Assembly: GCA_028288705.1 (NCBI GenBank)
Contig: JAQBNH010000007.1
Location: 124,001 to 188,000, forward strand
Direction of reading: 5' to 3'
DNA: 64,000 nucleotides
DNA from: Ferruginibacter sp.
GTDB lineage: Bacteria; Bacteroidota; Bacteroidia; Chitinophagales; Chitinophagaceae
The notes under the pieces were generated by a model. That model saw nothing but the letters and a program-made list of their open reading frames with translations. It did not search any database and was not told the origin of the DNA. The translations under genes and the position numbers were made by a program. Positions 1-64,000 of the stretch are shown here, piece after piece; positions within the stretch are counted from its first letter, which is position 1, and each line of letters begins with the position of its first letter.

Positions 1-1037
1 TTAATAGCCGGAATAAAGATTTGACCCTTAGCTTCTGAAGGATAATTGATCTTCATTTTTGGCCAAAGATTCAGTCGAATCGCTTCGTTGATCAATGTAT
101 AAGAACCTGTCACCATCGCCTGACTCGCGATGATCGCTGCTGTTGTAGCTACGATAACGCCGGGAACAATAAACCATTCAGGCATCAGGTCATAAAATGC
201 ATTCACGCCCTGGACATTTCTTGCAGCTTCATCGATCAGGTTACCCGATTGATGCTTCAGCAGGCTTGCACCCTGACCAAAATAATTTAGGATCAAACAG
301 GATTTTACGAAAATCCATGAAACACGGATATTTCCGCGGCCGCAATGCCCGAGATCGCTATAGAGGGCTTCCGCACCCGTGGTACAAAGGAAGACAGCAC
401 CAAGAAGCCAGAAACCTTCCGGATAAGTTATGAGAAAATGAATCGCGTAATAAGGATTTAATGCATGAAGAATTGCAAAATTGTCCGAAATATGGATCAG
501 TCCTAATGTCGCCAGCATCAGAAACCAGATGATCATGATGGGGCCAAACATTTTGCCGATCGAATGCGTTCCAAATTGCTGGGTAAAAAAGAACAGCGAG
601 ATAATGGCTAGTACGATATAAACGACCGTGTCTTTACCGATCTCATGGAAGCGGGGTAATTCCTTTAAACCTTCCACAGCAGAAGTGATGGAAATGGGCG
701 GCGTAATAATGCCATCTGCCAAAAGTGCCGCCCCGCCTATCATTGCGGGTATCACCAGCCATTTTCGCCGGCGGCGTACCAGCGCAAATAATGCAAAAAT
801 TCCACCTTCCCCTTTATTGTCAGCACGCAACACCATCACTACGTATTTGATGGTTGTTTGAATGGTAATCGTCCAGATGATCAATGAAAGGGTTCCCAGA
901 ATCAGGGCGTCATTTACGATCCTGTCTTTGATGATAGAGTTAAAAACGTATAAGGGCGAAGTACCAATATCTCCGTAAATAATTCCCAGGGCTACCAATA
1001 ATCCGGCGGCGGATACTTTGTTAATATGCTTTCCCAC
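1..1037 (-). CDS. kup: KUP-family potassium uptake transporter (C-terminal part off window)
   Basis: Potassium/proton symporter of the inner membrane. About 345 N-terminal codons are visible and the rest lies beyond base 1. The N-terminus has the family signature GIIYGDIGTSPLYV, followed by strongly hydrophobic segments and the conserved TGAEALYSDLGHCG stretch (bases about 330-395). Near the edge come SQAMVTGSYTLINEAIRLN and KINYPSEAKGQIFIP, all typical of KUP/Trk-D proteins. No ATG is available at the start. The frame opens after a stop near base 1070, and GTG at 1037 gives VGKHINKVSAAG, which fits the usual KUP N-terminus. A TACATTTG promoter element lies 45 bases upstream, and the ftsZ terminator separates it from the dcw cluster. 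The reading frame is unbroken where I translated it. Confidence 0.93.
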   Translation of the reverse strand, partial: MGKHINKVSAAGLLVALGIIYGDIGTSPLYVFNSIIKDRIVNDALILGTLSLIIWTITIQTTIKYVVMVLRADNKGEGGIFALFALVRRRRKWLVIPAMIGGAALLADGIITPPISITSAVEGLKELPRFHEIGKDTVVYIVLAIISLFFFTQQFGTHSIGKMFGPIMIIWFLMLATLGLIHISDNFAILHALNPYYAIHFLITYPEGFWLLGAVFLCTTGAEALYSDLGHCGRGNIRVSWIFVKSCLILNYFGQGASLLKHQSGNLIDEAARNVQGVNAFYDLMPEWFIVPGVIVATTAAIIASQAMVTGSYTLINEAIRLNLWPKMKINYPSEAKGQIFIPAI

Positions 1038-1081
1038 TAAATTGAGTTTTCTTAAGGCCTGCCCGTCGGGCTAAGGCTGTA

Positions 1082-1089
1082 CAAATGTA
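1082..1089 (-). promoter_or_regulatory. Candidate -7 element for kup (TACATTTG)
   Basis: Read on the minus strand this is TACATTTG, a full match to the Bacteroidota -7 consensus TAnnTTTG. The predicted transcript would start near 1075, leaving a leader of about 38 bases before the GTG start. That leader can fold into a small hairpin (GCCC GAC GGGC near 1058-1073). I do not see a well-spaced TTG upstream element. Confidence 0.4.
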
Positions 1090-1192
1090 GACTGAAATGC
1101 AATTCAGAATGAAAATTCTTTTCCTCTTATGAACCGCGACTTTGATAAATTATGGCGGCAAAAACCGGGCTTATATTCCTCCTCATTTTGTA

Positions 1193-1225
1193 GAAAAAAG
1201 AACCCCCTCCAAGAAGGAAGGGGTT
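1193..1225 (-). terminator. Rho-independent terminator after ftsZ
   Basis: A 10-bp stem (AACCCCTTCC pairing with GGAGGGGGTT, one G-T wobble or mismatch, 5-base loop) at 1201-1225. On the minus strand it is followed by a T-rich run (CTTTTTTC, 1193-1200). It lies about 80 bases beyond the ftsZ stop and closes the dcw operon. Confidence 0.85.
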
Positions 1226-1304
1226 ACTTACAAACTGTAATTACAAACACAACGTTCAAGTATAGCCGTAGCTATATCATATATTGATGCAGCGGACTGC
1301 AGGA

Positions 1305-3218
1305 TCAATCTGGTTTTTTACCGTCGAGAAAACTGTTAATGGTGCCGATTTCGGCCTGGTTGTTATCGTCTGATTTCACCGTGTAGTTACTGTAGAAGCT
1401 CTCCACATCTGCAATTTGATTGTGGATCTCCATATTGCGGCGAAGGTAAGCCGGCACCGTTTCAAACTCATTGTTCGGATCGGCCGCGTTAATATTGAAT
1501 GACAAATTACGCAGTTTTGCAATTCGCTCCGTAGCCCGGCGCCTGAGTTCTTCTGTTTCGTCCTGCATTGCAGGCTCCTCAACAGGGGACATCATGATGG
1601 GCTGAGTTTGTTGTACAATTGGCATTTCCTCCGCCGCTTTTTGGGAATCTTTAACCACCAGTTGCATCTCAATAGCAGGTTCGTCTTCCTGGATCTTAAT
1701 CTGCAGCGGCAGTGGTTCCTCTTTCGTATTGGATTGTGGATTTTCCGGTTTTGCCTCGGCATAAATTTGCGTTGGCTTGGCCAGGAAGCCCCCCGACGAA
1801 AGGGAGCTTGTATTGCTAGCTTCTTTGTTTACAGAATTGTTGTTGAACACAGCATTGCCTTCGGCAGTTGCAGGTTTTGGTTTTGAAGAAGGAACAGGGA
1901 TGTTAGTTTCAATATCAAATTCCACAACGGGGATTTGATCGGCGGCCGAAGATATTTCAAAAAATACCGGCGCATCATCCAATTTGTCCACAGTATTTTT
2001 ACTTGGGGCTTCTACCTGCTCATCTGTTGAAAGCGTTGGCATAAAAGGATCTGCAGCAACCAGCTTTTCAACTGTTTCCACTGCTTTTGCTTCTGCTTTC
2101 GGTTCTTCTTTCGCTGCTTCAAATTGTAACGTAGGTTGTGCAGCTTGTTTATTGAATGGCATTGGTTCCGGCATATCCAGCTTCATCACGATCTTTTCAT
2201 TTCTCGTGTCTGCAACTTCTTTTGGTTTCTTATCTTCTTTTGCAAACGGATCTTTATGTTCGAATCCGGTTGCGATCAGCGTGATACCAATCGAACTGCC
2301 TAAAGTATTATCGTAACCCAGGCCAAGTATCACGTCTGTGTCTTCACCTGCCTGGCTCAACAAATAGTTTTGGATCACTTCCACCTCGTCCATCGTAAAT
2401 TCATGTTCGCCTTCGGCAGAGTTGATATTGATCAGGATCCATTTAGCCCCACGAATATCATTGTCGTTCAACAATGGAGACGTCAGGGCATTTTCGATGG
2501 CAAGATGTGCGCGGTTATCGCCATCAGCAGATGCGCTTCCTAAAATCGCTACACCACCATTGCTCATCACCGTACATACATCGGCGAAATCGACATTGAT
2601 CTGGCCCGTGCTGTTGATCACATCCGTAATACATTTCGCCGCTGTTGCCAGAACATTATCCGCTTTGGCAAACGCTTCTTTCATTTTTAAATTTCCAAAC
2701 TGGTGACGCAATTTGTCGTTGCTGATCACGAGTAAAGTATCAACATGGTTTTTCAATAACATGATTCCTTCTTCCGCCTGCGCGATCCTTTTCTTTCCTT
2801 CATAAGCAAAAGGCGTGGTAACGATTCCGACAGTCAGGATGCCGAGATCTTTACAAATTTTCGCGAGGATCGGCGCACCGCCCGTTCCCGTTCCACCACC
2901 CATACCTGCAGTGATGAAGGCCATTTTTGTATTCACTTCCAGGATGCGCTTAATTTCTTCCAAGCTTTCTTCTGTTGCCTGGCGCCCGATCGATGGATTT
3001 GCACCCGCACCTAATCCCTGGGTTAGATGTGGCCCCAGCTGGATCTTGTTGGGCACATTACTTAATGCGACAGCCTGCGCATCCGTATTGCAAATGATAA
3101 AATCGACTCCATCAATATTTTGGGAGTACATATGGTTTACGGCATTGCTTCCGCCCCCGCCTACACCAATAACTTTGATGATTGACGACTGGTCTTTTGG
3201 CAAATCAAATTGAATCAT
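1305..3218 (-). CDS. ftsZ: Cell division GTPase FtsZ with long C-terminal extension
   Basis: Tubulin-like GTPase that forms the cytokinetic Z ring. The tubulin signature GGGTGTG is at residues 107-113, preceded by the glycine-rich nucleotide loop VIGVGGGGSNAV (residues 16-27). The T7-loop region is GQINVDFADV. The GTPase core ends near residue 320. It is followed by about 300 residues of acidic, Pro/Glu/Lys-rich, probably disordered linker, then a conserved end (RRNMEIHNQ, then TINSFLDGKKPD) that is the likely FtsA-binding tail. At 637 residues it is far longer than E. coli FtsZ (383); long linkers are usual in Bacteroidota. It is the last gene of the dcw cluster, 81 bases after ftsA. Confidence 0.98.
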   Translation of the reverse strand: MIQFDLPKDQSSIIKVIGVGGGGSNAVNHMYSQNIDGVDFIICNTDAQAVALSNVPNKIQLGPHLTQGLGAGANPSIGRQATEESLEEIKRILEVNTKMAFITAGMGGGTGTGGAPILAKICKDLGILTVGIVTTPFAYEGKKRIAQAEEGIMLLKNHVDTLLVISNDKLRHQFGNLKMKEAFAKADNVLATAAKCITDVINSTGQINVDFADVCTVMSNGGVAILGSASADGDNRAHLAIENALTSPLLNDNDIRGAKWILININSAEGEHEFTMDEVEVIQNYLLSQAGEDTDVILGLGYDNTLGSSIGITLIATGFEHKDPFAKEDKKPKEVADTRNEKIVMKLDMPEPMPFNKQAAQPTLQFEAAKEEPKAEAKAVETVEKLVAADPFMPTLSTDEQVEAPSKNTVDKLDDAPVFFEISSAADQIPVVEFDIETNIPVPSSKPKPATAEGNAVFNNNSVNKEASNTSSLSSGGFLAKPTQIYAEAKPENPQSNTKEEPLPLQIKIQEDEPAIEMQLVVKDSQKAAEEMPIVQQTQPIMMSPVEEPAMQDETEELRRRATERIAKLRNLSFNINAADPNNEFETVPAYLRRNMEIHNQIADVESFYSNYTVKSDDNNQAEIGTINSFLDGKKPD

Positions 3219-3299
3219 GTCTTTAGTTTGTGTGTGTTAGTAAGTAAGTATCATTTGTTGTTGGTGAAGGTTAAAGCTGTTTGCTTTTCCTGCACTCAA

Positions 3300-4673
3300 T
3301 TATAATTGTGCGTCTTCTTCTTCGCGAAACATTTCGATCAGGTTGGTTTTAAAATTATCCATAAACCCTTTGATCGTTTTTTTCTTTGCCTTAGGTAACG
3401 GCGAAGAAATTTCTGCTTCGTCTTCAATTTCTTCGGCAGCCACTTCAACACGTTCTGATGAAAGGCCATTTACTTTTACAAAGTTGTTATCGAAGGCCTT
3501 GTTTTTATTTTCGTAATCGTTGTAACCTTTCAGGATTAAACCGATACAAGTGCTGTACATTGGTTTCGCCAGTTCTTCGATATGACCGCCGCTTAAATGT
3601 TCATTTGGGTAACCGATGCGCGCATTCATGCCCGTAACATATTCTGTCAACTGGATCAGGTGTTTCAATTGAGACCCACCGCCGGTAAGGATCACGCCGC
3701 CATTGAGCAACCTGTTGTCCAGACCTACCTGTTTCAAATGATAAGTAACAAAATCCATGATCTCACTCATTCTCGCCTGGATAATATTTGCGAGGTTCTT
3801 CACAGAAATTTCTTTTGGAGCCATGCCTCTTAATCCCGGGATCGTGATGAATGCATTGGTTTTAGCCTCGTCGCTCAATGCACTGCCGAATTGGATCTTC
3901 ATTTGTTCTGCCTGTGTTTTCAAAACGCCTAAACCTGTTTTGATATCGTTGGTGATATTCTCACCGCCAAAAGGAATCACGGCGGTATGCTTTAAAATAC
4001 CCTCATAAAAAACAGCAAGATCTGTGGTACCACCGCCAATATCAACAATTGCAACGCCAGCTTCCAGATCCTGGTCGCACATTACAGCAGCGGCAGAAGC
4101 CAGTGGTTGCAACACAAGGTCCTTTGTTTTCAATCCGGCTTTATCAACACTCCTGTTGATGTTGCGGATAGCATTCTTATCACCGGTGATGATATGGAAA
4201 TTTGCGCCCACTTTTACCCCGCTATAACCGATCGGGTTCGGGATGTTCTGAAAATTATCTACTGTAAACTCCTGCGGGATTACGTCAATGATCTGATCGC
4301 CGGCCGGAATGTAAGTACGATACTGATCAGCAATCAGGCGATCGATCTCTTCCTGGCGAATCTCTTCTTCATTCTGCTGGCGCACAATATCACCGCGCGT
4401 TTGCAGACTTTTAATATGATGTCCTGCAATACCGACATATACTTCACCGATTTCTAAGTTTGGATTAGAAGCATAACAGTTTTCTAGTGCTGTCTGGATC
4501 GCTTTAATTGTCTGATCAATATTTAGCACCATGCCATGTTGCACGCCATTGCTGTTGGCGCGTCCAAAGCCAAGGATCTCCAGTTTGCCGAATTCATTCT
4601 TGCGCCCGGCGATGGCTGCGATCTTTGTAGTACCGATGTCTAGTCCTACGATAACGGGTTGTTCCTGCTGCAT
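3300..4673 (-). CDS. ftsA: Cell division protein FtsA
   Basis: Actin-like ATPase that tethers FtsZ filaments to the membrane and recruits later divisome proteins. The first phosphate-binding loop is GLDIGTTKIAAIAGR (residues 10-24), the second is VDIGGGTTDLAVF, and the adenosine motif GGVILTGGGSQL is also present. The C-terminus (GFMDNFKTNLIEMF) forms an amphipathic helix expected to insert into the membrane. Its 457 residues are slightly more than usual because of an acidic stretch before that tail. It lies 36 bases downstream of ftsQ and upstream of ftsZ, the canonical order. Confidence 0.97.
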   Translation of the reverse strand: MQQEQPVIVGLDIGTTKIAAIAGRKNEFGKLEILGFGRANSNGVQHGMVLNIDQTIKAIQTALENCYASNPNLEIGEVYVGIAGHHIKSLQTRGDIVRQQNEEEIRQEEIDRLIADQYRTYIPAGDQIIDVIPQEFTVDNFQNIPNPIGYSGVKVGANFHIITGDKNAIRNINRSVDKAGLKTKDLVLQPLASAAAVMCDQDLEAGVAIVDIGGGTTDLAVFYEGILKHTAVIPFGGENITNDIKTGLGVLKTQAEQMKIQFGSALSDEAKTNAFITIPGLRGMAPKEISVKNLANIIQARMSEIMDFVTYHLKQVGLDNRLLNGGVILTGGGSQLKHLIQLTEYVTGMNARIGYPNEHLSGGHIEELAKPMYSTCIGLILKGYNDYENKNKAFDNNFVKVNGLSSERVEVAAEEIEDEAEISSPLPKAKKKTIKGFMDNFKTNLIEMFREEEDAQL

Positions 4674-4709
4674 AATTGTATGTTTTGTGTTTGTGTTTGT
4701 CGAGTTTGT

Positions 4710-5879
4710 TTAATAATCATTTGCTTTCATAACCGCCTTTGGTGTTGCTGCCGGTTTTTTTCCTAGGGGCTTTTTAACCGGCGATGCCACAGGTTTTTTT
4801 ACGACCGGTTTGCCTGATCCCGGCTTAACAGAAACAGGCCTGGTCATCAGCACGGGAACCGGCAGTTTTGTTACGGGTGCCGCCTCTTGTGGTGAGGGTT
4901 TTTCAATGGAATTGGAAGTTGATGGTTCTGCTATTTCATCACGTTGCAGTGATTGTTGTATCAGGCTTGAATCGGCCGTATTCTTTTCATTGTCTTCATG
5001 AAATGTCTGCAAAGAATCAGCGGATTGTTTGGCAGCATTTTCCGCGATCATTTTCATCAGCGTCAACGTGCGTAAAGAATCCGCAACAATTTCTTCTTTT
5101 CCACGGATCCGCGCCACTACCTGGTTCTGGTATTGAAGGTCGATATTGCTGTATCTGTTCCAACCTGCTTTGGTGATAATGTTTTTATAAAATAATTTCA
5201 GCTTGCCAAATTTTGCCTGTATGTCTGTAGCGTCGCCAAATACGATGAGTTGCTTTCCGATCTTCGGCATCATTTCAAAATTGCGTTGCGCCGTAATATC
5301 CACCTGGTCGATCATTGCCATTAAAAAAGAATCTGCCTGCATTGCTATACTCAGGTCCCGGATAGCAAACAACAATGTACTGTCTGCCCTGAATAAAATT
5401 TTCGCATCTGTTGTAAAGCCGGTGAACACAGGAACACGGGCGGATACTTTTTCACTCAGCGGCAACATCATGGCACTGCTGTCGATATAAAAACTATTGC
5501 CTGTAAGCGTAAACACGCGGCCGACAGGTTCGCGTTCTTCTATATCAGCCTGCAGGATATCATTGTTATCAAAAAACAGTTCTGCGTTTTTGATCCACAC
5601 ATCTTTTTTTAATTCTGCTTCTATGCTCCGCAGGTTAAATGATTCGATCGCTCTTCCCTTAAGGTTTGTGCCGGCAAAACGATTGATGATCTGCGACACA
5701 TCATTTTTATCAATGAAAAAATTATTGTGTGAGCCTGTGATGCTGATCTCAATGCCCCGACATTTTTTCTGCCCTTTGTTATTTACGGCAGCAGCCAACA
5801 ACACAATTGTGCCGCTACCCACCAGGATCCAAAGGATGGTGAAAATGAGCTTCCTGATATTTAATTTCCCGCCTGCCAT
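4710..5879 (-). CDS. ftsQ: Cell division protein FtsQ
   Basis: Bitopic divisome protein linking cytoplasmic and periplasmic division proteins. It has a short cytoplasmic N-terminus, one transmembrane helix (about residues 12-30), and a POTRA-like start of the periplasmic domain (IEISITGSHNNFFI, then NDVSQIINR). The rest matches the FtsQ domain (REPVGRVFTLTG, ARVPVFTGF). Residues from about 300 to 389 form a low-complexity tail, first Ser/Gln/Glu-rich and then Pro/Lys-rich with repeated KKPVASPVKKPLGKKP-type units; this is longer than in most FtsQ proteins. The ATG follows the murC TAG directly, with no gap. Confidence 0.92.
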   Translation of the reverse strand: MAGGKLNIRKLIFTILWILVGSGTIVLLAAAVNNKGQKKCRGIEISITGSHNNFFIDKNDVSQIINRFAGTNLKGRAIESFNLRSIEAELKKDVWIKNAELFFDNNDILQADIEEREPVGRVFTLTGNSFYIDSSAMMLPLSEKVSARVPVFTGFTTDAKILFRADSTLLFAIRDLSIAMQADSFLMAMIDQVDITAQRNFEMMPKIGKQLIVFGDATDIQAKFGKLKLFYKNIITKAGWNRYSNIDLQYQNQVVARIRGKEEIVADSLRTLTLMKMIAENAAKQSADSLQTFHEDNEKNTADSSLIQQSLQRDEIAEPSTSNSIEKPSPQEAAPVTKLPVPVLMTRPVSVKPGSGKPVVKKPVASPVKKPLGKKPAATPKAVMKANDY

Positions 5880-7241
5880 CTAGTTATTCAATAATATTTT
5901 TTTAAGTGGTTCTACCATCGTGTCGATATCACCTGCGCCCGCTAAAATCAATAGCTCTGTTTGCTGGGATTCCAGCCATGCCGGCAATTCGTTTTTGTCT
6001 TTTATGCAATGAACAGCATTCGTCAATTTTGATAAAATCATTTCGCTCTCAACGCCCGGCATTGGTAATTCCCTTGCCGGATAAATCGGGAGCAACACGG
6101 TTTCATCTGCGATACTCAACACTTCCGCGAATCCCTCGGCAAGGTCTTTCGTGCGGCTAAATAAATGCGGCTGAAAAATCACCGTACATTTTTTCGCCGG
6201 AAAAAGATCTTTAGCGCCGTTGATCAATGCCCGCAGTTCTTCCGGGTGATGCGCATAATCATCAATAAAAACCAACTGCTCATTTTTAACCACATACTCA
6301 AACCTTCGTTTTACACCGCGGAAACTTGCTACGGCTTCCCTGATTTTTTCTTCTGCGATGTTCAACCTGGCAGCTACAGCAATTGCTGCTACTGCATTTT
6401 CAAGGTTATGCATACCGCCCATATTCAACACAAGCCCTGCAATTGTTCTTCCAGGCATCTGACAGTCGAAATGATAACTGCCGTTATTCATCTGCAGGTT
6501 TTGAGCAAAAATATCCGCTGATTCATCCCTCGCCGCGTATGTCTGGTGCTGATCGGCCACCAACTCTCCTGTTCTTTTCAACCCGTATTTGCTAAACAAT
6601 ATTCCTTTGCAGCGAATGCGTTTTGTGAAATCTATAAACGCTTCCTCCATTTTTTCGGCCGTACCATAAATGTCCAGGTGATCAGGATCCATAGCAGTGA
6701 TGATGGCGATATCCGGTGATAATTTCAAAAAACTGCGATCGTACTCATCGGCTTCCACCACACAAACATCATTTTCACTGCTCCAGAAATTCGTGTCATA
6801 ATTACTAGCGATGCCACCCAGGAAAGCATTGGCACCGTATCCTGTCGCTCTCAACAAATGAGCAATCATTGCGCTGGTAGTCGTTTTTCCATGTGTACCG
6901 GCCACGCAGATATTGAAACTATTTTCCGTAATCATTCCCAATACATCGCTCCGTTTTAACAAGGGGATATTTTCTTTTTGAAAATAAACCAGTTCGCGAT
7001 GCGTAGCCGGAATCGCTGGTGTGTAGATCACAAGGTCTGCAGACTTATCAATGAGCTCAATATTTTCGTCATAATGAATGGCCATACCTTCCAGTTCCAA
7101 TTGTTTTGTAAGTGACGTTTCAGTTTTATCATATCCACTTACGCTCACATTACGGCTGATAAAATACCTGGCCAGCGCGCTCATACCAATACCTCCAATT
7201 CCCAGGAAATAAACCGACCTGATATGTTGAATTCCGTTCAT
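5880..7241 (-). CDS. murC: UDP-N-acetylmuramate--L-alanine ligase
   Basis: Cytoplasmic Mur ligase that adds L-alanine to UDP-MurNAc, the first amino acid of the peptidoglycan stem. It shows the N-terminal Rossmann motif FLGIGGIGMSALA, the ATP-binding loop CVAGTHGKTTTSAM, the central MDPDHLDIYG motif and the C-terminal DDYAHHPEE motif. The length (453 residues) is normal. It overlaps the end of murG by one base and touches ftsQ without a gap, so translation of the three is probably coupled. Confidence 0.98.
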   Translation of the reverse strand: MNGIQHIRSVYFLGIGGIGMSALARYFISRNVSVSGYDKTETSLTKQLELEGMAIHYDENIELIDKSADLVIYTPAIPATHRELVYFQKENIPLLKRSDVLGMITENSFNICVAGTHGKTTTSAMIAHLLRATGYGANAFLGGIASNYDTNFWSSENDVCVVEADEYDRSFLKLSPDIAIITAMDPDHLDIYGTAEKMEEAFIDFTKRIRCKGILFSKYGLKRTGELVADQHQTYAARDESADIFAQNLQMNNGSYHFDCQMPGRTIAGLVLNMGGMHNLENAVAAIAVAARLNIAEEKIREAVASFRGVKRRFEYVVKNEQLVFIDDYAHHPEELRALINGAKDLFPAKKCTVIFQPHLFSRTKDLAEGFAEVLSIADETVLLPIYPARELPMPGVESEMILSKLTNAVHCIKDKNELPAWLESQQTELLILAGAGDIDTMVEPLKKILLNN

Positions 7242-8338
7242 TAATTCAAACTTTCTAAAATTGTATGCGCAATTGTTGTGTCGGCATTCGTAATCGCCAA
7301 CGTCGCAATATTGCTGATATATTCTTCTTGCCTTTGTTCATCTTTTGATAAAGCGATGATCGCCGGAACCAACTGATTCAACGCTTCGCCATCAGTTATC
7401 ATTTCTGCAGCATGTTTATTTACCAAAGTTTTTGCATTGGCTGTTTGATGATCTTCAGCTGCAAAAGGATAGGGCACAAACAGCACTGGCTTCTTCACAA
7501 CACATAATTCTGCAATCGCCATCGCGCCACTTCGGCTAATTACGAAGTCTGCGGCAGCATAGGCCATTTCCATTTGGCTGATGAAATCGCTTGCGTAGAT
7601 ACCGGCTTTTCCTTTCACGAGCGCTATTGCCTTTTCATGATATGGTTTGCCCGTTTGCCAGATTAGTTGCAAGCCATTTTTCGAAAATTCCTCCAGTCCT
7701 GCCGCTATGGCTTCATTGATACTCTTTGCTCCAAGACTGCCACCAATACTAAGTACCACTTTTTTGCCTGCTGATAATCCAAAATATTGCAAGGCCTTCT
7801 CTTTAGTTACGTCGTTCTCTGCAATCGCCTGTCGTACCGGGTTTCCGGTTACCATAATTTTATCAGCGGGAAAGAATTTTTCCATGCCTTCTGCAGAAAC
7901 AAATATTCCCGTTGCTCTTTTCCCCAGCAGAATATTACTTTTTCCTGCAAAAGAGTTGCTTTCGTGGATAAAGGTTTTTACGTTCTGACTTTGTGCAAAT
8001 CGTAACACCGGGAAGCTGGAATATCCGCCAACGCCAATCACTGCATCAGGCCGAAACCTTTTGAAAATCGTACGCACCTGGAAAAAACTTTTAATGAGTT
8101 TCAGTGGTAAGCCAATATTTTTTATCAAAGAACTTCTGTTGAATCCCGCGATTTCCAGGCCCTCAATTGTATATCCCGCCTGCGGCACTTTTTCCATTTC
8201 CATTTTGCCTCTTGCACCGATGAATAAAAACTCAGTTCCGGGAGCCATGCTTTTTATCGCATTCGCAATGGCAATTGCCGGAAAAATATGTCCGCCCGTT
8301 CCACCGCCGGCAATGATGATCCGCGCATTACTTTTCAT
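7241..8338 (-). CDS. murG: Undecaprenyldiphospho-muramoylpentapeptide beta-N-acetylglucosaminyltransferase
   Basis: Peripheral membrane glycosyltransferase that adds GlcNAc to lipid I to give lipid II. The N-terminal glycine loop is GGGTGGHIFPAIAIA, and the second loop is IGVGGYSSFPVL. The UDP-GlcNAc binding region includes SIGGSLGAKSINEA and SRSGAMAIAEL, with PYPFAAEDHQTANA near the C-terminus. The length (365 residues) is usual. The start codon overlaps the 3' end of ftsW by 11 bases, matching the flippase/polymerase to lipid II synthesis order of the cluster. Confidence 0.98.
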   Translation of the reverse strand: MKSNARIIIAGGGTGGHIFPAIAIANAIKSMAPGTEFLFIGARGKMEMEKVPQAGYTIEGLEIAGFNRSSLIKNIGLPLKLIKSFFQVRTIFKRFRPDAVIGVGGYSSFPVLRFAQSQNVKTFIHESNSFAGKSNILLGKRATGIFVSAEGMEKFFPADKIMVTGNPVRQAIAENDVTKEKALQYFGLSAGKKVVLSIGGSLGAKSINEAIAAGLEEFSKNGLQLIWQTGKPYHEKAIALVKGKAGIYASDFISQMEMAYAAADFVISRSGAMAIAELCVVKKPVLFVPYPFAAEDHQTANAKTLVNKHAAEMITDGEALNQLVPAIIALSKDEQRQEEYISNIATLAITNADTTIAHTILESLN

Positions 8339-9611
8339 CTTCCTCGGTTTGTTGCGTGGTCAATACCGGTTTTAATTTCCCTTCCTGTTGTTCCACATTT
8401 CTTGAAACACTTAATATGATCCCAATCGATAAACAGGTGAATAGAAAACTGCTTCCTCCCATACTTACCAGCGGTAACGTCACCCCTGTATTTGGAAACA
8501 GATTTACGTTCACCCCCATATTTGCAATCGCCTGTATTACCAGAGTGAAACTTAATGCCAATGCCAAAAATGCCCCAAAGGCGTATGGACATTTTTTATA
8601 GATCCGGATACATCGGTAGAGAAATAAGAGGTAGATCAATAAAATTGCGGCACCACCCAGTAATCCATATTCTTCGATGATAATGGCATAAATAAAATCG
8701 CTGTAACTGTGGGGCAAAAAATTTCTCTGTTCACTATTACCCGGACCTTTTCCTAACCAGCCGCCTTTTGCGATCGCAATTTTTGCCTGGTTGATCTGGT
8801 ATAATTTTTCACTTGCGTCATCCTTGCTGCTGTAAACGAAAGTCTGGATACGGCTGATCCAGGTTGGAATACGGCCAATAGATAAAACCGCAGGCAACTT
8901 TTTTGTCTCCTGTGTTTGCTTATCGTAGGTAGACACAGCGATAGAGATTAACAACAAAATCGGTACAAGCGCCACACCGATCGTTGCCAAAATATGTTTC
9001 GTGCTGATACGCCCGATAAACATCAGCATCATGCTGGTACCGCCAATTAATGCGGCCGTAGACAAATTCGCCGGCGCGATCAACAAACATATTGTTGCTA
9101 CCGGGATGATGATCGGTAAAAACCCTTTTTTAAAATCTTTGATGATCTGTTGCTTGCGGCTCAACTGGCGGCTCATGTACATGAACAGCGCGAGCTTGGC
9201 AAGATCGGACGTTTGAAACGTCATGTTGATCACCGGTAATTTGATCCAGCGGCTGCCTGCATTTAATTGCACGCCGAATAACAACGTGTACAACAATAAC
9301 GGAATTGAAATTAAAAACAGGATCAATGCGATGCGGGAATACAATGTGTAGTTCACGCGGTGAGCCCAATAGATAACAAGCAGGCCTAAGATGATAAAGG
9401 CAAATTGTTTAAATAAATAACTCTCCGTGCTTTTGCTCATGCGGTAGGCCAACGATCCTGTGCTGCTGTATACTAAAAGCAAACTCGCCAGCGTTAATAT
9501 GATCACGATAGCCCAAATCACCCTGTCACCACGTGTTTTGCGCACGAGGTTTCCGCCCATATTTGTGAAGTCGGGCGTAAACAGCGACCTGATATTTGTG
9601 TTTTCCTGCAT
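8328..9611 (-). CDS. ftsW: SEDS-family septal peptidoglycan glycosyltransferase FtsW
   Basis: Polytopic membrane protein that polymerises lipid II at the septum together with the class B PBP encoded upstream. About ten hydrophobic segments are visible after a roughly 30-residue cytoplasmic N-terminus. SEDS-type stretches include GSRWIKLP near the middle, KGGWLGKGPGNSEQRNFLPHSYSDFIYAIIIEE and the C-terminal NTGVTLPLVSMGGSSFL. Length 427 residues. It starts 31 bases after murD and overlaps murG. Confidence 0.96.
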   Translation of the reverse strand: MQENTNIRSLFTPDFTNMGGNLVRKTRGDRVIWAIVIILTLASLLLVYSSTGSLAYRMSKSTESYLFKQFAFIILGLLVIYWAHRVNYTLYSRIALILFLISIPLLLYTLLFGVQLNAGSRWIKLPVINMTFQTSDLAKLALFMYMSRQLSRKQQIIKDFKKGFLPIIIPVATICLLIAPANLSTAALIGGTSMMLMFIGRISTKHILATIGVALVPILLLISIAVSTYDKQTQETKKLPAVLSIGRIPTWISRIQTFVYSSKDDASEKLYQINQAKIAIAKGGWLGKGPGNSEQRNFLPHSYSDFIYAIIIEEYGLLGGAAILLIYLLFLYRCIRIYKKCPYAFGAFLALALSFTLVIQAIANMGVNVNLFPNTGVTLPLVSMGGSSFLFTCLSIGIILSVSRNVEQQEGKLKPVLTTQQTEEDEK

Positions 9612-9642
9612 GCGATTTTACCTACTATAAATGATTTATTTC

Positions 9643-11001
9643 TTACAGGTCTTTTATTTCCTGTTTGAATTGATTACCGCGGTCCTCATAATTTTTAAAC
9701 AGATCAAAGCTGGCACATGCCGGACTCAATAGCACAACATCGCCTTTGTTTGCAAAATGAAATGCCGCCTGCACGGCTTCTTTAGCGTTCTCTGTATTTA
9801 CCATCAATGAAACAGTGTCACCAAACGCCTCATGAATTTTACGGTTATCGGTTCCCATGCAAACGATCGCCTTCACTTTTTCTTTTACCAACTCCTGCAG
9901 CAGGCTGTAATCATTTCCTTTATCAACACCACCTAAGATCAGGATCACCGGCTTGGTCATACTTTCCAGCGCAAACCAGGTACTGTTTACGTTGGTTGCC
10001 TTACTATCATTTACAAACTCAACACCACGCACTGTTCCGGCAGGCTCCATGCGATGTTCAAGGCTTTCGAATGTTTGTAATGCTTCGCGGATTTTATCCT
10101 TCCTGATATCTACTGCTGTAGCAGCCAGACTTGCAGCCATACTGTTATATTGATTGTGTTTTCCTTTAAGGGCGAAATCCTCAACGTTCATTTGCATTTC
10201 TTCGTTCTTCCATTTGAGGTGCATTTTAGCATTTGTCAAATAGGCTCCTTGTGGCAGTTGTTTGTTCATGGTGATCGGTGCTGCTTGTGATTGAATGGGA
10301 TAGTTAGTGATATATTTCATCGTCGTTTCATCATCCTGGCAATAAATAAATACATCACCCGGTAACTGATTCTCCGCTATTCTGAATTTGCTGTGTACAT
10401 AATTTTCGATCTTGTAGTCGTAACGATCGAGGTGATCTTCGGTGATGTTTGTCAACACCGCAACATCCGGACGAAAAGTTTTTATATCATCCAATTGAAA
10501 AGAACTGAGTTCCGCGACATACAGCGGCTTCGGGTCTTCTGCTACCTGTTTTGCGAATGAGTAACCAATATTTCCAACCATCGCGCAATCCTTGTCTGCA
10601 TGTTTGCAGATATGGTAGGTTAGTGCCGTGGTGGTTGTTTTACCATTGCTACCAGTGATCGCTATGATCTTGCTATTGCCGATAAAACGAAAAGCAAATT
10701 CTATCTCACTGATTACAGGAATATTTTTCGCCCTGATTTGTTGAATCAGTGTGCTTTTTTCCGGGATGCCCGGGCTTTTGATGACTTCATCAGCAGACAG
10801 GATTTTCTCTTCCGAATGATGTCCTTCTTCAAACGCAATTTGTTGAGCTGCCAGTTCTGCTTTGTAGCCTGCTGCGATCTTTCCGGCGTCGCTTACAAAA
10901 ACATCATAACCCTGTTGCTGCGCCAGCAAGGCTGCACCAACACCACTTTCCGCGGCTCCAAGTATGACGATCTTTGTTTTCAACAACTTGTTTTTAATCA
11001 A
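9643..11001 (-). CDS. murD: UDP-N-acetylmuramoylalanine--D-glutamate ligase
   Basis: Mur ligase adding D-glutamate to UDP-MurNAc-L-Ala. It has VILGAAESGVGAALLA at the N-terminus, the ATP loop AITGSNGKTTTTALTYH, VLTNITEDHLDRYD in the centre and LILGGVDKGNDY in the C-terminal domain. The reading frame has no ATG: a stop lies directly before the TTG at 11001, which gives LIKNKLLKTKIVILG. An upstream mini-ORF (ATG at 11026, stop at 10994) overlaps this TTG in another frame. Translation may therefore start by re-initiation, or the 5' end may carry a frameshift. See the triplicated element just upstream. Confidence 0.95.
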   Translation of the reverse strand: MIKNKLLKTKIVILGAAESGVGAALLAQQQGYDVFVSDAGKIAAGYKAELAAQQIAFEEGHHSEEKILSADEVIKSPGIPEKSTLIQQIRAKNIPVISEIEFAFRFIGNSKIIAITGSNGKTTTTALTYHICKHADKDCAMVGNIGYSFAKQVAEDPKPLYVAELSSFQLDDIKTFRPDVAVLTNITEDHLDRYDYKIENYVHSKFRIAENQLPGDVFIYCQDDETTMKYITNYPIQSQAAPITMNKQLPQGAYLTNAKMHLKWKNEEMQMNVEDFALKGKHNQYNSMAASLAATAVDIRKDKIREALQTFESLEHRMEPAGTVRGVEFVNDSKATNVNSTWFALESMTKPVILILGGVDKGNDYSLLQELVKEKVKAIVCMGTDNRKIHEAFGDTVSLMVNTENAKEAVQAAFHFANKGDVVLLSPACASFDLFKNYEDRGNQFKQEIKDL

Positions 11002-11010
11002 TTAAAATTT

Positions 11011-11167
11011 GGTCTTTCAACAGCATAGAATTAACAGCTATATAGATATCTGCTCAACGATACACTATCTAAAAAAAGTTTTTCAACAGCATTGAGTTTA
11101 ACAGGACGTCGGCTTCCCGGGCTCAGCTTAATAAAAATGGTTCTTCAACAGCATAGAATCTAACGGG
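11011..11167 (-). repeat. Triplicated 28-base element with three mini-ORFs in the mraY-murD gap
   Basis: Three copies lie at 11011-11038, 11078-11105 and 11139-11167. On the plus strand they share the core TTCAACAGCATAGA (identical in copies 1 and 3, one change in copy 2), followed by a (T)TTAAC-like end. Core-to-core distances are 66 and 62 bases. On the minus strand, the direction of transcription, each copy contains ATGCTGTTGAA and opens a tiny ORF: MLLKNHFY (11154-11128), MLLKNFF (11092-11069) and MLLKDQILID (11026-10994). The last one overlaps the murD start. The function is unknown; leader peptides or a repeated protein- or RNA-binding site are possible. Confidence 0.75.
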
Positions 11168-11259
11168 TCAATTTGGCTTCACAGACATCGGCTTTATCGA
11201 TGATTGAAAAACGTAGAAATAGTAGTGCATTTCCAGGTCGCGGTTTTCCAATAATCTCT

Positions 11260-12552
11260 TTACCGTAGCTTCAGTGTAACGATTGCCATCGCCACACATA
11301 ATATTGTAATGATCCAAAATCGAACTGCTATCTTACTTTCATGATATCCTAACTTCTGGTAATGGTGATGCAGCGGGCTCATTAAAAAGATCCGCCTGCC
11401 TTCTCCATATTTTCGTTTCGTGTATTTAAAATAACTTACCTGCAACATCACGCTCAGCAATTCCACAAAGAACACCAGGCAAAAAATTGGTATTAATAAT
11501 TCTTTTCTCACAATAATGGCCAGCGCCGCGATGATTCCTCCCAATGCCAAACTTCCTGTGTCTCCCATGAATACCTGCGCCGGATATGAATTATACCAGA
11601 GAAAACCGATGCACGCACCAACAAAAGCCGCGATGAAAACTGACAGCTCGCCAAGGTTGGGGATATACATGATGTTGAGGTATTCAGCGAATTTGATATT
11701 GCCACTTACATAAGCGAAAATGCCGAGACAGAGGCCGATGATCGCACTCACGCCCGTGGCCAGTCCATCGAGTCCATCCGTAATATTTGCCCCATTTGAT
11801 ACTGCAGTAACAATAAATATTACGATAAGGATATAAAGAATGTACGTGTACTTCTGCCAGCTTTCGGGTAAGAGTTTGGCATAATTAAATTCATGATCTT
11901 TCACAAAAGGAATAGTGGTAATCACAGTCTTTGCATCCACAAATATCCTTGTCTTCCCTTCCACCGTTACGGTATCAAAACCCGGGTGCGTCCTGCTTGC
12001 CTGCGGCATGGCGGCATCACTGCGTACCTCGCGTTTCACCACGACATTCTGGTTGAAATACAGCGTTGCGCCCACGATGATTCCCAACATAACCTGTCCG
12101 AAAATTTTGAAGCGCCCTGCTAATCCATCGCTATCAGATTTCTTGTAAGCGAGCCCGGACTCTTTAGCTTTTTTTCGTGAACGAATCTTTAAATAGTCAT
12201 CGATAAAACCAATCGCACCCAACCACACTGTGCATAACAACATGAGGCGCACATACACTTTATCGAGGTTTGCCAATAACAATGTTGGAATAAGAATCGC
12301 CAGGATGATGATGATACCACCCATCGTTGGCGTACCTTTTTTTTGTTGTTCACCTGCAAGACCAAGATCGCGAACAGTTTCACCCAATTGCTTTTTTTGC
12401 AGGAAGCGGATCAATTTTTTCCCATACACAGTTGTAATCACTAGCGACAATATCAGCGCCAGCAGCACCCGGAAGGTGATGAACTGGAAGAGGCCGCTTC
12501 CGGGGAAACGGAAATTCTCTTTTGTAAGCCAATCGAATAAGTGATACAACAT
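11260..12552 (-). CDS. mraY: Phospho-N-acetylmuramoyl-pentapeptide-transferase
   Basis: Polytopic membrane enzyme that transfers phospho-MurNAc-pentapeptide to undecaprenyl phosphate, making lipid I. Diagnostic motifs are GTPTMGGIIII, the aspartate pair in GFIDDYLKI, NITDGLDGLATG, FMGDTGSLALGG and SPLHHHYQKLG near the end. It has 430 residues against about 360 in E. coli; the extra residues form a loop around positions 165-225 (the segment including VVKREVRSDAA), which is usual for Bacteroidota. It lies 36 bases after murE and is followed by the 258-base gap that holds the triplicated element. Confidence 0.97.
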   Translation of the reverse strand: MLYHLFDWLTKENFRFPGSGLFQFITFRVLLALILSLVITTVYGKKLIRFLQKKQLGETVRDLGLAGEQQKKGTPTMGGIIIILAILIPTLLLANLDKVYVRLMLLCTVWLGAIGFIDDYLKIRSRKKAKESGLAYKKSDSDGLAGRFKIFGQVMLGIIVGATLYFNQNVVVKREVRSDAAMPQASRTHPGFDTVTVEGKTRIFVDAKTVITTIPFVKDHEFNYAKLLPESWQKYTYILYILIVIFIVTAVSNGANITDGLDGLATGVSAIIGLCLGIFAYVSGNIKFAEYLNIMYIPNLGELSVFIAAFVGACIGFLWYNSYPAQVFMGDTGSLALGGIIAALAIIVRKELLIPIFCLVFFVELLSVMLQVSYFKYTKRKYGEGRRIFLMSPLHHHYQKLGYHESKIAVRFWIITILCVAMAIVTLKLR

Positions 12553-12588
12553 AAATTCTCTTTTCAGGCCTTAGCCTCGTCTACTTTT

Positions 12589-14049
12589 TTATTTATCCAG
12601 CAGTAAAAACATTTCGCGCAATACCTGCTTGTCATCAAAGTCATTCTTCACGCCATTTATTTCCTGGTATTTTTCATGACCCTTTCCTGCGATCAACACA
12701 ATATCTTCTTTCGCACTCAGGCTTACTGCCGTTTTAATCGCTTCGCGGCGATCGGCGATGCTGATGTATTTTTTTCTACCTAAAACAGGGACGCCCGCTT
12801 CCATATCTTTTAGTATCTCCATTGGATCTTCACGCCGCGGATTGTCTGACGTAAAAATTACTTTGTCGCTGTACTCGCAGGCCACTTCTGCCATGATCGG
12901 GCGCTTTGTTTTATCGCGGTTTCCGCCACATCCAACAACCGTGATGATCTTCTCGTTTCCCTGGCGTAAATTTTTAATCGTTGCCAATACATTCAACAAT
13001 GCATCAGGGGTATGCGCGTAATCAACAATGCCAACAACGCGCTCTTGTGCACTCATCATAAAGTCGAATCTTCCTTCCGCGCCATCCAGTCCGCTTAAGA
13101 TCCGAAGTAACTCTTCTTTATTTTCGCCCAGCAAAACCCCCGCTCCATAAACTGCTAAAAGGTTGTAAGCATTAAATTCACCAATCATTTTAAAATGAAC
13201 TTCCGTTTCATTCACCAGCATATGCAAACCCGCAAGGCTGTTATCCAGAATTTTTCCTTTAAAATCGGCCAACGTTTTTAAACTATAGAATTGCTTTTTA
13301 GCTTTTGTATTTTGTAACATCACCGCACCGCGTTTGTCATCAACATTACTGAGTGCGAAGGCTGTTGCCGGTAACTGATCGAAATACGATTTCTTTACGC
13401 GGATGTATTCGTCGAAGCTGTGATGATAATCCAGGTGATCATGAGTGATGTTGCTAAAAATTCCACCGGCAAAATGCAATCCTGCGAGCCGTTGTTGTGC
13501 GATCGCATGGCTGCTGCATTCCATGAACACGTAATCGCACCCCGCGTTCACCATTTGTTGCAACAAGCCATTCAGGCTAATGGCATCAGGTGTTGTATGA
13601 GTGGACGGGTAAACTTTATCCCCGATCTGGTATTGCACCGTACTGATTAAACCACAGGCATATCCTAAGCCGGAAAATAATTTGAACAATAAAGTCGCTA
13701 TAGTCGTTTTGCCGTTCGTACCCGTTACACCTACCAGCTTCATTTTTGAAGAAGGTTCGCCATAAAAGTTATGGGAAATAAATCCAGCGGCTGCAGCACT
13801 ATCATCAACCTGGATATAGGTAATTTGGTTTGCAATAGTTTCAGGTAAAATTTCACATACGATTGCCACGGCACCATTAGCGATAGCTGCTTCAATATGA
13901 TCATGGCCATCCGTGGTTGTACCTTTAACCGCGATAAAACAATCGCCCGCTTGTATCAAACGCGAATCCAATTGCAATCCATTGATCGCAATTGCGGTAT
14001 TGCCTTTTACAGCAACGATTCGTGTTTTATATAACAGGTCTTGCAGCAT
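12589..14049 (-). CDS. murE: UDP-N-acetylmuramoyl-tripeptide synthetase MurE (probably meso-DAP type)
   Basis: Mur ligase that adds the third amino acid of the peptidoglycan stem. It has the ATP loop GVTGTNGKTTIATLL, THDHLDYHHSF and the C-terminal FTSDNPRREDP. The DNPR motif is the signature of enzymes that use meso-diaminopimelate rather than lysine. Length 486 residues, normal. It begins one base after the ftsI stop and is followed by mraY; murF, which usually sits between them in proteobacteria, is absent here. Confidence 0.97.
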   Translation of the reverse strand: MLQDLLYKTRIVAVKGNTAIAINGLQLDSRLIQAGDCFIAVKGTTTDGHDHIEAAIANGAVAIVCEILPETIANQITYIQVDDSAAAAGFISHNFYGEPSSKMKLVGVTGTNGKTTIATLLFKLFSGLGYACGLISTVQYQIGDKVYPSTHTTPDAISLNGLLQQMVNAGCDYVFMECSSHAIAQQRLAGLHFAGGIFSNITHDHLDYHHSFDEYIRVKKSYFDQLPATAFALSNVDDKRGAVMLQNTKAKKQFYSLKTLADFKGKILDNSLAGLHMLVNETEVHFKMIGEFNAYNLLAVYGAGVLLGENKEELLRILSGLDGAEGRFDFMMSAQERVVGIVDYAHTPDALLNVLATIKNLRQGNEKIITVVGCGGNRDKTKRPIMAEVACEYSDKVIFTSDNPRREDPMEILKDMEAGVPVLGRKKYISIADRREAIKTAVSLSAKEDIVLIAGKGHEKYQEINGVKNDFDDKQVLREMFLLLDK

Positions 14050-14050
14050 A

Positions 14051-16177
14051 TTAATTAAGCAACAATGATATTTTTTCGCCTTTATTAAAATTTGTTCCCG
14101 CCAGCAGGCTCTGGTTGATCACTTTACCACGGCCAGACACGGCTATCTTCAAACCTTTATTTTCCAATAAGTACACCGCATCTTTCAACCCCATTCCAAT
14201 AACATTTGGCGTTACGAAACCTGGCTGAGTTGTATTAGAAGGGCTGTTCAAACTGGCGACATTATTCGACATTTCCATCAGGCGCCAAACGCCCGTTGTT
14301 GCAGAATCTTTATACGTGATATTCATGTAACTGAAGATCGCACGCAGGTCAGTTTCTTTGCCGAGGGCATTGCTCATCGATGTATCTGCAGTAGTATTCA
14401 CGGCGAAGTTGCTGTTGCTGAGATAACGACCGTAGATCCGATCACTGATCTCTTTAAATACGGTACCGGAAACATCCGCACCATAAATCAATTTTGATTC
14501 ATTACTGTTTTGAATCACCACAGCCATCGTATATTTTGGATTGTCTGCAGGAAAATAGCCCATGAAAGAAGCCTGGTAGATCTTATTGCCTTTGTTATAA
14601 CCTTTGTTATTTAAGGCCGTAACTGCAGTGCCCGTTTTACCCGCGATGGCGTAAGCAGAGTCAAATAATATCTTATGCCCGGTTCCATGCAAACTATCCA
14701 CAACTGCGCGCAAACATTCTTTTACCTGGAACAAGGTTTCGTCGCTGCAAATTTTTTCAACCAATACCTGCGGCTGAATTTTTTTAATATCAATTCCGTA
14801 ATCGCGAACAGCGCTCACAAGGTAGGGACGCATCATCCGGCCATTGTTGGCAACAGCATTGTATAATGTCAGCAAGTGCAAAGGCGTTACTAATTCTTCA
14901 TAGCCATGGGCCATGTACGGAATCGTCGTTTTAGACCAGCTGCGGTTTGTCGGCTTCTTGATCGTTGTCTTCGCAGAAGCTGCAACAATATCAACACCGG
15001 TCAGCGTGTCTAACCGGTATTTGTGCAGGTGATCAATAAATTTCATCGGCTGCGCGCCGTAATATTGATTGGCCAGTTTTGCAAACGCGACGTTACTGCT
15101 TCGCAGGAATGCATCTTTCACCGTGATATTACCTGCACCAAGATGCGAATCTTTAATTCGCAACCCCGAAAACGAGATAGAACCACCTTCACAATCCACA
15201 ATAGAATTCATCGTGATATATTTATCTTCTATCAGGCTCATAAGCGTCGCCAGTTTGAAAACCGAACCAGGTTCAGTAGCCTTACCAATTCCGTAATTCA
15301 AATCTTCGAGGTAAGTGCCATCGGGTTGTTTTCCCAGGTTAGCGATCGCTTTGATCTTACCCGTTGCAGTTTCCATGAGGATCGCCGTTCCATGAAGGGA
15401 GTTATTGCCCACCATCATTTTCATCAGGGCATTTTCTGCAACATCCTGCATGTAAGTATCCAGGGTTGTTACGATATCTTTCCCGTTAACAGGATCGAGC
15501 TCGGAACCTTCAACAGGCATGTAAGTTCCTGCAGAATAACGCATCAAACGCTGGCCGGTCGTGCCTTTCAACAGGCTGTCGTAAGTTAACTCCAGACCAA
15601 CATTCTTTGTAGAATCCAGTCTTGATAAACCAATCGTACGATTCGCCAGCAATACATAAGGGTTAATTCTTTTATCCCGCGGATCGATGATAAACCCACT
15701 TTTGTTACGCCCTAAACGAACCAAGGGAAAATTGCGCAACTGGCGGAATTCTTCAAACGAAATTTTCTTTTTCAGGGAATAGTAGCGATTTTTATCGCGG
15801 TAGGCTTCCTGCAGATTTTTTCGATACTCGCCCATGGTTTTATCCTGGAAAAGATTGGCCAGGCTCAGGCTGAGAGAATCAAGGTTATCTTTAAAACGTT
15901 TGCCTTGCTTTTCGCGAAGACCATCAGCGGCGAAATCGATGTATACGTCGAAGATCGGAACTGATGTACTCAGCATATTACCGTCTTCACTGTAAATGCT
16001 ACCGCGTTCTGCATCGATCGGCAGATATTTAAGGTGAAGACTTTCGCCCATACCTTTCCAAAAACTTCCCTGTACCTGCTGAATATAGATTGCACGGCCC
16101 AGAACAAACACACCCAGCAATACGATGCCAAGAAAGCAAACGTACACCCGCCATAGTATGTCTTTTTTTATTTCCAC
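14051..16177 (-). CDS. ftsI: Septal peptidoglycan transpeptidase (class B PBP, FtsI/PBP3) with PASTA domain
   Basis: Periplasmic D,D-transpeptidase that cross-links septal peptidoglycan as partner of FtsW. It has one N-terminal membrane helix (about residues 11-30) and a pedestal with ERGSIYSEDGNMLS. The transpeptidase domain carries the catalytic S305-x-x-K308 (PGSVFK), an SSN motif (LRSSNVAF) and KTG (AGKTGTA). The last 60 or so residues (TPNVIGMGLKDAVYLLENKGLK) form a PASTA domain, normal in Bacteroidota. The start is GTG at 16177; 708 residues. Confidence 0.97.
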   Translation of the reverse strand: MEIKKDILWRVYVCFLGIVLLGVFVLGRAIYIQQVQGSFWKGMGESLHLKYLPIDAERGSIYSEDGNMLSTSVPIFDVYIDFAADGLREKQGKRFKDNLDSLSLSLANLFQDKTMGEYRKNLQEAYRDKNRYYSLKKKISFEEFRQLRNFPLVRLGRNKSGFIIDPRDKRINPYVLLANRTIGLSRLDSTKNVGLELTYDSLLKGTTGQRLMRYSAGTYMPVEGSELDPVNGKDIVTTLDTYMQDVAENALMKMMVGNNSLHGTAILMETATGKIKAIANLGKQPDGTYLEDLNYGIGKATEPGSVFKLATLMSLIEDKYITMNSIVDCEGGSISFSGLRIKDSHLGAGNITVKDAFLRSSNVAFAKLANQYYGAQPMKFIDHLHKYRLDTLTGVDIVAASAKTTIKKPTNRSWSKTTIPYMAHGYEELVTPLHLLTLYNAVANNGRMMRPYLVSAVRDYGIDIKKIQPQVLVEKICSDETLFQVKECLRAVVDSLHGTGHKILFDSAYAIAGKTGTAVTALNNKGYNKGNKIYQASFMGYFPADNPKYTMAVVIQNSNESKLIYGADVSGTVFKEISDRIYGRYLSNSNFAVNTTADTSMSNALGKETDLRAIFSYMNITYKDSATTGVWRLMEMSNNVASLNSPSNTTQPGFVTPNVIGMGLKDAVYLLENKGLKIAVSGRGKVINQSLLAGTNFNKGEKISLLLN

Positions 16178-16200
16178 CTGAACGCTATATTTTAGTTGAC

Positions 16201-16536
16201 CTATTTTTTATTTCCTTCCAACACCACCGGCGGTAATTTTGGTTCCCGCAAACCCAATGGTTCTACGGCTTTCACCAATTCACTGGCCTTACTCCGAAAA
16301 ATCACATCCGCCTTAATCGTTTTGTATTCGTATTCGAGTTCCTTAATATTTTTTTCACTTGTGGAAATTTTCCTGATCAGTTTATCTGCATGATGACCGT
16401 TGTAGATATACAATACGGCCAGTCCTGCGAGAAAAAGAAAAAAGGGAATATTCCCAACGATCCATTTATAATTAAAGAATCTTTTCCAATCTGCCTTTGG
16501 TGCAGCCGCCACAATATTTTTTTCCTCTTCCTGCAT
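16201..16536 (-). CDS. FtsL-like bitopic division protein
   Basis: A small (111 residues) single-pass membrane protein between rsmH and ftsI, the position held by ftsL in dcw clusters. It has a charged cytoplasmic N-terminus, one helix (about residues 29-47, GNIPFFLFLAGLAVLYIY) and a periplasmic heptad-rich segment (KLIRKISTSEKNIKELEYEYKTI split over residues 53-75) predicted to form a coiled coil. The end (EPLGLREPKLPPVVL) matches the Leu-Pro-x-Pro-Pro tail common in Bacteroidota FtsL-like proteins. Sequence identity to proteobacterial FtsL is very low, so the call rests on topology and position. Confidence 0.8.
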   Translation of the reverse strand: MQEEEKNIVAAAPKADWKRFFNYKWIVGNIPFFLFLAGLAVLYIYNGHHADKLIRKISTSEKNIKELEYEYKTIKADVIFRSKASELVKAVEPLGLREPKLPPVVLEGNKK

Positions 16537-17484
16537 TTATTTTTTTTCAGCGATCCGCAATTTTGCGCTCCTGGAACGCGGGTTATCTTTTAATTCTTTG
16601 TCCGCAGCTATTACCGGTTTTTTACTGATGATCAGTAAGGGGCTTTCCGGCTTGCGGCCAAATACATCGTCATTTTCTTCAGTCTCAAAATCTCCCTGCT
16701 TAAAAAAATTCTTCACCAACCTGTCTTCTAAAGAATGAAAGCTGATGATCGCGATCCGCCCGCATGGTTTAAGGGAAGCTACCGACTGGCTCAACATCTC
16801 CTGTAACGCGCCCATCTCATCATTCACCTGGATGCGCAAAGCCTGGAACACCTGCGCGAAATATTTATTGGGGTTCCCTTTTACTACATGCTGCAATGCC
16901 TGTTTAAAACGACTGATAGTTTTTAACGGTGACAATTGACGCTGTGTTATGATTGTTTTCGCGAGTGTTTTTGCATTTGTTACTTCGCCGTAGCGTTCAA
17001 ACATTTTGTGCAATTCCTGTTCTGTGGATGTTTGCAACACCTGCGCAGCAGTGATCGGCTGGCGGTGGTCCATCCGCATATCCAATGTTGCATCAAACCT
17101 TGTCGAAAACCCGCGTTCCGGCTCGTCAAACTGGTGACTTGAAACCCCAAGATCTGCGAGGATTCCATCCACCATTGGATATTTGTGCAGGCGTAAAAAA
17201 CGCTGCAGGTGCCGGAAGTTCTGTGCGACGAAAATGATCCGGTCGTCATCAGGAACATTTTTCTTCGCCGCTTCATCCTGGTCGAATACGATCAGTTTTC
17301 CTGCCGGGCCCAGCCTGGACAGGATCAATTTACTATGCCCGCCACCGCCGAACGTACAATCCACATAAACCCCATCAGGCTTAATGTTGAGTGCATCTAC
17401 TGCTTCGGTGAGTAACACCGGAATATGATAATCGCCTGGTTGAGCCGTATGGTCAGTGCCTGCTATTTTGTTTGCATCGCCCAT
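16537..17484 (-). CDS. rsmH: 16S rRNA (cytosine1402-N4)-methyltransferase
   Basis: SAM-dependent methyltransferase (formerly MraW) that N4-methylates C1402 in the ribosomal P site. Motifs include HIPVLLTEAVDAL, DCTFGGGGHSKLIL (SAM loop), ILADLGVSSHQFD, RGFSTRFDATLDMRM and, near the end, IISFHSLEDRLVKNFF and PRSRSAKLRIAEK. The frame extends to a TTG at 17493, but ATG at 17484 lies 5 bases after the mraZ stop and is preferred. That gives 315 residues, the usual size. Confidence 0.97.
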   Translation of the reverse strand: MGDANKIAGTDHTAQPGDYHIPVLLTEAVDALNIKPDGVYVDCTFGGGGHSKLILSRLGPAGKLIVFDQDEAAKKNVPDDDRIIFVAQNFRHLQRFLRLHKYPMVDGILADLGVSSHQFDEPERGFSTRFDATLDMRMDHRQPITAAQVLQTSTEQELHKMFERYGEVTNAKTLAKTIITQRQLSPLKTISRFKQALQHVVKGNPNKYFAQVFQALRIQVNDEMGALQEMLSQSVASLKPCGRIAIISFHSLEDRLVKNFFKQGDFETEENDDVFGRKPESPLLIISKKPVIAADKELKDNPRSRSAKLRIAEKK

Positions 17485-17489
17485 ATGGA

Positions 17490-17957
17490 TCAACTGTTCT
17501 GTTTATCAACCGGTTTATTCATGACCTCATTCGCCAGGCTGCTAAACGATTCCGGCGTGAATGATTCAAAGAACTGCTGGTATTTTGCTTTGTCCCAGAT
17601 TTCAATTTTATTTAATGCTGAGACGAGTACGATATCCTTGTCGAGGGACGCATGTTCCAAAAGGTTTTTCGGCAACAGGATCCTGCCTGCGCTGTCAACT
17701 TCCAATTGCGTAGCACCATTTAAAAAATAGCGGCGAAACTCTCTAACTTTGGGATCGAAATCGTTCAACTGGCTGATCTCGGAAAAGATCGGTTTCCAGC
17801 TTTGAAGGGGATATAGGGTCAAACACTTTTCAAAACCCCGGTTGATAACAAAGTGGGTAGCATCATCAACCGGCAGCTGGCGCTTCAGGCCCGCTGGCAA
17901 AAGAAAACGTCCTTTTGCATCGATTGTAGATTCGTATTCGCCCAAAAAGCTTATCAT
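17490..17957 (-). CDS. mraZ: Transcriptional regulator MraZ
   Basis: Ring-forming DNA-binding protein of the AbrB-like fold, first gene of the dcw cluster and in other bacteria its autoregulator. Two MraZ domains are visible: the first with FLGEYESTIDAKGRFLLPAG (residues 4-23) and the second with FLNGATQLEVDSAGRILLP, both carrying the DxxGR core. ATG at 17957 gives MISFLGEYE; a TTG one codon upstream is less likely. Three 10-bp repeats of the form known for MraZ operators lie 45-74 bases upstream. Confidence 0.96.
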   Translation of the reverse strand: MISFLGEYESTIDAKGRFLLPAGLKRQLPVDDATHFVINRGFEKCLTLYPLQSWKPIFSEISQLNDFDPKVREFRRYFLNGATQLEVDSAGRILLPKNLLEHASLDKDIVLVSALNKIEIWDKAKYQQFFESFTPESFSSLANEVMNKPVDKQNS

Positions 17958-18001
17958 CAAGTGGTATTAGTCGTGTTCTTAAGTAGTAATTCACACAAAA
18001 T

Positions 18002-18031
18002 AACACTTTTTCCCACTTTTTGACACTTTTT
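18002..18031 (-). promoter_or_regulatory. Three-repeat MraZ operator (MraZ box)
   Basis: On the minus strand the sequence reads AAAAAGTGTC, AAAAAGTGGG, AAAAAGTGTT: three direct repeats with a period of exactly 10 bp and an invariant AAAAAGTG core, 45 bases upstream of the mraZ ATG. Mollicute MraZ is known to bind repeated AAAGTG(T/G) boxes, and E. coli MraZ binds TGGG repeats spaced to a 10-bp period. The site is therefore expected to bind MraZ and autoregulate the dcw operon; that is inference. Confidence 0.8.
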
Positions 18032-18117
18032 TTGGAAAAGTTATTTTTCCACAAGCTCCAGTATGAGCACCACTATAGTTTTAAGGTTGATTTGGTCAGA
18101 TTCTAATGTGAATTGAA

Positions 18118-18146
18118 TGTGGAAAGCTGTGGATACCTGTGGATAG
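18118..18146 (-). repeat. Three 10-bp-spaced DnaA-box-like repeats before the dcw operon
   Basis: On the minus strand: CTATCCACA, GTATCCACA, CTTTCCACA, each separated by one base (period 10 bp), same orientation. The first two match the DnaA box TTATCCACA at 8 of 9 positions and the third at 7. An additional TTTTCCACA lies on the plus strand at 18045-18053. The array abuts the stop codon of the sensor kinase (18147). It may bind DnaA, or it may be a second MraZ-type array (TGTGG repeated every 10 bp on the plus strand). Confidence 0.6.
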
Positions 18147-19469
18147 TTAAGCTTTTGCCAGGGGAATGCTAACAGTAAAGCACGAACCTTTTCCAAGCGT
18201 ACTCTCGGCCTTGATCGTACCGTGATGGGCTTCCACCATTGTTTTCACATAACTGAGTCCGAGGCCGAACCCTTTCACGTTATGAATATTCCCTGTATGC
18301 GCGCGATAAAATTTTTCGAAAATCCGGCTAAGGGTTTCTTTATTCATGCCGATACCGTTGTCTTCAATCTTGATTTTCAGTTGGTTACCGGCATTAGAGG
18401 TGGTGAGCTTTACTTCCGGCTTGTCTTTGGAATATTTGAGGGCGTTATCAAGAAGGTTATTCACGAGGTTGGTGAAATGCACTTCGTCTGCCATGATCAC
18501 ATCGCGGCTGGCATCTAATTGCGAGATAAGTTTGCCTTCTTTTTCAGCCACGGGCAAACCGATATTATTCAGGGCACTTGTGATCAGGGTATGGGCAGAC
18601 AATTTCTTAAGGTTCAACTGGACTTCCTGTTTATCGAGTAAAGCCGCCTGCAGGATCGTTTCCACCTGCTTATTCATCCGCTTATTTTCTTCCTTAATAA
18701 TCCCCGTAAAATAATTGGTCTTTTCTTTATCATTCACCACTTTTTCATTCTTCAGCGCATCAACCGCCAGCGAAATGGTTGCCAGTGGCGTTTTGAACTC
18801 ATGGGTCATATTATTGATGAAATCAGATTTGATCTCACTCAATTTCTTTTGGCGCAACAAGGTACGTATCGTGAGGAAAAAGGCGGTCGTGATAATGATG
18901 GTAAAAAGAATAGCACCAAGGATAAACCAGGTGATCTCTTTCAATACAATTGTGCGCTGATGGGGAACGATTACAACGAGGAATTCCTCCATCGCCAGGT
19001 TCTCGAGATTGCTGCCACTGGGCGGTTGCAACACGTAAGTGTATTGGAGATTGTTGGCCGAATCTGTGAAATATTTAAAAAATCCTTCCGTTTCTATTTG
19101 TTCGCCTGTGAGAGAATTTTGCGAAACGGCAAATTCAAAAGGAACATTTTTCAAAAAATATTTATCAAATGATGCGCGCAGGATATTGCGAATATCTTCT
19201 TTTGAAAACCGTTGAATCACTGATGGTTTTGAAAATTCCATCTTCAACTTGTCGGAAGGGAAAAGTAAATCGGTTTTTTTGGTTCGGGGGATGAAAGAAT
19301 TATCCTCCATCAATTTTGAGCCGGCATCATCTGTAGCCTTGATCACGTTTTCTTCCAGCTGCTGTTCTTTCACAGACTTCGCACTCTTCAACCATAAAAA
19401 CTGGAAAAAAATTAATCCCAATAAACTCAGCAAAGTGAGAACAGTTATAATTGGGAAAATTTTTTTCAT
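18147..19469 (-). CDS. Orphan sensor histidine kinase
   Basis: Membrane-bound two-component kinase of 440 residues. It has two transmembrane helices (about residues 5-27 and 175-200) flanking a periplasmic sensor of unknown ligand. Then come a HisKA domain with the phospho-accepting histidine in NNMTHEFKTPLATI and an HATPase domain with N box NLLDNALKYS, G1 IEDNGIGM and G2 GFGLGLSYV. No response regulator is adjacent. Architecture and motifs are close to the kinase at 41604-42875, so the two are probably paralogues. It is transcribed towards mraZ with 189 bases between, and a strong TTG-N17-TACCTTTG promoter lies upstream. Confidence 0.95.
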   Translation of the reverse strand: MKKIFPIITVLTLLSLLGLIFFQFLWLKSAKSVKEQQLEENVIKATDDAGSKLMEDNSFIPRTKKTDLLFPSDKLKMEFSKPSVIQRFSKEDIRNILRASFDKYFLKNVPFEFAVSQNSLTGEQIETEGFFKYFTDSANNLQYTYVLQPPSGSNLENLAMEEFLVVIVPHQRTIVLKEITWFILGAILFTIIITTAFFLTIRTLLRQKKLSEIKSDFINNMTHEFKTPLATISLAVDALKNEKVVNDKEKTNYFTGIIKEENKRMNKQVETILQAALLDKQEVQLNLKKLSAHTLITSALNNIGLPVAEKEGKLISQLDASRDVIMADEVHFTNLVNNLLDNALKYSKDKPEVKLTTSNAGNQLKIKIEDNGIGMNKETLSRIFEKFYRAHTGNIHNVKGFGLGLSYVKTMVEAHHGTIKAESTLGKGSCFTVSIPLAKA

Positions 19470-19503
19470 GTTAAGGCGATCGTAAAGAAAATGATTTGCG
19501 GGG

Positions 19504-19534
19504 CAAAGGTAAATGACTAATAGGTTAGCAAAAA
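19504..19534 (-). promoter_or_regulatory. Bacteroidota-type promoter for the orphan kinase
   Basis: Minus strand: TTTTTG (19529-19534), 17 bases, then TACCTTTG (19504-19511), a full match to TTG...TAnnTTTG. The predicted start is near 19497, 28 bases before the ATG at 19469. Confidence 0.6.
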
Positions 19535-19703
19535 GTTTTATACCTGATTTGGAATTTTATTAACGATGAGCTCAAGTAAGCCCGTGAAGCTATTGCCTGG
19601 ATTGAATTTGAACAATTTCTCGCGGTGCGCATCCACCTCGTAATTCCGTTTTGCACAGCGGATATTTTATGGAATTTTCTCAAAATATTTATACTTTAGT
19701 TCT

Positions 19704-20258
19704 ATGAAGGCACCCATCACAGGCACGCTATTGATCGCAGAACCTTTTTTGAAGGATCCTAATTTTGCGCGAACTGTTGTGCTGATGTGCCGTCATGATG
19801 CTGAGGAAGGGAGTTTTGGATTTGTTTTAAATAAAAAATATCATCAAACACTGGATGAATTGATTCCGGAACTTGATGAGTTCCCATATCCTGTCTATCG
19901 CGGCGGCCCTGTGCAGCTGGATACACTTCATTATATTCACCAATACCCATTGTTGCTGCCTGACTCCCAGAAAATTAGCGAGGATATCTATTGGGGCGGC
20001 GATTTTGATATGCTGAAATCCCTAATGATTGAAGGCCGCATTGAGCAGGAGAAAATAAAATTTTTCCTTGGCTACAGCGGGTGGAGTATGGGTCAACTGG
20101 ATGAAGAAATGAAAGAAAACACCTGGCTAACGGTAGGCGGTACACGCCCGATCGTTTTTGAGACAGCAATGGATGATATCTGGAAGGCAAGCCTGCAACA
20201 GCTGGGCGGCAAGTACGAAATGATGATTCACTTCCCGACAGATCCCCAATTGAATTAA
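19704..20258 (+). CDS. YqgE/AlgH (UPF0301) family protein
   Basis: Conserved protein of unclear biochemical role (184 residues). It has the family N-terminus GTLLIAEPFLKDPNFARTVV, then GSFGFVLNK, the glycine/proline motif YRGGPVQLDTLHYIH and FFLGYSGWSMGQLDEE. In some proteobacteria the family is linked to alginate regulation or sits with ruvX, but here it stands alone, divergent from the sensor kinase and 62 bases upstream of an acyltransferase. Confidence 0.92.
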   Translation: MKAPITGTLLIAEPFLKDPNFARTVVLMCRHDAEEGSFGFVLNKKYHQTLDELIPELDEFPYPVYRGGPVQLDTLHYIHQYPLLLPDSQKISEDIYWGGDFDMLKSLMIEGRIEQEKIKFFLGYSGWSMGQLDEEMKENTWLTVGGTRPIVFETAMDDIWKASLQQLGGKYEMMIHFPTDPQLN

Positions 20259-20320
20259 TTTTTTCGAATCACCATATTTCTCTTCATCCCCTTCACTATT
20301 TTACTTCCAAAAATTATTCA

Positions 20321-21280
20321 TTGTTATATCATTTGCTTAGACTACCCGCAAGGCTCGCATTTTGGATCTACTGCAGGAAATTAAGCGTTAGCGATAAAAG
20401 GATTTTTGCTGCTGATGGCCCGTTGCTTATCGCATGTAATCATCCAAATTCTTTCCTCGATGCAATTATTATTTCCACATTGTTCAAGCGGCCGGTTCAC
20501 TCGTTAGCGCGGGGAGATGCATTTAAAAATAAATTTATTGCAAAGTTGCTTCGTGCCATGCATATGCTTCCGGTTTACCGAACCAGCGAAGGCATTGAAA
20601 ATATCGGGCAGAATTATCAAACATTTACGGCCTGCGAAACAATCTTCCAAAACAATGGCATTGTGCTCATATTTAGTGAAGGCCTGTGCATTAACGAATG
20701 GCATCTCCGCGCACTAAAAAAAGGAACCGCCAGAATCGTTTTAAGTAGTTGGGCGGCCGGCATTCCGCTACAAGTGTTGCCGACAGGAATAAATTATCAA
20801 TCCTTTTGTTCTTTCGGAAAAAATATTCACCTTCATTTCGGGCAAAGCTTTTTTAAGGATGCAGTAATAATTGGCGAGGGCTACGGCAAATCGGTGCAGG
20901 CGTTCAATGATCTGTTACGACTAAGGCTGCAGCCGCTGATTTACGAAATACCGCGCGAAGAAAGAGCTGTCCGGGAACGAATTTTTCGTGTTCCGGTTCC
21001 GACCTTAAAAAAAATTCTTCTGATATTACCCGCTTCCGCTGCTGTGCTGTTCCATTTCCCCTTGTATTTTCCTGTTAAGAAGTTCGCCTGGAAGCTGGGC
21101 GAAGGCTCGGGTCATTACGACTCTTTATTAATTGCCCTCCTGTTTATTGGCTACCCGTTTTACTTAACTACAATTGGTTTGTTCACTTTTTTTCTCTGCG
21201 GAAAAATTGCTGCAATGCTCATCATTTTACTGATGCCGGTCTTTGCACGCTGTTATATCCAGGTAAAAAATCAATTTTAA
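20321..21280 (+). CDS. PlsC-like lysophospholipid/glycerol acyltransferase
   Basis: Probable membrane acyltransferase of the PlsC superfamily (319 residues). The catalytic region is CNHPNSFLDA, where histidine and aspartate are separated by five residues instead of the usual four. It is followed by FSEGLCINEWHLRALKKGTA, corresponding to the substrate-binding block EGxxxxxxxxxxxKxG. Two or three hydrophobic segments lie at the C-terminus (from about residue 225). The only start in frame near the family N-terminus is TTG at 20321. The acyl donor and acceptor cannot be told from sequence. Confidence 0.85.
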   Translation: MLYHLLRLPARLAFWIYCRKLSVSDKRIFAADGPLLIACNHPNSFLDAIIISTLFKRPVHSLARGDAFKNKFIAKLLRAMHMLPVYRTSEGIENIGQNYQTFTACETIFQNNGIVLIFSEGLCINEWHLRALKKGTARIVLSSWAAGIPLQVLPTGINYQSFCSFGKNIHLHFGQSFFKDAVIIGEGYGKSVQAFNDLLRLRLQPLIYEIPREERAVRERIFRVPVPTLKKILLILPASAAVLFHFPLYFPVKKFAWKLGEGSGHYDSLLIALLFIGYPFYLTTIGLFTFFLCGKIAAMLIILLMPVFARCYIQVKNQF

Positions 21281-21310
21281 TTTACACCAAAGACCTTCAT
21301 GTCTAGGCAT

Positions 21311-21338
21311 AAAAAAAGCTCATACGGGGTATGAGCTT
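21311..21338 (-). terminator. Rho-independent terminator after atpC
   Basis: Perfect 10-bp stem AAGCTCATAC / GTATGAGCTT with a 3-base loop (21316-21338). On the minus strand it is followed by seven T residues (21311-21317). It closes the atpD-atpC transcript; the plus-strand side lacks a T run. Confidence 0.88.
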
Positions 21339-21356
21339 AAATATAAATTCAGTTGA

Positions 21357-21611
21357 TTAAATTTCTTCCGCGCCTTCTACTAAAACAGTTGTCTTATTAT
21401 TCAGCACTTCCACAAATCCACCCTGGATATTGTACGAAGAAGTTTGGTTGCTTTTATCTTTCAGAATTTTCAATTTTCCTGCCGTTAATGCACTCACTAA
21501 TGGCGCATGTTTATCAAGCACTTCAAACAAACCGCTGATACCCGGCAGCTGTACACCATATACATCCCCGCTGAATATTTTGCGTTCGGGCGTTAAGATT
21601 TCTAAAGTCAT
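21357..21611 (-). CDS. atpC: ATP synthase F1 epsilon subunit (short form)
   Basis: Central-stalk subunit of F1-ATPase. The N-terminal beta-sandwich is present (MTLEILTPERKIFSGDV, then LPGISGLFEVLDKHAPLVSAL and GGFVEVLNNKTTVLVEGAEE). At 84 residues it ends there and lacks the C-terminal two-helix domain, which in longer epsilon subunits (130-140 residues) inhibits ATP hydrolysis. It lies 53 bases downstream of atpD. Short epsilon subunits are usual in Bacteroidota. Confidence 0.95.
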   Translation of the reverse strand: MTLEILTPERKIFSGDVYGVQLPGISGLFEVLDKHAPLVSALTAGKLKILKDKSNQTSSYNIQGGFVEVLNNKTTVLVEGAEEI

Positions 21612-21664
21612 GTCTACTTATTTTAATGCGATCAATGCCGTGAATGAAAACTAAACAAGCTTAA

Positions 21665-23179
<1,515 letters not shown>

Positions 23180-23209
23180 TTAAAATATATAAGATATAAT
23201 TTTGAGCCG

Positions 23210-23217
23210 CAAAGGTA
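23210..23217 (-). promoter_or_regulatory. Candidate -7 element for atpDC (TACCTTTG)
   Basis: A full TAnnTTTG match on the minus strand 40 bases upstream of the atpD ATG. A TTG lies 14 bases further upstream (23232-23234), slightly closer than the usual 17-20. Confidence 0.45.
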
Positions 23218-23312
23218 AGGGTTGCCGCTTGCAATAAGAAATCAGGAGGCAGATTTTTCGTCGGTTTTTGCCCGATTTTTAAGAACAATTGCAATTTCTT
23301 TGATGATATTTA

Positions 23313-23747
23313 TTATTTTTTTAATTCCAGCATTTGATCTGCCACCGAAATATCGCCCCAACTGATCACCTCTCCTTTCAGACTTTCGACCCGGCAGTTA
23401 TAAATACCACAGTTGATACGAAGCAGGCATTCTCTTGCAGATGGCTTGATAATTAGAAAGATTGCCGCCGTAGCGGGCACAACCTTTTCCACCAACATCA
23501 CTTTTATAGTATTTGTGGTATCGCTGTTAAATACACAAAAACTACAGAAACCACTATTCTTACCTGCGGCCAGTGACGTCGCGGGAGGCTTGTTCTGCCT
23601 GAATAATTTGAGGACATCAATAACAAGCTTTGCTCCTTCGATGTACTGCACTGCTTTGGTGCCCTCCGGTAAAGGGGATTGCGCAGCAACGTTAGCGGGA
23701 AAAAGAAGGGCGAAAAAAATACCGTAACATAGTAATCGCTCACACAT
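23313..23747 (-). CDS. Small secreted protein, unknown function
   Basis: 144 residues. An N-terminal signal peptide (LLCYGIFFALLFPANVAAQ) ends with a likely signal peptidase I site after residue 22. The mature part has several cysteines (GFCSFCVFN, ECLLRINCGIYNCRVE) and a beta-rich pattern, which suggests a disulphide-stabilised periplasmic or exported protein. I do not recognise a family. It is the last of three minus-strand genes for small exported or membrane proteins (23313-24439), but a terminator at 23766-23802 separates it from the other two. Confidence 0.6.
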   Translation of the reverse strand: MCERLLCYGIFFALLFPANVAAQSPLPEGTKAVQYIEGAKLVIDVLKLFRQNKPPATSLAAGKNSGFCSFCVFNSDTTNTIKVMLVEKVVPATAAIFLIIKPSARECLLRINCGIYNCRVESLKGEVISWGDISVADQMLELKK

Positions 23748-23765
23748 GTTCTTTCATTTACGGAT

Positions 23766-23802
23766 GAGAAAAAATGGCCGGCAATCTTGAAGTTGCCGGC
23801 CA
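23766..23802 (-). terminator. Rho-independent terminator
   Basis: Perfect 10-bp stem TGGCCGGCAA / TTGCCGGCCA with an 8-base loop (23775-23802), followed on the minus strand by ATTTTTTCTC. It ends the transcript of the Cys-rich protein and the 37-residue membrane protein. Confidence 0.88.
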
Positions 23803-23807
23803 GGCTA

Positions 23808-23921
23808 CTACTTTGGTTTGCGGAATAACTGGCTGGCCAGGTAACCCAGCGCGAAAGCCATTACACATAAGAATACCCAGAATCCGGTACTTGGGAAGGT
23901 TAACAAGAATACTGTGTTCAT
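23808..23921 (-). CDS. 37-residue single-pass membrane protein
   Basis: A short ORF of 37 codons with a polar start (MNTVFLLTFPSTG), one clear transmembrane helix (about residues 13-31, WVFLCVMAFALGYLASQLF) and a basic tail (RKPK). It starts 8 bases after the stop of the Cys-rich gene upstream and ends 6 bases before a strong terminator. That tight placement supports it as a real gene. No family is recognised; it could be a small regulator or an accessory to the Cys-rich protein. Confidence 0.6.
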   Translation of the reverse strand: MNTVFLLTFPSTGFWVFLCVMAFALGYLASQLFRKPK

Positions 23922-23929
23922 ATACGGGG

Positions 23930-24439
23930 TTATTTGTTTTCTTTCAGGTAGGTATCAATCAACTGACTTACCCGCGGATCAGCAATCAGCCGCTTCATAT
24001 CTGCAATGTACTGATCGCTGAATGCCTTGTTGTCTTCTGCCGATAGTACTACATAATTCGCCGTTCCTGCATCCCCCGTTTTCAGCAGTTTACCCGCCTT
24101 GGCCGTATTGGCATAAACGCGGAAGTCAGCGCTGGCAACATTATTACGGTCGAGGTAATCCATGAATGCATCATACTTTTCCGAATAAAACTTTACCTCC
24201 GATCCCCGTTTGGAGGAAGTTGATTCACAGATGCAACCGCATAATCCAAAGGCCGTCCATGATCCACAGGAACTTCCCGGCTGACAGCAGGTACAACAGC
24301 TCATAAATAAGGAACTGGCCTGGCAAATAGTGTAGCCGGGCTGGCAAGTACAGGTAGCCGTTCCTTCCAGACGTCCTGCTGTTTGAGCATAACTCAGCGT
24401 TGAAATTAAAATTAAAGCAAATACGATTAACTTTTTCAT
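23930..24439 (-). CDS. Cys-rich secreted protein, unknown function
   Basis: 169 residues from ATG at 24439; the frame runs 15 codons further upstream, but this start gives a clean signal peptide (MKKLIVFALILISTLSYAQ). The mature N-terminal part contains about 12 cysteines in about 50 residues, many paired (TCTCQPGYTIC, SCCTCCQPGSSCG, CGCICES). The C-terminal half is a Cys-free, helical region (YDAFMDYLDRNNV, QYIADMKRLIADPRVSQ). The Cys-rich half could bind metal or form a disulphide knot. It is co-transcribed with the 37-residue membrane protein. Confidence 0.65.
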   Translation of the reverse strand: MKKLIVFALILISTLSYAQTAGRLEGTATCTCQPGYTICQASSLFMSCCTCCQPGSSCGSWTAFGLCGCICESTSSKRGSEVKFYSEKYDAFMDYLDRNNVASADFRVYANTAKAGKLLKTGDAGTANYVVLSAEDNKAFSDQYIADMKRLIADPRVSQLIDTYLKENK

Positions 24440-24694
24440 AAAGTGAAAAATTAGAAAACCAGTGGAAGCTTTCGCCATTTTCATACTCCACCTATACGTC
24501 TTACCTTGTTGCTTACGGCAGTGGTCAGAAATAATTCTACCGGCAACACCAGTGTGCTTATAGCTGGTGATGCAGCATAAAAGTATTTCCGGGTTTTCCT
24601 TTTGCCCAGTAGTTTACAACAGGAATGATTGTTTTTTTCTTCGCTATCTTTAACGCCTGTCCCGCCGCCAAAAAGGCTAAATCAACAAATCATT

Positions 24695-25036
24695 ATGAAA
24701 ATTGCATTGCTTACGCTCTTCTTGTCCGGACTGCTTTCGTGCGCGCCATTGCATTCCTTTAAGCGAGACCGGAAATTATTTGAGCAATCCGCAGTCACGA
24801 TGAAGTTCATAGCAGTAGCAGATATGAATGATTCCTATTTCGAAATCAGGGAAAATAATTTTTTTGAATTTTACCGGCAATTATTCGACAGTGTGAAGAA
24901 CACGCAGTATCCCGGAACATATACCAGGACCGGTGATACGTTACTTCTAAATTTTTATGATAAGAAAGGAATTGACATCCTGGGCACAAAAGCCTGGCTC
25001 AATCCTCATAAAAAGGAGATCCGCTTTTTTAAATGA
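24695..25036 (+). CDS. Small lipoprotein, unknown function
   Basis: 113 residues from ATG at 24695. An upstream ATG at 24629 would add an unlikely Pro-rich extension before the signal peptide. The signal peptide ends in the lipobox LLSC (cysteine at residue 16), so the protein is probably an outer-membrane or periplasmic lipoprotein. The mature part (about 95 residues) is mixed alpha/beta, with TYTRTGDTLLLNFYDKKG reminiscent of small beta-barrel lipoproteins. Its stop TGA abuts the stop of the convergent EamA gene, forming TGATCA. Confidence 0.6.
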   Translation: MKIALLTLFLSGLLSCAPLHSFKRDRKLFEQSAVTMKFIAVADMNDSYFEIRENNFFEFYRQLFDSVKNTQYPGTYTRTGDTLLLNFYDKKGIDILGTKAWLNPHKKEIRFFK

Positions 25037-25927
25037 TCAGGTTTCTGCAACAGCCGCATTTTTGCGGTTCGCCAGGTAAACACCGGCAAGGATAACGGCA
25101 AGACAGCCGATTTGCCTGATGCCGATCTTTTCTCCATAAATAATTCCCCAGCCAATTGCTACTACAGGTATACCGTAAGTCACCATTGACGAGAAGACGG
25201 CACCTGCCCGCTTTATGAGCATATAGAAAATGATGGATGCGGCAGCCGTACCAAATATCCCCAAAACAAACGAGTAGCCGCTCGCCAGCAGGATCAGCCC
25301 TGAACTAAAATCCAGGTTAAAGTATCCGGTAAAATACAGCACAATCATTGCCGGAACTGCATTGCTTGTAAGCGCAATGGCCGCGATACGCAAAGAAGGA
25401 ACGGTGCTTAGATGACGATGGACCATATTCACGTTTATGCCATACATGACCGTTGCGAGCACTACATAGGATACATATAAGGCATTGCTGTTTGAACTGA
25501 AATCAGGCTGGCTTAGAAATAACAGGACAGACCCTGCAAAGGCAACGCAAATACCCAGCACCTTATTTTTGGAGGTTTTCGATCGAAAAAAAACGGCTCC
25601 CGTGATGATTACAAAAATCGGTGTAAGCGAGTTTAATACGCCTGCCAGGGCACTATCTATCGCCTGTTCTGCAATACAAAAAAGATAAGCCGGTAACAGG
25701 CTTCCCAGTACGCCAGACAGGAAGACAAGCCCTAATTTATTTTTGGGCACCTGGCGGAAATGCCGGATCGCAACCGGCAGCAACACTAACCCAGATGAAA
25801 TAATGCGTAGAGACGCCACCTGCAGTGCCGATAAACCATTAAGCCCTTCTTTCATCAGGATGAAGCTACTGCCCCAGATAAAAGAGAGGACAATAAAAAT
25901 AAGCCAGTTGAAAAATTTGCTGCTCAA
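25037..25927 (-). CDS. EamA/DMT-family transporter
   Basis: Inner-membrane drug/metabolite transporter superfamily protein with ten hydrophobic helices in two EamA repeats (296 residues). Family features include FIWGSSFILMKEGL near the start, LNSLTPIFVIITG at the end of the first repeat and VTYGIPVVAIGWGIIYGE in the second. The start is TTG at 25927. The substrate is unknown; the family exports amino acids and other metabolites. Confidence 0.9.
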   Translation of the reverse strand: MSSKFFNWLIFIVLSFIWGSSFILMKEGLNGLSALQVASLRIISSGLVLLPVAIRHFRQVPKNKLGLVFLSGVLGSLLPAYLFCIAEQAIDSALAGVLNSLTPIFVIITGAVFFRSKTSKNKVLGICVAFAGSVLLFLSQPDFSSNSNALYVSYVVLATVMYGINVNMVHRHLSTVPSLRIAAIALTSNAVPAMIVLYFTGYFNLDFSSGLILLASGYSFVLGIFGTAAASIIFYMLIKRAGAVFSSMVTYGIPVVAIGWGIIYGEKIGIRQIGCLAVILAGVYLANRKNAAVAET

Positions 25928-26036
25928 ACGCCGGATTTAGGCTGCGAAGTTGAGCAATAATAGGTTGTAAAAAATCTTTTTTTGTTATATAATTATGTAC
26001 ATTGATCAAAATATTTTTAACCCAAAATTTATTGCA

Positions 26037-26411
26037 ATGGGATTCGTAAAAGAATTTAAAGAATTTGCCTTAAAAGGAAATATTGTCGATCTCGCAGTTG
26101 CCGTGATCATTGGTGCTGCGTTTGGCGCCATTATCACATCGCTGGTAGATGATGTTATTACGCCATTGCTGCTTACACCGGCACTCAATGCAGTGGGCGC
26201 TTCTGATATCGGGGCCTTGAAATGGGGGGCGGTTAAATATGGCAGTTTCCTGGCAGCGGTGATCAAATTTATTATGGTGGCGCTCGTACTTTTCTCTGTG
26301 ATCAAGGGGTTGAATAAGTTTAAGAAGAAGGAAGAAGCTGCACCTTCAGGACCGACCGAAACGGACAGGTTGCTGATGGAGATCCGCGATGAGCTTCGCC
26401 GCAGGCCTTAG
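26037..26411 (+). CDS. mscL: Large-conductance mechanosensitive channel
   Basis: Homopentameric inner-membrane channel that opens on hypo-osmotic shock. It has the family N-terminus MGFVKEFKEFALKGNIVDLAVAVIIG with the S1 amphipathic helix and TM1 (residues 1-40), then TM2 (FIMVALVLFSVIKGLNKF, about residues 75-95), and a cytoplasmic helical tail ending LLMEIRDELRR. ATG at 26037 is preferred over the upstream ATG at 25995 because family members begin at MGFVKEF. 124 residues. Confidence 0.95.
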   Translation: MGFVKEFKEFALKGNIVDLAVAVIIGAAFGAIITSLVDDVITPLLLTPALNAVGASDIGALKWGAVKYGSFLAAVIKFIMVALVLFSVIKGLNKFKKKEEAAPSGPTETDRLLMEIRDELRRRP

Positions 26412-26482
26412 TCATTTTATCCACATCTGCGCTGGCAGGAGGCCAACGGCCGGTTTTAAAGAAACTATGGTTTACATTTGCC

Positions 26483-26509
26483 ACTCCCGTTTTCGAACGG
26501 GAGTTTTTA
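26483..26509 (+). terminator. Rho-independent terminator with TTCG tetraloop after mscL
   Basis: Perfect 9-bp stem ACTCCCGTT / AACGGGAGT closed by a TTCG loop and followed by TTTTTATTT. It lies 72 bases after the mscL stop and 16 bases before the scpA start, so scpA must be transcribed by read-through or from a promoter that overlaps the terminator. Confidence 0.88.
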
Positions 26510-26524
26510 TTTAAATCTCTTATT

Positions 26525-27325
26525 GTGAATACTCCGTCTTACCAGATCAAACTCGACCAATTTGAAGGCCCTTTCGACCTGCTCCTCTTTTTTATCGAAA
26601 GGGATGAACTGGATATTTACAATATTCCAATCACCAAGATCACCAACGATTTTCTTGATCATATTCACCAGTCTGAAAAACTAAATATTGAATTAAGCAG
26701 CGAATTCATTTTGTTTATCAGCACCCTGATGCGCATCAAGGCAAAAATGTTGTTGCCAAGAAAAGAACTCGATGCTGCAGGAAATGAAATCGATCCGCGA
26801 CAGGAACTCATCGACAAGATCCTCGAATACAAAAAATTCAAGGAAGCGTCTGCCAAGATGGCCGAAATGGAAGCGGTGCGTATGCTGATGATCAAACGCG
26901 GTAATTTGCAACGCGAATTATCGCAGATCGGTGAAGAAGCGGGTGAGGGCACCGAGATCCAAACCCTCACGTTGTTTAAGCTGATGAAGGCTTTTGAAAA
27001 AGTGGTTCAGCGGCTCCAGGAAAAAAACAACAAACCCGTTCATACCGTTGTGCAATACAAATACACGATGGAAGGGGTACGCGATCATATGCTGGAGATC
27101 AGCCGCGAAGAAAAAACATTGTCTTTTGAAAAGATCTTCGCGGAATGTGAAGACCGGATCCACGCGATCTTTATCTTCCTGAATATGCTCGAACTGGTGC
27201 AACAGAAATTCCTTCATATCCTTATCGGTGAGGGACGCAATAATTTCATTATCGAATACAATGAACACCGCGAAGAAGATCAGTCTACGATGCTCACTTC
27301 GGATGACTTCAGTCACCTGAATTAA
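26525..27325 (+). CDS. scpA: Segregation and condensation protein A
   Basis: Kleisin subunit of the bacterial condensin Smc-ScpAB. The N-terminal Smc-neck binding region is YQIKLDQFEGPFDLLLFFIE, followed by the helical RDELDIYNIPITKIT and LSSEFILFISTLMRIKAKMLLP. A C-terminal winged-helix region includes FLNMLELVQQKFLHI. 266 residues, usual. The start is GTG at 26525. scpB is not in the window. Confidence 0.94.
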   Translation: MNTPSYQIKLDQFEGPFDLLLFFIERDELDIYNIPITKITNDFLDHIHQSEKLNIELSSEFILFISTLMRIKAKMLLPRKELDAAGNEIDPRQELIDKILEYKKFKEASAKMAEMEAVRMLMIKRGNLQRELSQIGEEAGEGTEIQTLTLFKLMKAFEKVVQRLQEKNNKPVHTVVQYKYTMEGVRDHMLEISREEKTLSFEKIFAECEDRIHAIFIFLNMLELVQQKFLHILIGEGRNNFIIEYNEHREEDQSTMLTSDDFSHLN

Positions 27326-27460
27326 ATTCGCGGAGTTCCTTTAGTTAATTATCTTTTCCTTCTTTGCTAACCGCTGCAGCAGCCAAAGATCTGCAATAAT
27401 GGCATGCAACCACTTTGGTATATTATTTGATGTTTAAACATTAATTAAAAAAGAGTTTAT

Positions 27461-28171
27461 ATGAAAATGCTCATCCAAAAAGCAGCAGAAAGGGGTTCAT
27501 CCGATTATGGCTGGTTGAAACCCAACTATTATTTCAGTTTTGGTGGTTACCACAATCCTGAAAAAGTACATTTTGGTTTATTGCGTGTGTTGAATGATGA
27601 TTTCATTGCGGGCGGCGGCGCTTTTCCACCGCATCCTCATGATAATATGGAAATCGTAACCATTCCTTTCACCGGCGCGCTGAAACACAAGGACAGCACG
27701 GGTGGCGTGGGAACGATCCAGGCAGGCGACGTACAAATTATGAGTGCGGGCACAGGCGTTCAACATTCCGAAGCCAATGCCTCAGCAACCGATCCGGTAA
27801 CGTTGTTCCAGATCTGGATCTTTCCAAAAGAGAAGAATATTAAGCCAAGGTATGACCAGCGCAATTTTGATGCAAACGGGCGTATCAATCAATGGCAGAT
27901 CGTTGTTTCCCCGCAGGAAGCCGATGCTGCTTTATGGATCAACCAGGACGCTCGTTTTGCCATGACAAAACTGGAAGCAGGAAAAGAACTTGCATACAAT
28001 AATGCATTCAAAGGCAACGGTGTTTACCTCGTCGTGATCAATGGTTCAATAGAAATTGACGGAAAACAATTTGATAAAAGAGACGCGATCGGTATCTCCG
28101 AAACCGACAATTTCTCGATAAAGGCAACAGCAGATGCAGAATTATTAGCGATAGAAGTACCGATGAAGTAA
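27461..28171 (+). CDS. Pirin-family bicupin
   Basis: Bicupin protein of the pirin/YhhW group (236 residues). The N-terminal cupin holds the metal-binding signature PPHPHDNMEIVT and a third histidine in GTGVQHSEAN, with FQIWIFPKEKN typical of the family. The second cupin (LVVINGSIEIDGKQF, then LLAIEVP) is poorly conserved in metal ligands, as usual. Some family members cleave quercetin; the physiological substrate is unknown. It stands alone with its own terminator. Confidence 0.92.
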   Translation: MKMLIQKAAERGSSDYGWLKPNYYFSFGGYHNPEKVHFGLLRVLNDDFIAGGGAFPPHPHDNMEIVTIPFTGALKHKDSTGGVGTIQAGDVQIMSAGTGVQHSEANASATDPVTLFQIWIFPKEKNIKPRYDQRNFDANGRINQWQIVVSPQEADAALWINQDARFAMTKLEAGKELAYNNAFKGNGVYLVVINGSIEIDGKQFDKRDAIGISETDNFSIKATADAELLAIEVPMK

Positions 28172-28195
28172 TGGCAAAAAAGAATGGTATCGCCC

Positions 28196-28217
28196 AGGCC
28201 CTCGCGGGCCTTTTTTT
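28196..28217 (+). terminator. Rho-independent terminator after the pirin gene
   Basis: Stem AGGCCC / GGGCCT with a TCGC loop, followed by seven T residues that overlap the stop codon of the convergent gene (28216). Confidence 0.85.
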
Positions 28218-28854
28218 ATGGGTAAATGTTTAACAGGATTGGTTTTTTCGAGTTGACGATATATCCTGTTAATTCCTGTAAAAATGCGGGGGAAACTGTA
28301 GGGCAACCCTGGCTGCGACAAATACCATCCGGATCAACTTCTTCATCGGGTACACAACTATGCGCGTGCAACACAACGAAACGTTTAAAGGCGTTGCTGT
28401 TGCCCTGGTCCAATCCATGTAATTTAAATGCAAGTCCGAACTTCCCGGTGTAAGGAGCGCCGATCCTGTATTTGCCGGGTGAACTGCAGTTGCTTCCGGG
28501 CTCATTGGAAAATTGGATAGTTCTGTCAGCGGCATTGCCTTGGCCATGCGTGACTAAACCTATCTGCTCAATCGTATCTTTTGCCATATTGTAAATGAAA
28601 AACCGCTTCTTTCCGGAAGGAACCTGCATATCAATCATAAAAAAAATATCCGTGTTGTAATCATTTGCCATTGCAAATTCGCGAAGCTGTGCTGCTCTTG
28701 GTTTTAATTGCTCAACAGACCGATCTGTTGATGGTTTCTCTGCACGGCTATTTGTATGGGTGACATTTGGGAACCGGCTTTCGTTTGATGAAACAGATTG
28801 GAAGCAACAATAACAGGCGGCAGAAACGAAGAAAAGGGCAAATAACAATTTCAT
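28216..28854 (-). CDS. Murein L,D-transpeptidase catalytic-domain family protein
   Basis: Exported protein of 212 residues from ATG at 28854, which gives a hydrophobic signal segment (LLFALFFVSAACYCCF); the frame extends 16 codons further. The catalytic domain resembles the YkuD_2 family: FFMIDMQVPSGKKRFFIYN, the histidine block VVLHAHSCVP and the nucleophile motif CRSQGCPTVS. It probably forms or exchanges 3-3 links, or attaches proteins to peptidoglycan, in the periplasm. The spacing of cysteines near the membrane segment does not give a clear lipobox. Confidence 0.85.
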   Translation of the reverse strand: MKLLFALFFVSAACYCCFQSVSSNESRFPNVTHTNSRAEKPSTDRSVEQLKPRAAQLREFAMANDYNTDIFFMIDMQVPSGKKRFFIYNMAKDTIEQIGLVTHGQGNAADRTIQFSNEPGSNCSSPGKYRIGAPYTGKFGLAFKLHGLDQGNSNAFKRFVVLHAHSCVPDEEVDPDGICRSQGCPTVSPAFLQELTGYIVNSKKPILLNIYP

Positions 28855-28902
28855 GTGATGATTTGGAAAGAGATGCGCCCGGTTTAATATTCCATAACCC
28901 AT

Positions 28903-28926
28903 AAAAAAACCTTCCGGGGAAGGTTT
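28903..28926 (-). terminator. Rho-independent terminator after dxs
   Basis: Stem AAACCTTC / GAAGGTTT (28907-28926) followed on the minus strand by seven T residues (28903-28909). It lies 28 bases beyond the dxs stop. Confidence 0.85.
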
Positions 28927-28953
28927 AAAAGATCAAATTAAAATCTAATTTTT

Positions 28954-30876
28954 TTACAAAGCGGCTACGCTAACGTTGGCCATTGCACGTAAGGTTTCCG
29001 CAATTGAATTTGCATCAATACCGATCTCCTCATATAATTCTTTTGGGGTGCCGTGTTCTACCAGCCTGTCGGGAATACCCATAATTTTCACATCAGCCTT
29101 ATAGCCATGTTCATTCATGAATTCCAATACGGCGGTGCCAAAACCTCCCACAACTGTTCCGTCTTCGATCGTGATGATTTTATGATATTTCTGAAAAACT
29201 TCGTGTAATAATTCCTCATCTATGGGTTTCACAAAACGCATGTCATAATGCGCCGGGTTGATGCCTTCTGCCCGAACGTCACGGATCGCAGTTGCAGCAA
29301 AATTACCCGGGTGACCAAAGCTCAGGATCGCGATGCCTTCCCCATCTTTGAGTTTTCTTCCTTTGCCAATTTCAATTTCTTCGAAAGGCGTGCGCCATTC
29401 CGGCATGACTCCTTCGCCGCGCGGGTAGCGGATAACGAAAGGATTTTTTGTAGACTCAAGCTGCGAAGTATACATCAGGTTGCGCAATTCTTTTTCGTTC
29501 ATCGGCGCGCTGATGATCATATGCGGTATGCAACGCATGTACGCGATATCGTAGCAGCCATGGTGCGTTGGGCCATCTTCTCCCACTAAACCGGCACGGT
29601 CCAGGCAAAATACAACAGGCAATTTCTGGATCGCCACATCATGGATCACCATATCGTAAGCCCGCTGCATAAACGAAGAATAAATATTGCAAAAAACGCG
29701 CATACCCTGCGTTGCCAGGCCGGCACTTAAGGTTACCGCATGTTGTTCGCAAATGCCGACATCGAATGCACGATCGGGCATTTTATCCATCATGAATTTT
29801 AAGGAAGAACCGCTCGGCATTGCGGGCGTAATGCCCATGATCCTGCTGTTCTTTTCTGCCAGTTCGATCATCGTTAATCCGAATACATCCTGGTATTTTG
29901 GGGGCTGTGGAATATCGTAGGCTTTCTTCCTGATCTCTCCAGTTACCTTATCAAACAGGCCGGGCGCATGCCATTTGGTCTGATCTTTTTCTGCCAGTTC
30001 ATAACCTTTACCCTTCACCGTTTTAATGTGAAGAATCTTTGGCCCAGGGATATCCTTTAAATCATTTAATGTATCGATCAGCTTACCTACGTTATGACCG
30101 TCTATAGGCCCGAAATAACGCAGATTTAAAGCCTCAAATAAATTCGCACTGCTGCTCACCATACCTTTCAACCCATCGGTTAATTTCTGCGCCATAGAAC
30201 GGGAGAATGTTTTACCTACAGGCAATTTCCCCAACAGTTTCCATACGTCATCCTTCACTTTATTGTAAGTGTGTGATGTGGTAATATCCGTTAGATATTC
30301 TTTTAATGCTCCAACATTGGGATCGATGCTCATGCAATTATCGTTGAGGATAATGATGACGTTGCTATTGGCTGCGCCCGCATGATTCATCGCTTCAAAC
30401 GCAAGTCCTGCAGTCATCGCACCATCGCCAATAACAGCAATATGCTGGCGGTCTTTCTCCCCTTTATAATGACTGGCCATGGCCATTCCTAAAGCAGCAC
30501 TGATGGAAGTAGAGGAATGCCCAACGCCAAACGTATCGTATTCGCTCTCGCTTCTTTTTGGGAAACCACTCAGGCCATGGTATTTCCTGTTGGTTGGAAA
30601 TACATCGCGGCGGCCGGTTAGGATCTTATGCCCGTATGCCTGGTGGCCCACATCCCAAACGAGCTGATCATAGGGGGTATTAAACACATAATGCAAGGCT
30701 ACGCTTAATTCTACCACACCTAGGCTGGCGCCGAAATGCCCGCCATAAACACTCACCACATCAATGATATACTGGCGCAGTTCTTCTGACACCTGTAACA
30801 TCTGGTCTTTGTTGAGTTTCTTTAAATCGGCTGGACTATTAATTTCCTGGAGCAGCAGGCCGGGTTTTATTTCCAT
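28954..30876 (-). CDS. dxs: 1-deoxy-D-xylulose-5-phosphate synthase
   Basis: Thiamine-diphosphate enzyme that condenses pyruvate and glyceraldehyde 3-phosphate, the first step of the MEP isoprenoid pathway. It has GGHFGASLGVVELSVALHYVF, the ThDP/Mg motif AVIGDGAMTAGLAFEAMNHAG with NDNCMSIDPN, and in the pyrimidine domain CEQHAVTLSAGLA, DRAGLVGEDGPTHHG and MRFVKPIDEEL. Length 640 residues, full. Another MEP gene (ispG) lies at 59137, so the organism uses this pathway. Confidence 0.98.
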   Translation of the reverse strand: MEIKPGLLLQEINSPADLKKLNKDQMLQVSEELRQYIIDVVSVYGGHFGASLGVVELSVALHYVFNTPYDQLVWDVGHQAYGHKILTGRRDVFPTNRKYHGLSGFPKRSESEYDTFGVGHSSTSISAALGMAMASHYKGEKDRQHIAVIGDGAMTAGLAFEAMNHAGAANSNVIIILNDNCMSIDPNVGALKEYLTDITTSHTYNKVKDDVWKLLGKLPVGKTFSRSMAQKLTDGLKGMVSSSANLFEALNLRYFGPIDGHNVGKLIDTLNDLKDIPGPKILHIKTVKGKGYELAEKDQTKWHAPGLFDKVTGEIRKKAYDIPQPPKYQDVFGLTMIELAEKNSRIMGITPAMPSGSSLKFMMDKMPDRAFDVGICEQHAVTLSAGLATQGMRVFCNIYSSFMQRAYDMVIHDVAIQKLPVVFCLDRAGLVGEDGPTHHGCYDIAYMRCIPHMIISAPMNEKELRNLMYTSQLESTKNPFVIRYPRGEGVMPEWRTPFEEIEIGKGRKLKDGEGIAILSFGHPGNFAATAIRDVRAEGINPAHYDMRFVKPIDEELLHEVFQKYHKIITIEDGTVVGGFGTAVLEFMNEHGYKADVKIMGIPDRLVEHGTPKELYEEIGIDANSIAETLRAMANVSVAAL

Positions 30877-30973
30877 CTTTGAAGAGTATTAACTTATATG
30901 TAAAAATACAGCTTTAGCTGGCTTTACGAAGGTTTTTGCTACTGTTTAACGTTCACTCCCTGAAATTGTTTCG

Positions 30974-31714
30974 CTAAGATGTGGATTCCTTAGACGCGGC
31001 CAGATACCGGTTCAACTTTAAGAGCAGGTCTGGATTTGCGCCGTTACGAAGAAATTTGTCTGCTTCGCCTGGTTTACAAACACCAGGATAATCGCCCTGC
31101 CAGTTACCAATATCGAGAATAACCTGGAAATGCAAGTGTGGGGGCCAATGGCCATTTTCTTCCGGTGGACCAAAATGCGCAAATGTTTCGCCACGCGTAA
31201 TAAATTGTCCGACGCGGATACCCTGGAGATCAGCTAAGGAAAGATGACCGTATAAGGTATAAAAATTGACGGTTTCCAGTTGATGCTGCAAAATGATCGT
31301 AGCGCCATAATCACCGAAATGGTCATTGAATGCGAAACTGTGGATCATGCCGCCGATCACAGCAGAAACAGGCGTACCGGCTGGTGCCCAGATGTCGGTA
31401 CCTAGATGAAAACTGCGCGGTTCATCTTTAGACAAATGGTTATCTGACAGGTTTTGATCGAATAGTTCGCTGCGGCGATACATATCGCGGTTTTCCCTGT
31501 AACCACCAACCAGGTAACGAGCGTTTTCAGATGTCCGCTGCAGGTCTATCCAATCTGAAAAAACCGTCATGTCGTTGTAGATCGAAGAAGAAAACTGCGG
31601 ATTCGTTTTGGAAAGGTTAAGCGCAGCAAGGTTATCGCCGGCCGAGAAAGGCACAACGGGGAAAAAGTCATTGGCATTTCTTTCCAAGACCGCACTGATG
31701 TCAAGATCCTTCAT
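30974..31714 (-). CDS. M23-family metallopeptidase without visible signal peptide
   Basis: Peptidoglycan-type endopeptidase domain (246 residues). The zinc ligands are visible as H103-x-x-x-D107 (FHLGTDIW), H157 (YGHLS) and H193-x-H195 (PPHLHFQV), so the active site is complete. Unlike most M23 enzymes, the N-terminus (MKDLDISAVLERN) has no signal peptide or membrane helix, so it would be cytoplasmic or exported by an unusual route. It is upstream of dxs on the same strand. The -7 element lies almost at the start codon, so the transcript may be nearly leaderless. Confidence 0.85.
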   Translation of the reverse strand: MKDLDISAVLERNANDFFPVVPFSAGDNLAALNLSKTNPQFSSSIYNDMTVFSDWIDLQRTSENARYLVGGYRENRDMYRRSELFDQNLSDNHLSKDEPRSFHLGTDIWAPAGTPVSAVIGGMIHSFAFNDHFGDYGATIILQHQLETVNFYTLYGHLSLADLQGIRVGQFITRGETFAHFGPPEENGHWPPHLHFQVILDIGNWQGDYPGVCKPGEADKFLRNGANPDLLLKLNRYLAASKESTS

Positions 31715-31718
31715 GGCG

Positions 31719-31726
31719 CAAATTTA
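31719..31726 (-). promoter_or_regulatory. Candidate -7 element (TAAATTTG) next to the M23 start codon
   Basis: A full TAnnTTTG match on the minus strand, 4 bases before the ATG at 31714. Transcription from it would begin at about the start codon. No well-placed TTG is seen. Confidence 0.3.
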
Positions 31727-31763
31727 TCTATTTAAAACAGAACGGCGTATGGAACTTCAAGCA

Positions 31764-31790
31764 CAAAAAAGCCGGCGAAATTTCGCCGGC
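31764..31790 (-). terminator. Rho-independent terminator after leuS
   Basis: Perfect palindrome GCCGGCGAAATTTCGCCGGC (31771-31790), followed on the minus strand by TTTTTTG. It lies 21 bases after the leuS stop. Confidence 0.88.
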
Positions 31791-31811
31791 CTATAAATTT
31801 TAGTGCAGCAC

Positions 31812-34538
31812 TTAAATGACCACATTGAGCATTTTGCCTTTCACAAAAATGATCTTCTTCGGTGCCTTTCCTTCCAGCCATTTTTGTACGACTTCATTTT
31901 GCAACAGCAGGCTTTCTACTTCTTCCGGGCTCGCTTCAAGAGAAATATTCAGTGTTGTACGCAATTTTCCGTTGATGGAAACAGGATACTCTTTTGTTGA
32001 TTCAACCAGATATTTTTCTTCAAATGTTGGATAGGAAGCGTCCAGGATACTCCCCGGATTGCCCAATTGCGACCAAAGCTCTGCGGCGATATGCGGTGCG
32101 TAGGGAACCAGTAAGATCAGCAATTGTTCGAGGATTTGCTTCTTATGACACTTGGCATCTGCCAGTTCATTTACGCTGATCATAAATGCGCTCACCGCGG
32201 TATTAAATGAAAAGTTTTCTGTGTCGTAACTGATCTTTTTGATCGTCTTATGCAACAGTTTCCATTCAGCATCTGTGGGTGGTTCAACCGTCCAGATCTT
32301 TCCTTTAACCTCATCGTTAAACAAGCGCCACAGTTTGCGCAGGAAACGATGAACCCCTTCGATACCCTTTGTATCCCAGGGTTTGCTTTGTTCTACCGGG
32401 CCCAAAAACATTTCATACATCCGGAAAGTATCAGCACCGTATTTCGATACCAAATCATCCGGGTTTACCGTATTGTATTTTGATTTCGACATTTTTTCTG
32501 TCTCTATTCCACAGAAGTATTTTCCACCCTCCAAAATAAATTCAGCATCAGCAAACTCGCCGTTTTTCCATTTCCTGAAAGCTTCCATATCCAACTCTAC
32601 ACCGTCAACAAAATTTACATCTGCATGCAATTCGTTCGTTTCATACTGATCTTTCAGGCCGGCAGATACAAACTGATTTGTTCCCTGCACGCGGTATACA
32701 AACCTGCTGCTGCCCTGGATCATTCCCTGGTTTACAAGTTGCTTAAACGGTTCATCAAACCCGATCAAACCCAGGTCGAACAATACTTTCGTCCACATAC
32801 GGCTGTACAACAAATGACCAACAGCATGTTCCGTTCCGCCGATATATACATCCACCTGTCCCCAGTAATCACTCACCTTCCTGTCGCAAAATGTTTCCTC
32901 ATTCTGCGGATCCATATACCGCAAAAAATACCAGGAAGAACCTGCATAACCGGGCATCGTGGAGGTTTCATATTTCTCCTCTACCCATTCATGGATATTG
33001 GCTAAAGGTCCTTCACCTTCCGGGCCCGGACCATACTTTTCTACATAAGGCAATTGCAGCGGCAGGTCGGCTGCAGATAAGGCAATGGCTACTCCGTCTT
33101 CCCATTTGATCGGGAATGGCTCGCCCCAATAACGCTGGCGGCTGAACCCGGCGTCACGCATGCGATAATTCACTTTGCGTTTACCGATGCCGTCTTGCTC
33201 AATTTTATTGATCGCAATACCAATGGCATCTTTCATCTGCAAACCATTTAAAAAACCGGAGTTCTCCAACACGGCTTCTTTGGTGGCATTGGCTTCGTTG
33301 CCATTGAAATGTTGGCCGATGATGTTCGTAACCGGAATATTAAAATGTTGCGCAAAAGAGAAATCTCGCTGGTCGCCGCAAGGCACCGCCATGATCGCGC
33401 CCGTGCCGTAACCTGCCAACACATATTCCGCGATCCAGATCGGGATCTGTTTCCCGTTAAAAGGATTGATGGCATAAGCGCCCGTAAAGCAACCTGTCAC
33501 CTGCTTCACTTCTGCCATCCGTTCGCGGTCACTGCGACTTTTTACGTATCCAAGATATTTAGCTACCGCTCCCAGTTGCTCTGCACTGGTAATGTCTTTT
33601 ACCAATTGATGTTCGGGCGCCAGCACTAAAAAATCAACTCCAAAAATGGTATCGGGGCGTGTTGTATAAACCCGGATTTTCTCATCCTTTCCCTCAACCG
33701 CGAATTCCATTTCCGCGCCTTCGCTCTTGCCGATCCAGTTCTTCTGCATCTCCTTCATCGCCTCGCTGAAATTCACGGTATCTAAGCCTGCCAACAGGCG
33801 ATCGGCATATTTTGTAATACGTAAATACCATTGCCGCATTTTCTTTTTGATCACCGGATGTCCGCCACGCTCACTCACACCATTCACAACCTCATCATTT
33901 GCCAGCACCGTTCCCAATGCCTCGCACCAATTCACTTCGCCGTAAGCAGAAAAAGCGAGGCGGCGTTTCATCAGCCATTCCGCTTTTGTTTTTGCATCAA
34001 ACGCATTCCATTCTTCGGCTGAAAAATCCTTACTGCCGCTGGTTTCATATTTTTTTACCAGGTCGGTAACAGGCCTGGCCTTCTGTTGTGTATTGCAGAA
34101 ATAACTGTTGAACAATTGCAAAAAAATCCATTGGGTCCATTTGTAATATTGGGGATCGCTGGTGCGGATCTCGCGGCTCCAGTCATAGCAAAAGCCGATC
34201 TTATCCAACTGGCTTTTAAAATTGCCGATATTTTCTTCTGTTGTTTTTGCCGGATGCTGACCGGTCTCGATCGCATATTGTTCTGCCGGTAAACCAAAAC
34301 TATCAAAGCCCATCGGGTGCAGTACATTAAAGCCCTGCAGCCGTTTGTAGCGGCTGAAAATATCACTGGCAATATAACCCAGCGGATGACCAACATGCAA
34401 CCCCGCACCACTCGGGTAAGGAAACATATCGAGCACATAAAATTTTGGCTTCTCCGAAATATTCGGCACCTGGTATGCTTTATCTGCCTTCCATCGTGCT
34501 TGCCATTTCTGTTCTATCTCCTTGAATTGATACTCCAT
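31812..34538 (-). CDS. leuS: Leucyl-tRNA synthetase
   Basis: Class I aminoacyl-tRNA synthetase charging tRNA-Leu. It has the HIGH-type motif H48-V-G-H51 in YPSGAGLHVGHPLGY, an editing domain (TTRPDTIFGVDFLVLAPEH, then AIMAVPCGDQRDFSFA) and, late in the sequence, the catalytic loop EKMSKSKYNTVNPDD. The C-terminal anticodon-binding part has LLVPYAPHIAAELW. 908 residues, within the usual range for Bacteroidota. Confidence 0.98.
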   Translation of the reverse strand: MEYQFKEIEQKWQARWKADKAYQVPNISEKPKFYVLDMFPYPSGAGLHVGHPLGYIASDIFSRYKRLQGFNVLHPMGFDSFGLPAEQYAIETGQHPAKTTEENIGNFKSQLDKIGFCYDWSREIRTSDPQYYKWTQWIFLQLFNSYFCNTQQKARPVTDLVKKYETSGSKDFSAEEWNAFDAKTKAEWLMKRRLAFSAYGEVNWCEALGTVLANDEVVNGVSERGGHPVIKKKMRQWYLRITKYADRLLAGLDTVNFSEAMKEMQKNWIGKSEGAEMEFAVEGKDEKIRVYTTRPDTIFGVDFLVLAPEHQLVKDITSAEQLGAVAKYLGYVKSRSDRERMAEVKQVTGCFTGAYAINPFNGKQIPIWIAEYVLAGYGTGAIMAVPCGDQRDFSFAQHFNIPVTNIIGQHFNGNEANATKEAVLENSGFLNGLQMKDAIGIAINKIEQDGIGKRKVNYRMRDAGFSRQRYWGEPFPIKWEDGVAIALSAADLPLQLPYVEKYGPGPEGEGPLANIHEWVEEKYETSTMPGYAGSSWYFLRYMDPQNEETFCDRKVSDYWGQVDVYIGGTEHAVGHLLYSRMWTKVLFDLGLIGFDEPFKQLVNQGMIQGSSRFVYRVQGTNQFVSAGLKDQYETNELHADVNFVDGVELDMEAFRKWKNGEFADAEFILEGGKYFCGIETEKMSKSKYNTVNPDDLVSKYGADTFRMYEMFLGPVEQSKPWDTKGIEGVHRFLRKLWRLFNDEVKGKIWTVEPPTDAEWKLLHKTIKKISYDTENFSFNTAVSAFMISVNELADAKCHKKQILEQLLILLVPYAPHIAAELWSQLGNPGSILDASYPTFEEKYLVESTKEYPVSINGKLRTTLNISLEASPEEVESLLLQNEVVQKWLEGKAPKKIIFVKGKMLNVVI

Positions 34539-34948
34539 TATACGTTCGCTTGTTTTAAAAAAATTATCTACTCCGCTGCGTAAAACTTTTCGGTTACAGC
34601 AGCACCGCAGGCTTGTACGGTTGCTCCTTGTTGATCAAATACTCCGGAAAGAAAATTGATTTTAACAAATAAATAAGCCACAGCGCTGCTACATAAAAAA
34701 TATATTTGGCAGGACAATCGTTTTTTAGCAGTTGTCAAAAATAAAACAAACAACCTAAAAACCTCTATTTTTGCGGCTGTTTGACAGAACTCGTGATGAA
34801 GATTGTTCCAGCTGAGTTTTTATTTCTTGCAGAAAGGCTGCCGGATAGCAGCGCAAAGCCCGCGCAGCCGTTTGCAGCAATGAGCCGGAACAGTTGCCGA
34901 GTATAGAACAAAAGCTGACAACCCAAATAATCAAAAGCAGAATTAGTT
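34539..34948. other. 410-base divergent intergenic region, leuS / ftsX
   Basis: No convincing gene. Two short minus-strand ORFs (61 and 70 codons) have no recognisable features and are rejected. The region must hold the promoters of both flanking genes. TAnnTTTG matches occur at 34701-34708 (TATATTTG, plus), 34766-34773 (TATTTTTG, plus) and 34736-34743 (TATTTTTG, minus), none with a well-spaced TTG. The ftsX leader would be 170 bases or more. No tRNA or riboswitch fold was seen. Confidence 0.5.
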
Positions 34949-35827
34949 ATGGCCCAATTCGGAAAAGCATCCAGCAAAAAAGGAAAACCATCTTACACGA
35001 ATGCCATTGTAGGTGTCGCCCTTGTGCTGTTCCTGTTCGGTATTGTTGGGTGGTTCTTTTTAAACCTGCGTAAAACCGGGGATTATTTTAAAGAAAGCAT
35101 CCAGGTACATACTTATTTAAACCGGGATGCCCCGAAGACGAAAATCGACAGCCTCAAAAATTACATCAGTTCGATTCCTTATGCGAACCGCGTTGAATAT
35201 GTAACGCAGGAAAAAGCTGCCCAAAAATGGAACGCGGAAAACGATACTACCTGGAAACAATTTTTGAGCAACAACCCTTTGCCGGAAAGTATTGATTTTT
35301 ATGTGAAGGCAGATTACGTGGAAAAAGACAGTCTCGCGATCCTGGCAGCCAATTTACAAACCGCTTACCCGGGCGTGATCTCTGAGTTCCAGTTTCCGTC
35401 AGATACAGTAGCCAAAGTAAGCAGCTATGTAAAAACAGCAGCACTGATATTCCTGATCGCAGCGTTGTTACTCACTATTTTAGTGGTGTTTTCCATCGAT
35501 AATACCATACGGCTCGACATGTATAGTAATCGCTTCCTGATAAAGACGATGCAAATGGTAGGCGCCACCCGCTGGTTTATTGCCAAACCGATCAATCAAC
35601 GCGCGGTGATCAATGGCATCATTGCTTCTTTAATGGCAATTGCGGCTATTTGGGGAACGGTGTTACTAATCGAAAACTTCATCCCCGATTTCAAACTGCT
35701 GCATGATAACACAGGATTGTTCATCCTGTTTGCCATCATCCTGGTGTTAGGCGTGGCCATCACGTTGGTGAGTACGCATCGCTCTGTAATTAAGTACCTA
35801 AGGATGAAACTGGACGACCTCTATTAA
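34949..35827 (+). CDS. ftsX: Cell division ABC-type permease FtsX
   Basis: Membrane partner of FtsE; together they activate septal murein hydrolases. It has 292 residues with a cytoplasmic N-terminus and TM1 (about residues 24-44), then a periplasmic domain (SIQVHTYLNRDAP, VEYVTQEKAAQKW). Three C-terminal helices follow, with the FtsX signature NTIRLDMYSNRFLIKTMQMVGAT in pieces over residues 184-206. ftsE is not adjacent. The order ftsX - DUF3098 - uppP is common in Bacteroidota. Confidence 0.95.
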   Translation: MAQFGKASSKKGKPSYTNAIVGVALVLFLFGIVGWFFLNLRKTGDYFKESIQVHTYLNRDAPKTKIDSLKNYISSIPYANRVEYVTQEKAAQKWNAENDTTWKQFLSNNPLPESIDFYVKADYVEKDSLAILAANLQTAYPGVISEFQFPSDTVAKVSSYVKTAALIFLIAALLLTILVVFSIDNTIRLDMYSNRFLIKTMQMVGATRWFIAKPINQRAVINGIIASLMAIAAIWGTVLLIENFIPDFKLLHDNTGLFILFAIILVLGVAITLVSTHRSVIKYLRMKLDDLY

Positions 35828-35871
35828 TGAAAACTGGAATTTGTTTTATATTGCAGCTTTAAATAACGAAC

Positions 35872-36153
35872 ATGATCAAAGAGAAAAAAGAAGTAAAAGA
35901 ATATGTGAAGCAGGCGGAGGTTACGAAAATCAGCCTGTTCGGAAAAGAAAATTATACCTGGATGCTGATCGGGCTCGCCGTTCTGGCTTTAGGCTTCTTC
36001 CTCATGTCGGGCGGAAAGAGCAGCAATCCAAATGAGTTTGATCCTAAAGAAGTGTACAGTGTCACACGTATTACAGTTGCGCCGTTATTGATTGTTGCCG
36101 GTTTTATCATCGAGATCATCGCGATCATGAAGGAGCCCAAAAAAACTATTTAA
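35872..36153 (+). CDS. DUF3098 family membrane protein
   Basis: 93 residues with a charged N-terminus and two transmembrane helices (about residues 29-45, WMLIGLAVLALGFFLMSGG, and 66-85, APLLIVAGFIIEIIAIM). The linker SNPNEFDPKEVYSVTRITVAP is the conserved family core (given here over two short stretches, FDPKEVYS and RITVAP). DUF3098 genes are found almost only between ftsX and uppP in Bacteroidota. That suggests a role in division or undecaprenyl-phosphate recycling, but no function is established that I know of. Confidence 0.9.
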   Translation: MIKEKKEVKEYVKQAEVTKISLFGKENYTWMLIGLAVLALGFFLMSGGKSSNPNEFDPKEVYSVTRITVAPLLIVAGFIIEIIAIMKEPKKTI

Positions 36154-36178
36154 CCGCATTCCACAAATAAATTGAATT

Positions 36179-36202
36179 ACGCTGTATGTTACAGCGTTTT
36201 TT
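36179..36202 (+). terminator. Rho-independent terminator between DUF3098 and uppP
   Basis: Stem ACGCTGTA / TACAGCGT with a TGT loop, followed by TTTTTTATTT. It ends the ftsX-DUF3098 transcript 25 bases after the DUF3098 stop. uppP, whose ATG is 36 bases further on, would depend on read-through or its own promoter. Confidence 0.85.
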
Positions 36203-36237
36203 ATTTGCCCCTGTTTTTATCACCATCAACTGTTTCC

Positions 36238-37032
36238 ATGGATATTATTCAAAGTATCATCATCGCTATTGTAGAAGGGCTGACAGAATTTTTGCCTGTT
36301 TCGTCTACCGGGCATATGATCATTGCCGAAAAATTATTGCAGATCCCCGATAATGAATTCACCAAAATGTTTACGGTGGCCATACAACTGGGCGCCATCC
36401 TGGCCGTAGTGGTATTGTACTGGAAGAAATTCTTTGATTTTAAAAACTGGCAATTCTATTTAAAGCTTATCGTAGGTGTGATCCCCGCGATCATTCTCGG
36501 ATTATTATTTTCTAAAAAAATTGACGCTTTGCTCGAAAGCACCACGACTGTAGCCGTAGCTTTATTGCTGGGTGGTATCGTGTTGTTGTTTATTGATAAG
36601 ATGTTTACCAGTCCGCGGATCCAATCAGAACGGCAGGTGAGTTTCACCAGTGCTTTGCTGATCGGTCTCTGGCAATGCCTGGCCATGGTTCCCGGAGTAA
36701 GCCGCAGCGCCGCATCAATCATTGGCGGAATGCAACAAAAACTTACGCGGAGTGCTGCCGCTGAATTTTCTTTTTTCCTGGCAGTTCCAACGATGCTCGC
36801 AGCAACAGGTTACAAACTCTATAAATATTATAAAGACGCGGGTGGCTTTAGTTCAGACGAAATCAAATTACTGGCGATCGGTAATGTTGTGGCTTTTGTT
36901 GTGGCATTGCTGGCGATCAAATTCTTTATCGGATTTTTAAAAAAACATGGCTTCCGCATTTGGGGAATTTACCGCATCATCCTCGGTGTCCTCCTGCTGA
37001 TTCTTCTATATACTGGTTATATCAAAAGCTAG
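36238..37032 (+). CDS. uppP: Undecaprenyl-diphosphatase UppP (BacA)
   Basis: Polytopic inner-membrane phosphatase that recycles undecaprenyl pyrophosphate to the phosphate carrier used by MraY. It has the family motifs [16 protein letters not shown] (residues 11-26) and [15 protein letters not shown] (catalytic serine/arginine). ATG at 36238 is chosen because the longer frame (from 36172) would start before the terminator hairpin and add a non-conserved N-terminus. 264 residues, the usual length. Confidence 0.96.
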
Positions 37033-37083
37033 CATCCCGATAACTGTTAGAATTTTAGTATTTTCCCTACTTATACTTACACC

Positions 37084-38370
37084 ATGCAAACTGCTTCTAA
37101 AAAAGTTGTCACGGGATGGGCCATGTATGACTGGGCCAATTCGGTGTACAACCTGGTTATTACCACCACTTTCTTTCCGGCCTATTATGCAGCCGTAACA
37201 GGCTTGAAAAATTTTCCCGATGGCATCAGCTTCCTTGGCAGAAATTTCGTTAACACAGAGTTGAAAGATTACGTGCTGGCCTTTGGATTTTTAGTGGTCG
37301 CAGTTTTATCTCCGATACTTTCTTCGATCGCCGATTACAAAGGCAATAAGAAAAACTTCATGCGCTTCTTTTGCTACATGGGGGCAGCGAGTTGTTCGCT
37401 GATGTATTTTTTTGATCGCGAACATGTGTTCCTTGGACTGATCTGCTTTATGATGGCAGGCATTGGATTTTATGGAAGCCAGGTTTTTTATAATTCCTAT
37501 TTACCGGAGATCGCTGCTGATGAAGACCAGGACAGGATCAGTGCAAAAGGCTACACCTTTGGTTACATTGGAAGCGTGCTGATGCAGATGATCGGGTTTG
37601 GATTAGTGATATTGATGCCTGATAACCCATTGCCTTTAAAGATCACATTTCTGCTGGTGGGCGTTTGGTGGGTTTGCTTTGCGCAGATCACTTTCCGTGC
37701 CTTACCCATCAGCAGTAAACAGGAAAGAAAAGAACGAAAGAATGTTTTTACAAACGGATTTAAAGAATTGAAGATCGTTTGGAACCAACTCAAACATATG
37801 CCGGTCTTGAAGCGTTTTTTAACGGCTTTCTTTTTTTACAGCATGGGTGTTCAAACTGTGATGCTGGTAGCCATTGACTTTGGTATTAAGGAACTGAAAC
37901 TACCCGATATCAAACTGATCATCACCGCTGTAATTATACAGATTGTAGCGATTGCAGGGGCAATCCTGATGTCACGACTCTCGGCAAAATTTGGCAACGT
38001 ACGCGTGCTGATATTTACCGTGTTGCTTTGGATCGGCGTATGTATCGCCGGGTATTTTATCACAACAGAAATGCATTTTTACATTATTGCTTCATTGGTT
38101 GGACTGGTGATGGGTGGCATACAATCGCTGAGCCGTTCTACTTACTCGCGTTTCATGCCGGCTACTAAAGACACAGCTTCATTTTTTAGCTTTTATGATG
38201 TAACTGAAAAAATGGCGATCGTGATCGGGTTATTTACATTTGGATTTATTGAAGGTGTGAGCAGCATCCGCGAATCCATTTTATCTTTGGTGGTTTTTTT
38301 CCTACTCGGTTTCATCTGGCTCGTTCTTACAGCGATGAAGCAAAAAACAACATTACCAGTAACAAGCTAA
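37084..38370 (+). CDS. MFS transporter, UMF1/Atg22-like family
   Basis: Major facilitator of 428 residues with about 12 transmembrane helices. It has the family N-terminus GWAMYDWANSVYNLVITTTF, the first-half signature YNSYLPEIAADEDQDRIS and the second-half motif LVMGGIQSLSRSTYSRFMP, typical of the UMF1 group related to yeast vacuolar Atg22. In yeast these export amino acids; the bacterial substrate is unknown. It is followed 4 bases later by an MBL-fold hydrolase, so the two are probably co-transcribed. Confidence 0.9.
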   Translation: MQTASKKVVTGWAMYDWANSVYNLVITTTFFPAYYAAVTGLKNFPDGISFLGRNFVNTELKDYVLAFGFLVVAVLSPILSSIADYKGNKKNFMRFFCYMGAASCSLMYFFDREHVFLGLICFMMAGIGFYGSQVFYNSYLPEIAADEDQDRISAKGYTFGYIGSVLMQMIGFGLVILMPDNPLPLKITFLLVGVWWVCFAQITFRALPISSKQERKERKNVFTNGFKELKIVWNQLKHMPVLKRFLTAFFFYSMGVQTVMLVAIDFGIKELKLPDIKLIITAVIIQIVAIAGAILMSRLSAKFGNVRVLIFTVLLWIGVCIAGYFITTEMHFYIIASLVGLVMGGIQSLSRSTYSRFMPATKDTASFFSFYDVTEKMAIVIGLFTFGFIEGVSSIRESILSLVVFFLLGFIWLVLTAMKQKTTLPVTS

Positions 38371-38374
38371 TATT

Positions 38375-39211
38375 ATGAATTTATATACGATCAATACAGG
38401 TTATTTCAAACTGGATGGAGGTGCCATGTTTGGCGTTGTGCCAAAAAGCATCTGGAATAAAATTAATCCTGCAGATGAAAACAATATGTGTAGCTGGGCG
38501 CTGCGCTGTTTATTGATTGAAGATGGCAACAGGCTTATCCTCGTAGATAACGGTATGGGCAACAAACAGGATGAAAAGTTTTTCAGTCATTATTATATGC
38601 ATGGCGATGACACTTTAGACAAATCGCTGGCTACGCGCGGCTTTCACCGGGATGATATTACCGATGTATTATTAACGCATCTTCATTTTGACCATTGCGG
38701 CGGAAGTATCATCCGTGATGGAGACAAACTTGTTCCCGCATTTAAAAACGCTCATTACTGGAGCAATGAACGGCATTGGAAATGGGCAACAGAACCTAAC
38801 GCGCGTGAAAAAGCCAGTTTTCTTTCAGAAAATATTTTGCCGATCAAAGAAAGCGGGCAACTTAAATTCATCGAAACGCACCAATCCGATTTTCCTGACA
38901 ATATATTGATCCGACAGGCATTCGGCCACACCGATGCGATGATGTTACCACAGGTTAATTATAAAGGACGCACGATTATTTTTATGGCCGATCTCCTGCC
39001 ATCGGCCGGGCATATTCCCCTGCCTTATGTGATGGCGTACGACATGTTTCCGCTCACAACATTAAATGAAAAGAAATCTTTTTTAACGGAGGCGCAGCAG
39101 AATGATTACGTATTGTTTTTTGAGCACGATCCGCAGATCGAATGCGCAACCCTACAATTAACTGATAAAGGAATCAGGGTTAAAGAGACGTTCAGTCTTT
39201 CAGCGATGTAG
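38375..39211 (+). CDS. MBL-fold metallo-hydrolase
   Basis: Zinc hydrolase of the metallo-beta-lactamase superfamily (278 residues). The metal site is visible as LLTHLHFDHCGG (HxHxDH), a histidine in FGHTDAMM, the bridging aspartate in FMADLLPSAGH and FFEHDP. There is no signal peptide. The overall layout resembles lactonase or quorum-quenching-like MBL enzymes (a TINTGYFKLDGGAMFGVVPKS-type N-terminus), but the substrate cannot be assigned. Confidence 0.87.
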   Translation: MNLYTINTGYFKLDGGAMFGVVPKSIWNKINPADENNMCSWALRCLLIEDGNRLILVDNGMGNKQDEKFFSHYYMHGDDTLDKSLATRGFHRDDITDVLLTHLHFDHCGGSIIRDGDKLVPAFKNAHYWSNERHWKWATEPNAREKASFLSENILPIKESGQLKFIETHQSDFPDNILIRQAFGHTDAMMLPQVNYKGRTIIFMADLLPSAGHIPLPYVMAYDMFPLTTLNEKKSFLTEAQQNDYVLFFEHDPQIECATLQLTDKGIRVKETFSLSAM

Positions 39212-39217
39212 TAACTG

Positions 39218-40024
39218 CTAACGGACGCTCAGTAAGGATTTTAAGGGATAACGAAGGTTGCTGTAGCCCATCATATCGATCACGATCTTACCCACAGAGA
39301 TTGGACTTTCCACGCGCAGCAACAAATGATTCGGATCATCACTCACCCATGCATTCATTTTTTCGCCACCTTCAAAAATAGTCCCTTTGATCAACAAAGG
39401 TTTAAACTTGATCGCATTGAATTTACCGTAACGGGTTTTCACTTTTTCCTTGCCGAGGTAACGGATGTATAGGTGATAAACTTCATCATCCAAAAACATA
39501 TCAAAAGGAATTTTATCGCCGGGCTTATACTTATCAAAATTGATATTACGCGCATAGTATACGGCGCTCACCACATCCTGCATACAATCCGTGATCTTAA
39601 AAACACCATTTGTGCTTACCGCGGTATTGGCTGTTTGGTTAAAGCTGACATTGTTATAGATCTTGTGCCCGCCCTCATCAACATTGCGCACAAATTTGTA
39701 AGGCAATAATGAAGCTGTGTCGATATAACTTTCGTAACGATCGCGCACCTTAAAAAAATTGTCAAAGAAGGAATATGATTTTCCATCACCTACACAATGG
39801 TAAACAGGCTTGCCGTTAAAACGCTCAAGTGTGGTGGTAAATGTAGCTTCTCCCGCGCCGATATAAGCGCCCATGGTGCTGTAAAATACCTTCATGGTTA
39901 CTTTTTCGCCCGCTTTAAACGCTGTATTTCGAATGCCACAAAAATCAGCAGCAGGGCTTTGAGAAGTAAAGCTGAGGCAGCCTAAAACGATCAATAATAA
40001 CAAGGGTTTAAAAGGTCGAATCAT
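39218..40024 (-). CDS. DUF3108 domain-containing exported protein
   Basis: 268 residues with a signal peptide (KPLLLLIVLGCLSFTSQSP). The body is a predicted beta-rich domain (AFKAGEKVTMKVFYSTMGAYIGAGEATFT in two parts, RDRYESYIDTASLLPYKFVR, PFDMFLDDEVYHLYIRY), which is the DUF3108 pattern. The last part (LLRVESPISVGKIVIDMMGYSNLRYPL, two parts) is the conserved C-terminal strand block. Probably periplasmic or outer-membrane associated. The start overlaps the upstream flippase-like gene by 4 bases. Confidence 0.85.
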   Translation of the reverse strand: MIRPFKPLLLLIVLGCLSFTSQSPAADFCGIRNTAFKAGEKVTMKVFYSTMGAYIGAGEATFTTTLERFNGKPVYHCVGDGKSYSFFDNFFKVRDRYESYIDTASLLPYKFVRNVDEGGHKIYNNVSFNQTANTAVSTNGVFKITDCMQDVVSAVYYARNINFDKYKPGDKIPFDMFLDDEVYHLYIRYLGKEKVKTRYGKFNAIKFKPLLIKGTIFEGGEKMNAWVSDDPNHLLLRVESPISVGKIVIDMMGYSNLRYPLKSLLSVR

Positions 40025-41001
40025 TTTTCTTTCATGATTTTAATGCCGAAAATTAATAAACTTCCTGCAACCGCAGGTATCACCAGATTGATCAGCCAGA
40101 TGCCCAGAGATGCAGCCTGGATCCCGATAACATTGGTGCTATATAATTGTAATAATTCAACACTGGCTGCTGCCCTTACCGGCAATTCGATAAAACCGAT
40201 CGTAGGTGCGATGGCCATCACCAAATAAAAAACAGAGAGGAGCCAGAAGCAAACCACGTAAGCAATATCTACCTGTAATACGTGTAACAGCAGGATATAT
40301 TGCAAAATAAACACCAGATAACGTAAAAAAGATAAAAACAAGATTCTTAACAATTGTTTACGCCCGAATGCATGCAGCAGGTAGATTTGCTTAACAAATC
40401 TTTTTAAGAAATGAACACGCTCCAGCAGGCTGGCAAGCGCGCCCACACGCAGGTATAAAAAAATCAATACTGCACTAACTGCAATGCTTACGTACACTAA
40501 AATATCACCGGCAAGTGCAGGCAGCAATTTAAACAATACCGCATCAGACTGGGAAAAATAGCGAAACACGATCAGTCCTGTGGTGCCCATAATAATCGTA
40601 ATAAATAACTGGCTGATGCTGCCGAGAATCGTCAGGGAGATAGCGCTCAGTCTATGTTCTTCCTGAACGTATACAATCCTTCCGCCAAATTCACCAATAC
40701 GGTTTGGTGTGAGCATGGTAACACTGCAACCGGCCAGTACACTTTTATATGATTTTAGAAAACTGAATTTCTCCAGAGGCGCCATAAGTAGCTGCCATTT
40801 GCGTGCTTCAAGTCCCCAGTTTACAAACATCAGGAGGAGAACCAACCAGAAAGACGCCTGGTGCCAGCTTAATTTGATTTGAGCCCAACGCTGCGGAAGA
40901 TCAGGCTGGTGGCTGATTTGCTGATATAAATTCCAGGAAAGAACGATAAACAAAACCGGCCCTAAAAAGTAGTTGAGGATTATTTTGATATTTTTGTTCA
41001 A
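40021..41001 (-). CDS. Lysylphosphatidylglycerol synthase TM-domain family membrane protein
   Basis: 326 residues with about eight hydrophobic helices, matching the flippase-like TM domain (UPF0104). Family stretches are GCSVTMLTPNRIGEFGGRIVYV and TIGFIELPVRAAASVEL (the P-x-x-x-G-E-F-G motif is clear). No lysyl-transferase domain is attached, so it is more likely a lipid flippase or glycolipid-related protein. The start is TTG at 41001. It lies 34 bases from the divergent ruvC, whose start is also TTG. It shares a 4-base overlap with the DUF3108 gene. Confidence 0.86.
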   Translation of the reverse strand: MNKNIKIILNYFLGPVLFIVLSWNLYQQISHQPDLPQRWAQIKLSWHQASFWLVLLLMFVNWGLEARKWQLLMAPLEKFSFLKSYKSVLAGCSVTMLTPNRIGEFGGRIVYVQEEHRLSAISLTILGSISQLFITIIMGTTGLIVFRYFSQSDAVLFKLLPALAGDILVYVSIAVSAVLIFLYLRVGALASLLERVHFLKRFVKQIYLLHAFGRKQLLRILFLSFLRYLVFILQYILLLHVLQVDIAYVVCFWLLSVFYLVMAIAPTIGFIELPVRAAASVELLQLYSTNVIGIQAASLGIWLINLVIPAVAGSLLIFGIKIMKEK

Positions 41002-41035
41002 TCAATTCTTTTAAGCAGTAAAATTAGGCCGCCCA

Positions 41036-41596
41036 TTGCAAAATAAACCAAAAATCATTTTAGGTATCGATCCGGGTACATTGGTGATGGGTTATGGATT
41101 GATATCCGTTACCGGTAAGGAAATGTTGCTGCTCGAAATGGGCATCCTGAAATTATCTGCAAAGCATGATGCATACGAAAGGCTGGAACGCATTCACAAT
41201 AAAGTTGCTGATATTATTAAAATACATCAACCCGGTTTCTTCGCCATCGAAGCCCCGTTTTTCGGAAAGAATGTACAGAGTATGTTGAAACTTGGCCGCG
41301 CACAAGGTGTTGCTATTGCCGCGGCGATGCAGGCCGGACTTCCTGTCTGCGAATATTCGCCCAAAAAAATCAAGCAATCCATCACCGGAAATGGTAACGC
41401 GGATAAAACACAGGTTTTAAAGATGCTGCAGCAGTTGCTGAAATTTACTGAAGCACCGGAACAACTGGATGCCTCTGATGCACTTGCAGTGGCAGTTTGC
41501 CACCACTTCCAGGATTCACCGCTCCTGAAAAGCGATGACCATAAAAGCAAAGGCTGGGAAGATTTTATCTTAAAAAATCCCGGGCGCCTGAAATAA
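41036..41596 (+). CDS. ruvC: Crossover junction endodeoxyribonuclease RuvC
   Basis: Resolves Holliday junctions together with RuvAB. The active-site acidic residues are visible in IDPGTLVMGYG (residue 12), FAIEAPFFGKN and DASDALAVAVCHH, and the conserved basic region is EYSPKKIKQSITGNG. Length 186 residues. The start is TTG at 41036, since no ATG lies before the IDPG motif in this frame. It precedes a sensor kinase by 7 bases. Confidence 0.96.
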   Translation: MQNKPKIILGIDPGTLVMGYGLISVTGKEMLLLEMGILKLSAKHDAYERLERIHNKVADIIKIHQPGFFAIEAPFFGKNVQSMLKLGRAQGVAIAAAMQAGLPVCEYSPKKIKQSITGNGNADKTQVLKMLQQLLKFTEAPEQLDASDALAVAVCHHFQDSPLLKSDDHKSKGWEDFILKNPGRLK

Positions 41597-41603
41597 ATCT
41601 CTC

Positions 41604-42875
41604 ATGCAGATCCGTTCCAAAACTTTACGTTGGTTACTCGTGCTTGGCACTTTTGTGGTCGGACTTATCATCGCGGTACAACTGTTCTGGATGCAGAAAA
41701 TCTATTCTTTTGAACAAAAACAATTCAATATAAATGTGTCGAAAAGCATCAGGTCGATGTATGAAGACCTGAACGTACTGAAAGATTCCAGCTATAGTTT
41801 TGAAAGAAATATTCAGAACCCGCAACCGAATTTTTATATCATCAGCCTGGATACAGTTTACCCACTGGCGGACATCAGCAGGATTCTTGGCCGCGAATTA
41901 ACAGACTTCGATATTTTTACCGATTGTAAGATCGGGCTCCATGTAAAAGGAAAAACAGGCTACGTGGAGGAGCAATACATCGACATGCCCGATGCTAATT
42001 TCTCCCCGCGAAAAAATGCCACAATACCTGTCGTTGAGGAAGACCGGAATTTTGTAGTGTTGTATTTCCCCAATCGCACGCGTTATGTCATCCGTCAAAT
42101 GATGTTCTGGCTCGTATCTGGCGGTCTCCTGATCGTGGTGCTGATCGCATTCGGCGTAAGTATTTTTTATCTTTTCCGGCAAAAGTTTTTATACGAAACG
42201 CAGAAGGATTTCGTAAACAATTTCACACACGAATTTAAAACCCCGCTGTCTGTTATCAAAATCGCGGCAGATGTGTTAAAAGATCCGGCTATCGTTCACC
42301 GCCCGGAAAAACTGGCTAATTACGCGCAGATCATCCAGCAACAAACATTACACCTGGAACAACAAACGGCAAGGCTGCTTAGGATCGCGTTCGATTCACA
42401 GAAATCATTGCCCTTACAAAAGGAACGATTTAGTGTAAAAATACTTTTAGAAGAAGCGTTGAAAAACCTCGAACCATTGATCGAAAAAAGAGCCGGTATC
42501 GTAAAGATCTCAGACGAAACGAACGACAGTTTTTTATATGCCGACCGGTCTTACATGTTACTGGCGTTCATTAACCTGATCGAAAATGCGATGAAGTATT
42601 CCCTGCATCCCTGGTTGCAAATATTACTGTCTATCCAGGGCGATGACTTTTGCATTTTGTTTCGCGATAACGGAATCGGCATTGAAAAAAAACACCATAA
42701 AAGAATATTTGATAAATTTTACCGCGTAACTTCTGGCGACATCCAGGAAGCCAGTGGCTTTGGCCTGGGACTTAATTTTGTAAAAACCATTATCGAAACA
42801 CATAAGGGAAAGATTGAAGTGCAGAGTGAAACCGGAAAAGGCAGTTCATTTATTATTCGCATTCCCAGAACTTAA
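41604..42875 (+). CDS. Sensor histidine kinase (partner of 42884 response regulator)
   Basis: 423 residues with TM helices at about 10-30 and 165-190, a periplasmic sensor, HisKA with VNNFTHEFKTPLSVIKI, and HATPase with NLIENAMKYS, FRDNGIGIEKK and GFGLGLNFV. The architecture matches the orphan kinase at 18147. Its response regulator follows 8 bases later. Confidence 0.95.
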   Translation: MQIRSKTLRWLLVLGTFVVGLIIAVQLFWMQKIYSFEQKQFNINVSKSIRSMYEDLNVLKDSSYSFERNIQNPQPNFYIISLDTVYPLADISRILGRELTDFDIFTDCKIGLHVKGKTGYVEEQYIDMPDANFSPRKNATIPVVEEDRNFVVLYFPNRTRYVIRQMMFWLVSGGLLIVVLIAFGVSIFYLFRQKFLYETQKDFVNNFTHEFKTPLSVIKIAADVLKDPAIVHRPEKLANYAQIIQQQTLHLEQQTARLLRIAFDSQKSLPLQKERFSVKILLEEALKNLEPLIEKRAGIVKISDETNDSFLYADRSYMLLAFINLIENAMKYSLHPWLQILLSIQGDDFCILFRDNGIGIEKKHHKRIFDKFYRVTSGDIQEASGFGLGLNFVKTIIETHKGKIEVQSETGKGSSFIIRIPRT

Positions 42876-42883
42876 ATTGACAT

Positions 42884-43564
42884 ATGAAAGCAAAGATCCT
42901 GTTGGCAGAAGACGACACAGCATTGAGTTTTATGATCAAAGATAATTTGACAGATGCAGGTTACATGGTTACTACCTGCAATAACGGGGAGGCAGCCTGG
43001 CAGGAATTCCAAAAAAATCCTTACGACCTTTGCCTGCTCGATGTAAACATGCCGGTACGCGATGGATTTTCTTTAGCAAAGAAAATGCGCCAGCAGAGTG
43101 ACGTTGTTCCCATCATATTTATCACGGCGAAAAGCCTGGAAGAAGACAAACTTAAAGGATTTTCCACCGGCGCAGATGATTATGTTACGAAACCTTTTAG
43201 CATGAAAGAACTGATCATGCGCATTGAAGTTTTTTTACGCCGTACCAAAAAACTGGAGGCCGATGTTAAAGAAGATTACCTGATAGGCCGGTTGCGTTTC
43301 GTGCACAATGAATTAAAAATCTATGATGATGAGCAGGTAATCCCCTTAACGCAAAAAGAAGCAGACCTGTTGAAATTTTTAGCACGGAATGCCAATAAAA
43401 TTTTAAAGAGAGAAGAAGTGTTGTTGAATGTATGGGGGAAAGATGATTATTTTCTTGGGCGGAGTATGGATGTGTTCATCACTAAATTACGGAAACACTT
43501 TAAGACGGACCCTTCGGTGAACCTTGAAACCATTCATGGTGTTGGGTTTCGCCTCAATACATGA
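42884..43564 (+). CDS. OmpR-family response regulator
   Basis: 226 residues. The receiver domain has the acidic pair ED (residues 9-10), phospho-acceptor D53 (LLDVNMP), and the lysine in DDYVTKPF. The C-terminal winged helix ends NLETIHGVGFRLNT, the OmpR/PhoB signature. Its stop codon TGA abuts the stop of the convergent HIT gene (TGATCA at 43562-43567). Confidence 0.97.
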   Translation: MKAKILLAEDDTALSFMIKDNLTDAGYMVTTCNNGEAAWQEFQKNPYDLCLLDVNMPVRDGFSLAKKMRQQSDVVPIIFITAKSLEEDKLKGFSTGADDYVTKPFSMKELIMRIEVFLRRTKKLEADVKEDYLIGRLRFVHNELKIYDDEQVIPLTQKEADLLKFLARNANKILKREEVLLNVWGKDDYFLGRSMDVFITKLRKHFKTDPSVNLETIHGVGFRLNT

Positions 43565-43954
43565 TCATAGTGCGGCTTTCAGGCGTTGCCTGATCTGCTC
43601 CATCTCCTCAGGGGAAACGTTGATCTTCGGCTGCGTAAAATTCAGATCGTTTGCGGTATTGATAGGAACAAGATGCATATGCGCATGCGGCACTTCCAGG
43701 CCAACTACACTGATGCCACAACGTTTGCAATCAAAAGTTTTTTCGATAGCTTTCGCGATCGGTTGTGCAAAGGTTAGCATCCCGGCGAGATAATTTTCCG
43801 GAAGGTCAAATATTTTATCCGTTTCGATCTTTGGAACCACCAGCACATGTCCTTTTACCAATGGAAATACATCCAAAAAAGCGATGAACATTTCGTTTTC
43901 AGCAATTGTATAGCTGGGAATTTCGCCGGAGATTATTTTGGAGAATACAGACAT
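43565..43954 (-). CDS. HIT-family nucleotide-binding protein
   Basis: Histidine-triad protein of the HinT type (129 residues). The catalytic triad is H90-A-H92-M-H94 in PHAHMHLVP. The N-terminus SVFSKIISGEIPSYTIAEN and VFPLVKGHVLVVPK are typical. Such proteins hydrolyse adenosine phosphoramidates. It lies 18 bases downstream of greA and is probably co-transcribed with it. Confidence 0.95.
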   Translation of the reverse strand: MSVFSKIISGEIPSYTIAENEMFIAFLDVFPLVKGHVLVVPKIETDKIFDLPENYLAGMLTFAQPIAKAIEKTFDCKRCGISVVGLEVPHAHMHLVPINTANDLNFTQPKINVSPEEMEQIRQRLKAAL

Positions 43955-43972
43955 GACCGTCAGTTTACAAGG

Positions 43973-44446
43973 TTAAACCGTAATATTTTCTACGCGAAAT
44001 TTTAGTTGGCCGGCAGGAACCGTTACTTCTGCAACATCGCCGATTACTTTTCCCAAAAGCCCTTTTCCTATGGGTGAAGTCACGGAAATCTTTCCTGCTT
44101 TCAGGTCTGCTTCTTTTTCAGAAACGATCTGGTAGGTCACCGTTTTTTTCGTGCCCATATTAGTCACCGTTACTTTCGTAAGGATACTAACACGGCTTGT
44201 ATCGATATTGGTTTCATCCAGGATGCGGGCCGTAGCGATGATCCCTTCCAGGTATTTTATTTTTGCTTCCAGCATTCCCTGTGCTTCCTTGGCAGCATCA
44301 TATTCTGCATTTTCTTTCAGATCTCCTTTTTCACGGGCTTCGGCGATCGCTTCACTGGCAGCAGGCCTTGCAACAGACTTCATCTCGTGCAGTTCTACCT
44401 GCATCTTATCAAACGTATCCTGTGTTACATAATTTGTCTCTGCCAT
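43973..44446 (-). CDS. greA: Transcription elongation factor GreA
   Basis: Rescues backtracked RNA polymerase by stimulating transcript cleavage. The N-terminal coiled coil starts NYVTQDTFDKMQVELHEMKS, with the acidic tip region (EKGDLKENAEYDAAKEAQ), and the C-terminal domain has KISVTSPIGKGLLGKVIGD. ATG at 44446 matches the family start; the frame extends 11 codons upstream. 157 residues, normal. A terminator-like hairpin with a T9 run lies only 20 bases before the ATG. Confidence 0.96.
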   Translation of the reverse strand: MAETNYVTQDTFDKMQVELHEMKSVARPAASEAIAEAREKGDLKENAEYDAAKEAQGMLEAKIKYLEGIIATARILDETNIDTSRVSILTKVTVTNMGTKKTVTYQIVSEKEADLKAGKISVTSPIGKGLLGKVIGDVAEVTVPAGQLKFRVENITV

Positions 44447-44465
44447 AACTATCGTTTTAACTAAT

Positions 44466-44502
44466 AAAAAAAAATACAACGCTCCAGGTCACCGAAGCGT
44501 TG
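44466..44502 (-). terminator. Terminator/attenuator hairpin in the greA leader
   Basis: Minus strand: stem CAACGCT / AGCGTTG with a short inner GG-CC pairing, followed after two bases by nine T residues (44466-44474). It sits between the dehydrogenase stop (44550) and the greA ATG (44446). Only 19 bases separate the T run from the ATG, too few for a promoter, so greA transcripts must pass through this terminator. Confidence 0.75.
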
Positions 44503-44511
44503 CATCTGCTA

Positions 44512-44540
44512 CAAATATACTAAAATTGTTTAGCCTGCAA
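44512..44540 (-). promoter_or_regulatory. Bacteroidota-type promoter upstream of the greA attenuator
   Basis: Minus strand: TTG (44538-44540), 18 bases, then TATATTTG (44512-44519), a full TAnnTTTG match. Predicted start near 44505, giving a roughly 60-base leader that contains the terminator hairpin. It overlaps the space after the dehydrogenase stop. Confidence 0.55.
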
Positions 44541-44549
44541 AGGATGGGG

Positions 44550-45467
44550 TCAAATACCCAATTTTTCCAGTAAAACTTTGCTCATTTTATAAAAAGCTTC
44601 ATGGGTGTAGCCGGCGATATGCGGCGTGAGCAAGACATTGTCCATCGCTACCAGTTGCTCCAATTCTGAACGCTGCGATTCGGTCAGGTTATCCAGTTTT
44701 TCATTTTCCAGTACGTCGAGTCCTGCTCCGGCAACCTTATCCTCGTTTATTGCGGCGATCAGTGCACTTGTTTTTACAACGGCTCCACGCGAAGTGTTCA
44801 AGATCCATGGCCGTCTTTTTAACAGCGCGAAAAATTCCTCCCCTGCCATATATCGTGTTTCATCCGTCAATGGCACATGAAAACTGATCACATCAGCATA
44901 TTTACATACCTGTTCAAAATTTGCTTCGCGAATGGTTTGGTCGCCAAACCCTGTTTTGTATTTATCATAAGCGAGGATCGTCCCGCCGAATGGCTGGAGT
45001 AATTTTGCAAATGCGCCCCCCGTATTTCCGTAGCCAACTAGGCCAATTGTTTTACCCGACAATTCCGTTCCGCGATTTTCATTGCGCAGCCACTGGAGAT
45101 GCTTCACTTCTTCAAAACTTCTGCTGATATTATTGAGCAGATTCAGCAACATCCCCAATGCATGTTCAGCCACCGCGTTTCGGTTACCCTCCGGACTGCT
45201 GACACAAAGAATATTTCTTTCCCGGGCGTAAGCGGTATCAATTAATTCAAGCCCGCTTCCTAATCTCCCGATCCACTTTAATTGCGGCCCCTGGTCAATC
45301 AGGTTCCTGTCGATTTTCAATCGTGTGGTCACCACCAGGCCGGTAACCTGTGGCATTAAAGATCTTACTTCATCATAGCTGATATCAGGCGCATAGTGTA
45401 CCGCAAAACCGCTTGCCTGCAGCGTTTCCCGTAAAATATCATGCACTTTAGCTGTGATGAGAATCAT
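44550..45467 (-). CDS. D-2-hydroxyacid dehydrogenase family protein
   Basis: NAD-dependent dehydrogenase of 305 residues. The Rossmann motif is GLVGYGNTGGAFAKLL. The catalytic residues are seen in NTSRGAVVKTSAL (arginine), LDVLENEKL (glutamate) and LTPHIAGYTHEA (histidine). It resembles the SerA/PGDH subgroup without the ACT domain, but the substrate is not certain. It is 2 bases after the ridA-like gene, so the two form an operon. Confidence 0.92.
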   Translation of the reverse strand: MILITAKVHDILRETLQASGFAVHYAPDISYDEVRSLMPQVTGLVVTTRLKIDRNLIDQGPQLKWIGRLGSGLELIDTAYARERNILCVSSPEGNRNAVAEHALGMLLNLLNNISRSFEEVKHLQWLRNENRGTELSGKTIGLVGYGNTGGAFAKLLQPFGGTILAYDKYKTGFGDQTIREANFEQVCKYADVISFHVPLTDETRYMAGEEFFALLKRRPWILNTSRGAVVKTSALIAAINEDKVAGAGLDVLENEKLDNLTESQRSELEQLVAMDNVLLTPHIAGYTHEAFYKMSKVLLEKLGI

Positions 45468-45469
45468 AA

Positions 45470-45850
45470 TTATTGTGCTGCGATCATGCTGATCTCAACA
45501 TTTACATTTTTAGGTAAGCCTTTAACAGCTACAGTTTCACGCGCAGGGAAATCCGCGCTGAAATATTTGCCATAGATTTCATTAACTTCTGCAAACAACT
45601 GCATATCGGAAAGAAAGATTGTTGTTTTTATAACATGCGAAAAATCCATTCCTGCTTCATTAAGGATTGCGGAAAGATTTTTCATAACCAGGTTTGTCTC
45701 TTCGGCTATGCTGTTCATTTTCAATTCGCCTGTTGCAGGATCCAGTGCTATCTGGCCGGAAATAAACAACATTCCACCTGCTTTTACTGCCTGGTTATAC
45801 GGACCAATCGGGGCCGGTGCCTCCGTGGTTTTGATGATTTGTTTTGACAT
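45470..45850 (-). CDS. RidA-family reactive enamine/imine deaminase
   Basis: 126 residues with family motifs IKTTEAPAPIGPYNQAV, FISGQIALDPATGEL, KTTIFLSDMQLFAEVN and PARETVAVKGLPKNVNVEISMIA (in two stretches). The arginine in the last block binds the carboxylate. RidA proteins hydrolyse 2-aminoacrylate and similar imines. It is upstream of and nearly touching the dehydrogenase gene. Confidence 0.96.
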   Translation of the reverse strand: MSKQIIKTTEAPAPIGPYNQAVKAGGMLFISGQIALDPATGELKMNSIAEETNLVMKNLSAILNEAGMDFSHVIKTTIFLSDMQLFAEVNEIYGKYFSADFPARETVAVKGLPKNVNVEISMIAAQ

Positions 45851-45875
45851 GTATTAATTTAAATTTTCTATGAGG

Positions 45876-45883
45876 CAAAGATA
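45876..45883 (-). promoter_or_regulatory. Candidate -7 element for the RidA operon (TATCTTTG)
   Basis: A full TAnnTTTG match on the minus strand, 25 bases upstream of the RidA start. A TTG lies 24 bases further upstream (45908-45910). It is divergent from the element for the 45922 gene. Confidence 0.4.
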
Positions 45884-45899
45884 TCTTTTATCAACCACG

Positions 45900-45907
45900 T
45901 ATTTTTG
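45900..45907 (+). promoter_or_regulatory. Candidate -7 element for the tsaB operon (TATTTTTG)
   Basis: A full TAnnTTTG match on the plus strand, 14 bases upstream of the ATG at 45922. No well-spaced TTG; the leader would be very short. Confidence 0.35.
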
Positions 45908-45921
45908 CAAAAATAAATTGC

Positions 45922-46527
45922 ATGACAATCGCCCTGTTGAGTACTGATGAGCTTTGGACGGAACTTTCTGCCACCGCACCCGCAGTGGAATGGAAGCGAA
46001 TGAACAGTGTTGATGAATGGGCAGCAGAAAAAGCTGCAGCGCATTTCTATTTACTGGAAAATGCCTCCCGCGAAGATTTTTCAGCAATCGGCGGCCCTTT
46101 GTTTATTCATAGTGTGCTCACCCCTTTAAAAGATTTAAACGCTGGCAATGCAGTCCGTATCAATGGCTGGGCGACGTTTCTCAATAACAGCGCATGGGAA
46201 ATTTGCGGAGCATTAAACGACGAAAGCGGGGCTGTACTGAAAGAATTGGGTAAAACAACGATCGGAGTTCCGGATCAACCTGGTATGATCAGTCCCCGCA
46301 TTATTTCCATGATCATCAATGAAGCGTTTTTTGCCCTGGAAGAAAAAGTTAGCACAGAAGATGAAATTGACCTTGCGATGAAACTGGGAACCAATTACCC
46401 GCATGGCCCTTTTGAGTGGAGCCGCCGGATCGGTGAAGAAAAAATCTATCAATTGCTGGCAAAGCTATCGGTAGCGGATAGCCGCTTTCTACCTGCATCT
46501 TCACTTAAAACAAAAATAAGGGGATAG
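45922..46527 (+). CDS. Truncated 3-hydroxyacyl-CoA dehydrogenase-like protein
   Basis: 201 residues. The C-terminal half closely matches the 3-hydroxyacyl-CoA dehydrogenase C-terminal domain: SPRIISMIINEAFFALEEKV, STEDEIDLAMKLGTNYPHGP, then FEWSRRIGEEKIYQLLAKL. The N-terminal half resembles only the late part of the Rossmann domain (GGPLFIHSVLTPLKDL, INGWATFLN) and lacks the glycine-rich NAD loop and the usual catalytic region. It is unlikely to be an active dehydrogenase on its own. Its stop TAG overlaps the GTG start of tsaB by one base. Confidence 0.75.
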   Translation: MTIALLSTDELWTELSATAPAVEWKRMNSVDEWAAEKAAAHFYLLENASREDFSAIGGPLFIHSVLTPLKDLNAGNAVRINGWATFLNNSAWEICGALNDESGAVLKELGKTTIGVPDQPGMISPRIISMIINEAFFALEEKVSTEDEIDLAMKLGTNYPHGPFEWSRRIGEEKIYQLLAKLSVADSRFLPASSLKTKIRG

Positions 46528-47195
46528 TGGCACTGATTTTAAATATCGACAGCGCTACAGAAACCGCTTCTGTGTCCATCGCCGAAAATGGAAACATTAT
46601 TGATCAGCGCATCAATCCCCTTCAAAAAGAACATGCGTCTTTTTTACATCCTGCAGTAGAAGAATTACTACAAAATCATGGCATTTTGTTAAAGGATATA
46701 CAGGCGATTGCTGTAACAATTGGCCCCGGTTCTTATACCGGTTTGCGTGTGGGTATGGCTAGCGCAAAAGGTTTTGCTTATGCTTTAGGCCTTCCACTGA
46801 TTACTATTGGAACGTTGCCTGCGATGGCTTCTGCTGCAATAGAAATTTCGCAAAGTGAAGACAGTCTTTATTGCCCCTTGATTGATGCAAGACGCATGGA
46901 AGTATACACCGCGGTGTATAACCATAAACTGGAAGAGGTCATTTCTCCATCTGCGCAAATCCTTACTGCTGAAAGCTTTCAGGAGATCGTGGAAAAACAA
47001 CCCGTTTATTTTTTTGGAAGTGGAATGAAAAAGTGGAAAGAGATCGTTCGTCACAACAATGTAAACTTTCTGGAAAATTTCAATCTCCCAAAAGCGATCA
47101 GCCAACTTGCTTTTGAAAAATATTCACGCAAAGAATTCTCTCATCTTGCTCATACTCAACCCCTCTACCTGAAGGAATTTTATACAGGAGATTAA
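46527..47195 (+). CDS. tsaB: tRNA threonylcarbamoyladenosine biosynthesis protein TsaB
   Basis: Partner of TsaD in forming t6A at position 37 of ANN-decoding tRNAs. It has ILNIDSATETASVSIAENG at the N-terminus, the hallmark VTIGPGSYTGLRVGMASAKGFAYALGLP (two stretches) and LIDARRMEVYTAVY. 222 residues. The start is GTG at 46527 in a TAGTG overlap with the gene before, which suggests coupled translation. Confidence 0.95.
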   Translation: MALILNIDSATETASVSIAENGNIIDQRINPLQKEHASFLHPAVEELLQNHGILLKDIQAIAVTIGPGSYTGLRVGMASAKGFAYALGLPLITIGTLPAMASAAIEISQSEDSLYCPLIDARRMEVYTAVYNHKLEEVISPSAQILTAESFQEIVEKQPVYFFGSGMKKWKEIVRHNNVNFLENFNLPKAISQLAFEKYSRKEFSHLAHTQPLYLKEFYTGD

Positions 47196-47267
47196 TCTCA
47201 AAAAATTATCTCTGTACAATTGGTTGTCTTTTAACAATACTTAAAATTTAAAATATTTTTCTGTTCG

Positions 47268-47275
47268 TATATTTG
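47268..47275 (+). promoter_or_regulatory. Candidate -7 element for the ArsR gene (TATATTTG)
   Basis: A full TAnnTTTG match 44 bases upstream of the ATG at 47320. No well-spaced TTG is present. Confidence 0.35.
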
Positions 47276-47319
47276 CCAATTAATATATTGTTCAAGCATT
47301 TTTAAAATTGATTATTCCT

Positions 47320-47670
47320 ATGATGGTTGCAACTCAATCAAGTGAGCAGGCAGTGACGTCTGTGACCGGAACACCAGAGATTCTTAAGATCAATTATCAC
47401 AACTTAAAAAAAGCAGCCCTGGTTTTAAGGGCATTAAACCACAAGTTGAGACAACAGATCCTTACGCTGATCGAAACAGAAAAAAAGATTACAGTAACGG
47501 AAATTTATGTGCGTATGCGTCTGGAACAATCTGTAGCCTCACAACATCTCGCAATTTTACGTCGTGCCGGCATCGTTGCTACACAACGTGATGGAAAATT
47601 TATCTATTACACGGTAAATTATAAAAGAATTGATGAAATTACAGACGTGGTAGAAGACCTTGTTGCTTAA
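47320..47670 (+). CDS. ArsR-family winged-helix regulator without cysteines
   Basis: 116 residues from ATG at 47320 (a TTG four codons upstream is possible). The HTH region reads VTEIYVRMRLEQSVASQHLAILRRAGIV, followed by the wing RDGKFIYYTVNY, both typical of ArsR/SmtB proteins. There is no cysteine, so it cannot sense metals or thiols through the usual Cys sites. It stands 79 bases before a persulfide dioxygenase/rhodanese fusion but is separated from it by a terminator. Confidence 0.9.
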   Translation: MMVATQSSEQAVTSVTGTPEILKINYHNLKKAALVLRALNHKLRQQILTLIETEKKITVTEIYVRMRLEQSVASQHLAILRRAGIVATQRDGKFIYYTVNYKRIDEITDVVEDLVA

Positions 47671-47691
47671 GAAAACTGGTGATTTTATTGC

Positions 47692-47719
47692 AAAGCGGAT
47701 GAAATTCATCCGCTTTTTT
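47692..47719 (+). terminator. Rho-independent terminator after the ArsR gene
   Basis: Stem AAAGCGGATGAA / TTCATCCGCTTT (12 bp, single-base loop or 10-bp stem with small loop), followed by six or seven T residues. The next promoter element lies directly after it (47725). Confidence 0.86.
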
Positions 47720-47724
47720 ATTTT

Positions 47725-47732
47725 TAACTTTG
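47725..47732 (+). promoter_or_regulatory. Candidate -7 element for the MBL/rhodanese gene (TAACTTTG)
   Basis: A full TAnnTTTG match 17 bases before the ATG at 47750, immediately after the terminator's T run. Confidence 0.4.
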
Positions 47733-47749
47733 TTCTATAATCAGTGTTT

Positions 47750-49153
47750 ATGTTTATCAAACAACTTTATACGAATTGCCTGAGCGAGGCGGCTTATTAC
47801 ATCGAAAGTGAAGGTGAAGCGGCGATCATCGATCCTTTGCGCGACATTGGTGATTACATCGCGCTGGCGAAAGAACGCAACGCGGGCATCAAGTATATTT
47901 TCGAAACACATTTTCATGCAGACTTTGTGAGCGGACATATCGACCTGAGTAAAACAACCGGCGCACCGATCATTTTCGGCCCCGGCGCAGTCACTAATTT
48001 CGACGCGCATAATGCGAAGGACGGGGAGATTTTCAAACTTGGAAAAATTTCTATTGAAGTGTTGCACACGCCCGGACATACTTTAGAAAGCAGTTGCTTT
48101 TTGTTGCGCGATGAAAATGATCAGCCACATGCCATCTTTACCGGCGATACGCTTTTTGTTGGCGATGTCGGCCGTCCGGACCTTAGTAGCGGCGATATGA
48201 CCAGTGAAGAGCTTGCATCGATCATGTATGACACGTTGCAAAACAAGATCCTTCCATTAGCAGATCATGTGATCGTTTATCCAGCACACGGCCCGGGCAG
48301 CAGCTGCGGAAAAAATCTTGGTCCGAATACTTTTAGTACGATCGCGGAAGAAAAGAAAACAAATTATGCGCTGCAACCACAGACCCGCGAAACGTTTGTA
48401 AAGGCGGTTACTGACGGCCTGAATGCAGCTCCTGTTTATTTCGCAGTAAACGCCAGGATCAACCAGCAAGGATATGATAATATTGCTGATGTAACGGCTC
48501 GTGGCACAAAGGAATTATCAGTGGCAGAACTAAAACAGCGATTAAGCGAGGATATTATTTTACTGGATACAAGACCGGCATCCGAATTTACGCAAGGGTT
48601 TATCCCGGGTTCAATTTTTATTGGCCTGGAAGGAAGGTTTGCTGAATGGGCAGGCAGTTTGCTTCCATTCGATAAACAACTCGTATTAGTTACGCCGGCA
48701 GGCAAGGAAGAAGAAACAGTTGTACGTCTGTCCCGTGTTGGCTTTGATAAAATGGAAGGCTATTTAAAAGGAGGCTTTGAAGCCTGGCGTGCTGCTGGTG
48801 AAAAAGTGGATATGATCATTGATGTAGAAGCGGATGAACTGATGATGGATATACCACACGATGAAAATCTGCAGGTAGTAGATGTTCGAAAAGAAACAGA
48901 ATTTGGCGAAGGCCATTTGAAAGACGCCTTGAATCTGCCACTAAGTGAAATGACCGATGTTGTTGAACTGGCGCAATTTGAAGACAATCAAAATTTGTAC
49001 ATTCATTGCGCCGGCGGGTATCGCAGTGTAATTGCTGCTTCATTACTAAAACGCCAAGGCGTACATAACCTGCGCAATGTGCTGGGTGGCTGGGGTAAGA
49101 TCAAAGAACAGAAAGATGTAAAAATAATTAAAGAGGCCAGCGTGCTGAATTAA
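47750..49153 (+). CDS. Persulfide dioxygenase-like MBL protein fused to two rhodanese domains
   Basis: 467 residues from ATG at 47750. The N-terminal metallo-beta-lactamase fold (residues 1-240) has ETHFHADFVSGH, a histidine in LHTPGHTLES, and an aspartate in FTGDTLFVGDVGRPD, the ETHE1-type layout, with HADF in place of HADH. The first rhodanese domain (LLDTRPASEFTQGFIPGS) lacks the catalytic cysteine (VTPAGKEEE). The second (VVDVRKETEFGEGHL) has it in HCAGGYRS. Related fusions oxidise glutathione or CoA persulfides and handle sulfane sulfur. This is inferred, not shown. Confidence 0.9.
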   Translation: MFIKQLYTNCLSEAAYYIESEGEAAIIDPLRDIGDYIALAKERNAGIKYIFETHFHADFVSGHIDLSKTTGAPIIFGPGAVTNFDAHNAKDGEIFKLGKISIEVLHTPGHTLESSCFLLRDENDQPHAIFTGDTLFVGDVGRPDLSSGDMTSEELASIMYDTLQNKILPLADHVIVYPAHGPGSSCGKNLGPNTFSTIAEEKKTNYALQPQTRETFVKAVTDGLNAAPVYFAVNARINQQGYDNIADVTARGTKELSVAELKQRLSEDIILLDTRPASEFTQGFIPGSIFIGLEGRFAEWAGSLLPFDKQLVLVTPAGKEEETVVRLSRVGFDKMEGYLKGGFEAWRAAGEKVDMIIDVEADELMMDIPHDENLQVVDVRKETEFGEGHLKDALNLPLSEMTDVVELAQFEDNQNLYIHCAGGYRSVIAASLLKRQGVHNLRNVLGGWGKIKEQKDVKIIKEASVLN

Positions 49154-49159
49154 TACCGC

Positions 49160-49819
49160 TTATAATTTAACCATGCCGTGTTTGACTGCGTATAAAGCCA
49201 GTCCGACACGGCTTTTTACTTTAAGCTTCTCAAATAAATTATTTCGGTAGCCATCAATGGTTTTTGGGCTCAGGAACATTTCCTGCGCGATGTCACTGTA
49301 GGTTAATTCTGAACAGGCCAGCTCGAGGAATTTCTTTTCCCGTTCGCTCATTTTTAAGATGGCTTCAGCATGCTGCTGATCTACTTGCAGGGTATGTACC
49401 AGTTTGCCTGTGATAAAATCAGTATAATAAAACCCTTTATGTATGATCGCTGCCAATGCATCCTTCAATTCAGCGGGTTCAACATCTTTCGACAAATAAC
49501 CCTTTACGCCCAGTTTCAACATGCGGATGATCGTCTCTTCCTGTTCGATCATGGAGAGCACGAGTACCTTAATATCCGGGTAATTATTGTTCAGCCATTC
49601 CACTGTTTTAAAGCCGTCCATATGCGGCATATTTACATCCATGAGGATGATATCCGGAAGATTTAACGGGTCGATCTTTTGTTGCAAATCAAGGCCGTTA
49701 TCTGCCTCAAAAATAACTTTGATCGTTGGATCAATTATTTCTACAAGACTGATCATGCCTTTGCGAAAAAGCGTATGATCATCAACAAACGCAAGTGAAA
49801 GTTTATCAGGGAAGTTCAT
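49160..49819 (-). CDS. NarL/LuxR-family response regulator
   Basis: 219 residues. The receiver domain has DDHTLF at the acidic pair and D61 as phospho-acceptor (IILMDVNMPHMDG). The C-terminal LuxR helix-turn-helix is LSEREKKFLELACS-like, with YSDIAQEMFLSPKTIDGYRNNLF. It begins at the last base of the kinase stop region (49819 shared), so it is translated with it. Confidence 0.96.
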   Translation of the reverse strand: MNFPDKLSLAFVDDHTLFRKGMISLVEIIDPTIKVIFEADNGLDLQQKIDPLNLPDIILMDVNMPHMDGFKTVEWLNNNYPDIKVLVLSMIEQEETIIRMLKLGVKGYLSKDVEPAELKDALAAIIHKGFYYTDFITGKLVHTLQVDQQHAEAILKMSEREKKFLELACSELTYSDIAQEMFLSPKTIDGYRNNLFEKLKVKSRVGLALYAVKHGMVKL

Positions 49820-50610
49820 CAGGTGTTATTTAGGGGCATTTCGATCGTCGTTTCTGTGCCTTTATCTTTTTCACTCTTAAAGCCAACACTGGCATGGATC
49901 ACCTTTGCACGATTTTGCAGATTGAGTAAGCCATTACCTGTGTTATGTATATCAGCCATTTTCTCTGCCACATTAAAGCCAGACCCGTTATCAGTCAGCT
50001 TCAAAATAAATGTATTTTTTTCGTACCAGGCATCTATATTAATTTCCTTTGCCTGCGAATGTTTGATGGCATTATTCAATATTTCCTGGCACATGCGGTA
50101 GATGATAATCGACTTCTCATTATTGATCGCGGGGATATGATCGTGTTCTGTAAGTGTTGCACTAAATACGCCCGTTTTATTCAATCGTTCCACCTCTGAC
50201 CGCAAAGCCCCGAGCAGCCCCGTTTTCCCGATGCGATCAGTGTTAAGACTGCTTGATAATAATTTCAAATCGGTGATCAAGGTACGAACAAGTTCACGTG
50301 TATTTTCGAGTTTCAATTCCGATGCTTCGCGATTTTGTAGCTGAACAGTGTTGAGGTTAATTTTGATTAGTGAAGCCACTTGTCCAAGGTTGTCATGAAT
50401 TTCCCTGGAGACCTGTTGAAGCGTCTGGTGTTGAATCTCGAGTTGAGATTTTAGCAGTTGTTCAGAAAAGGCAATGCGCATTTGTTCGTTTTCCCGTTTG
50501 CGCTTTCGGTAGCGAACAGCAATAGCGATCACCACAAAAAATACCAGTAGCAGGAAAATAAATAAGGAGAGCATTAAGGAAATAAGATCAGGCGATAGTT
50601 GCTTTCCCAT
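49819..50610 (-). CDS. HisKA_3-type sensor kinase with minimal membrane anchor
   Basis: 263 residues. A single N-terminal helix (about residues 10-33) and no extracytoplasmic sensor domain. The dimerisation domain has H72 in REIHDNLGQVASL (HDNLGQ, the NarX/LiaS type), and the ATPase has NNAIKHSQAKE, LTDNGSGFN and GNGLLNLQNRAK. With so little sensor of its own it probably depends on a partner; the 217-residue membrane protein encoded upstream overlaps it by 23 bases. Confidence 0.94.
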   Translation of the reverse strand: MGKQLSPDLISLMLSLFIFLLLVFFVVIAIAVRYRKRKRENEQMRIAFSEQLLKSQLEIQHQTLQQVSREIHDNLGQVASLIKINLNTVQLQNREASELKLENTRELVRTLITDLKLLSSSLNTDRIGKTGLLGALRSEVERLNKTGVFSATLTEHDHIPAINNEKSIIIYRMCQEILNNAIKHSQAKEINIDAWYEKNTFILKLTDNGSGFNVAEKMADIHNTGNGLLNLQNRAKVIHASVGFKSEKDKGTETTIEMPLNNT

Positions 50611-51241
50611 GATATTTTATTGAAGTATAGGTAAAGATTTGCGCGATCAGCATCAGGCCATAATAAACATAATTAGAAACGTAATGCAGTAAGGTAAGGG
50701 GTTTGCCGGGGATGTGATGATCTGCGAAATAACTAAATAACAGCCAGAAGACAAATGATGTCAGGTTTACCCAAATCATTGCCAGAGTGACGATGAAAAC
50801 CGGGTTCTTGAAAATATTTTCTTTGGCGGGCCGGTCCATTAATTCTATAAACAGGAAAGTTGCCATCACCAGTACCGCACAGGACGAAACTTTCAGGGCA
50901 TTTTCCGGAAAGGATTTAAATCCGTTGAGGATTGTATTAAATACGGCAAACGCCATTGCAGCTGCTGCCAGCCAACGAACCCATTTCTTAAAAACCGGGC
51001 TTTCCAGGTGTATATAAAAAAACCAGGCGGTCAAAGGAATCAGCAGGAAGTTAAGCACATGAAATTCGGGTAAATTGTTCCGGTAGTATTTCGTCGTAAA
51101 GAAACCGGTGAGCTCGCTTACTGCCGTAACGATAAATATGATCGTTACCGGAAGCAGGATGCGGCTTTTTTTAAGCGCCAGCAAACCGGCTAAAAAACCA
51201 CAGAGTAACAATATCTGGTGTGCTTTAAAATAAGGATTCAT
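50588..51241 (-). CDS. Polytopic membrane protein, possible sensor partner of the kinase
   Basis: 217 residues with six or seven hydrophobic helices and short loops (ILLLCGFLAGLLALK, LPVTIIFIVTAVSELTGFF, HVLNFLLIPLTAWFFYIHL, and three or four more). No family is recognised. The gene overlaps the following kinase gene by 23 bases, so the two are translated together and the protein could be the missing sensory unit. The fused gene order membrane protein - kinase - regulator supports this, but there is no direct evidence. Confidence 0.75.
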   Translation of the reverse strand: MNPYFKAHQILLLCGFLAGLLALKKSRILLPVTIIFIVTAVSELTGFFTTKYYRNNLPEFHVLNFLLIPLTAWFFYIHLESPVFKKWVRWLAAAAMAFAVFNTILNGFKSFPENALKVSSCAVLVMATFLFIELMDRPAKENIFKNPVFIVTLAMIWVNLTSFVFWLLFSYFADHHIPGKPLTLLHYVSNYVYYGLMLIAQIFTYTSIKYHGKATIA

Positions 51242-51250
51242 GAAAAGATA

Positions 51251-51787
51251 TTAATCAAAATTTGAAGCGCATGTATTCGGACACGGTTCATTAAAATCGT
51301 AGTTGGTACTATCTTTCGGGTTGCCCAGTAAAGTGTCTTTCCCAACATTTAATACATTTCCTTTCCCATCCATGCCCAGCAGCATGATGGTGTAAGATCC
51401 ATCCGGCTTGCGGCCCATGCGAAGGTATAAAGCCTCAATTTCCGGGATGGCTTTTATGCGCGCATAACCTTCAGGACTAACCATCCAGCCATGGTAAGGC
51501 TGGCCCGACGGATTTGTCAGAACCGGATCTTTATCGTAATAATCTTTGAAGGAAATCACATCAGACCAGGCGATAGGCCGTGTGCCTTTATCATCTATCC
51601 TGGTTGTATCCCGCGTGAGTTTTGCCTGTGATCGTGGCGACGCCCCCAGAGGATATTTTTCCATTACAGCCCTTGCGAAACTGATGGAATCCTGTGCAGT
51701 GGAAAACGAAACAGAGTGGTTTTGAGTACATGCCGCGAGCAGTAGCAGCAAAAACAGGCCTGCCCGGGATTGAAGTTTGTTAGTCAT
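51251..51787 (-). CDS. Lipoprotein, unknown function
   Basis: 178 residues from ATG at 51787, which gives a signal peptide with lipobox LLAAC (cysteine at residue 20); the frame continues 24 codons further upstream. The mature part has DVISFKDYYDKDPVL and GWMVSPEGYARIKAIPEIEALYLRMGRKPDGSYTIML (two stretches). The C-terminus ends with a CPNTC motif. It lies 9 bases before the 217-residue membrane protein, so it is probably the first gene of a four-gene operon with the kinase and regulator. Confidence 0.65.
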   Translation of the reverse strand: MTNKLQSRAGLFLLLLLAACTQNHSVSFSTAQDSISFARAVMEKYPLGASPRSQAKLTRDTTRIDDKGTRPIAWSDVISFKDYYDKDPVLTNPSGQPYHGWMVSPEGYARIKAIPEIEALYLRMGRKPDGSYTIMLLGMDGKGNVLNVGKDTLLGNPKDSTNYDFNEPCPNTCASNFD

Positions 51788-52012
51788 GGTAAAGGGTTTA
51801 GGTGCCGCCAATTTAACGCATAGGCACTGATATCCTACACCATTCTGCACATAATTCACTTGTTTTCCAAAAAAACAGGAAAAACCCCTTTTTTTTTCAG
51901 TGTATTTCCCATTGCCTGTCTTTAGTGAAGGAAAGATATTTGCCTTGCGATCAATAACTAACAGGTCCGTTTTTGATCCGTACCCATTTATTTTAGGCCT
52001 TCCTCATTCAGA

Positions 52013-52909
52013 TTACGGCATTGGCGAATGATCAATCCATTTGCCGCTGTACTCCGGCAGCCATGGCCATTTCCAACGGCGATGACTCCACAAATAATTA
52101 TCCGGCTCTTGCCGGATTGTTTGTTCAAGGAAGTCGCGGTATAATAAAGTGAGTTCACCTTCTTTAAGGTCGGCGCCGTTTTCTGTAATGAGGGTGGGTT
52201 CATAGCGGTAGTAGCCGCGTTTCACTTTTACAAACTTTACAAATACAACTGCCGTATTATTTTTCCTTGCGCCTTTATCCGGCCCGGTAACAAAAGACGT
52301 TGGCCGGCCAAAAAAATACAACCACGATGCCGCTGCCGGCGTTCCCGGATTTTGGTCAGCCGCAAGTCCCAGGGTATATTGTTTGTTAAATACGCTGTGC
52401 ATTCTTGTCCGGAATTCCTGGGCAGCTACGAGCACGGTTCCGTAGCGTTCCCGCATATCGTAAAAGATCTTATTCAAAGCCTTGTTATTGATGCGCATAT
52501 AAACGCCAACCCAGGGCGCTTTCAAATTAAGGGCAATGGCATAATTGGCATATTCCCAGTTCATCTGGTGCCCGCTGTGAAACTGGATATTTTTCCCTTT
52601 CGCTGCGAGTGCATTGCATTCATCAAGGTCGATGACCGCCCGTTTGCGAATGCGGCTTTCAGATAAACTCAGGAGTTTGATCGTTTCAATAAATGTATCA
52701 CAAAGATTGGTATAGAATTTTTTTGCAATGCTGTTGATCTCTGCTTCATTTTTTTCCGGGAATGCGATGCGGAGATTATTTATCACAATCGCTTTGCGAT
52801 ACCCAAACACACGATACAAGAGGAATGCAGCAAAGTCGCTGATAGCATATAAAATAAAAAATGGCAGCAGGGAAAACAAGTACAGCAGGCCATAGATCAG
52901 GTAGTACAT
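52013..52909 (-). CDS. LpxL/HtrB-family lysophospholipid acyltransferase
   Basis: 298 residues with a hydrophobic N-terminus (residues 5-33). The catalytic block is H114-x4-E119 (HSGHQMNWE). Further conserved parts are VYMRINNKALNKIFYDMRERYG-like (two stretches) and GLAADQNPG. The family adds secondary acyl chains to lipid A or related lipids. The C-terminal WSHRRWKWPW is typical of LpxL-like proteins in Bacteroidota. Confidence 0.92.
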   Translation of the reverse strand: MYYLIYGLLYLFSLLPFFILYAISDFAAFLLYRVFGYRKAIVINNLRIAFPEKNEAEINSIAKKFYTNLCDTFIETIKLLSLSESRIRKRAVIDLDECNALAAKGKNIQFHSGHQMNWEYANYAIALNLKAPWVGVYMRINNKALNKIFYDMRERYGTVLVAAQEFRTRMHSVFNKQYTLGLAADQNPGTPAAASWLYFFGRPTSFVTGPDKGARKNNTAVVFVKFVKVKRGYYRYEPTLITENGADLKEGELTLLYRDFLEQTIRQEPDNYLWSHRRWKWPWLPEYSGKWIDHSPMP

Positions 52910-52925
52910 ATCTTTAATTGAGGGG

Positions 52926-52956
52926 CAAAGTTATGCCGTACAAGAGTGCGACGCAA
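52926..52956 (-). promoter_or_regulatory. Bacteroidota-type promoter for the LpxL-like gene
   Basis: Minus strand: TTG (52954-52956), 20 bases, TAACTTTG (52926-52933), full consensus. Predicted start near 52919, about 10 bases before the ATG. Confidence 0.6.
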
Positions 52957-52983
52957 CAATGCTGCACGAGGCTTATCAGCCGG

Positions 52984-54588
52984 TTACAAAATAGTATTCT
53001 GCAGGATCGGACTGCGTTCCGGAAAATCTGTATTAAAATGCAGTCCCCGGCTTTCGCGACGCAGCTCAGCACTTTTCACGATCAGGTATGCTACAGTGAT
53101 CATGTTTCGCAGCTGACAAAGTTGTGGCGACACTTCCGTTTTTTCATACAACGTTTCAGTTTCTTCGTGAAGCAGATCAAGCCGGCGATTGGCGCGATAG
53201 AGGCGTTCATTATTCCGGACAATGCCCACGTAATCCGACATCAGCAATTTCATTTCTTTCAGGCTTTGCGTGATCAGGATCATTTCTTTTGGCGCCATGG
53301 TTCCGGCAGCATTCCAATCAGGAATTTCCGAAGATTTTACCAACAATGGAATGTTGATCTCGAGCAGGCTTTGTTTGTAGGCACGATGCGCGAACACCAT
53401 CGCTTCCAGTAAGCTGTTACTGGCTAAACGATTGGCGCCATGCAATCCTGTGCTCGCACATTCACCTGCAGCGAATAAATTTTTTATGGAAGTCCGCGCC
53501 CACTCATCCGTTTTTACACCGCCGCAACTGTAATGTGCTGCCGGCGAAACCGGGATCATGTCTTTGGCCACATCAATGCCAACACTCAGACATTTCTCAT
53601 AAATATTCGGGAAATGCTCCATGAATTTTGCCTGGTCCATGTGGCGGCAATCGAGGAAAACATTTTCAGTTCCATGTATCTTCATCTCGCTGTCTATCGC
53701 ACGGGCAACAATATCCCTGGGCGCTAAATCCTTCCGGCTGTCATAGCGTTCCATAAAGGCTTCGCCTGCCTGGTTGCGTAAAATTCCTCCGTCACCACGC
53801 ACGGCTTCCGTTATAAGAAATGATTGACCGCGCACCCCGGCTTCATACAAAGCAGTTGGATGAAACTGGATGAATTCCATATTTTCTATCCGGCCTTTTG
53901 CACGGTAGATCATCGCTACTCCATCGCCTGTGGCAATTTCCGGGTTTGTAGTACTGCGGTATACCTGCCCGTTTCCACCCGCTGCGAGCATCGTGATCCT
54001 GGCCACAATTTTTTCTATTTGATTCGTCGCCTGGTTTAATACATACACGCCGTAACATTCGATATCGGGAGTGGATTTAGTTACCAGAAATCCAAGGTGA
54101 TGCTGCGTAATTATGTCAAGTACGAAGCAATGACTGATGAGTTCGATGTTGGTGCATTTTTTAATCGCTTCCAATAACGCGCGTTCCATCTCTTTGCCGG
54201 TAACATCTTTATGGTGAAGGATACGGCTTTCGCTATGCCCCCCTTCTTTTCCCAATTTATAATCACCATCAGGTTCACGATCAAACTGGGCGCCCCATTC
54301 AATTAATTCATTAATGCGCTGAACACCTTCTTTCACTACGATCTCAACAATATGGGGATTGCATAACCCGTCACCGGCAATCAGCGTATCTTCTATATGC
54401 TTGGAAAAACTATCCTGGTCGAAATCCATCACCCCCGCAATCCCGCCCTGGGCGTACTTTGTATTGGTTTCATCACTTTGCGTTTTAGTAAGAACGGTTA
54501 TCTTTCTATCCGGACAATCCTGAGCAACTTTCAGGGCATAAGTCAAACCTGCAATGCCAGAACCAATCACTAAAAAATCTGTTTGCAT
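52984..54588 (-). CDS. nadB: L-aspartate oxidase
   Basis: FAD enzyme that oxidises L-aspartate to iminoaspartate, first step of de novo NAD synthesis. It has the FAD loop VIGSGIAGLTYALKVA, TKYAQGGIAGVM, the active-site block QFHPTALYEAGVRGQSFLITEAVRGDGG (two stretches), SPAAHYSCGGVKTDEWART and AAGECASTGLHGANRLASNSLLEA (two stretches). 534 residues, normal. nadA and nadC are not adjacent. Confidence 0.97.
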   Translation of the reverse strand: MQTDFLVIGSGIAGLTYALKVAQDCPDRKITVLTKTQSDETNTKYAQGGIAGVMDFDQDSFSKHIEDTLIAGDGLCNPHIVEIVVKEGVQRINELIEWGAQFDREPDGDYKLGKEGGHSESRILHHKDVTGKEMERALLEAIKKCTNIELISHCFVLDIITQHHLGFLVTKSTPDIECYGVYVLNQATNQIEKIVARITMLAAGGNGQVYRSTTNPEIATGDGVAMIYRAKGRIENMEFIQFHPTALYEAGVRGQSFLITEAVRGDGGILRNQAGEAFMERYDSRKDLAPRDIVARAIDSEMKIHGTENVFLDCRHMDQAKFMEHFPNIYEKCLSVGIDVAKDMIPVSPAAHYSCGGVKTDEWARTSIKNLFAAGECASTGLHGANRLASNSLLEAMVFAHRAYKQSLLEINIPLLVKSSEIPDWNAAGTMAPKEMILITQSLKEMKLLMSDYVGIVRNNERLYRANRRLDLLHEETETLYEKTEVSPQLCQLRNMITVAYLIVKSAELRRESRGLHFNTDFPERSPILQNTIL

Positions 54589-54609
54589 AATGTATCATTA
54601 AAGAGGTTT

Positions 54610-54617
54610 CAAAAATA
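54610..54617 (-). promoter_or_regulatory. Candidate -7 element for nadB (TATTTTTG)
   Basis: A full TAnnTTTG match on the minus strand, 21 bases upstream of the nadB ATG. No well-placed TTG element. Confidence 0.35.
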
Positions 54618-54675
54618 GCCTTTAATCTGCAGATGAATTTTTGAATGCTACGCAACAATTTACCACAATGAGGTA

Positions 54676-54706
54676 TTGCAATTTTTTATAATGTATTATA
54701 GTTTTA
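54676..54706 (+). promoter_or_regulatory. Candidate promoter of the four-gene cassette
   Basis: TTG (54676-54678), 20 bases, then TAGTTTTA (7 of 8 positions of the Bacteroidota -7 pattern, last base differs). The predicted start is near 54713, leaving a leader of about 180 bases. Confidence 0.4.
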
Positions 54707-54892
54707 TGGCAGATTTCAATTTCTTCCAGGCTGAATCCATTTTCAGTTGCTGCTTTCTCTCCTAGGAAATTCTAAAAAGCCTACCAGGCGAAAGTCATTA
54801 TCCTTCTTATTCACGGCAAAAAAAACGGAAAAATATTCCAACGGGAAAAATATGCCCGTCAGCGAGATTGTAAAACTTAAAAAAATAAATTT

Positions 54893-56200
54893 ATGGCAAA
54901 CGAAAATGAAAGCAGGCTGCCCTGCTGTCCTGAACTAATCAAAGATGATCACTGCGATGTAATCAATTTTAGCCGGGTGCTTAGTTATCCTACCAACAGC
55001 TTGGCCGGGAACAGGAGAAGGATTAACGTGGAAGTCATTCTTCATTTTAAATTTTCCCGTTGTACGCTTGGCCTTACTTTGGGCGACCCAGCTTACAGCA
55101 CCACCCTTCTGCCCGGCGAGCGCGTGCGGTTAGCTACAACAGACCGCCGGAGCCGCTTTACCTATGATAGTGAAACAAAACTGAGTTATCGCAGCGAACA
55201 GATTTCAGAAGAGCAATATTTCATGACGGCCACGCAAAAATATATGGCTGATGCATCTGCCGCGCAATCAGGCCATGCTGAAAGTTCTTCTGAAGGGCAA
55301 TGGGATTTTCACGGTGATGCTGAAGGGAGCATTGGCATCTTCAGCCTGAGCGCAAGTGCCAGTACCAGCGCGGGTGGCAGCCATAACAATCATTCCGTTG
55401 CAGACTATCTTAACCAGCAAAAAACACATGTGCAAAGTGCCGCGTCGCAGGCGGTGAGTTCCACACGAAAAGCCCATTCAGTCTCGGTTGGGGAAGTGAG
55501 CAATCGCGTTCATATCGAAGGTGAGTCAGAAGATCATTTTGAAGCCTCTTCCAGGGAATTCAGCAATTACAATAAATGCCACGCAGTCACATACATGTTT
55601 TACCGGCTGAATAAAAAACAGCGGATAAAATTTGAACTGTTGTCAATCGAGCGCCGGGTATTAGATGATAACGCTCCGGTTGGCGGCATCCTGCAACCCG
55701 GGAAAAAGAAAGTACCGATCGCCCTCGTACCACAGGATCTTCCGGCTACCGTAACGTTAAGAAAAAGCCCGGTGCTCGCAGGAGTGAACGCGGGCTCATT
55801 ATCTGTCGCAATGGACGCATCCGCTCTTACTTCTTTGGCGCAATCTCCATTAAGCAGGGTTGTTTTTAATTCCGAAAATTCAGGTGCCGCGATCGAAGGC
55901 GAAACACGCGTTCGTGCGTTGAAAGAAGTTGATGAACAATTAATCAGTAAAAACCTGATCGATAAAAACGGGCAGGTCAGCAAAGAAATCAAGCAACAAA
56001 TAGATTTCGAAATGGAATTTTCGCTGCCCACTCCCGGCATTATTGTAAAGGGTTGCCTGGATGACTGTGACGTTTGTGAACCATTATTAAAAGAACGGAT
56101 GCAACTGGAGAACGACCTGTTGCGCAAGCAAATTGAATTGCTGGATAAATCCCAGGAGTACCGATGCTGCCCGATTGCAGCAGAAAATGATAACGCTTAA
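54893..56200 (+). CDS. Unknown protein A of the accessory cassette (435 aa)
   Basis: I do not recognise a family. There is no signal peptide. Residues 45-110 form a beta-rich, conserved-looking block (LGDPAYSTTLLPGERVRLAT, TTDRRSRFTYDSETKLSYR). Residues 119-190 are low complexity, rich in Ala, Ser, His and Gly. A second block (residues 225-260, KCHAVTYMFYRLNKKQRIKFE) follows. The end has a C-x3-C-x2-C cluster at residues 388-395, a heptad-like helix (residues 396-425) and a CC pair. It is the first gene of a tightly packed set with B, DUF1360 and D, 51 bases before B. Confidence 0.8.
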   Translation: MANENESRLPCCPELIKDDHCDVINFSRVLSYPTNSLAGNRRRINVEVILHFKFSRCTLGLTLGDPAYSTTLLPGERVRLATTDRRSRFTYDSETKLSYRSEQISEEQYFMTATQKYMADASAAQSGHAESSSEGQWDFHGDAEGSIGIFSLSASASTSAGGSHNNHSVADYLNQQKTHVQSAASQAVSSTRKAHSVSVGEVSNRVHIEGESEDHFEASSREFSNYNKCHAVTYMFYRLNKKQRIKFELLSIERRVLDDNAPVGGILQPGKKKVPIALVPQDLPATVTLRKSPVLAGVNAGSLSVAMDASALTSLAQSPLSRVVFNSENSGAAIEGETRVRALKEVDEQLISKNLIDKNGQVSKEIKQQIDFEMEFSLPTPGIIVKGCLDDCDVCEPLLKERMQLENDLLRKQIELLDKSQEYRCCPIAAENDNA

Positions 56201-56251
56201 AACAACATCAGATCCTGGTAACATCAGGATGAACCAATCAAAAAATTATTT

Positions 56252-58528
56252 ATGGAACAGCTTAGAAAACTGGCGTTCGAAGTGAATTTTGAACAGCCCT
56301 TAAAAGAAGACCTGGTGCTGGCAGGCTTCCTTTTTCATTGCAATGGCTATTTATTGCAGCAGCAGTTGGTAAGGAAAAATGTGCTAGAATTTGATCTCAG
56401 CAATTTCACACACAAAGAAAAAGAAACAGAACAACGAAGTCTCGACAGTAAACAATTACGTGTACTGATCGCACCCGTTACGGAGAAAATTATGAAAGGC
56501 ATCCGCACGCTGGAAGATCTGGAAAAATTAAAGCCTTATGAGCCCGTACTCAGGAAAAATTCTGATGGCATGTTCTCCATTCTTCCGATTCCCATCCAGA
56601 TCTCCCAGCACTGGCCTCGTTGCCATTGCCGTGTAACGGGCAAAGTCTCGAAATGGTTTCTTACAGGCAGCACTTGGGAAAACAGGGCGATCTGCAGGGC
56701 GCGTGTGCATATCTGCGATGTAGATTCCATCCGCTACTGGATCTACAAAATTCCAGACCGTATTATTGCACGCATTCCGGATGCCATCCTTCATCCAAAA
56801 GAGATTGTTCGTTTTCCGATCCCGGTTCCGGACCCACCGCCGTTTCTGCGAAATGCCATATTACCCTCAGCACCCATCGCTGCAAATCTGTTTAAAAAAT
56901 CTTCACCAGATGAAAAATTAATGGGTCATGCTGCAACACTCCCGGAATTGCCACTGGAATTACGTCAGACGCTTGTGTCACGAAACCTCGACCATATCCG
57001 CGAAGCGATCATCAGTAATTACGCTGTGCTTCACCCCTGGTTTTGCCTTTGGCCGTGGTGGTGGCCTTACTTTTATCAATTGCAGGAATTAGCGGTTGAC
57101 TATACAGACGCAAACGGCCGCTTCGACGCAAACGTAAGCTACCAGTGCTTCCGCGACCGCCCGGACATTTATATCTGGATCGACTATATGATTAACGGGG
57201 CATGGCAGATTATTTATCAGCCACCTGTTCCCTGCAATGTTCGCTGGGATTATCAATGCGGCACGCCGATCAATATCCAGGTAACAGATCCACGTGTTCC
57301 GGGAAATTGCTGTTGTGATTGTCATATTCCGGGTGATGCAGTCTGGATCAGATCTGTTGGTGCTGTCAGCGTTTCTCATATTCTGCAAAACACGCTAATG
57401 GCAGCGCCTCCGGGACAATCCGTTCCTTACCAACGGCAGGGACTAACCGATGCTTCCGCAGCTTATGATCCTGGATTTTACACCGCCATTAATAATGATT
57501 ATCGCAGGCCTTTCGGTGGTAGTCCGTCTTTATATATGGGGTTCGGCAGCAGCCTTCCAAACAATAATATTTACTACTATCGCTGGAGTTATCGCCAGCT
57601 GCAAAATGCTGATCTCGATCCGGTGGCAGATTTTTTTAAACCCCTCGAACCTGCCGGAGTTATTATCAACAAAGGTTACCAGTATGAATACACTGACGTG
57701 AACGGAGACACGCAATTTGCCCCCGGCAGCGTAACATTAGGACCCGTTCCGGTTGGTGGAAACAACCTGTACATTATCCCTCCTGAACACCCGGATATGG
57801 CCCCATTCAATGTGCCGGAATTTAGTCCGGACTGGCATGAACCAACCGACATGATGCTAACGATGAGCTTTGACTCAACCAGTTTAAAAAGAGGAACCAT
57901 TCCTGGTGGGGATGGCATGTATGAATTCCGCCTCGAATTATTTGACCAGGCTGGAAATTTGTTGACCAACCTTCCGAGATCAGTTTACAAATCGCCGGAT
58001 CACAACAACAGCGGTTATAGTGTAAATGCGCCGGATGATTTGTTAGATCTCGGCCCGGGTGCTACTGCGCGTGCATTCTCTATGAAAATGAGAATTGATA
58101 ACGGGCAATGCCAGGGAGAAGTATTTACGGTGAATGTAAATGGCGCGCCGGCATCCCTGGATTGCTGCGGATTTGCCGCGTACAAACCTGGTGGCGTGGA
58201 AGCCGATTTGTCTTTGACCTTCCTGGCCACACACCCGCACAACTTTGCCGTATTCTCTTTCGGGGTAGAAAAGGGAACTTGCGGAGGTGTGCCAAACGCA
58301 GGAGCTTCCGGCCAGGTGATTGATGACGCCGGTGGTTACACATTAACGGCAGGTGTCTATGAAAAACATTTCACGCCCCAACAATTGCTGGATCAATGTT
58401 ATAATAATGGAACCGGAAAAGCGGCTTTCGCAGAGACACTGCACATTGCAGCAATTGCGACTGACGGCTATAACAGACTAACCGGTAAAGATGCAGGCGA
58501 CGTTGCTGCATTTGCACTGGAACCTTGA
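56252..58528 (+). CDS. Unknown Trp/Cys-rich multi-domain protein B (758 aa)
   Basis: No signal peptide. Residues 122-180 resemble a carboxypeptidase-regulatory or transthyretin-like beta-sandwich (CHCRVTGKV, ICRARVHICDVD), followed by a Pro-rich linker (residues 190-198). A Trp cluster lies at residues 263-272 (WFCLWPWWWP), then a second similar sandwich (DYTDANGRFDANVSYQC, residues 283-299), and a CCCDC cluster at residues 353-357. The C-terminal half (residues 400-758) is Gly/Asn/Pro-rich and looks all-beta. I cannot name a function. It ends in a one-base overlap with the DUF1360 gene. Confidence 0.8.
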   Translation: MEQLRKLAFEVNFEQPLKEDLVLAGFLFHCNGYLLQQQLVRKNVLEFDLSNFTHKEKETEQRSLDSKQLRVLIAPVTEKIMKGIRTLEDLEKLKPYEPVLRKNSDGMFSILPIPIQISQHWPRCHCRVTGKVSKWFLTGSTWENRAICRARVHICDVDSIRYWIYKIPDRIIARIPDAILHPKEIVRFPIPVPDPPPFLRNAILPSAPIAANLFKKSSPDEKLMGHAATLPELPLELRQTLVSRNLDHIREAIISNYAVLHPWFCLWPWWWPYFYQLQELAVDYTDANGRFDANVSYQCFRDRPDIYIWIDYMINGAWQIIYQPPVPCNVRWDYQCGTPINIQVTDPRVPGNCCCDCHIPGDAVWIRSVGAVSVSHILQNTLMAAPPGQSVPYQRQGLTDASAAYDPGFYTAINNDYRRPFGGSPSLYMGFGSSLPNNNIYYYRWSYRQLQNADLDPVADFFKPLEPAGVIINKGYQYEYTDVNGDTQFAPGSVTLGPVPVGGNNLYIIPPEHPDMAPFNVPEFSPDWHEPTDMMLTMSFDSTSLKRGTIPGGDGMYEFRLELFDQAGNLLTNLPRSVYKSPDHNNSGYSVNAPDDLLDLGPGATARAFSMKMRIDNGQCQGEVFTVNVNGAPASLDCCGFAAYKPGGVEADLSLTFLATHPHNFAVFSFGVEKGTCGGVPNAGASGQVIDDAGGYTLTAGVYEKHFTPQQLLDQCYNNGTGKAAFAETLHIAAIATDGYNRLTGKDAGDVAAFALEP

Positions 58529-58875
58529 TGATTGACGAACCAAAACAAGATCAGATGACCCCATTTCTTTTCCTGCTGATTTGCCTCGCATGCTGGCGGC
58601 TCACACATTTATTAAGTAAAGAAGACGGGCCTTTTGATCTTGTTTATCTCTTAAGAAAAAAAGCAGGAGCAGGTTTCTTCGGGAGCCTGCTCGACTGCTT
58701 TTATTGCGTCAGCATCTGGATCGCATTCCCGTTGGTTTTGGCGCTGGGATACTTTTGGTGGGAAAAACTGCTGTACTGGCTGTCCGTTTCAGGAGCGGCC
58801 TGCATCCTCGAACAGGCAACGACGACGAAACCGAAACTGCCACAGGATCAGTTGCCAGATTATAAAGAAGACTAA
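58528..58875 (+). CDS. DUF1360 family membrane protein
   Basis: 115 residues from ATG at 58528 (the stop TGA of B shares its A). Family signature: CWRLTHLLSKEDGPFDLVYLLRK in two parts (RLTHLL, EDGPFDLV), then LLDCFYCVSIWIAFP. Two or three hydrophobic segments place it in the membrane. DUF1360 proteins are found in many bacteria, but I know of no function. Its position suggests it anchors or moves the A/B products at the membrane. Confidence 0.82.
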   Translation: MIDEPKQDQMTPFLFLLICLACWRLTHLLSKEDGPFDLVYLLRKKAGAGFFGSLLDCFYCVSIWIAFPLVLALGYFWWEKLLYWLSVSGAACILEQATTTKPKLPQDQLPDYKED

Positions 58876-58884
58876 ATTATTTGT

Positions 58885-59136
58885 ATGTGTAATTGCGGTG
58901 ATAAAAGAGAAAGTTTTTCAGCGCAACCTTTCCGGTTGGCGAAAGAAAATATTTCAAAGCAGGAGTCGAAGATGTGGCCCGATGTGCATTTCACATACAC
59001 CGGGAAAACCGCATTAACCATCCGGGGAACCATCAGCGGCAAAAATTACCGGTTTGAAAAATCGGGGGAACGTTTGCTGGTCGATTACCGCGACGCTTCT
59101 GCTTTTATGCAGGTTCCGGTGCTCAAAAAAATATGA
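58885..59136 (+). CDS. Small protein D of the accessory cassette (83 aa)
   Basis: 83 residues. The N-terminus has a C-x-C pair (MCNCG). The C-terminal part (residues 32-83, including FTYTGKTALTIRGTISG and YRFEKSGERLLVDYRDA) is a compact beta domain resembling short phage or tail-associated proteins I have seen. This is an impression and not a verified match. It starts 9 bases after DUF1360, and its stop abuts that of ispG (TGATCA). Confidence 0.7.
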   Translation: MCNCGDKRESFSAQPFRLAKENISKQESKMWPDVHFTYTGKTALTIRGTISGKNYRFEKSGERLLVDYRDASAFMQVPVLKKI

Positions 59137-61116
59137 TCAGGCAGGATCGATCCAAACCTCACTTTCTTTTAAAAGATTGATCAGTTCTTCCACTGCCACT
59201 TCGCTATCTATATTTCTTTTTACCACTTCTTTGCCGCGGTATAACGTAATCTTGCCGATACCGCTACCCACATAGCCGAAATCGGCATCGGCCATTTCCC
59301 CGGGCCCGTTTACAATACAACCCATGATGGCGATCTTCAGCCCTTTCAGGTGATTGGTGACGTTACGGATTTTCGCCGTGGTTTCCTGTAATTCAAAAAG
59401 CGTGCGGCCGCAGCTCGGGCAACTGATATATTCTGTTTTGGAGATACGAGTTCGTACGGCTTGTAAAATGGAGAAAGATGTATTATTTAGAAACTGGTGA
59501 TTGTTATTGGATGCCAGGTACGTGCGTCCGCTCACCTTTTGATTACTCATCTTCGACGGATCATTCATCAGCCAGATTCCATCTCCCATTCCATCTAAAA
59601 ATAACCCGCCTGCAACTGCAGAAAAATGGATCAGCTGCTCATCAATATTGGTATGCATGCTTTCAACCGCGATGATCACCGGGCACTGAACCCCGTCATT
59701 CATCAGGCCTGCAATAAAATTCCGCATCTGTTGCATCGCGTTTTCTGCGCTGCTATAAATACAAAGCACCAGCGTTGAATTTTTCCTGGCAGCTTCAACA
59801 ATTGTTGGATGCGGCTGACTGATATCTAATGAAATAAAATTCTGAACGGGTGATAATTGCGTTGCAGTTAAAAACTCAGCACCGAAAAATAAGGGAAAGT
59901 ATTTCTGACGATCTTCCTGCGCCAGCCAGGTTTTGTAATTGCAGATTACGCGCAGTGTTCCGGGCAATGCAAAGGACACCAGTTTGTCTCCGCTGTGAAT
60001 AAAATCCGCCGCTGCATCAGCAATGTTCCACTTATCTGTTTGCTCATTGTAAGTATAGCCAATTGAAGGAAGATCTGCTGGAGATACGTTTGCTGCCGCC
60101 ATAAAATCTGCGATCACTACCGGCACGTTCTTCCCCCCTGTGTGAGAAACCGCATGGGTTTCGCGGCGCCGGTATTCAAATGGTGAGTAAGGTAATCTAG
60201 ATTGCTCATGCTTAGTGCCGGATGCTTGTTTGCGGTGCTGGTATCTTTCAACAAGATCACGACAAACCGGGATTTCAAATTCAGGATCTTCTGTAAGGCT
60301 TACACGGATCGTATCACCGATGCCATCTTCCAATAATGAGCCAATGCCAATAGCGGATTTAATTCTGCCATCCTCACCATCACCCGCTTCCGTAACGCCA
60401 AGATGCAAGGGATAACATTCACCAAATTCCTGCATCATATGCTGGATAAGTAAACGATACGCCTGCACCATCACGAGTGGATTGCTGCTCTTCATACTCA
60501 GGATCACCTGGTGATAATCTTCCGCGCGCGCGATACGCAAAAATTCCATGGCACTTTCTACCATGCCATTTGCAGTGTCGCCATAACGGCTCATGATGCG
60601 ATCACTGAGGCTGCCATGATTCGTACCGATGCGCATTGCCGTGCCATGCTCCTTGCAAATTTTTACAAGCGGTGTGAAACGTTCGCGGATCCGCTCAATT
60701 TCTTCCGCATATTCTTCATCGGTATATTCGAGCTGCTCAAATTTTTTCTTGTCGACGTAATTGCCGGGGTTCACCCGCACTTTCTCAATGATCCGCGCGG
60801 CGATCTCCGCAGCATTGGGCGTGAAGTGAATATCAGCCACTAACGGGGTCTCGTACCCGAGATTCCGCAGTTCATCTTTTATCAGTTGTAAATTCTCTGC
60901 TTCCTTTTTTGACGGTGCCGTGATGCGCACGAGTTCTGCTCCGGCTTCGATACAGCGAATGGTTTGTGCTACAGTTGCTGCAGTATCCATAGTATCCGTC
61001 GTTGTCATCGTTTGAACCCGGATGGGATTATTGCCACCAATCAATAAATTACCTACACGTACTTCCCTTGTCTTCAGCCTCCTGTATTCCGTTAACGATT
61101 CACTATATAACTGCAT
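59137..61116 (-). CDS. ispG: 4-hydroxy-3-methylbut-2-enyl-diphosphate synthase (long type)
   Basis: Iron-sulfur enzyme of the MEP isoprenoid pathway that converts the cyclodiphosphate to HMBPP. The N-terminal TIM-barrel part has GNLLIGGNNPIRVQTMTTTDT and IRIGTNHGSLSD-type motifs. The cluster cysteines are C566 and C569 (CPSCGRTLFE) and C600 (GCIVNGPGE). The 659 residues reflect a roughly 250-residue insert between the barrel and the C-terminal domain, the form found in plants, Chlamydiae and Bacteroidota. It converges on cassette gene D. Confidence 0.97.
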   Translation of the reverse strand: MQLYSESLTEYRRLKTREVRVGNLLIGGNNPIRVQTMTTTDTMDTAATVAQTIRCIEAGAELVRITAPSKKEAENLQLIKDELRNLGYETPLVADIHFTPNAAEIAARIIEKVRVNPGNYVDKKKFEQLEYTDEEYAEEIERIRERFTPLVKICKEHGTAMRIGTNHGSLSDRIMSRYGDTANGMVESAMEFLRIARAEDYHQVILSMKSSNPLVMVQAYRLLIQHMMQEFGECYPLHLGVTEAGDGEDGRIKSAIGIGSLLEDGIGDTIRVSLTEDPEFEIPVCRDLVERYQHRKQASGTKHEQSRLPYSPFEYRRRETHAVSHTGGKNVPVVIADFMAAANVSPADLPSIGYTYNEQTDKWNIADAAADFIHSGDKLVSFALPGTLRVICNYKTWLAQEDRQKYFPLFFGAEFLTATQLSPVQNFISLDISQPHPTIVEAARKNSTLVLCIYSSAENAMQQMRNFIAGLMNDGVQCPVIIAVESMHTNIDEQLIHFSAVAGGLFLDGMGDGIWLMNDPSKMSNQKVSGRTYLASNNNHQFLNNTSFSILQAVRTRISKTEYISCPSCGRTLFELQETTAKIRNVTNHLKGLKIAIMGCIVNGPGEMADADFGYVGSGIGKITLYRGKEVVKRNIDSEVAVEELINLLKESEVWIDPA

Positions 61117-61130
61117 AAAAAAATATTAGG

Positions 61131-61138
61131 CAAAATTA
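61131..61138 (-). promoter_or_regulatory. Candidate -7 element for ispG (TAATTTTG)
   Basis: A full TAnnTTTG match 14 bases upstream of the ispG ATG; no well-spaced TTG is seen. Confidence 0.35.
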
Positions 61139-61228
61139 ACGACAATACCGGCTTGTCGATTGATTTTTATCGCGTTTAAAGGGAATAAAGTTGGCCCAAA
61201 TTAAAGGAGTAACAAAGAATAGCTTAAC

Positions 61229-62881
61229 CTACCAATCTTTCTCAGGCTTATTTACTGATTGTGCATTCACCTTATGCAATTTATCCTGGAGATTTTTCTC
61301 CTGTTGCATCAAAGCTTTCAGCTTTTCTTCCGCATCCTTTTTGGTAAGGCGTGAAGGCTGAGGTTTAGGATCATCCTGCTGATCTTTATTTTTCTGTTGG
61401 TCCTGGTCTTTGTTCTTGTTTTTATTCTTTTGATCCTGCTGGTTTTTTTCTTTCTGTTGTTGCAGTGCTTTTTGCAGGTTATGCCGCGCGTCCTCATCAT
61501 TTTGATTCAGCTTCAGCGCGTTTTTATAAGCGTCTATACATTCTGGTATTTTATTGTTGTTCTGCAGTACAACGCCTTTGTTGTAAAATGCTTTTGATTT
61601 TTCCAGCGGCGTTTTCAATTGAGCAATGGCATTGTCGTATGCAACAACAGCCTCATCCACTTTCTGACCTTTATAAGTGGCGTTGCCCAAATTATATTGA
61701 GCGGTAGCATTGGCAGGATTTTTCTTCACAACCGTGCCGTAAGCTGCCTGCGCCCCATCATAATTTTTTTTCGCATAAGCATCATTGCCCTGCTTGATAA
61801 TCTCTTTTTCAGATTGTGCAAATAATGCAGCGGAAGGCAACAGCAACATCAGCAATACAGCAACAGCAGGTTTTATTTTTTTCACTACCTGTTGTTTTTT
61901 TGTTTCTGATAAAAACAATTCTATCAATAACAGTAAAAATGCGGCTCCCAGGAAATATTGAAAATAGCTCTGATAGTTCATAAGAGAATCATCTTGAATG
62001 TTTCGCTGATCCATTGTATTGAGTTCAGCGGCAATATTGTTTACTACATCTTCCGTATTCACAAACAATTGATATGCACCGTTACCTTTAGCAGCAATAT
62101 CTTTTAATTCTTCTTCATTCAACCGCGAGATGACAGTGTTCCCTTCATTGTCTTTTTTAAGATCTCCTGTTGCTTCATCCATGATCGGGGCACCTTGCGG
62201 AGAACCAATGCCAATGGCATTTATCAGTACACCTTCTGATGCCATTTGCTCAGCAGTTGTTAAAGCTGATTCGTCATGATCTTCTCCGTCACTGATCAGG
62301 ATAACGGCTTTGTATTTTTTTTCTTTGGAATTGAACGAAGCATAACACATTTTCAATGCATCACCGATAACGGTGCCCTGTGTTGGAATTGATTCCGGCG
62401 TTGCCGCGTTTAAATACATTTTCGCTGCAGCATGATCACCGCTCAAAGGCATCTGCAAATAAGCTTTACCGGCAAAAACTACGATACCGATCCGATCATT
62501 GCTCATCCGGTCGATCAGCCGGCTCAATACCTGTTTGGCCCTCTCCAGCCTGTTAGGTTTAATATCCTGGGCAAGCATGCTCTTACTTACATCCAGCGCG
62601 ATCATCACGTCTACACCGTTGCGGTTGATCTTATCTCCACCACTTGGCGTTCGAAGATTCGCCAGCGCAAGCACCAAAATACCCATAGCTAAAAAAAGGA
62701 AAATAAATTTCTTTAGAAAAGACGCTGAGTTGTATTGGCCCATTAACTGCTTTACCAGGCTTTCATCACCGATCATTTTGATCACTTTCTTCTTACGGTT
62801 TCGCGCGTAAAAAAAGATGAGCAGCATTACGGGAAGTAATACTAACAGCGAAAGGAAAATGACGTATTGAAATGCGGGCAT
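61229..62881 (-). CDS. BatB-BatC fusion: VWA domain plus TPR domain
   Basis: 550 residues. The N-terminal part (residues 1-330) is a BatB-like membrane protein: two TM helices, a VWA domain with MIDAS motif DVSKS (residues 97-101), ISDGEDHDES, and a third TM helix near residue 310. Then KKIKPAVAVLLMLLLPSAALFAQ-type sequence (residues about 333-355, in two parts here: KPAVAVLLMLLL and PSAALFAQ) looks like the signal peptide of a separate BatC. TPR repeats follow (residues 360-470), then a Lys/Gln/Asp-rich low-complexity tail. batA and batD are not adjacent. In most Bacteroidota BatB and BatC are separate genes. Confidence 0.85.
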   Translation of the reverse strand: MPAFQYVIFLSLLVLLPVMLLIFFYARNRKKKVIKMIGDESLVKQLMGQYNSASFLKKFIFLFLAMGILVLALANLRTPSGGDKINRNGVDVMIALDVSKSMLAQDIKPNRLERAKQVLSRLIDRMSNDRIGIVVFAGKAYLQMPLSGDHAAAKMYLNAATPESIPTQGTVIGDALKMCYASFNSKEKKYKAVILISDGEDHDESALTTAEQMASEGVLINAIGIGSPQGAPIMDEATGDLKKDNEGNTVISRLNEEELKDIAAKGNGAYQLFVNTEDVVNNIAAELNTMDQRNIQDDSLMNYQSYFQYFLGAAFLLLLIELFLSETKKQQVVKKIKPAVAVLLMLLLPSAALFAQSEKEIIKQGNDAYAKKNYDGAQAAYGTVVKKNPANATAQYNLGNATYKGQKVDEAVVAYDNAIAQLKTPLEKSKAFYNKGVVLQNNNKIPECIDAYKNALKLNQNDEDARHNLQKALQQQKEKNQQDQKNKNKNKDQDQQKNKDQQDDPKPQPSRLTKKDAEEKLKALMQQEKNLQDKLHKVNAQSVNKPEKDW

Positions 62882-62990
62882 AACTGGTTACTGCAATTTA
62901 CTGCTTTGACAGGCGGCTGCTGTTAAAAAAACAATAATAAGAAATAATCATTCCAAATTGTTTTTGAGGCAGTTGCAAATAATAGATCAA

Positions 62991-63809
62991 CTATTTTTTG
63001 CCTTGCATAAAGCCCAGTTCTTTAAGAATATCTTTCGTGATATTCAGGCGGATGGGCTTCATATCAATATCCTTATCTTTTGATTTTACCAAAGTAACAA
63101 AGAAATATACATGGCGGTTCTCTTCTATCCATCCTGCCAGCCAACCAATGGCATTATTGCTTTCGTCAAACCCCCAGCCCGTTTTATAACTCAGTTTATA
63201 GGCGGTATTGTCTTCCTGTAACATGACGTTACGAACAGTTTGCTGAACGGATTTGCGGAAGGGCAGCTGGTCAAAGTAAAGGCGTTTGAGCAAACCGAGC
63301 TGTTCGTCGGGCGATATTTTTAGTTTATTATTCAGCCAGAAGGAATCAATCGGCCCGCTAATGTTTTTATTTCCGTAACCAATACTGTCGATCCAGGCCT
63401 TCATGGTATCAGCTCCGATCCTGCGCGCCACTTCCTGGTAATAAGCCACATTGCTTACTTTAAATGCTTCTTTCATCGACATGTCTTTATTCCAGTCCTC
63501 ATTCCATCTTTTCACTCCATCCCATTTGATCAGCATATTTTCATCTGTAATCCGGCCAGTCTGCAGACCAATCAACGAGTTCACAATTTTAAAAGTAGAC
63601 GCTGGCAACATCCGTGTGGTATCGAGCGCCATGTTGTAAACGGTTACCTGGCCATCCGTATTATTCAACATGGTGAAACATCCGTCTACATTTTTTGCAT
63701 CAAAATATTTTTTGAGACCGTTATCAATTTTCGCCCGGTTAACAGAGCAGGATGCGAGGGAAAGTAAAATAAAGGAGAAGGTAAGTGTTGGGAGAGCAGC
63801 AATTTTCAT
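62991..63809 (-). CDS. Class D beta-lactamase, predicted lipoprotein
   Basis: 272 residues. A signal peptide ends in a lipobox, LASC with cysteine 21, so it is probably membrane-anchored. The active-site motifs are S71-T-F-K74, S119-N-V121, Y145-G-N147, W158 and K209-T-G211, all in class D order. The WLAGW block (residues 223-227) is also conserved. Class D enzymes hydrolyse penicillins; some hydrolyse oxacillin or carbapenems. The gene lies in ordinary chromosomal surroundings with no mobile element, so it is likely intrinsic. Confidence 0.93.
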   Translation of the reverse strand: MKIAALPTLTFSFILLSLASCSVNRAKIDNGLKKYFDAKNVDGCFTMLNNTDGQVTVYNMALDTTRMLPASTFKIVNSLIGLQTGRITDENMLIKWDGVKRWNEDWNKDMSMKEAFKVSNVAYYQEVARRIGADTMKAWIDSIGYGNKNISGPIDSFWLNNKLKISPDEQLGLLKRLYFDQLPFRKSVQQTVRNVMLQEDNTAYKLSYKTGWGFDESNNAIGWLAGWIEENRHVYFFVTLVKSKDKDIDMKPIRLNITKDILKELGFMQGKK

Positions 63810-63836
63810 GAACAGTTTTTCTGGTTGAAATAAATT

Positions 63837-64000
63837 TTATTTTTTCATGTGATGAGCAGTGGCTTCCAGGGCCTGGTAAAAAGGCTCGCCAAATTTTCGT
63901 GTGAGTGATTCTTTCAGGAATTCGTACACCGGCACTTTTAATTTTTTACCAAGCGAGCAGGCTGTTTTACAATTATCTTCCCTTGGTTCATAGTTGGCAA
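63837..64000 (-). CDS. C-terminal end of an unidentified gene
   Basis: The last 53 codons of a minus-strand gene whose beginning is beyond base 64000. The visible part (NYEPREDNCKTACSLGKKL, VPVYEFLKESLTRKFGEPF, YQALEATAHHMKK) is helical with two cysteines in the first helix. I do not recognise a family. It lies 27 bases upstream of the class D beta-lactamase gene and may be in the same transcript. Confidence 0.5.
   Translation of the reverse strand, partial: ANYEPREDNCKTACSLGKKLKVPVYEFLKESLTRKFGEPFYQALEATAHHMKK

Follow-up and report, generated by a model that had tools for sequence, protein, structure and literature searches.

A recurrent four-gene cassette encoding a DUF1360 protein in Bacteroidota and Betaproteobacteria and its tentative role at the cell envelope

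Four adjacent genes of a Ferruginibacter sp., designated A to D, form a cassette whose arrangement recurs far beyond chance, as is well supported by its distribution in Bacteroidota and Rhodocyclaceae-type Betaproteobacteria. In complete cassettes A, C and D are constant, and the B position is taken by large Ig-like proteins that can be exchanged for one another. We tentatively suggest that this conserved and patchily spread cassette builds a membrane-linked, envelope-associated multi-protein apparatus, with A as scaffold, B for recognition, C as anchor and D as adaptor. The system is unnamed and occurs in several phyla, and DUF1360 is its only annotated domain. The searches made found no experimental literature on it.

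Layout and distribution of the cassette

The window analysed is a 64,000-nt stretch of Ferruginibacter sp. DNA (contig JAQBNH010000007.1, positions 124,001–188,000). An earlier note on this DNA had described four tightly packed plus-strand genes of 435, 758, 115 and 83 aa. The ORF list agrees with this both in the lengths and in the intergenic gaps, which are 51 (A/B), −1 (B/C) and 9 bases (C/D); the four ORFs follow each other in the order A-B-C-D at 54893–59136. The length of C refers to the ATG at 58528, while the ORF list uses a TTG one codon earlier (116 aa). The Cys and Trp motifs reported for A, B and D, including the C-x-C at residues 2 and 4 of D, are present as described. The features are as follows.

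54893..56200, plus strand: gene A, ORF of 435 aa with a conserved core at about residues 45–256 and a C-terminal Cys motif
55250..55387, plus strand: Ser/Gly/Ala-rich segment of A, residues 120–165 (composition, periodicity, pLDDT)
56054..56077, plus strand: C-x3-C-x2-C motif of A (C388, C392, C395; alignment of 57 members)
56252..58528, plus strand: gene B (type B1), ORF of 758 aa, multi-domain Ig-like/TTR-like beta-sandwich protein
57050..57067, plus strand: WPWWWP patch of B, residues 267–272 (sequence, alignment, model)
57308..57322, plus strand: CCCDC cluster of B, residues 353–357 (alignments)
58528..58875, plus strand: gene C, 115 aa, DUF1360 membrane protein (PF07098 score, hydrophobic segments)
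58696..58707, plus strand: C-x2-C of C (C57, C60; 19 cassette homologues aligned)
58885..59136, plus strand: gene D, ORF of 83 aa with a C-rich N-terminus and a small conserved domain (family alignment, profile matches)

A, B and D gave no Pfam match over the cut-off and no NCBIfam match, and the PHROG profiles produced only chance-level rows for them.

We found 93 A loci and kept 80. Loci at the same places as other fetched ones (L071, L069, L099, L105 and L115) were counted once within the 80, and nine loci in which gene picking had missed the A frame were kept in the denominator. At 23 of these 80 loci, all from named genomes, A was accompanied by a B-type gene, C and D, and 22 of the 23 had the order A-B-C-D. 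This recurrence of the neighbourhood bears out the view of the four genes as an undescribed accessory cassette. In 98 genomes of the family, C and D were nearly always found together (12 shared of 13 each; Fisher 2e-13, kinship uncorrected). For counting, three of the 16 genomes matched by C were left out (E 5.6e-4 to 8.5e-4), as were three core-only genomes (G082, G070 and G001) of the seven matched by A and one (G096; 60 residues, E 3e-4) of the nine matched by B. In 35 genomes C was not seen at the A locus; five of these had C elsewhere, each time adjoining a B-type gene. The distributions are thus neither unrelated nor without a shared neighbourhood for C-D and B-C-D. The co-occurrence that the earlier note had proposed to look for holds for these combinations and includes A at the 23 loci, but A is separable: it also stands alone, across many phyla, and coincides with B1 in 1 of 395 genomes of the phylum, namely the window's own.

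This separability of A, together with the nadB-type and ispG-type genes which flank the cassette at one site in nine Bacteroidota loci (sometimes with one further gene between the flanks), would also fit neighbours without a common function that stay together because they are inherited vertically at a fixed site. However, the same order was found at other genomic sites in Betaproteobacteria and Pedobacter, and a B-type gene still adjoins C in KSB1, Acidobacteria and a Rhizobacter bin; the C-D association (p 2e-13) speaks against this explanation as well. We consider it very improbable because the gene order extends across phyla.

Gene B as an exchangeable slot

Scoring of 8000 candidates yielded 338 B homologues at E up to 0.001. 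The model of B (pLDDT 79.8) is a chain of Ig-like beta sandwiches, in which the WPWWWP patch directly precedes a predicted strand. Two transthyretin/carboxypeptidase-regulatory-like sandwiches had been proposed for this protein; the model does show a beta-sandwich chain, but Pfam support was not obtained for the window B. A B-slot protein at another locus (L188) matched CarboxypepD_reg with 4.6e-6, below the cut-off of that family. Of the CCCDC cluster, the third Cys (C355) alone is conserved in at least 90% of the aligned B1 homologues.

On the A tree, which was read without support values, members of two dissimilar B families are interspersed, and the A, C and D distances agree (Mantel, kinship uncorrected); B is therefore a slot. 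Further B types adjoin C or D elsewhere. That B types are swapped while A, C and D stay constant suggests that specificity is determined by B.

A variable slot would also be expected of a passive surface or matrix structure since surface proteins diversify. A and B would then be blocks of a layer, sheath or adhesin coat, with C and D exporting or anchoring them and no pore involved. The best rows for the B model indeed include Ig-like domain strings of pilins, adhesins, S-layer proteins and complement, although TM scores on query length do not exceed 0.15 for the Foldseek matches listed. Moreover, A and B are without a visible secretion signal. Their Kyte-Doolittle means over 19 residues reach at most 1.3 and 0.95, respectively, so neither reaches the hydrophobicity of a membrane segment or a signal peptide in any stretch, in line with the earlier description of both as lacking the latter. 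In relatives, the A core is joined to protease and wall-hydrolase domains (see below), an unusual combination for a coat protein. Such a passive structure appears rather unlikely to us. In the envelope-associated apparatus, B would be the stalk or recognition subunit which decides what the apparatus contacts.

Gene A, its pore-like segment and its giant relatives

For A, 2283 of the 8000 candidates scored were homologues at E up to 0.001. The model of A has a pLDDT of 65 overall, falling below 50 at residues 123–156. Segment 120–165 is placed with low confidence between two predicted helices; its composition in 57 members is 24% S, 15% G and 11.5% A, and it shows beta-type periodicity in parts. 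In a scan of 48 overlapping windows of A, p was below 0.05 for 10 beta-type and 3 helix-type windows, and four of the ten beta-type windows lay at residues 129–166. We regard residues 120–165 as a candidate membrane-inserting hairpin. The long beta strands and the Ser/Gly-rich insertion in the model resemble those of aerolysin-type and other beta-pore-forming proteins, but A differs from known pore-formers in having no significant structural or sequence match to them; in one comparison of the weak A model, pore-forming proteins were the only class in the VIA list, none of them being significant. As the scaffold of the proposed apparatus, A might insert this hairpin into the membrane, or line the membrane with it, in the manner of a beta-pore-former. 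If A does insert into membranes, it would represent a new pore-forming or carrier protein family without a recognisable signal peptide.

The core of A is shared with giant proteins annotated as 'papain-like cysteine protease family', with listed lengths of 1,260–2,464 aa (hhalign 98.3% over A residues 25–267; best domain 1.4e-12 in hmmsearch against a set of six proteins). Among 120 giants listed, 90 carry Peptidase_C70 (PF12385), 33 an amidase or DUF2272, and 27 no Pfam domain; some giants have other domains. A second Cys motif, in a weakly aligned stretch, follows in the same order as in A in three of those tested. Unlike the giants, A is without a protease or further enzyme domain and has B, C and D as partners in a cassette. 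The window A matched no Pfam family, so that neither Peptidase_C70 nor a further enzyme domain is present in the same chain, and PF12385 matched nothing in the window's own genome. The B1, B2 and B3 profiles do not match the giants, and no B type fused to A was found there.

A widespread orphan family is thereby linked to giant proteins resembling effectors. The fusion of the A core to a papain-like protease and, in some relatives, to a peptidoglycan hydrolase suggests that its ancestral job may have been carrying or placing cargo at the envelope. In the part of the polymorphic toxin literature consulted (PMC3482391), a releasing peptidase is placed before a C-terminal toxin, and the order core, C70 protease, amidase in one giant (L047) matches this logic. 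Measured against the same account, the cassette A has no toxin domain, and variability resides in B rather than in a C-terminus. A variable C-terminal toxin domain was not detected, since no enzymatic family passed the cut-off in the window A and B or in the scanned B-type proteins. It is conceivable, if doubtful, that A founds an undescribed family of membrane-inserting, beta-pore-like scaffolds used in two ways, as the constant carrier of giant effector-like proteins with protease and wall-hydrolase parts, and as one half of a split machine, where an exchangeable Ig-like B would set the target and the DUF1360 protein and D would dock the machine at the inner membrane.

Bacterial gasdermins follow the logic of a latent pore-former which is inactive in the cytosol and is released by a protease or a signal. 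By analogy, the cassette could be an intracellular defence or cell-death module, in which A is a latent cytosolic pore-former, B a sensor or inhibitor and C the membrane partner. The absence of a signal-like stretch in A, its weak resemblance to pore-formers and the patchy spread are consistent with this, and so are some neighbours of A, i.e. a C70-like protease (L069, L070), a clostripain-family C11 protease (L072, L074) and an EAD7-TIR protein (L117). However, protease neighbours are few, no PADLOC profile of anti-phage defence matched any of the four proteins at E up to 0.1, and the cassette occupies one site between the same two genes in the nine Bacteroidota loci. In the 98-genome set, a C70 protease was associated with the presence of A (3 of 4 genomes with A, 8 of the 94 others; p 0.004, kinship uncorrected), but this was not repeated in a second set. 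There, 4 of 23 A-positive Bacteroidota had the protease, two of the four (L069 and L071) were already in the first set, and the remaining 2 of 21 are close to the background of 11 of 98. The association was consequently not relied on, and we judge the defence module unlikely.

The small genes C and D and their viral relatives

As proposed earlier, C is a DUF1360 membrane protein; it scored 32.2 bits with PF07098 (cut-off 21), a family of unknown function. The literature found mentions DUF1360 within a table of domains. The association described above now places DUF1360 in a genetic context, with D as its stable partner. In the envelope-associated apparatus, C may anchor or admit the complex at the inner membrane, and D may be a small adaptor bound to C.

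The Cys residues of the cassette could alternatively serve thiol or metal handling, with the CxxC of C, the Cys motif of A and the CxC or CC of D carrying electrons or binding metal. The CxxC of C (C57, C60) is invariant in all 19 cassette homologues aligned, and ten Cys of A are conserved in 57 members, eight of them invariant (C392 and C395 are invariant, C388 nearly so). However, the ten Cys of A are also conserved where A occurs without B, C or D, the N-terminus of D carries CxC or CC depending on the lineage, and the Cys differ between B families. These findings do not support the shared metal-binding or disulphide chemistry suggested earlier for A, B and D, and thiol or metal handling seems improbable as the role of the cassette.

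A resemblance of D to phage structural proteins and the presence of contractile-injection or phage-tail genes nearby had also been considered. Neither the window D nor a viral D matched any of 50,697 phage records, and a pattern-based scan of IMG/VR found no A; a phage origin was therefore rejected. No tail-like gene was present in the 14 recurrent neighbour clusters read of 40 listed, and the tail sheath family PF04984 had no match in the window's genome (the control matched in 3 of 14 genomes), so a contractile injection system was rejected too. Plasmid mobility was dismissed because A and B had no match in 72,556 plasmid records. D was not found in two actinophage stretches. The single viral D, used as an IMG/VR query, matched only its own contig, and relatives of C and D lie close together on one viral contig. 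DUF1360 relatives also occur in actinophages; in the Gordonia record examined, the relative lies just upstream of the portal gene.

Identity of the four genes

The four open reading frames of the cassette were confirmed to be intact and on the plus strand at the positions first claimed for them, and the sequence motifs described for A, B and D are present.

54893-56200, plus strand: gene A, 435 aa, with the cluster C388/C392/C395
56252-58528, plus strand: gene B, 758 aa
58528-58875, plus strand: gene C, 115 aa, DUF1360 membrane protein
58885-59136, plus strand: gene D, 83 aa

The assignment of C to DUF1360 was also borne out; C is the sole member with a recognised family and the single clearly hydrophobic protein of the cassette. 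A, B and D gave no Pfam match above the cut-off, no NCBIfam or PADLOC family and only chance-level rows against PHROG. Profile searches of the PDB gave no match for A, B and C (E up to 1) and only chance-like rows for D. Among the 8000 candidates sharing most words with each query, 2283 homologues of A and 338 of B were significant; judged by sequence, A and B are thus sizeable families despite the empty family scans. In the literature searched, DUF1360 is mentioned in a table of one paper. Searches that paired domain names from the cassette, or from the giants (very long papain-like cysteine protease family proteins containing an A-like core), gave no paper, while a looser one gave papers on papain-like proteases and polymorphic toxins. 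On the basis of these literature searches and the empty family scans, we regard the cassette as undescribed.

The earlier note had taken the cysteine clusters of A, B and D to suggest shared metal binding or disulphide assembly and had likened D to phage structural proteins. Neither proposal is supported: the cysteines of A are kept where C and D are missing and D has either CxC or CC, while D was unmatched in 50,697 phage records and A in a pattern-based scan of IMG/VR. Relatives of C and D lie about 0.4 kb apart on a single 102 kb viral contig (L151:7971-8912), which also encodes a member of the phage adenylosuccinate-synthetase family (phrog_1211). DUF1360 genes were seen in actinophages (L149:4995-5303, L150:4977-5300), and in Gordonia phage Derg such a gene is located directly upstream of the portal gene.

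Gene order and co-occurrence

Scanning one genome per species with the A profile found 93 relatives, and 80 loci were retained. According to their records, many of which are metagenome bins and may include stray contigs, these loci span Bacteroidota, Chlorobi, Chloroflexota, Nitrospira, Acidobacteria and Beta- and Gammaproteobacteria, among others, as well as KSB1, Calditrichota, Gemmatimonadota, Meiothermus and two archaeal Nitrososphaera bins. The A homologues of the latter (L109, L130; 39-40% identity to A) could be due to transfer or misbinning.

A B-type gene was recognised at 35 of the 80 loci, C at 26, D at 26, C with D at 25 and all three at 23. The order is A-B-C-D on a single strand in 22 of these 23 complete cassettes and B-C-D-A in the remaining one, from Thermoflavifilum (L069). 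Other arrangements were A-C-D without B (L099, a Chlorobi bin), C-D-A (L091, a Burkholderiales bin), A-B-C at a contig end (L077, Nitrospira) and A-B-D (L085, a Rugosibacter bin with no C found anywhere in the genome). As in the window, nadB-type and ispG-type genes (names assigned by reading the sequences) flank the cassette in nine Bacteroidota loci, some with one extra gene between, so that the cassette was seemingly inherited in place in that group; in Pedobacter, Rhodocyclaceae and others it lies at different sites. Besides these nine loci, Nitrospira (L076, L077) and Thiodiazotropha (L118, L120, L122, L123) also have an ispG-type gene no more than a few kb from A. Given the few independent cases, its presence in three unrelated groups is possibly chance. 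In one phylum genome (G195), a stop splits the A gene into two frames (L036:9089-10455).

Among 98 genomes of the window's family, 13 had a strong C match, 13 a D match and 12 both (Fisher 2e-13). Full-length A was found in four, and in each of them it is accompanied by C and D (p 2e-4). None of A, B, C and D is present in G034, the one further genome from the window's genus. The surroundings of C and D differed between genomes (B1, the window's own B family; B2, B4 and B5, other protein types in the B slot):

B1 upstream of C: G000, G045, G028, G030, G058
B2 upstream of C: G014, G063, G004, G079
B4, a CarboxypepD_reg-type protein, upstream of C: G070
C-D without a B-type gene: G009, G007
B5-type gene before D, at a site separate from C: G055
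D beside a short B2-type gene, in a genome without C: G026

Of the eight genomes with B1, three (G060, G065, G080) lack both C and D, which counts against a strict unit, as do the counts of A and B1 across the phylum given below. Whole-genome searches for 35 A loci without a visible C revealed C in five of them, and all five C genes adjoin a B-type gene, which precedes C four times and follows it once; among the picked ORFs, D could be identified at two of these places. Thus C and a B-type gene, usually along with D, make up a module, which A joins in some lineages, whereas A also serves on its own.

The B slot and a possible envelope assembly

Across 25 cassettes, the window's own and those of 24 loci, the distance matrices for A, C and D agreed (Mantel 0.81, 0.89 and 0.81; 0 of 2000 permutations each; uncorrected for relatedness). 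B1 cassettes are interleaved with B2 cassettes in the A tree, read without support values, and B1 and B2 show hardly any sequence similarity (hhalign gives a probability of 34.7%, for a C-terminal segment). The simplest reading is that B has been replaced repeatedly against a stable A-C-D background. The predicted B1 model is a chain of beta-sandwiches with helices in mid-protein (pLDDT 79.8, pTM 0.56). Its best structural rows are mostly Ig-like chains, including pilins, adhesins, S-layer, complement and arrestin proteins, as well as transglutaminase Ig-like domains, with TM scores which are all low, so that no function can be deduced from them.

The constancy of A, C and D and the exchangeability of B suggest that B would decide specificity. 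As no other protein of the cassette is clearly hydrophobic, the complex would probably meet the inner membrane through C. D, which rarely occurs apart from C, is probably the soluble partner of C. A is probably a scaffold or membrane-inserting part, as its insertion-like segment (Ser/Gly/Ala-rich residues 120-165) and effector-type relatives suggest. We tentatively propose an envelope-associated assembly of constant A, exchangeable B, anchor C and adaptor D as a possible reading. The 395 phylum genomes lowered its weight and raised that of neighbours without a common function: A was found in 12 (several being core matches only) and B1 in 15, the two together solely in the window's own genome. 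Even so, mere neighbourhood seems very improbable. The main gap of the envelope assembly is the route by which A and B, from which signal-like stretches are absent, would act beyond the cytosol. An intracellular defence module, needing no export of A and B, would avoid this gap but lacks support, since protease and TIR neighbours of A are few and the link between A and C70 failed to hold in a second genome set.

The A core in giant proteins and neighbours of A

The core of A is also the core of larger proteins (hhalign 98.3%). In an hmmsearch of six chosen proteins, five, four of them giants, had best domains of 1.4e-12 to 4.7e-6, and a weak counterpart of the A motif around C392-C395 lies further along three of these larger proteins. 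The giants include:

L047:7860-14195: A-like core, C70 protease and amidase
L048:6719-11377, minus strand: A-like core and OmpA domain
L049:6386-12421, minus strand: A-like core

A search with the L047 core gave 1201 significant relatives among 7998 scored. Among the 120 relatives listed, Peptidase_C70 occurred in 90, PF10030 (DUF2272) in 17, amidase PF01510 in 16, PF13354 in 4 and PF00691, PF12671, PF13265, PF13529 and PF16754 in one each; 27 had no domain. One member of DUF2272 is a peptidoglycan amidase that is delivered by secretion to the periplasm of a competitor (PMC10318531). In polymorphic toxins, as described in PMC3482391, inner papain-like or caspase-like peptidases stand immediately ahead of the C-terminal toxin, and L047, with C70 placed ahead of the amidase, has a similar order. 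From this order and the further domains, the giants look like effectors, whereas A itself is without the protease, amidase and other further domains. That A founded a membrane-inserting scaffold family, acting as the carrier in giants and as half of a split machine with B, C and D, is an unlikely extension.

A stand-alone C70-like protease, apparently a lipoprotein, was seen beside A or on the B contig in one subgroup (L070:9142-9714, L069:11220-11978, L038:3585-4160). Two Chloroflexota bins have a clostripain-family (C11) protease upstream of A, at a distance of 0.2-0.3 kb (L072:8089-9669, L074:891-2474), and a Thermoflexales bin encodes an EAD7-TIR protein downstream of A (L117:8137-8796).
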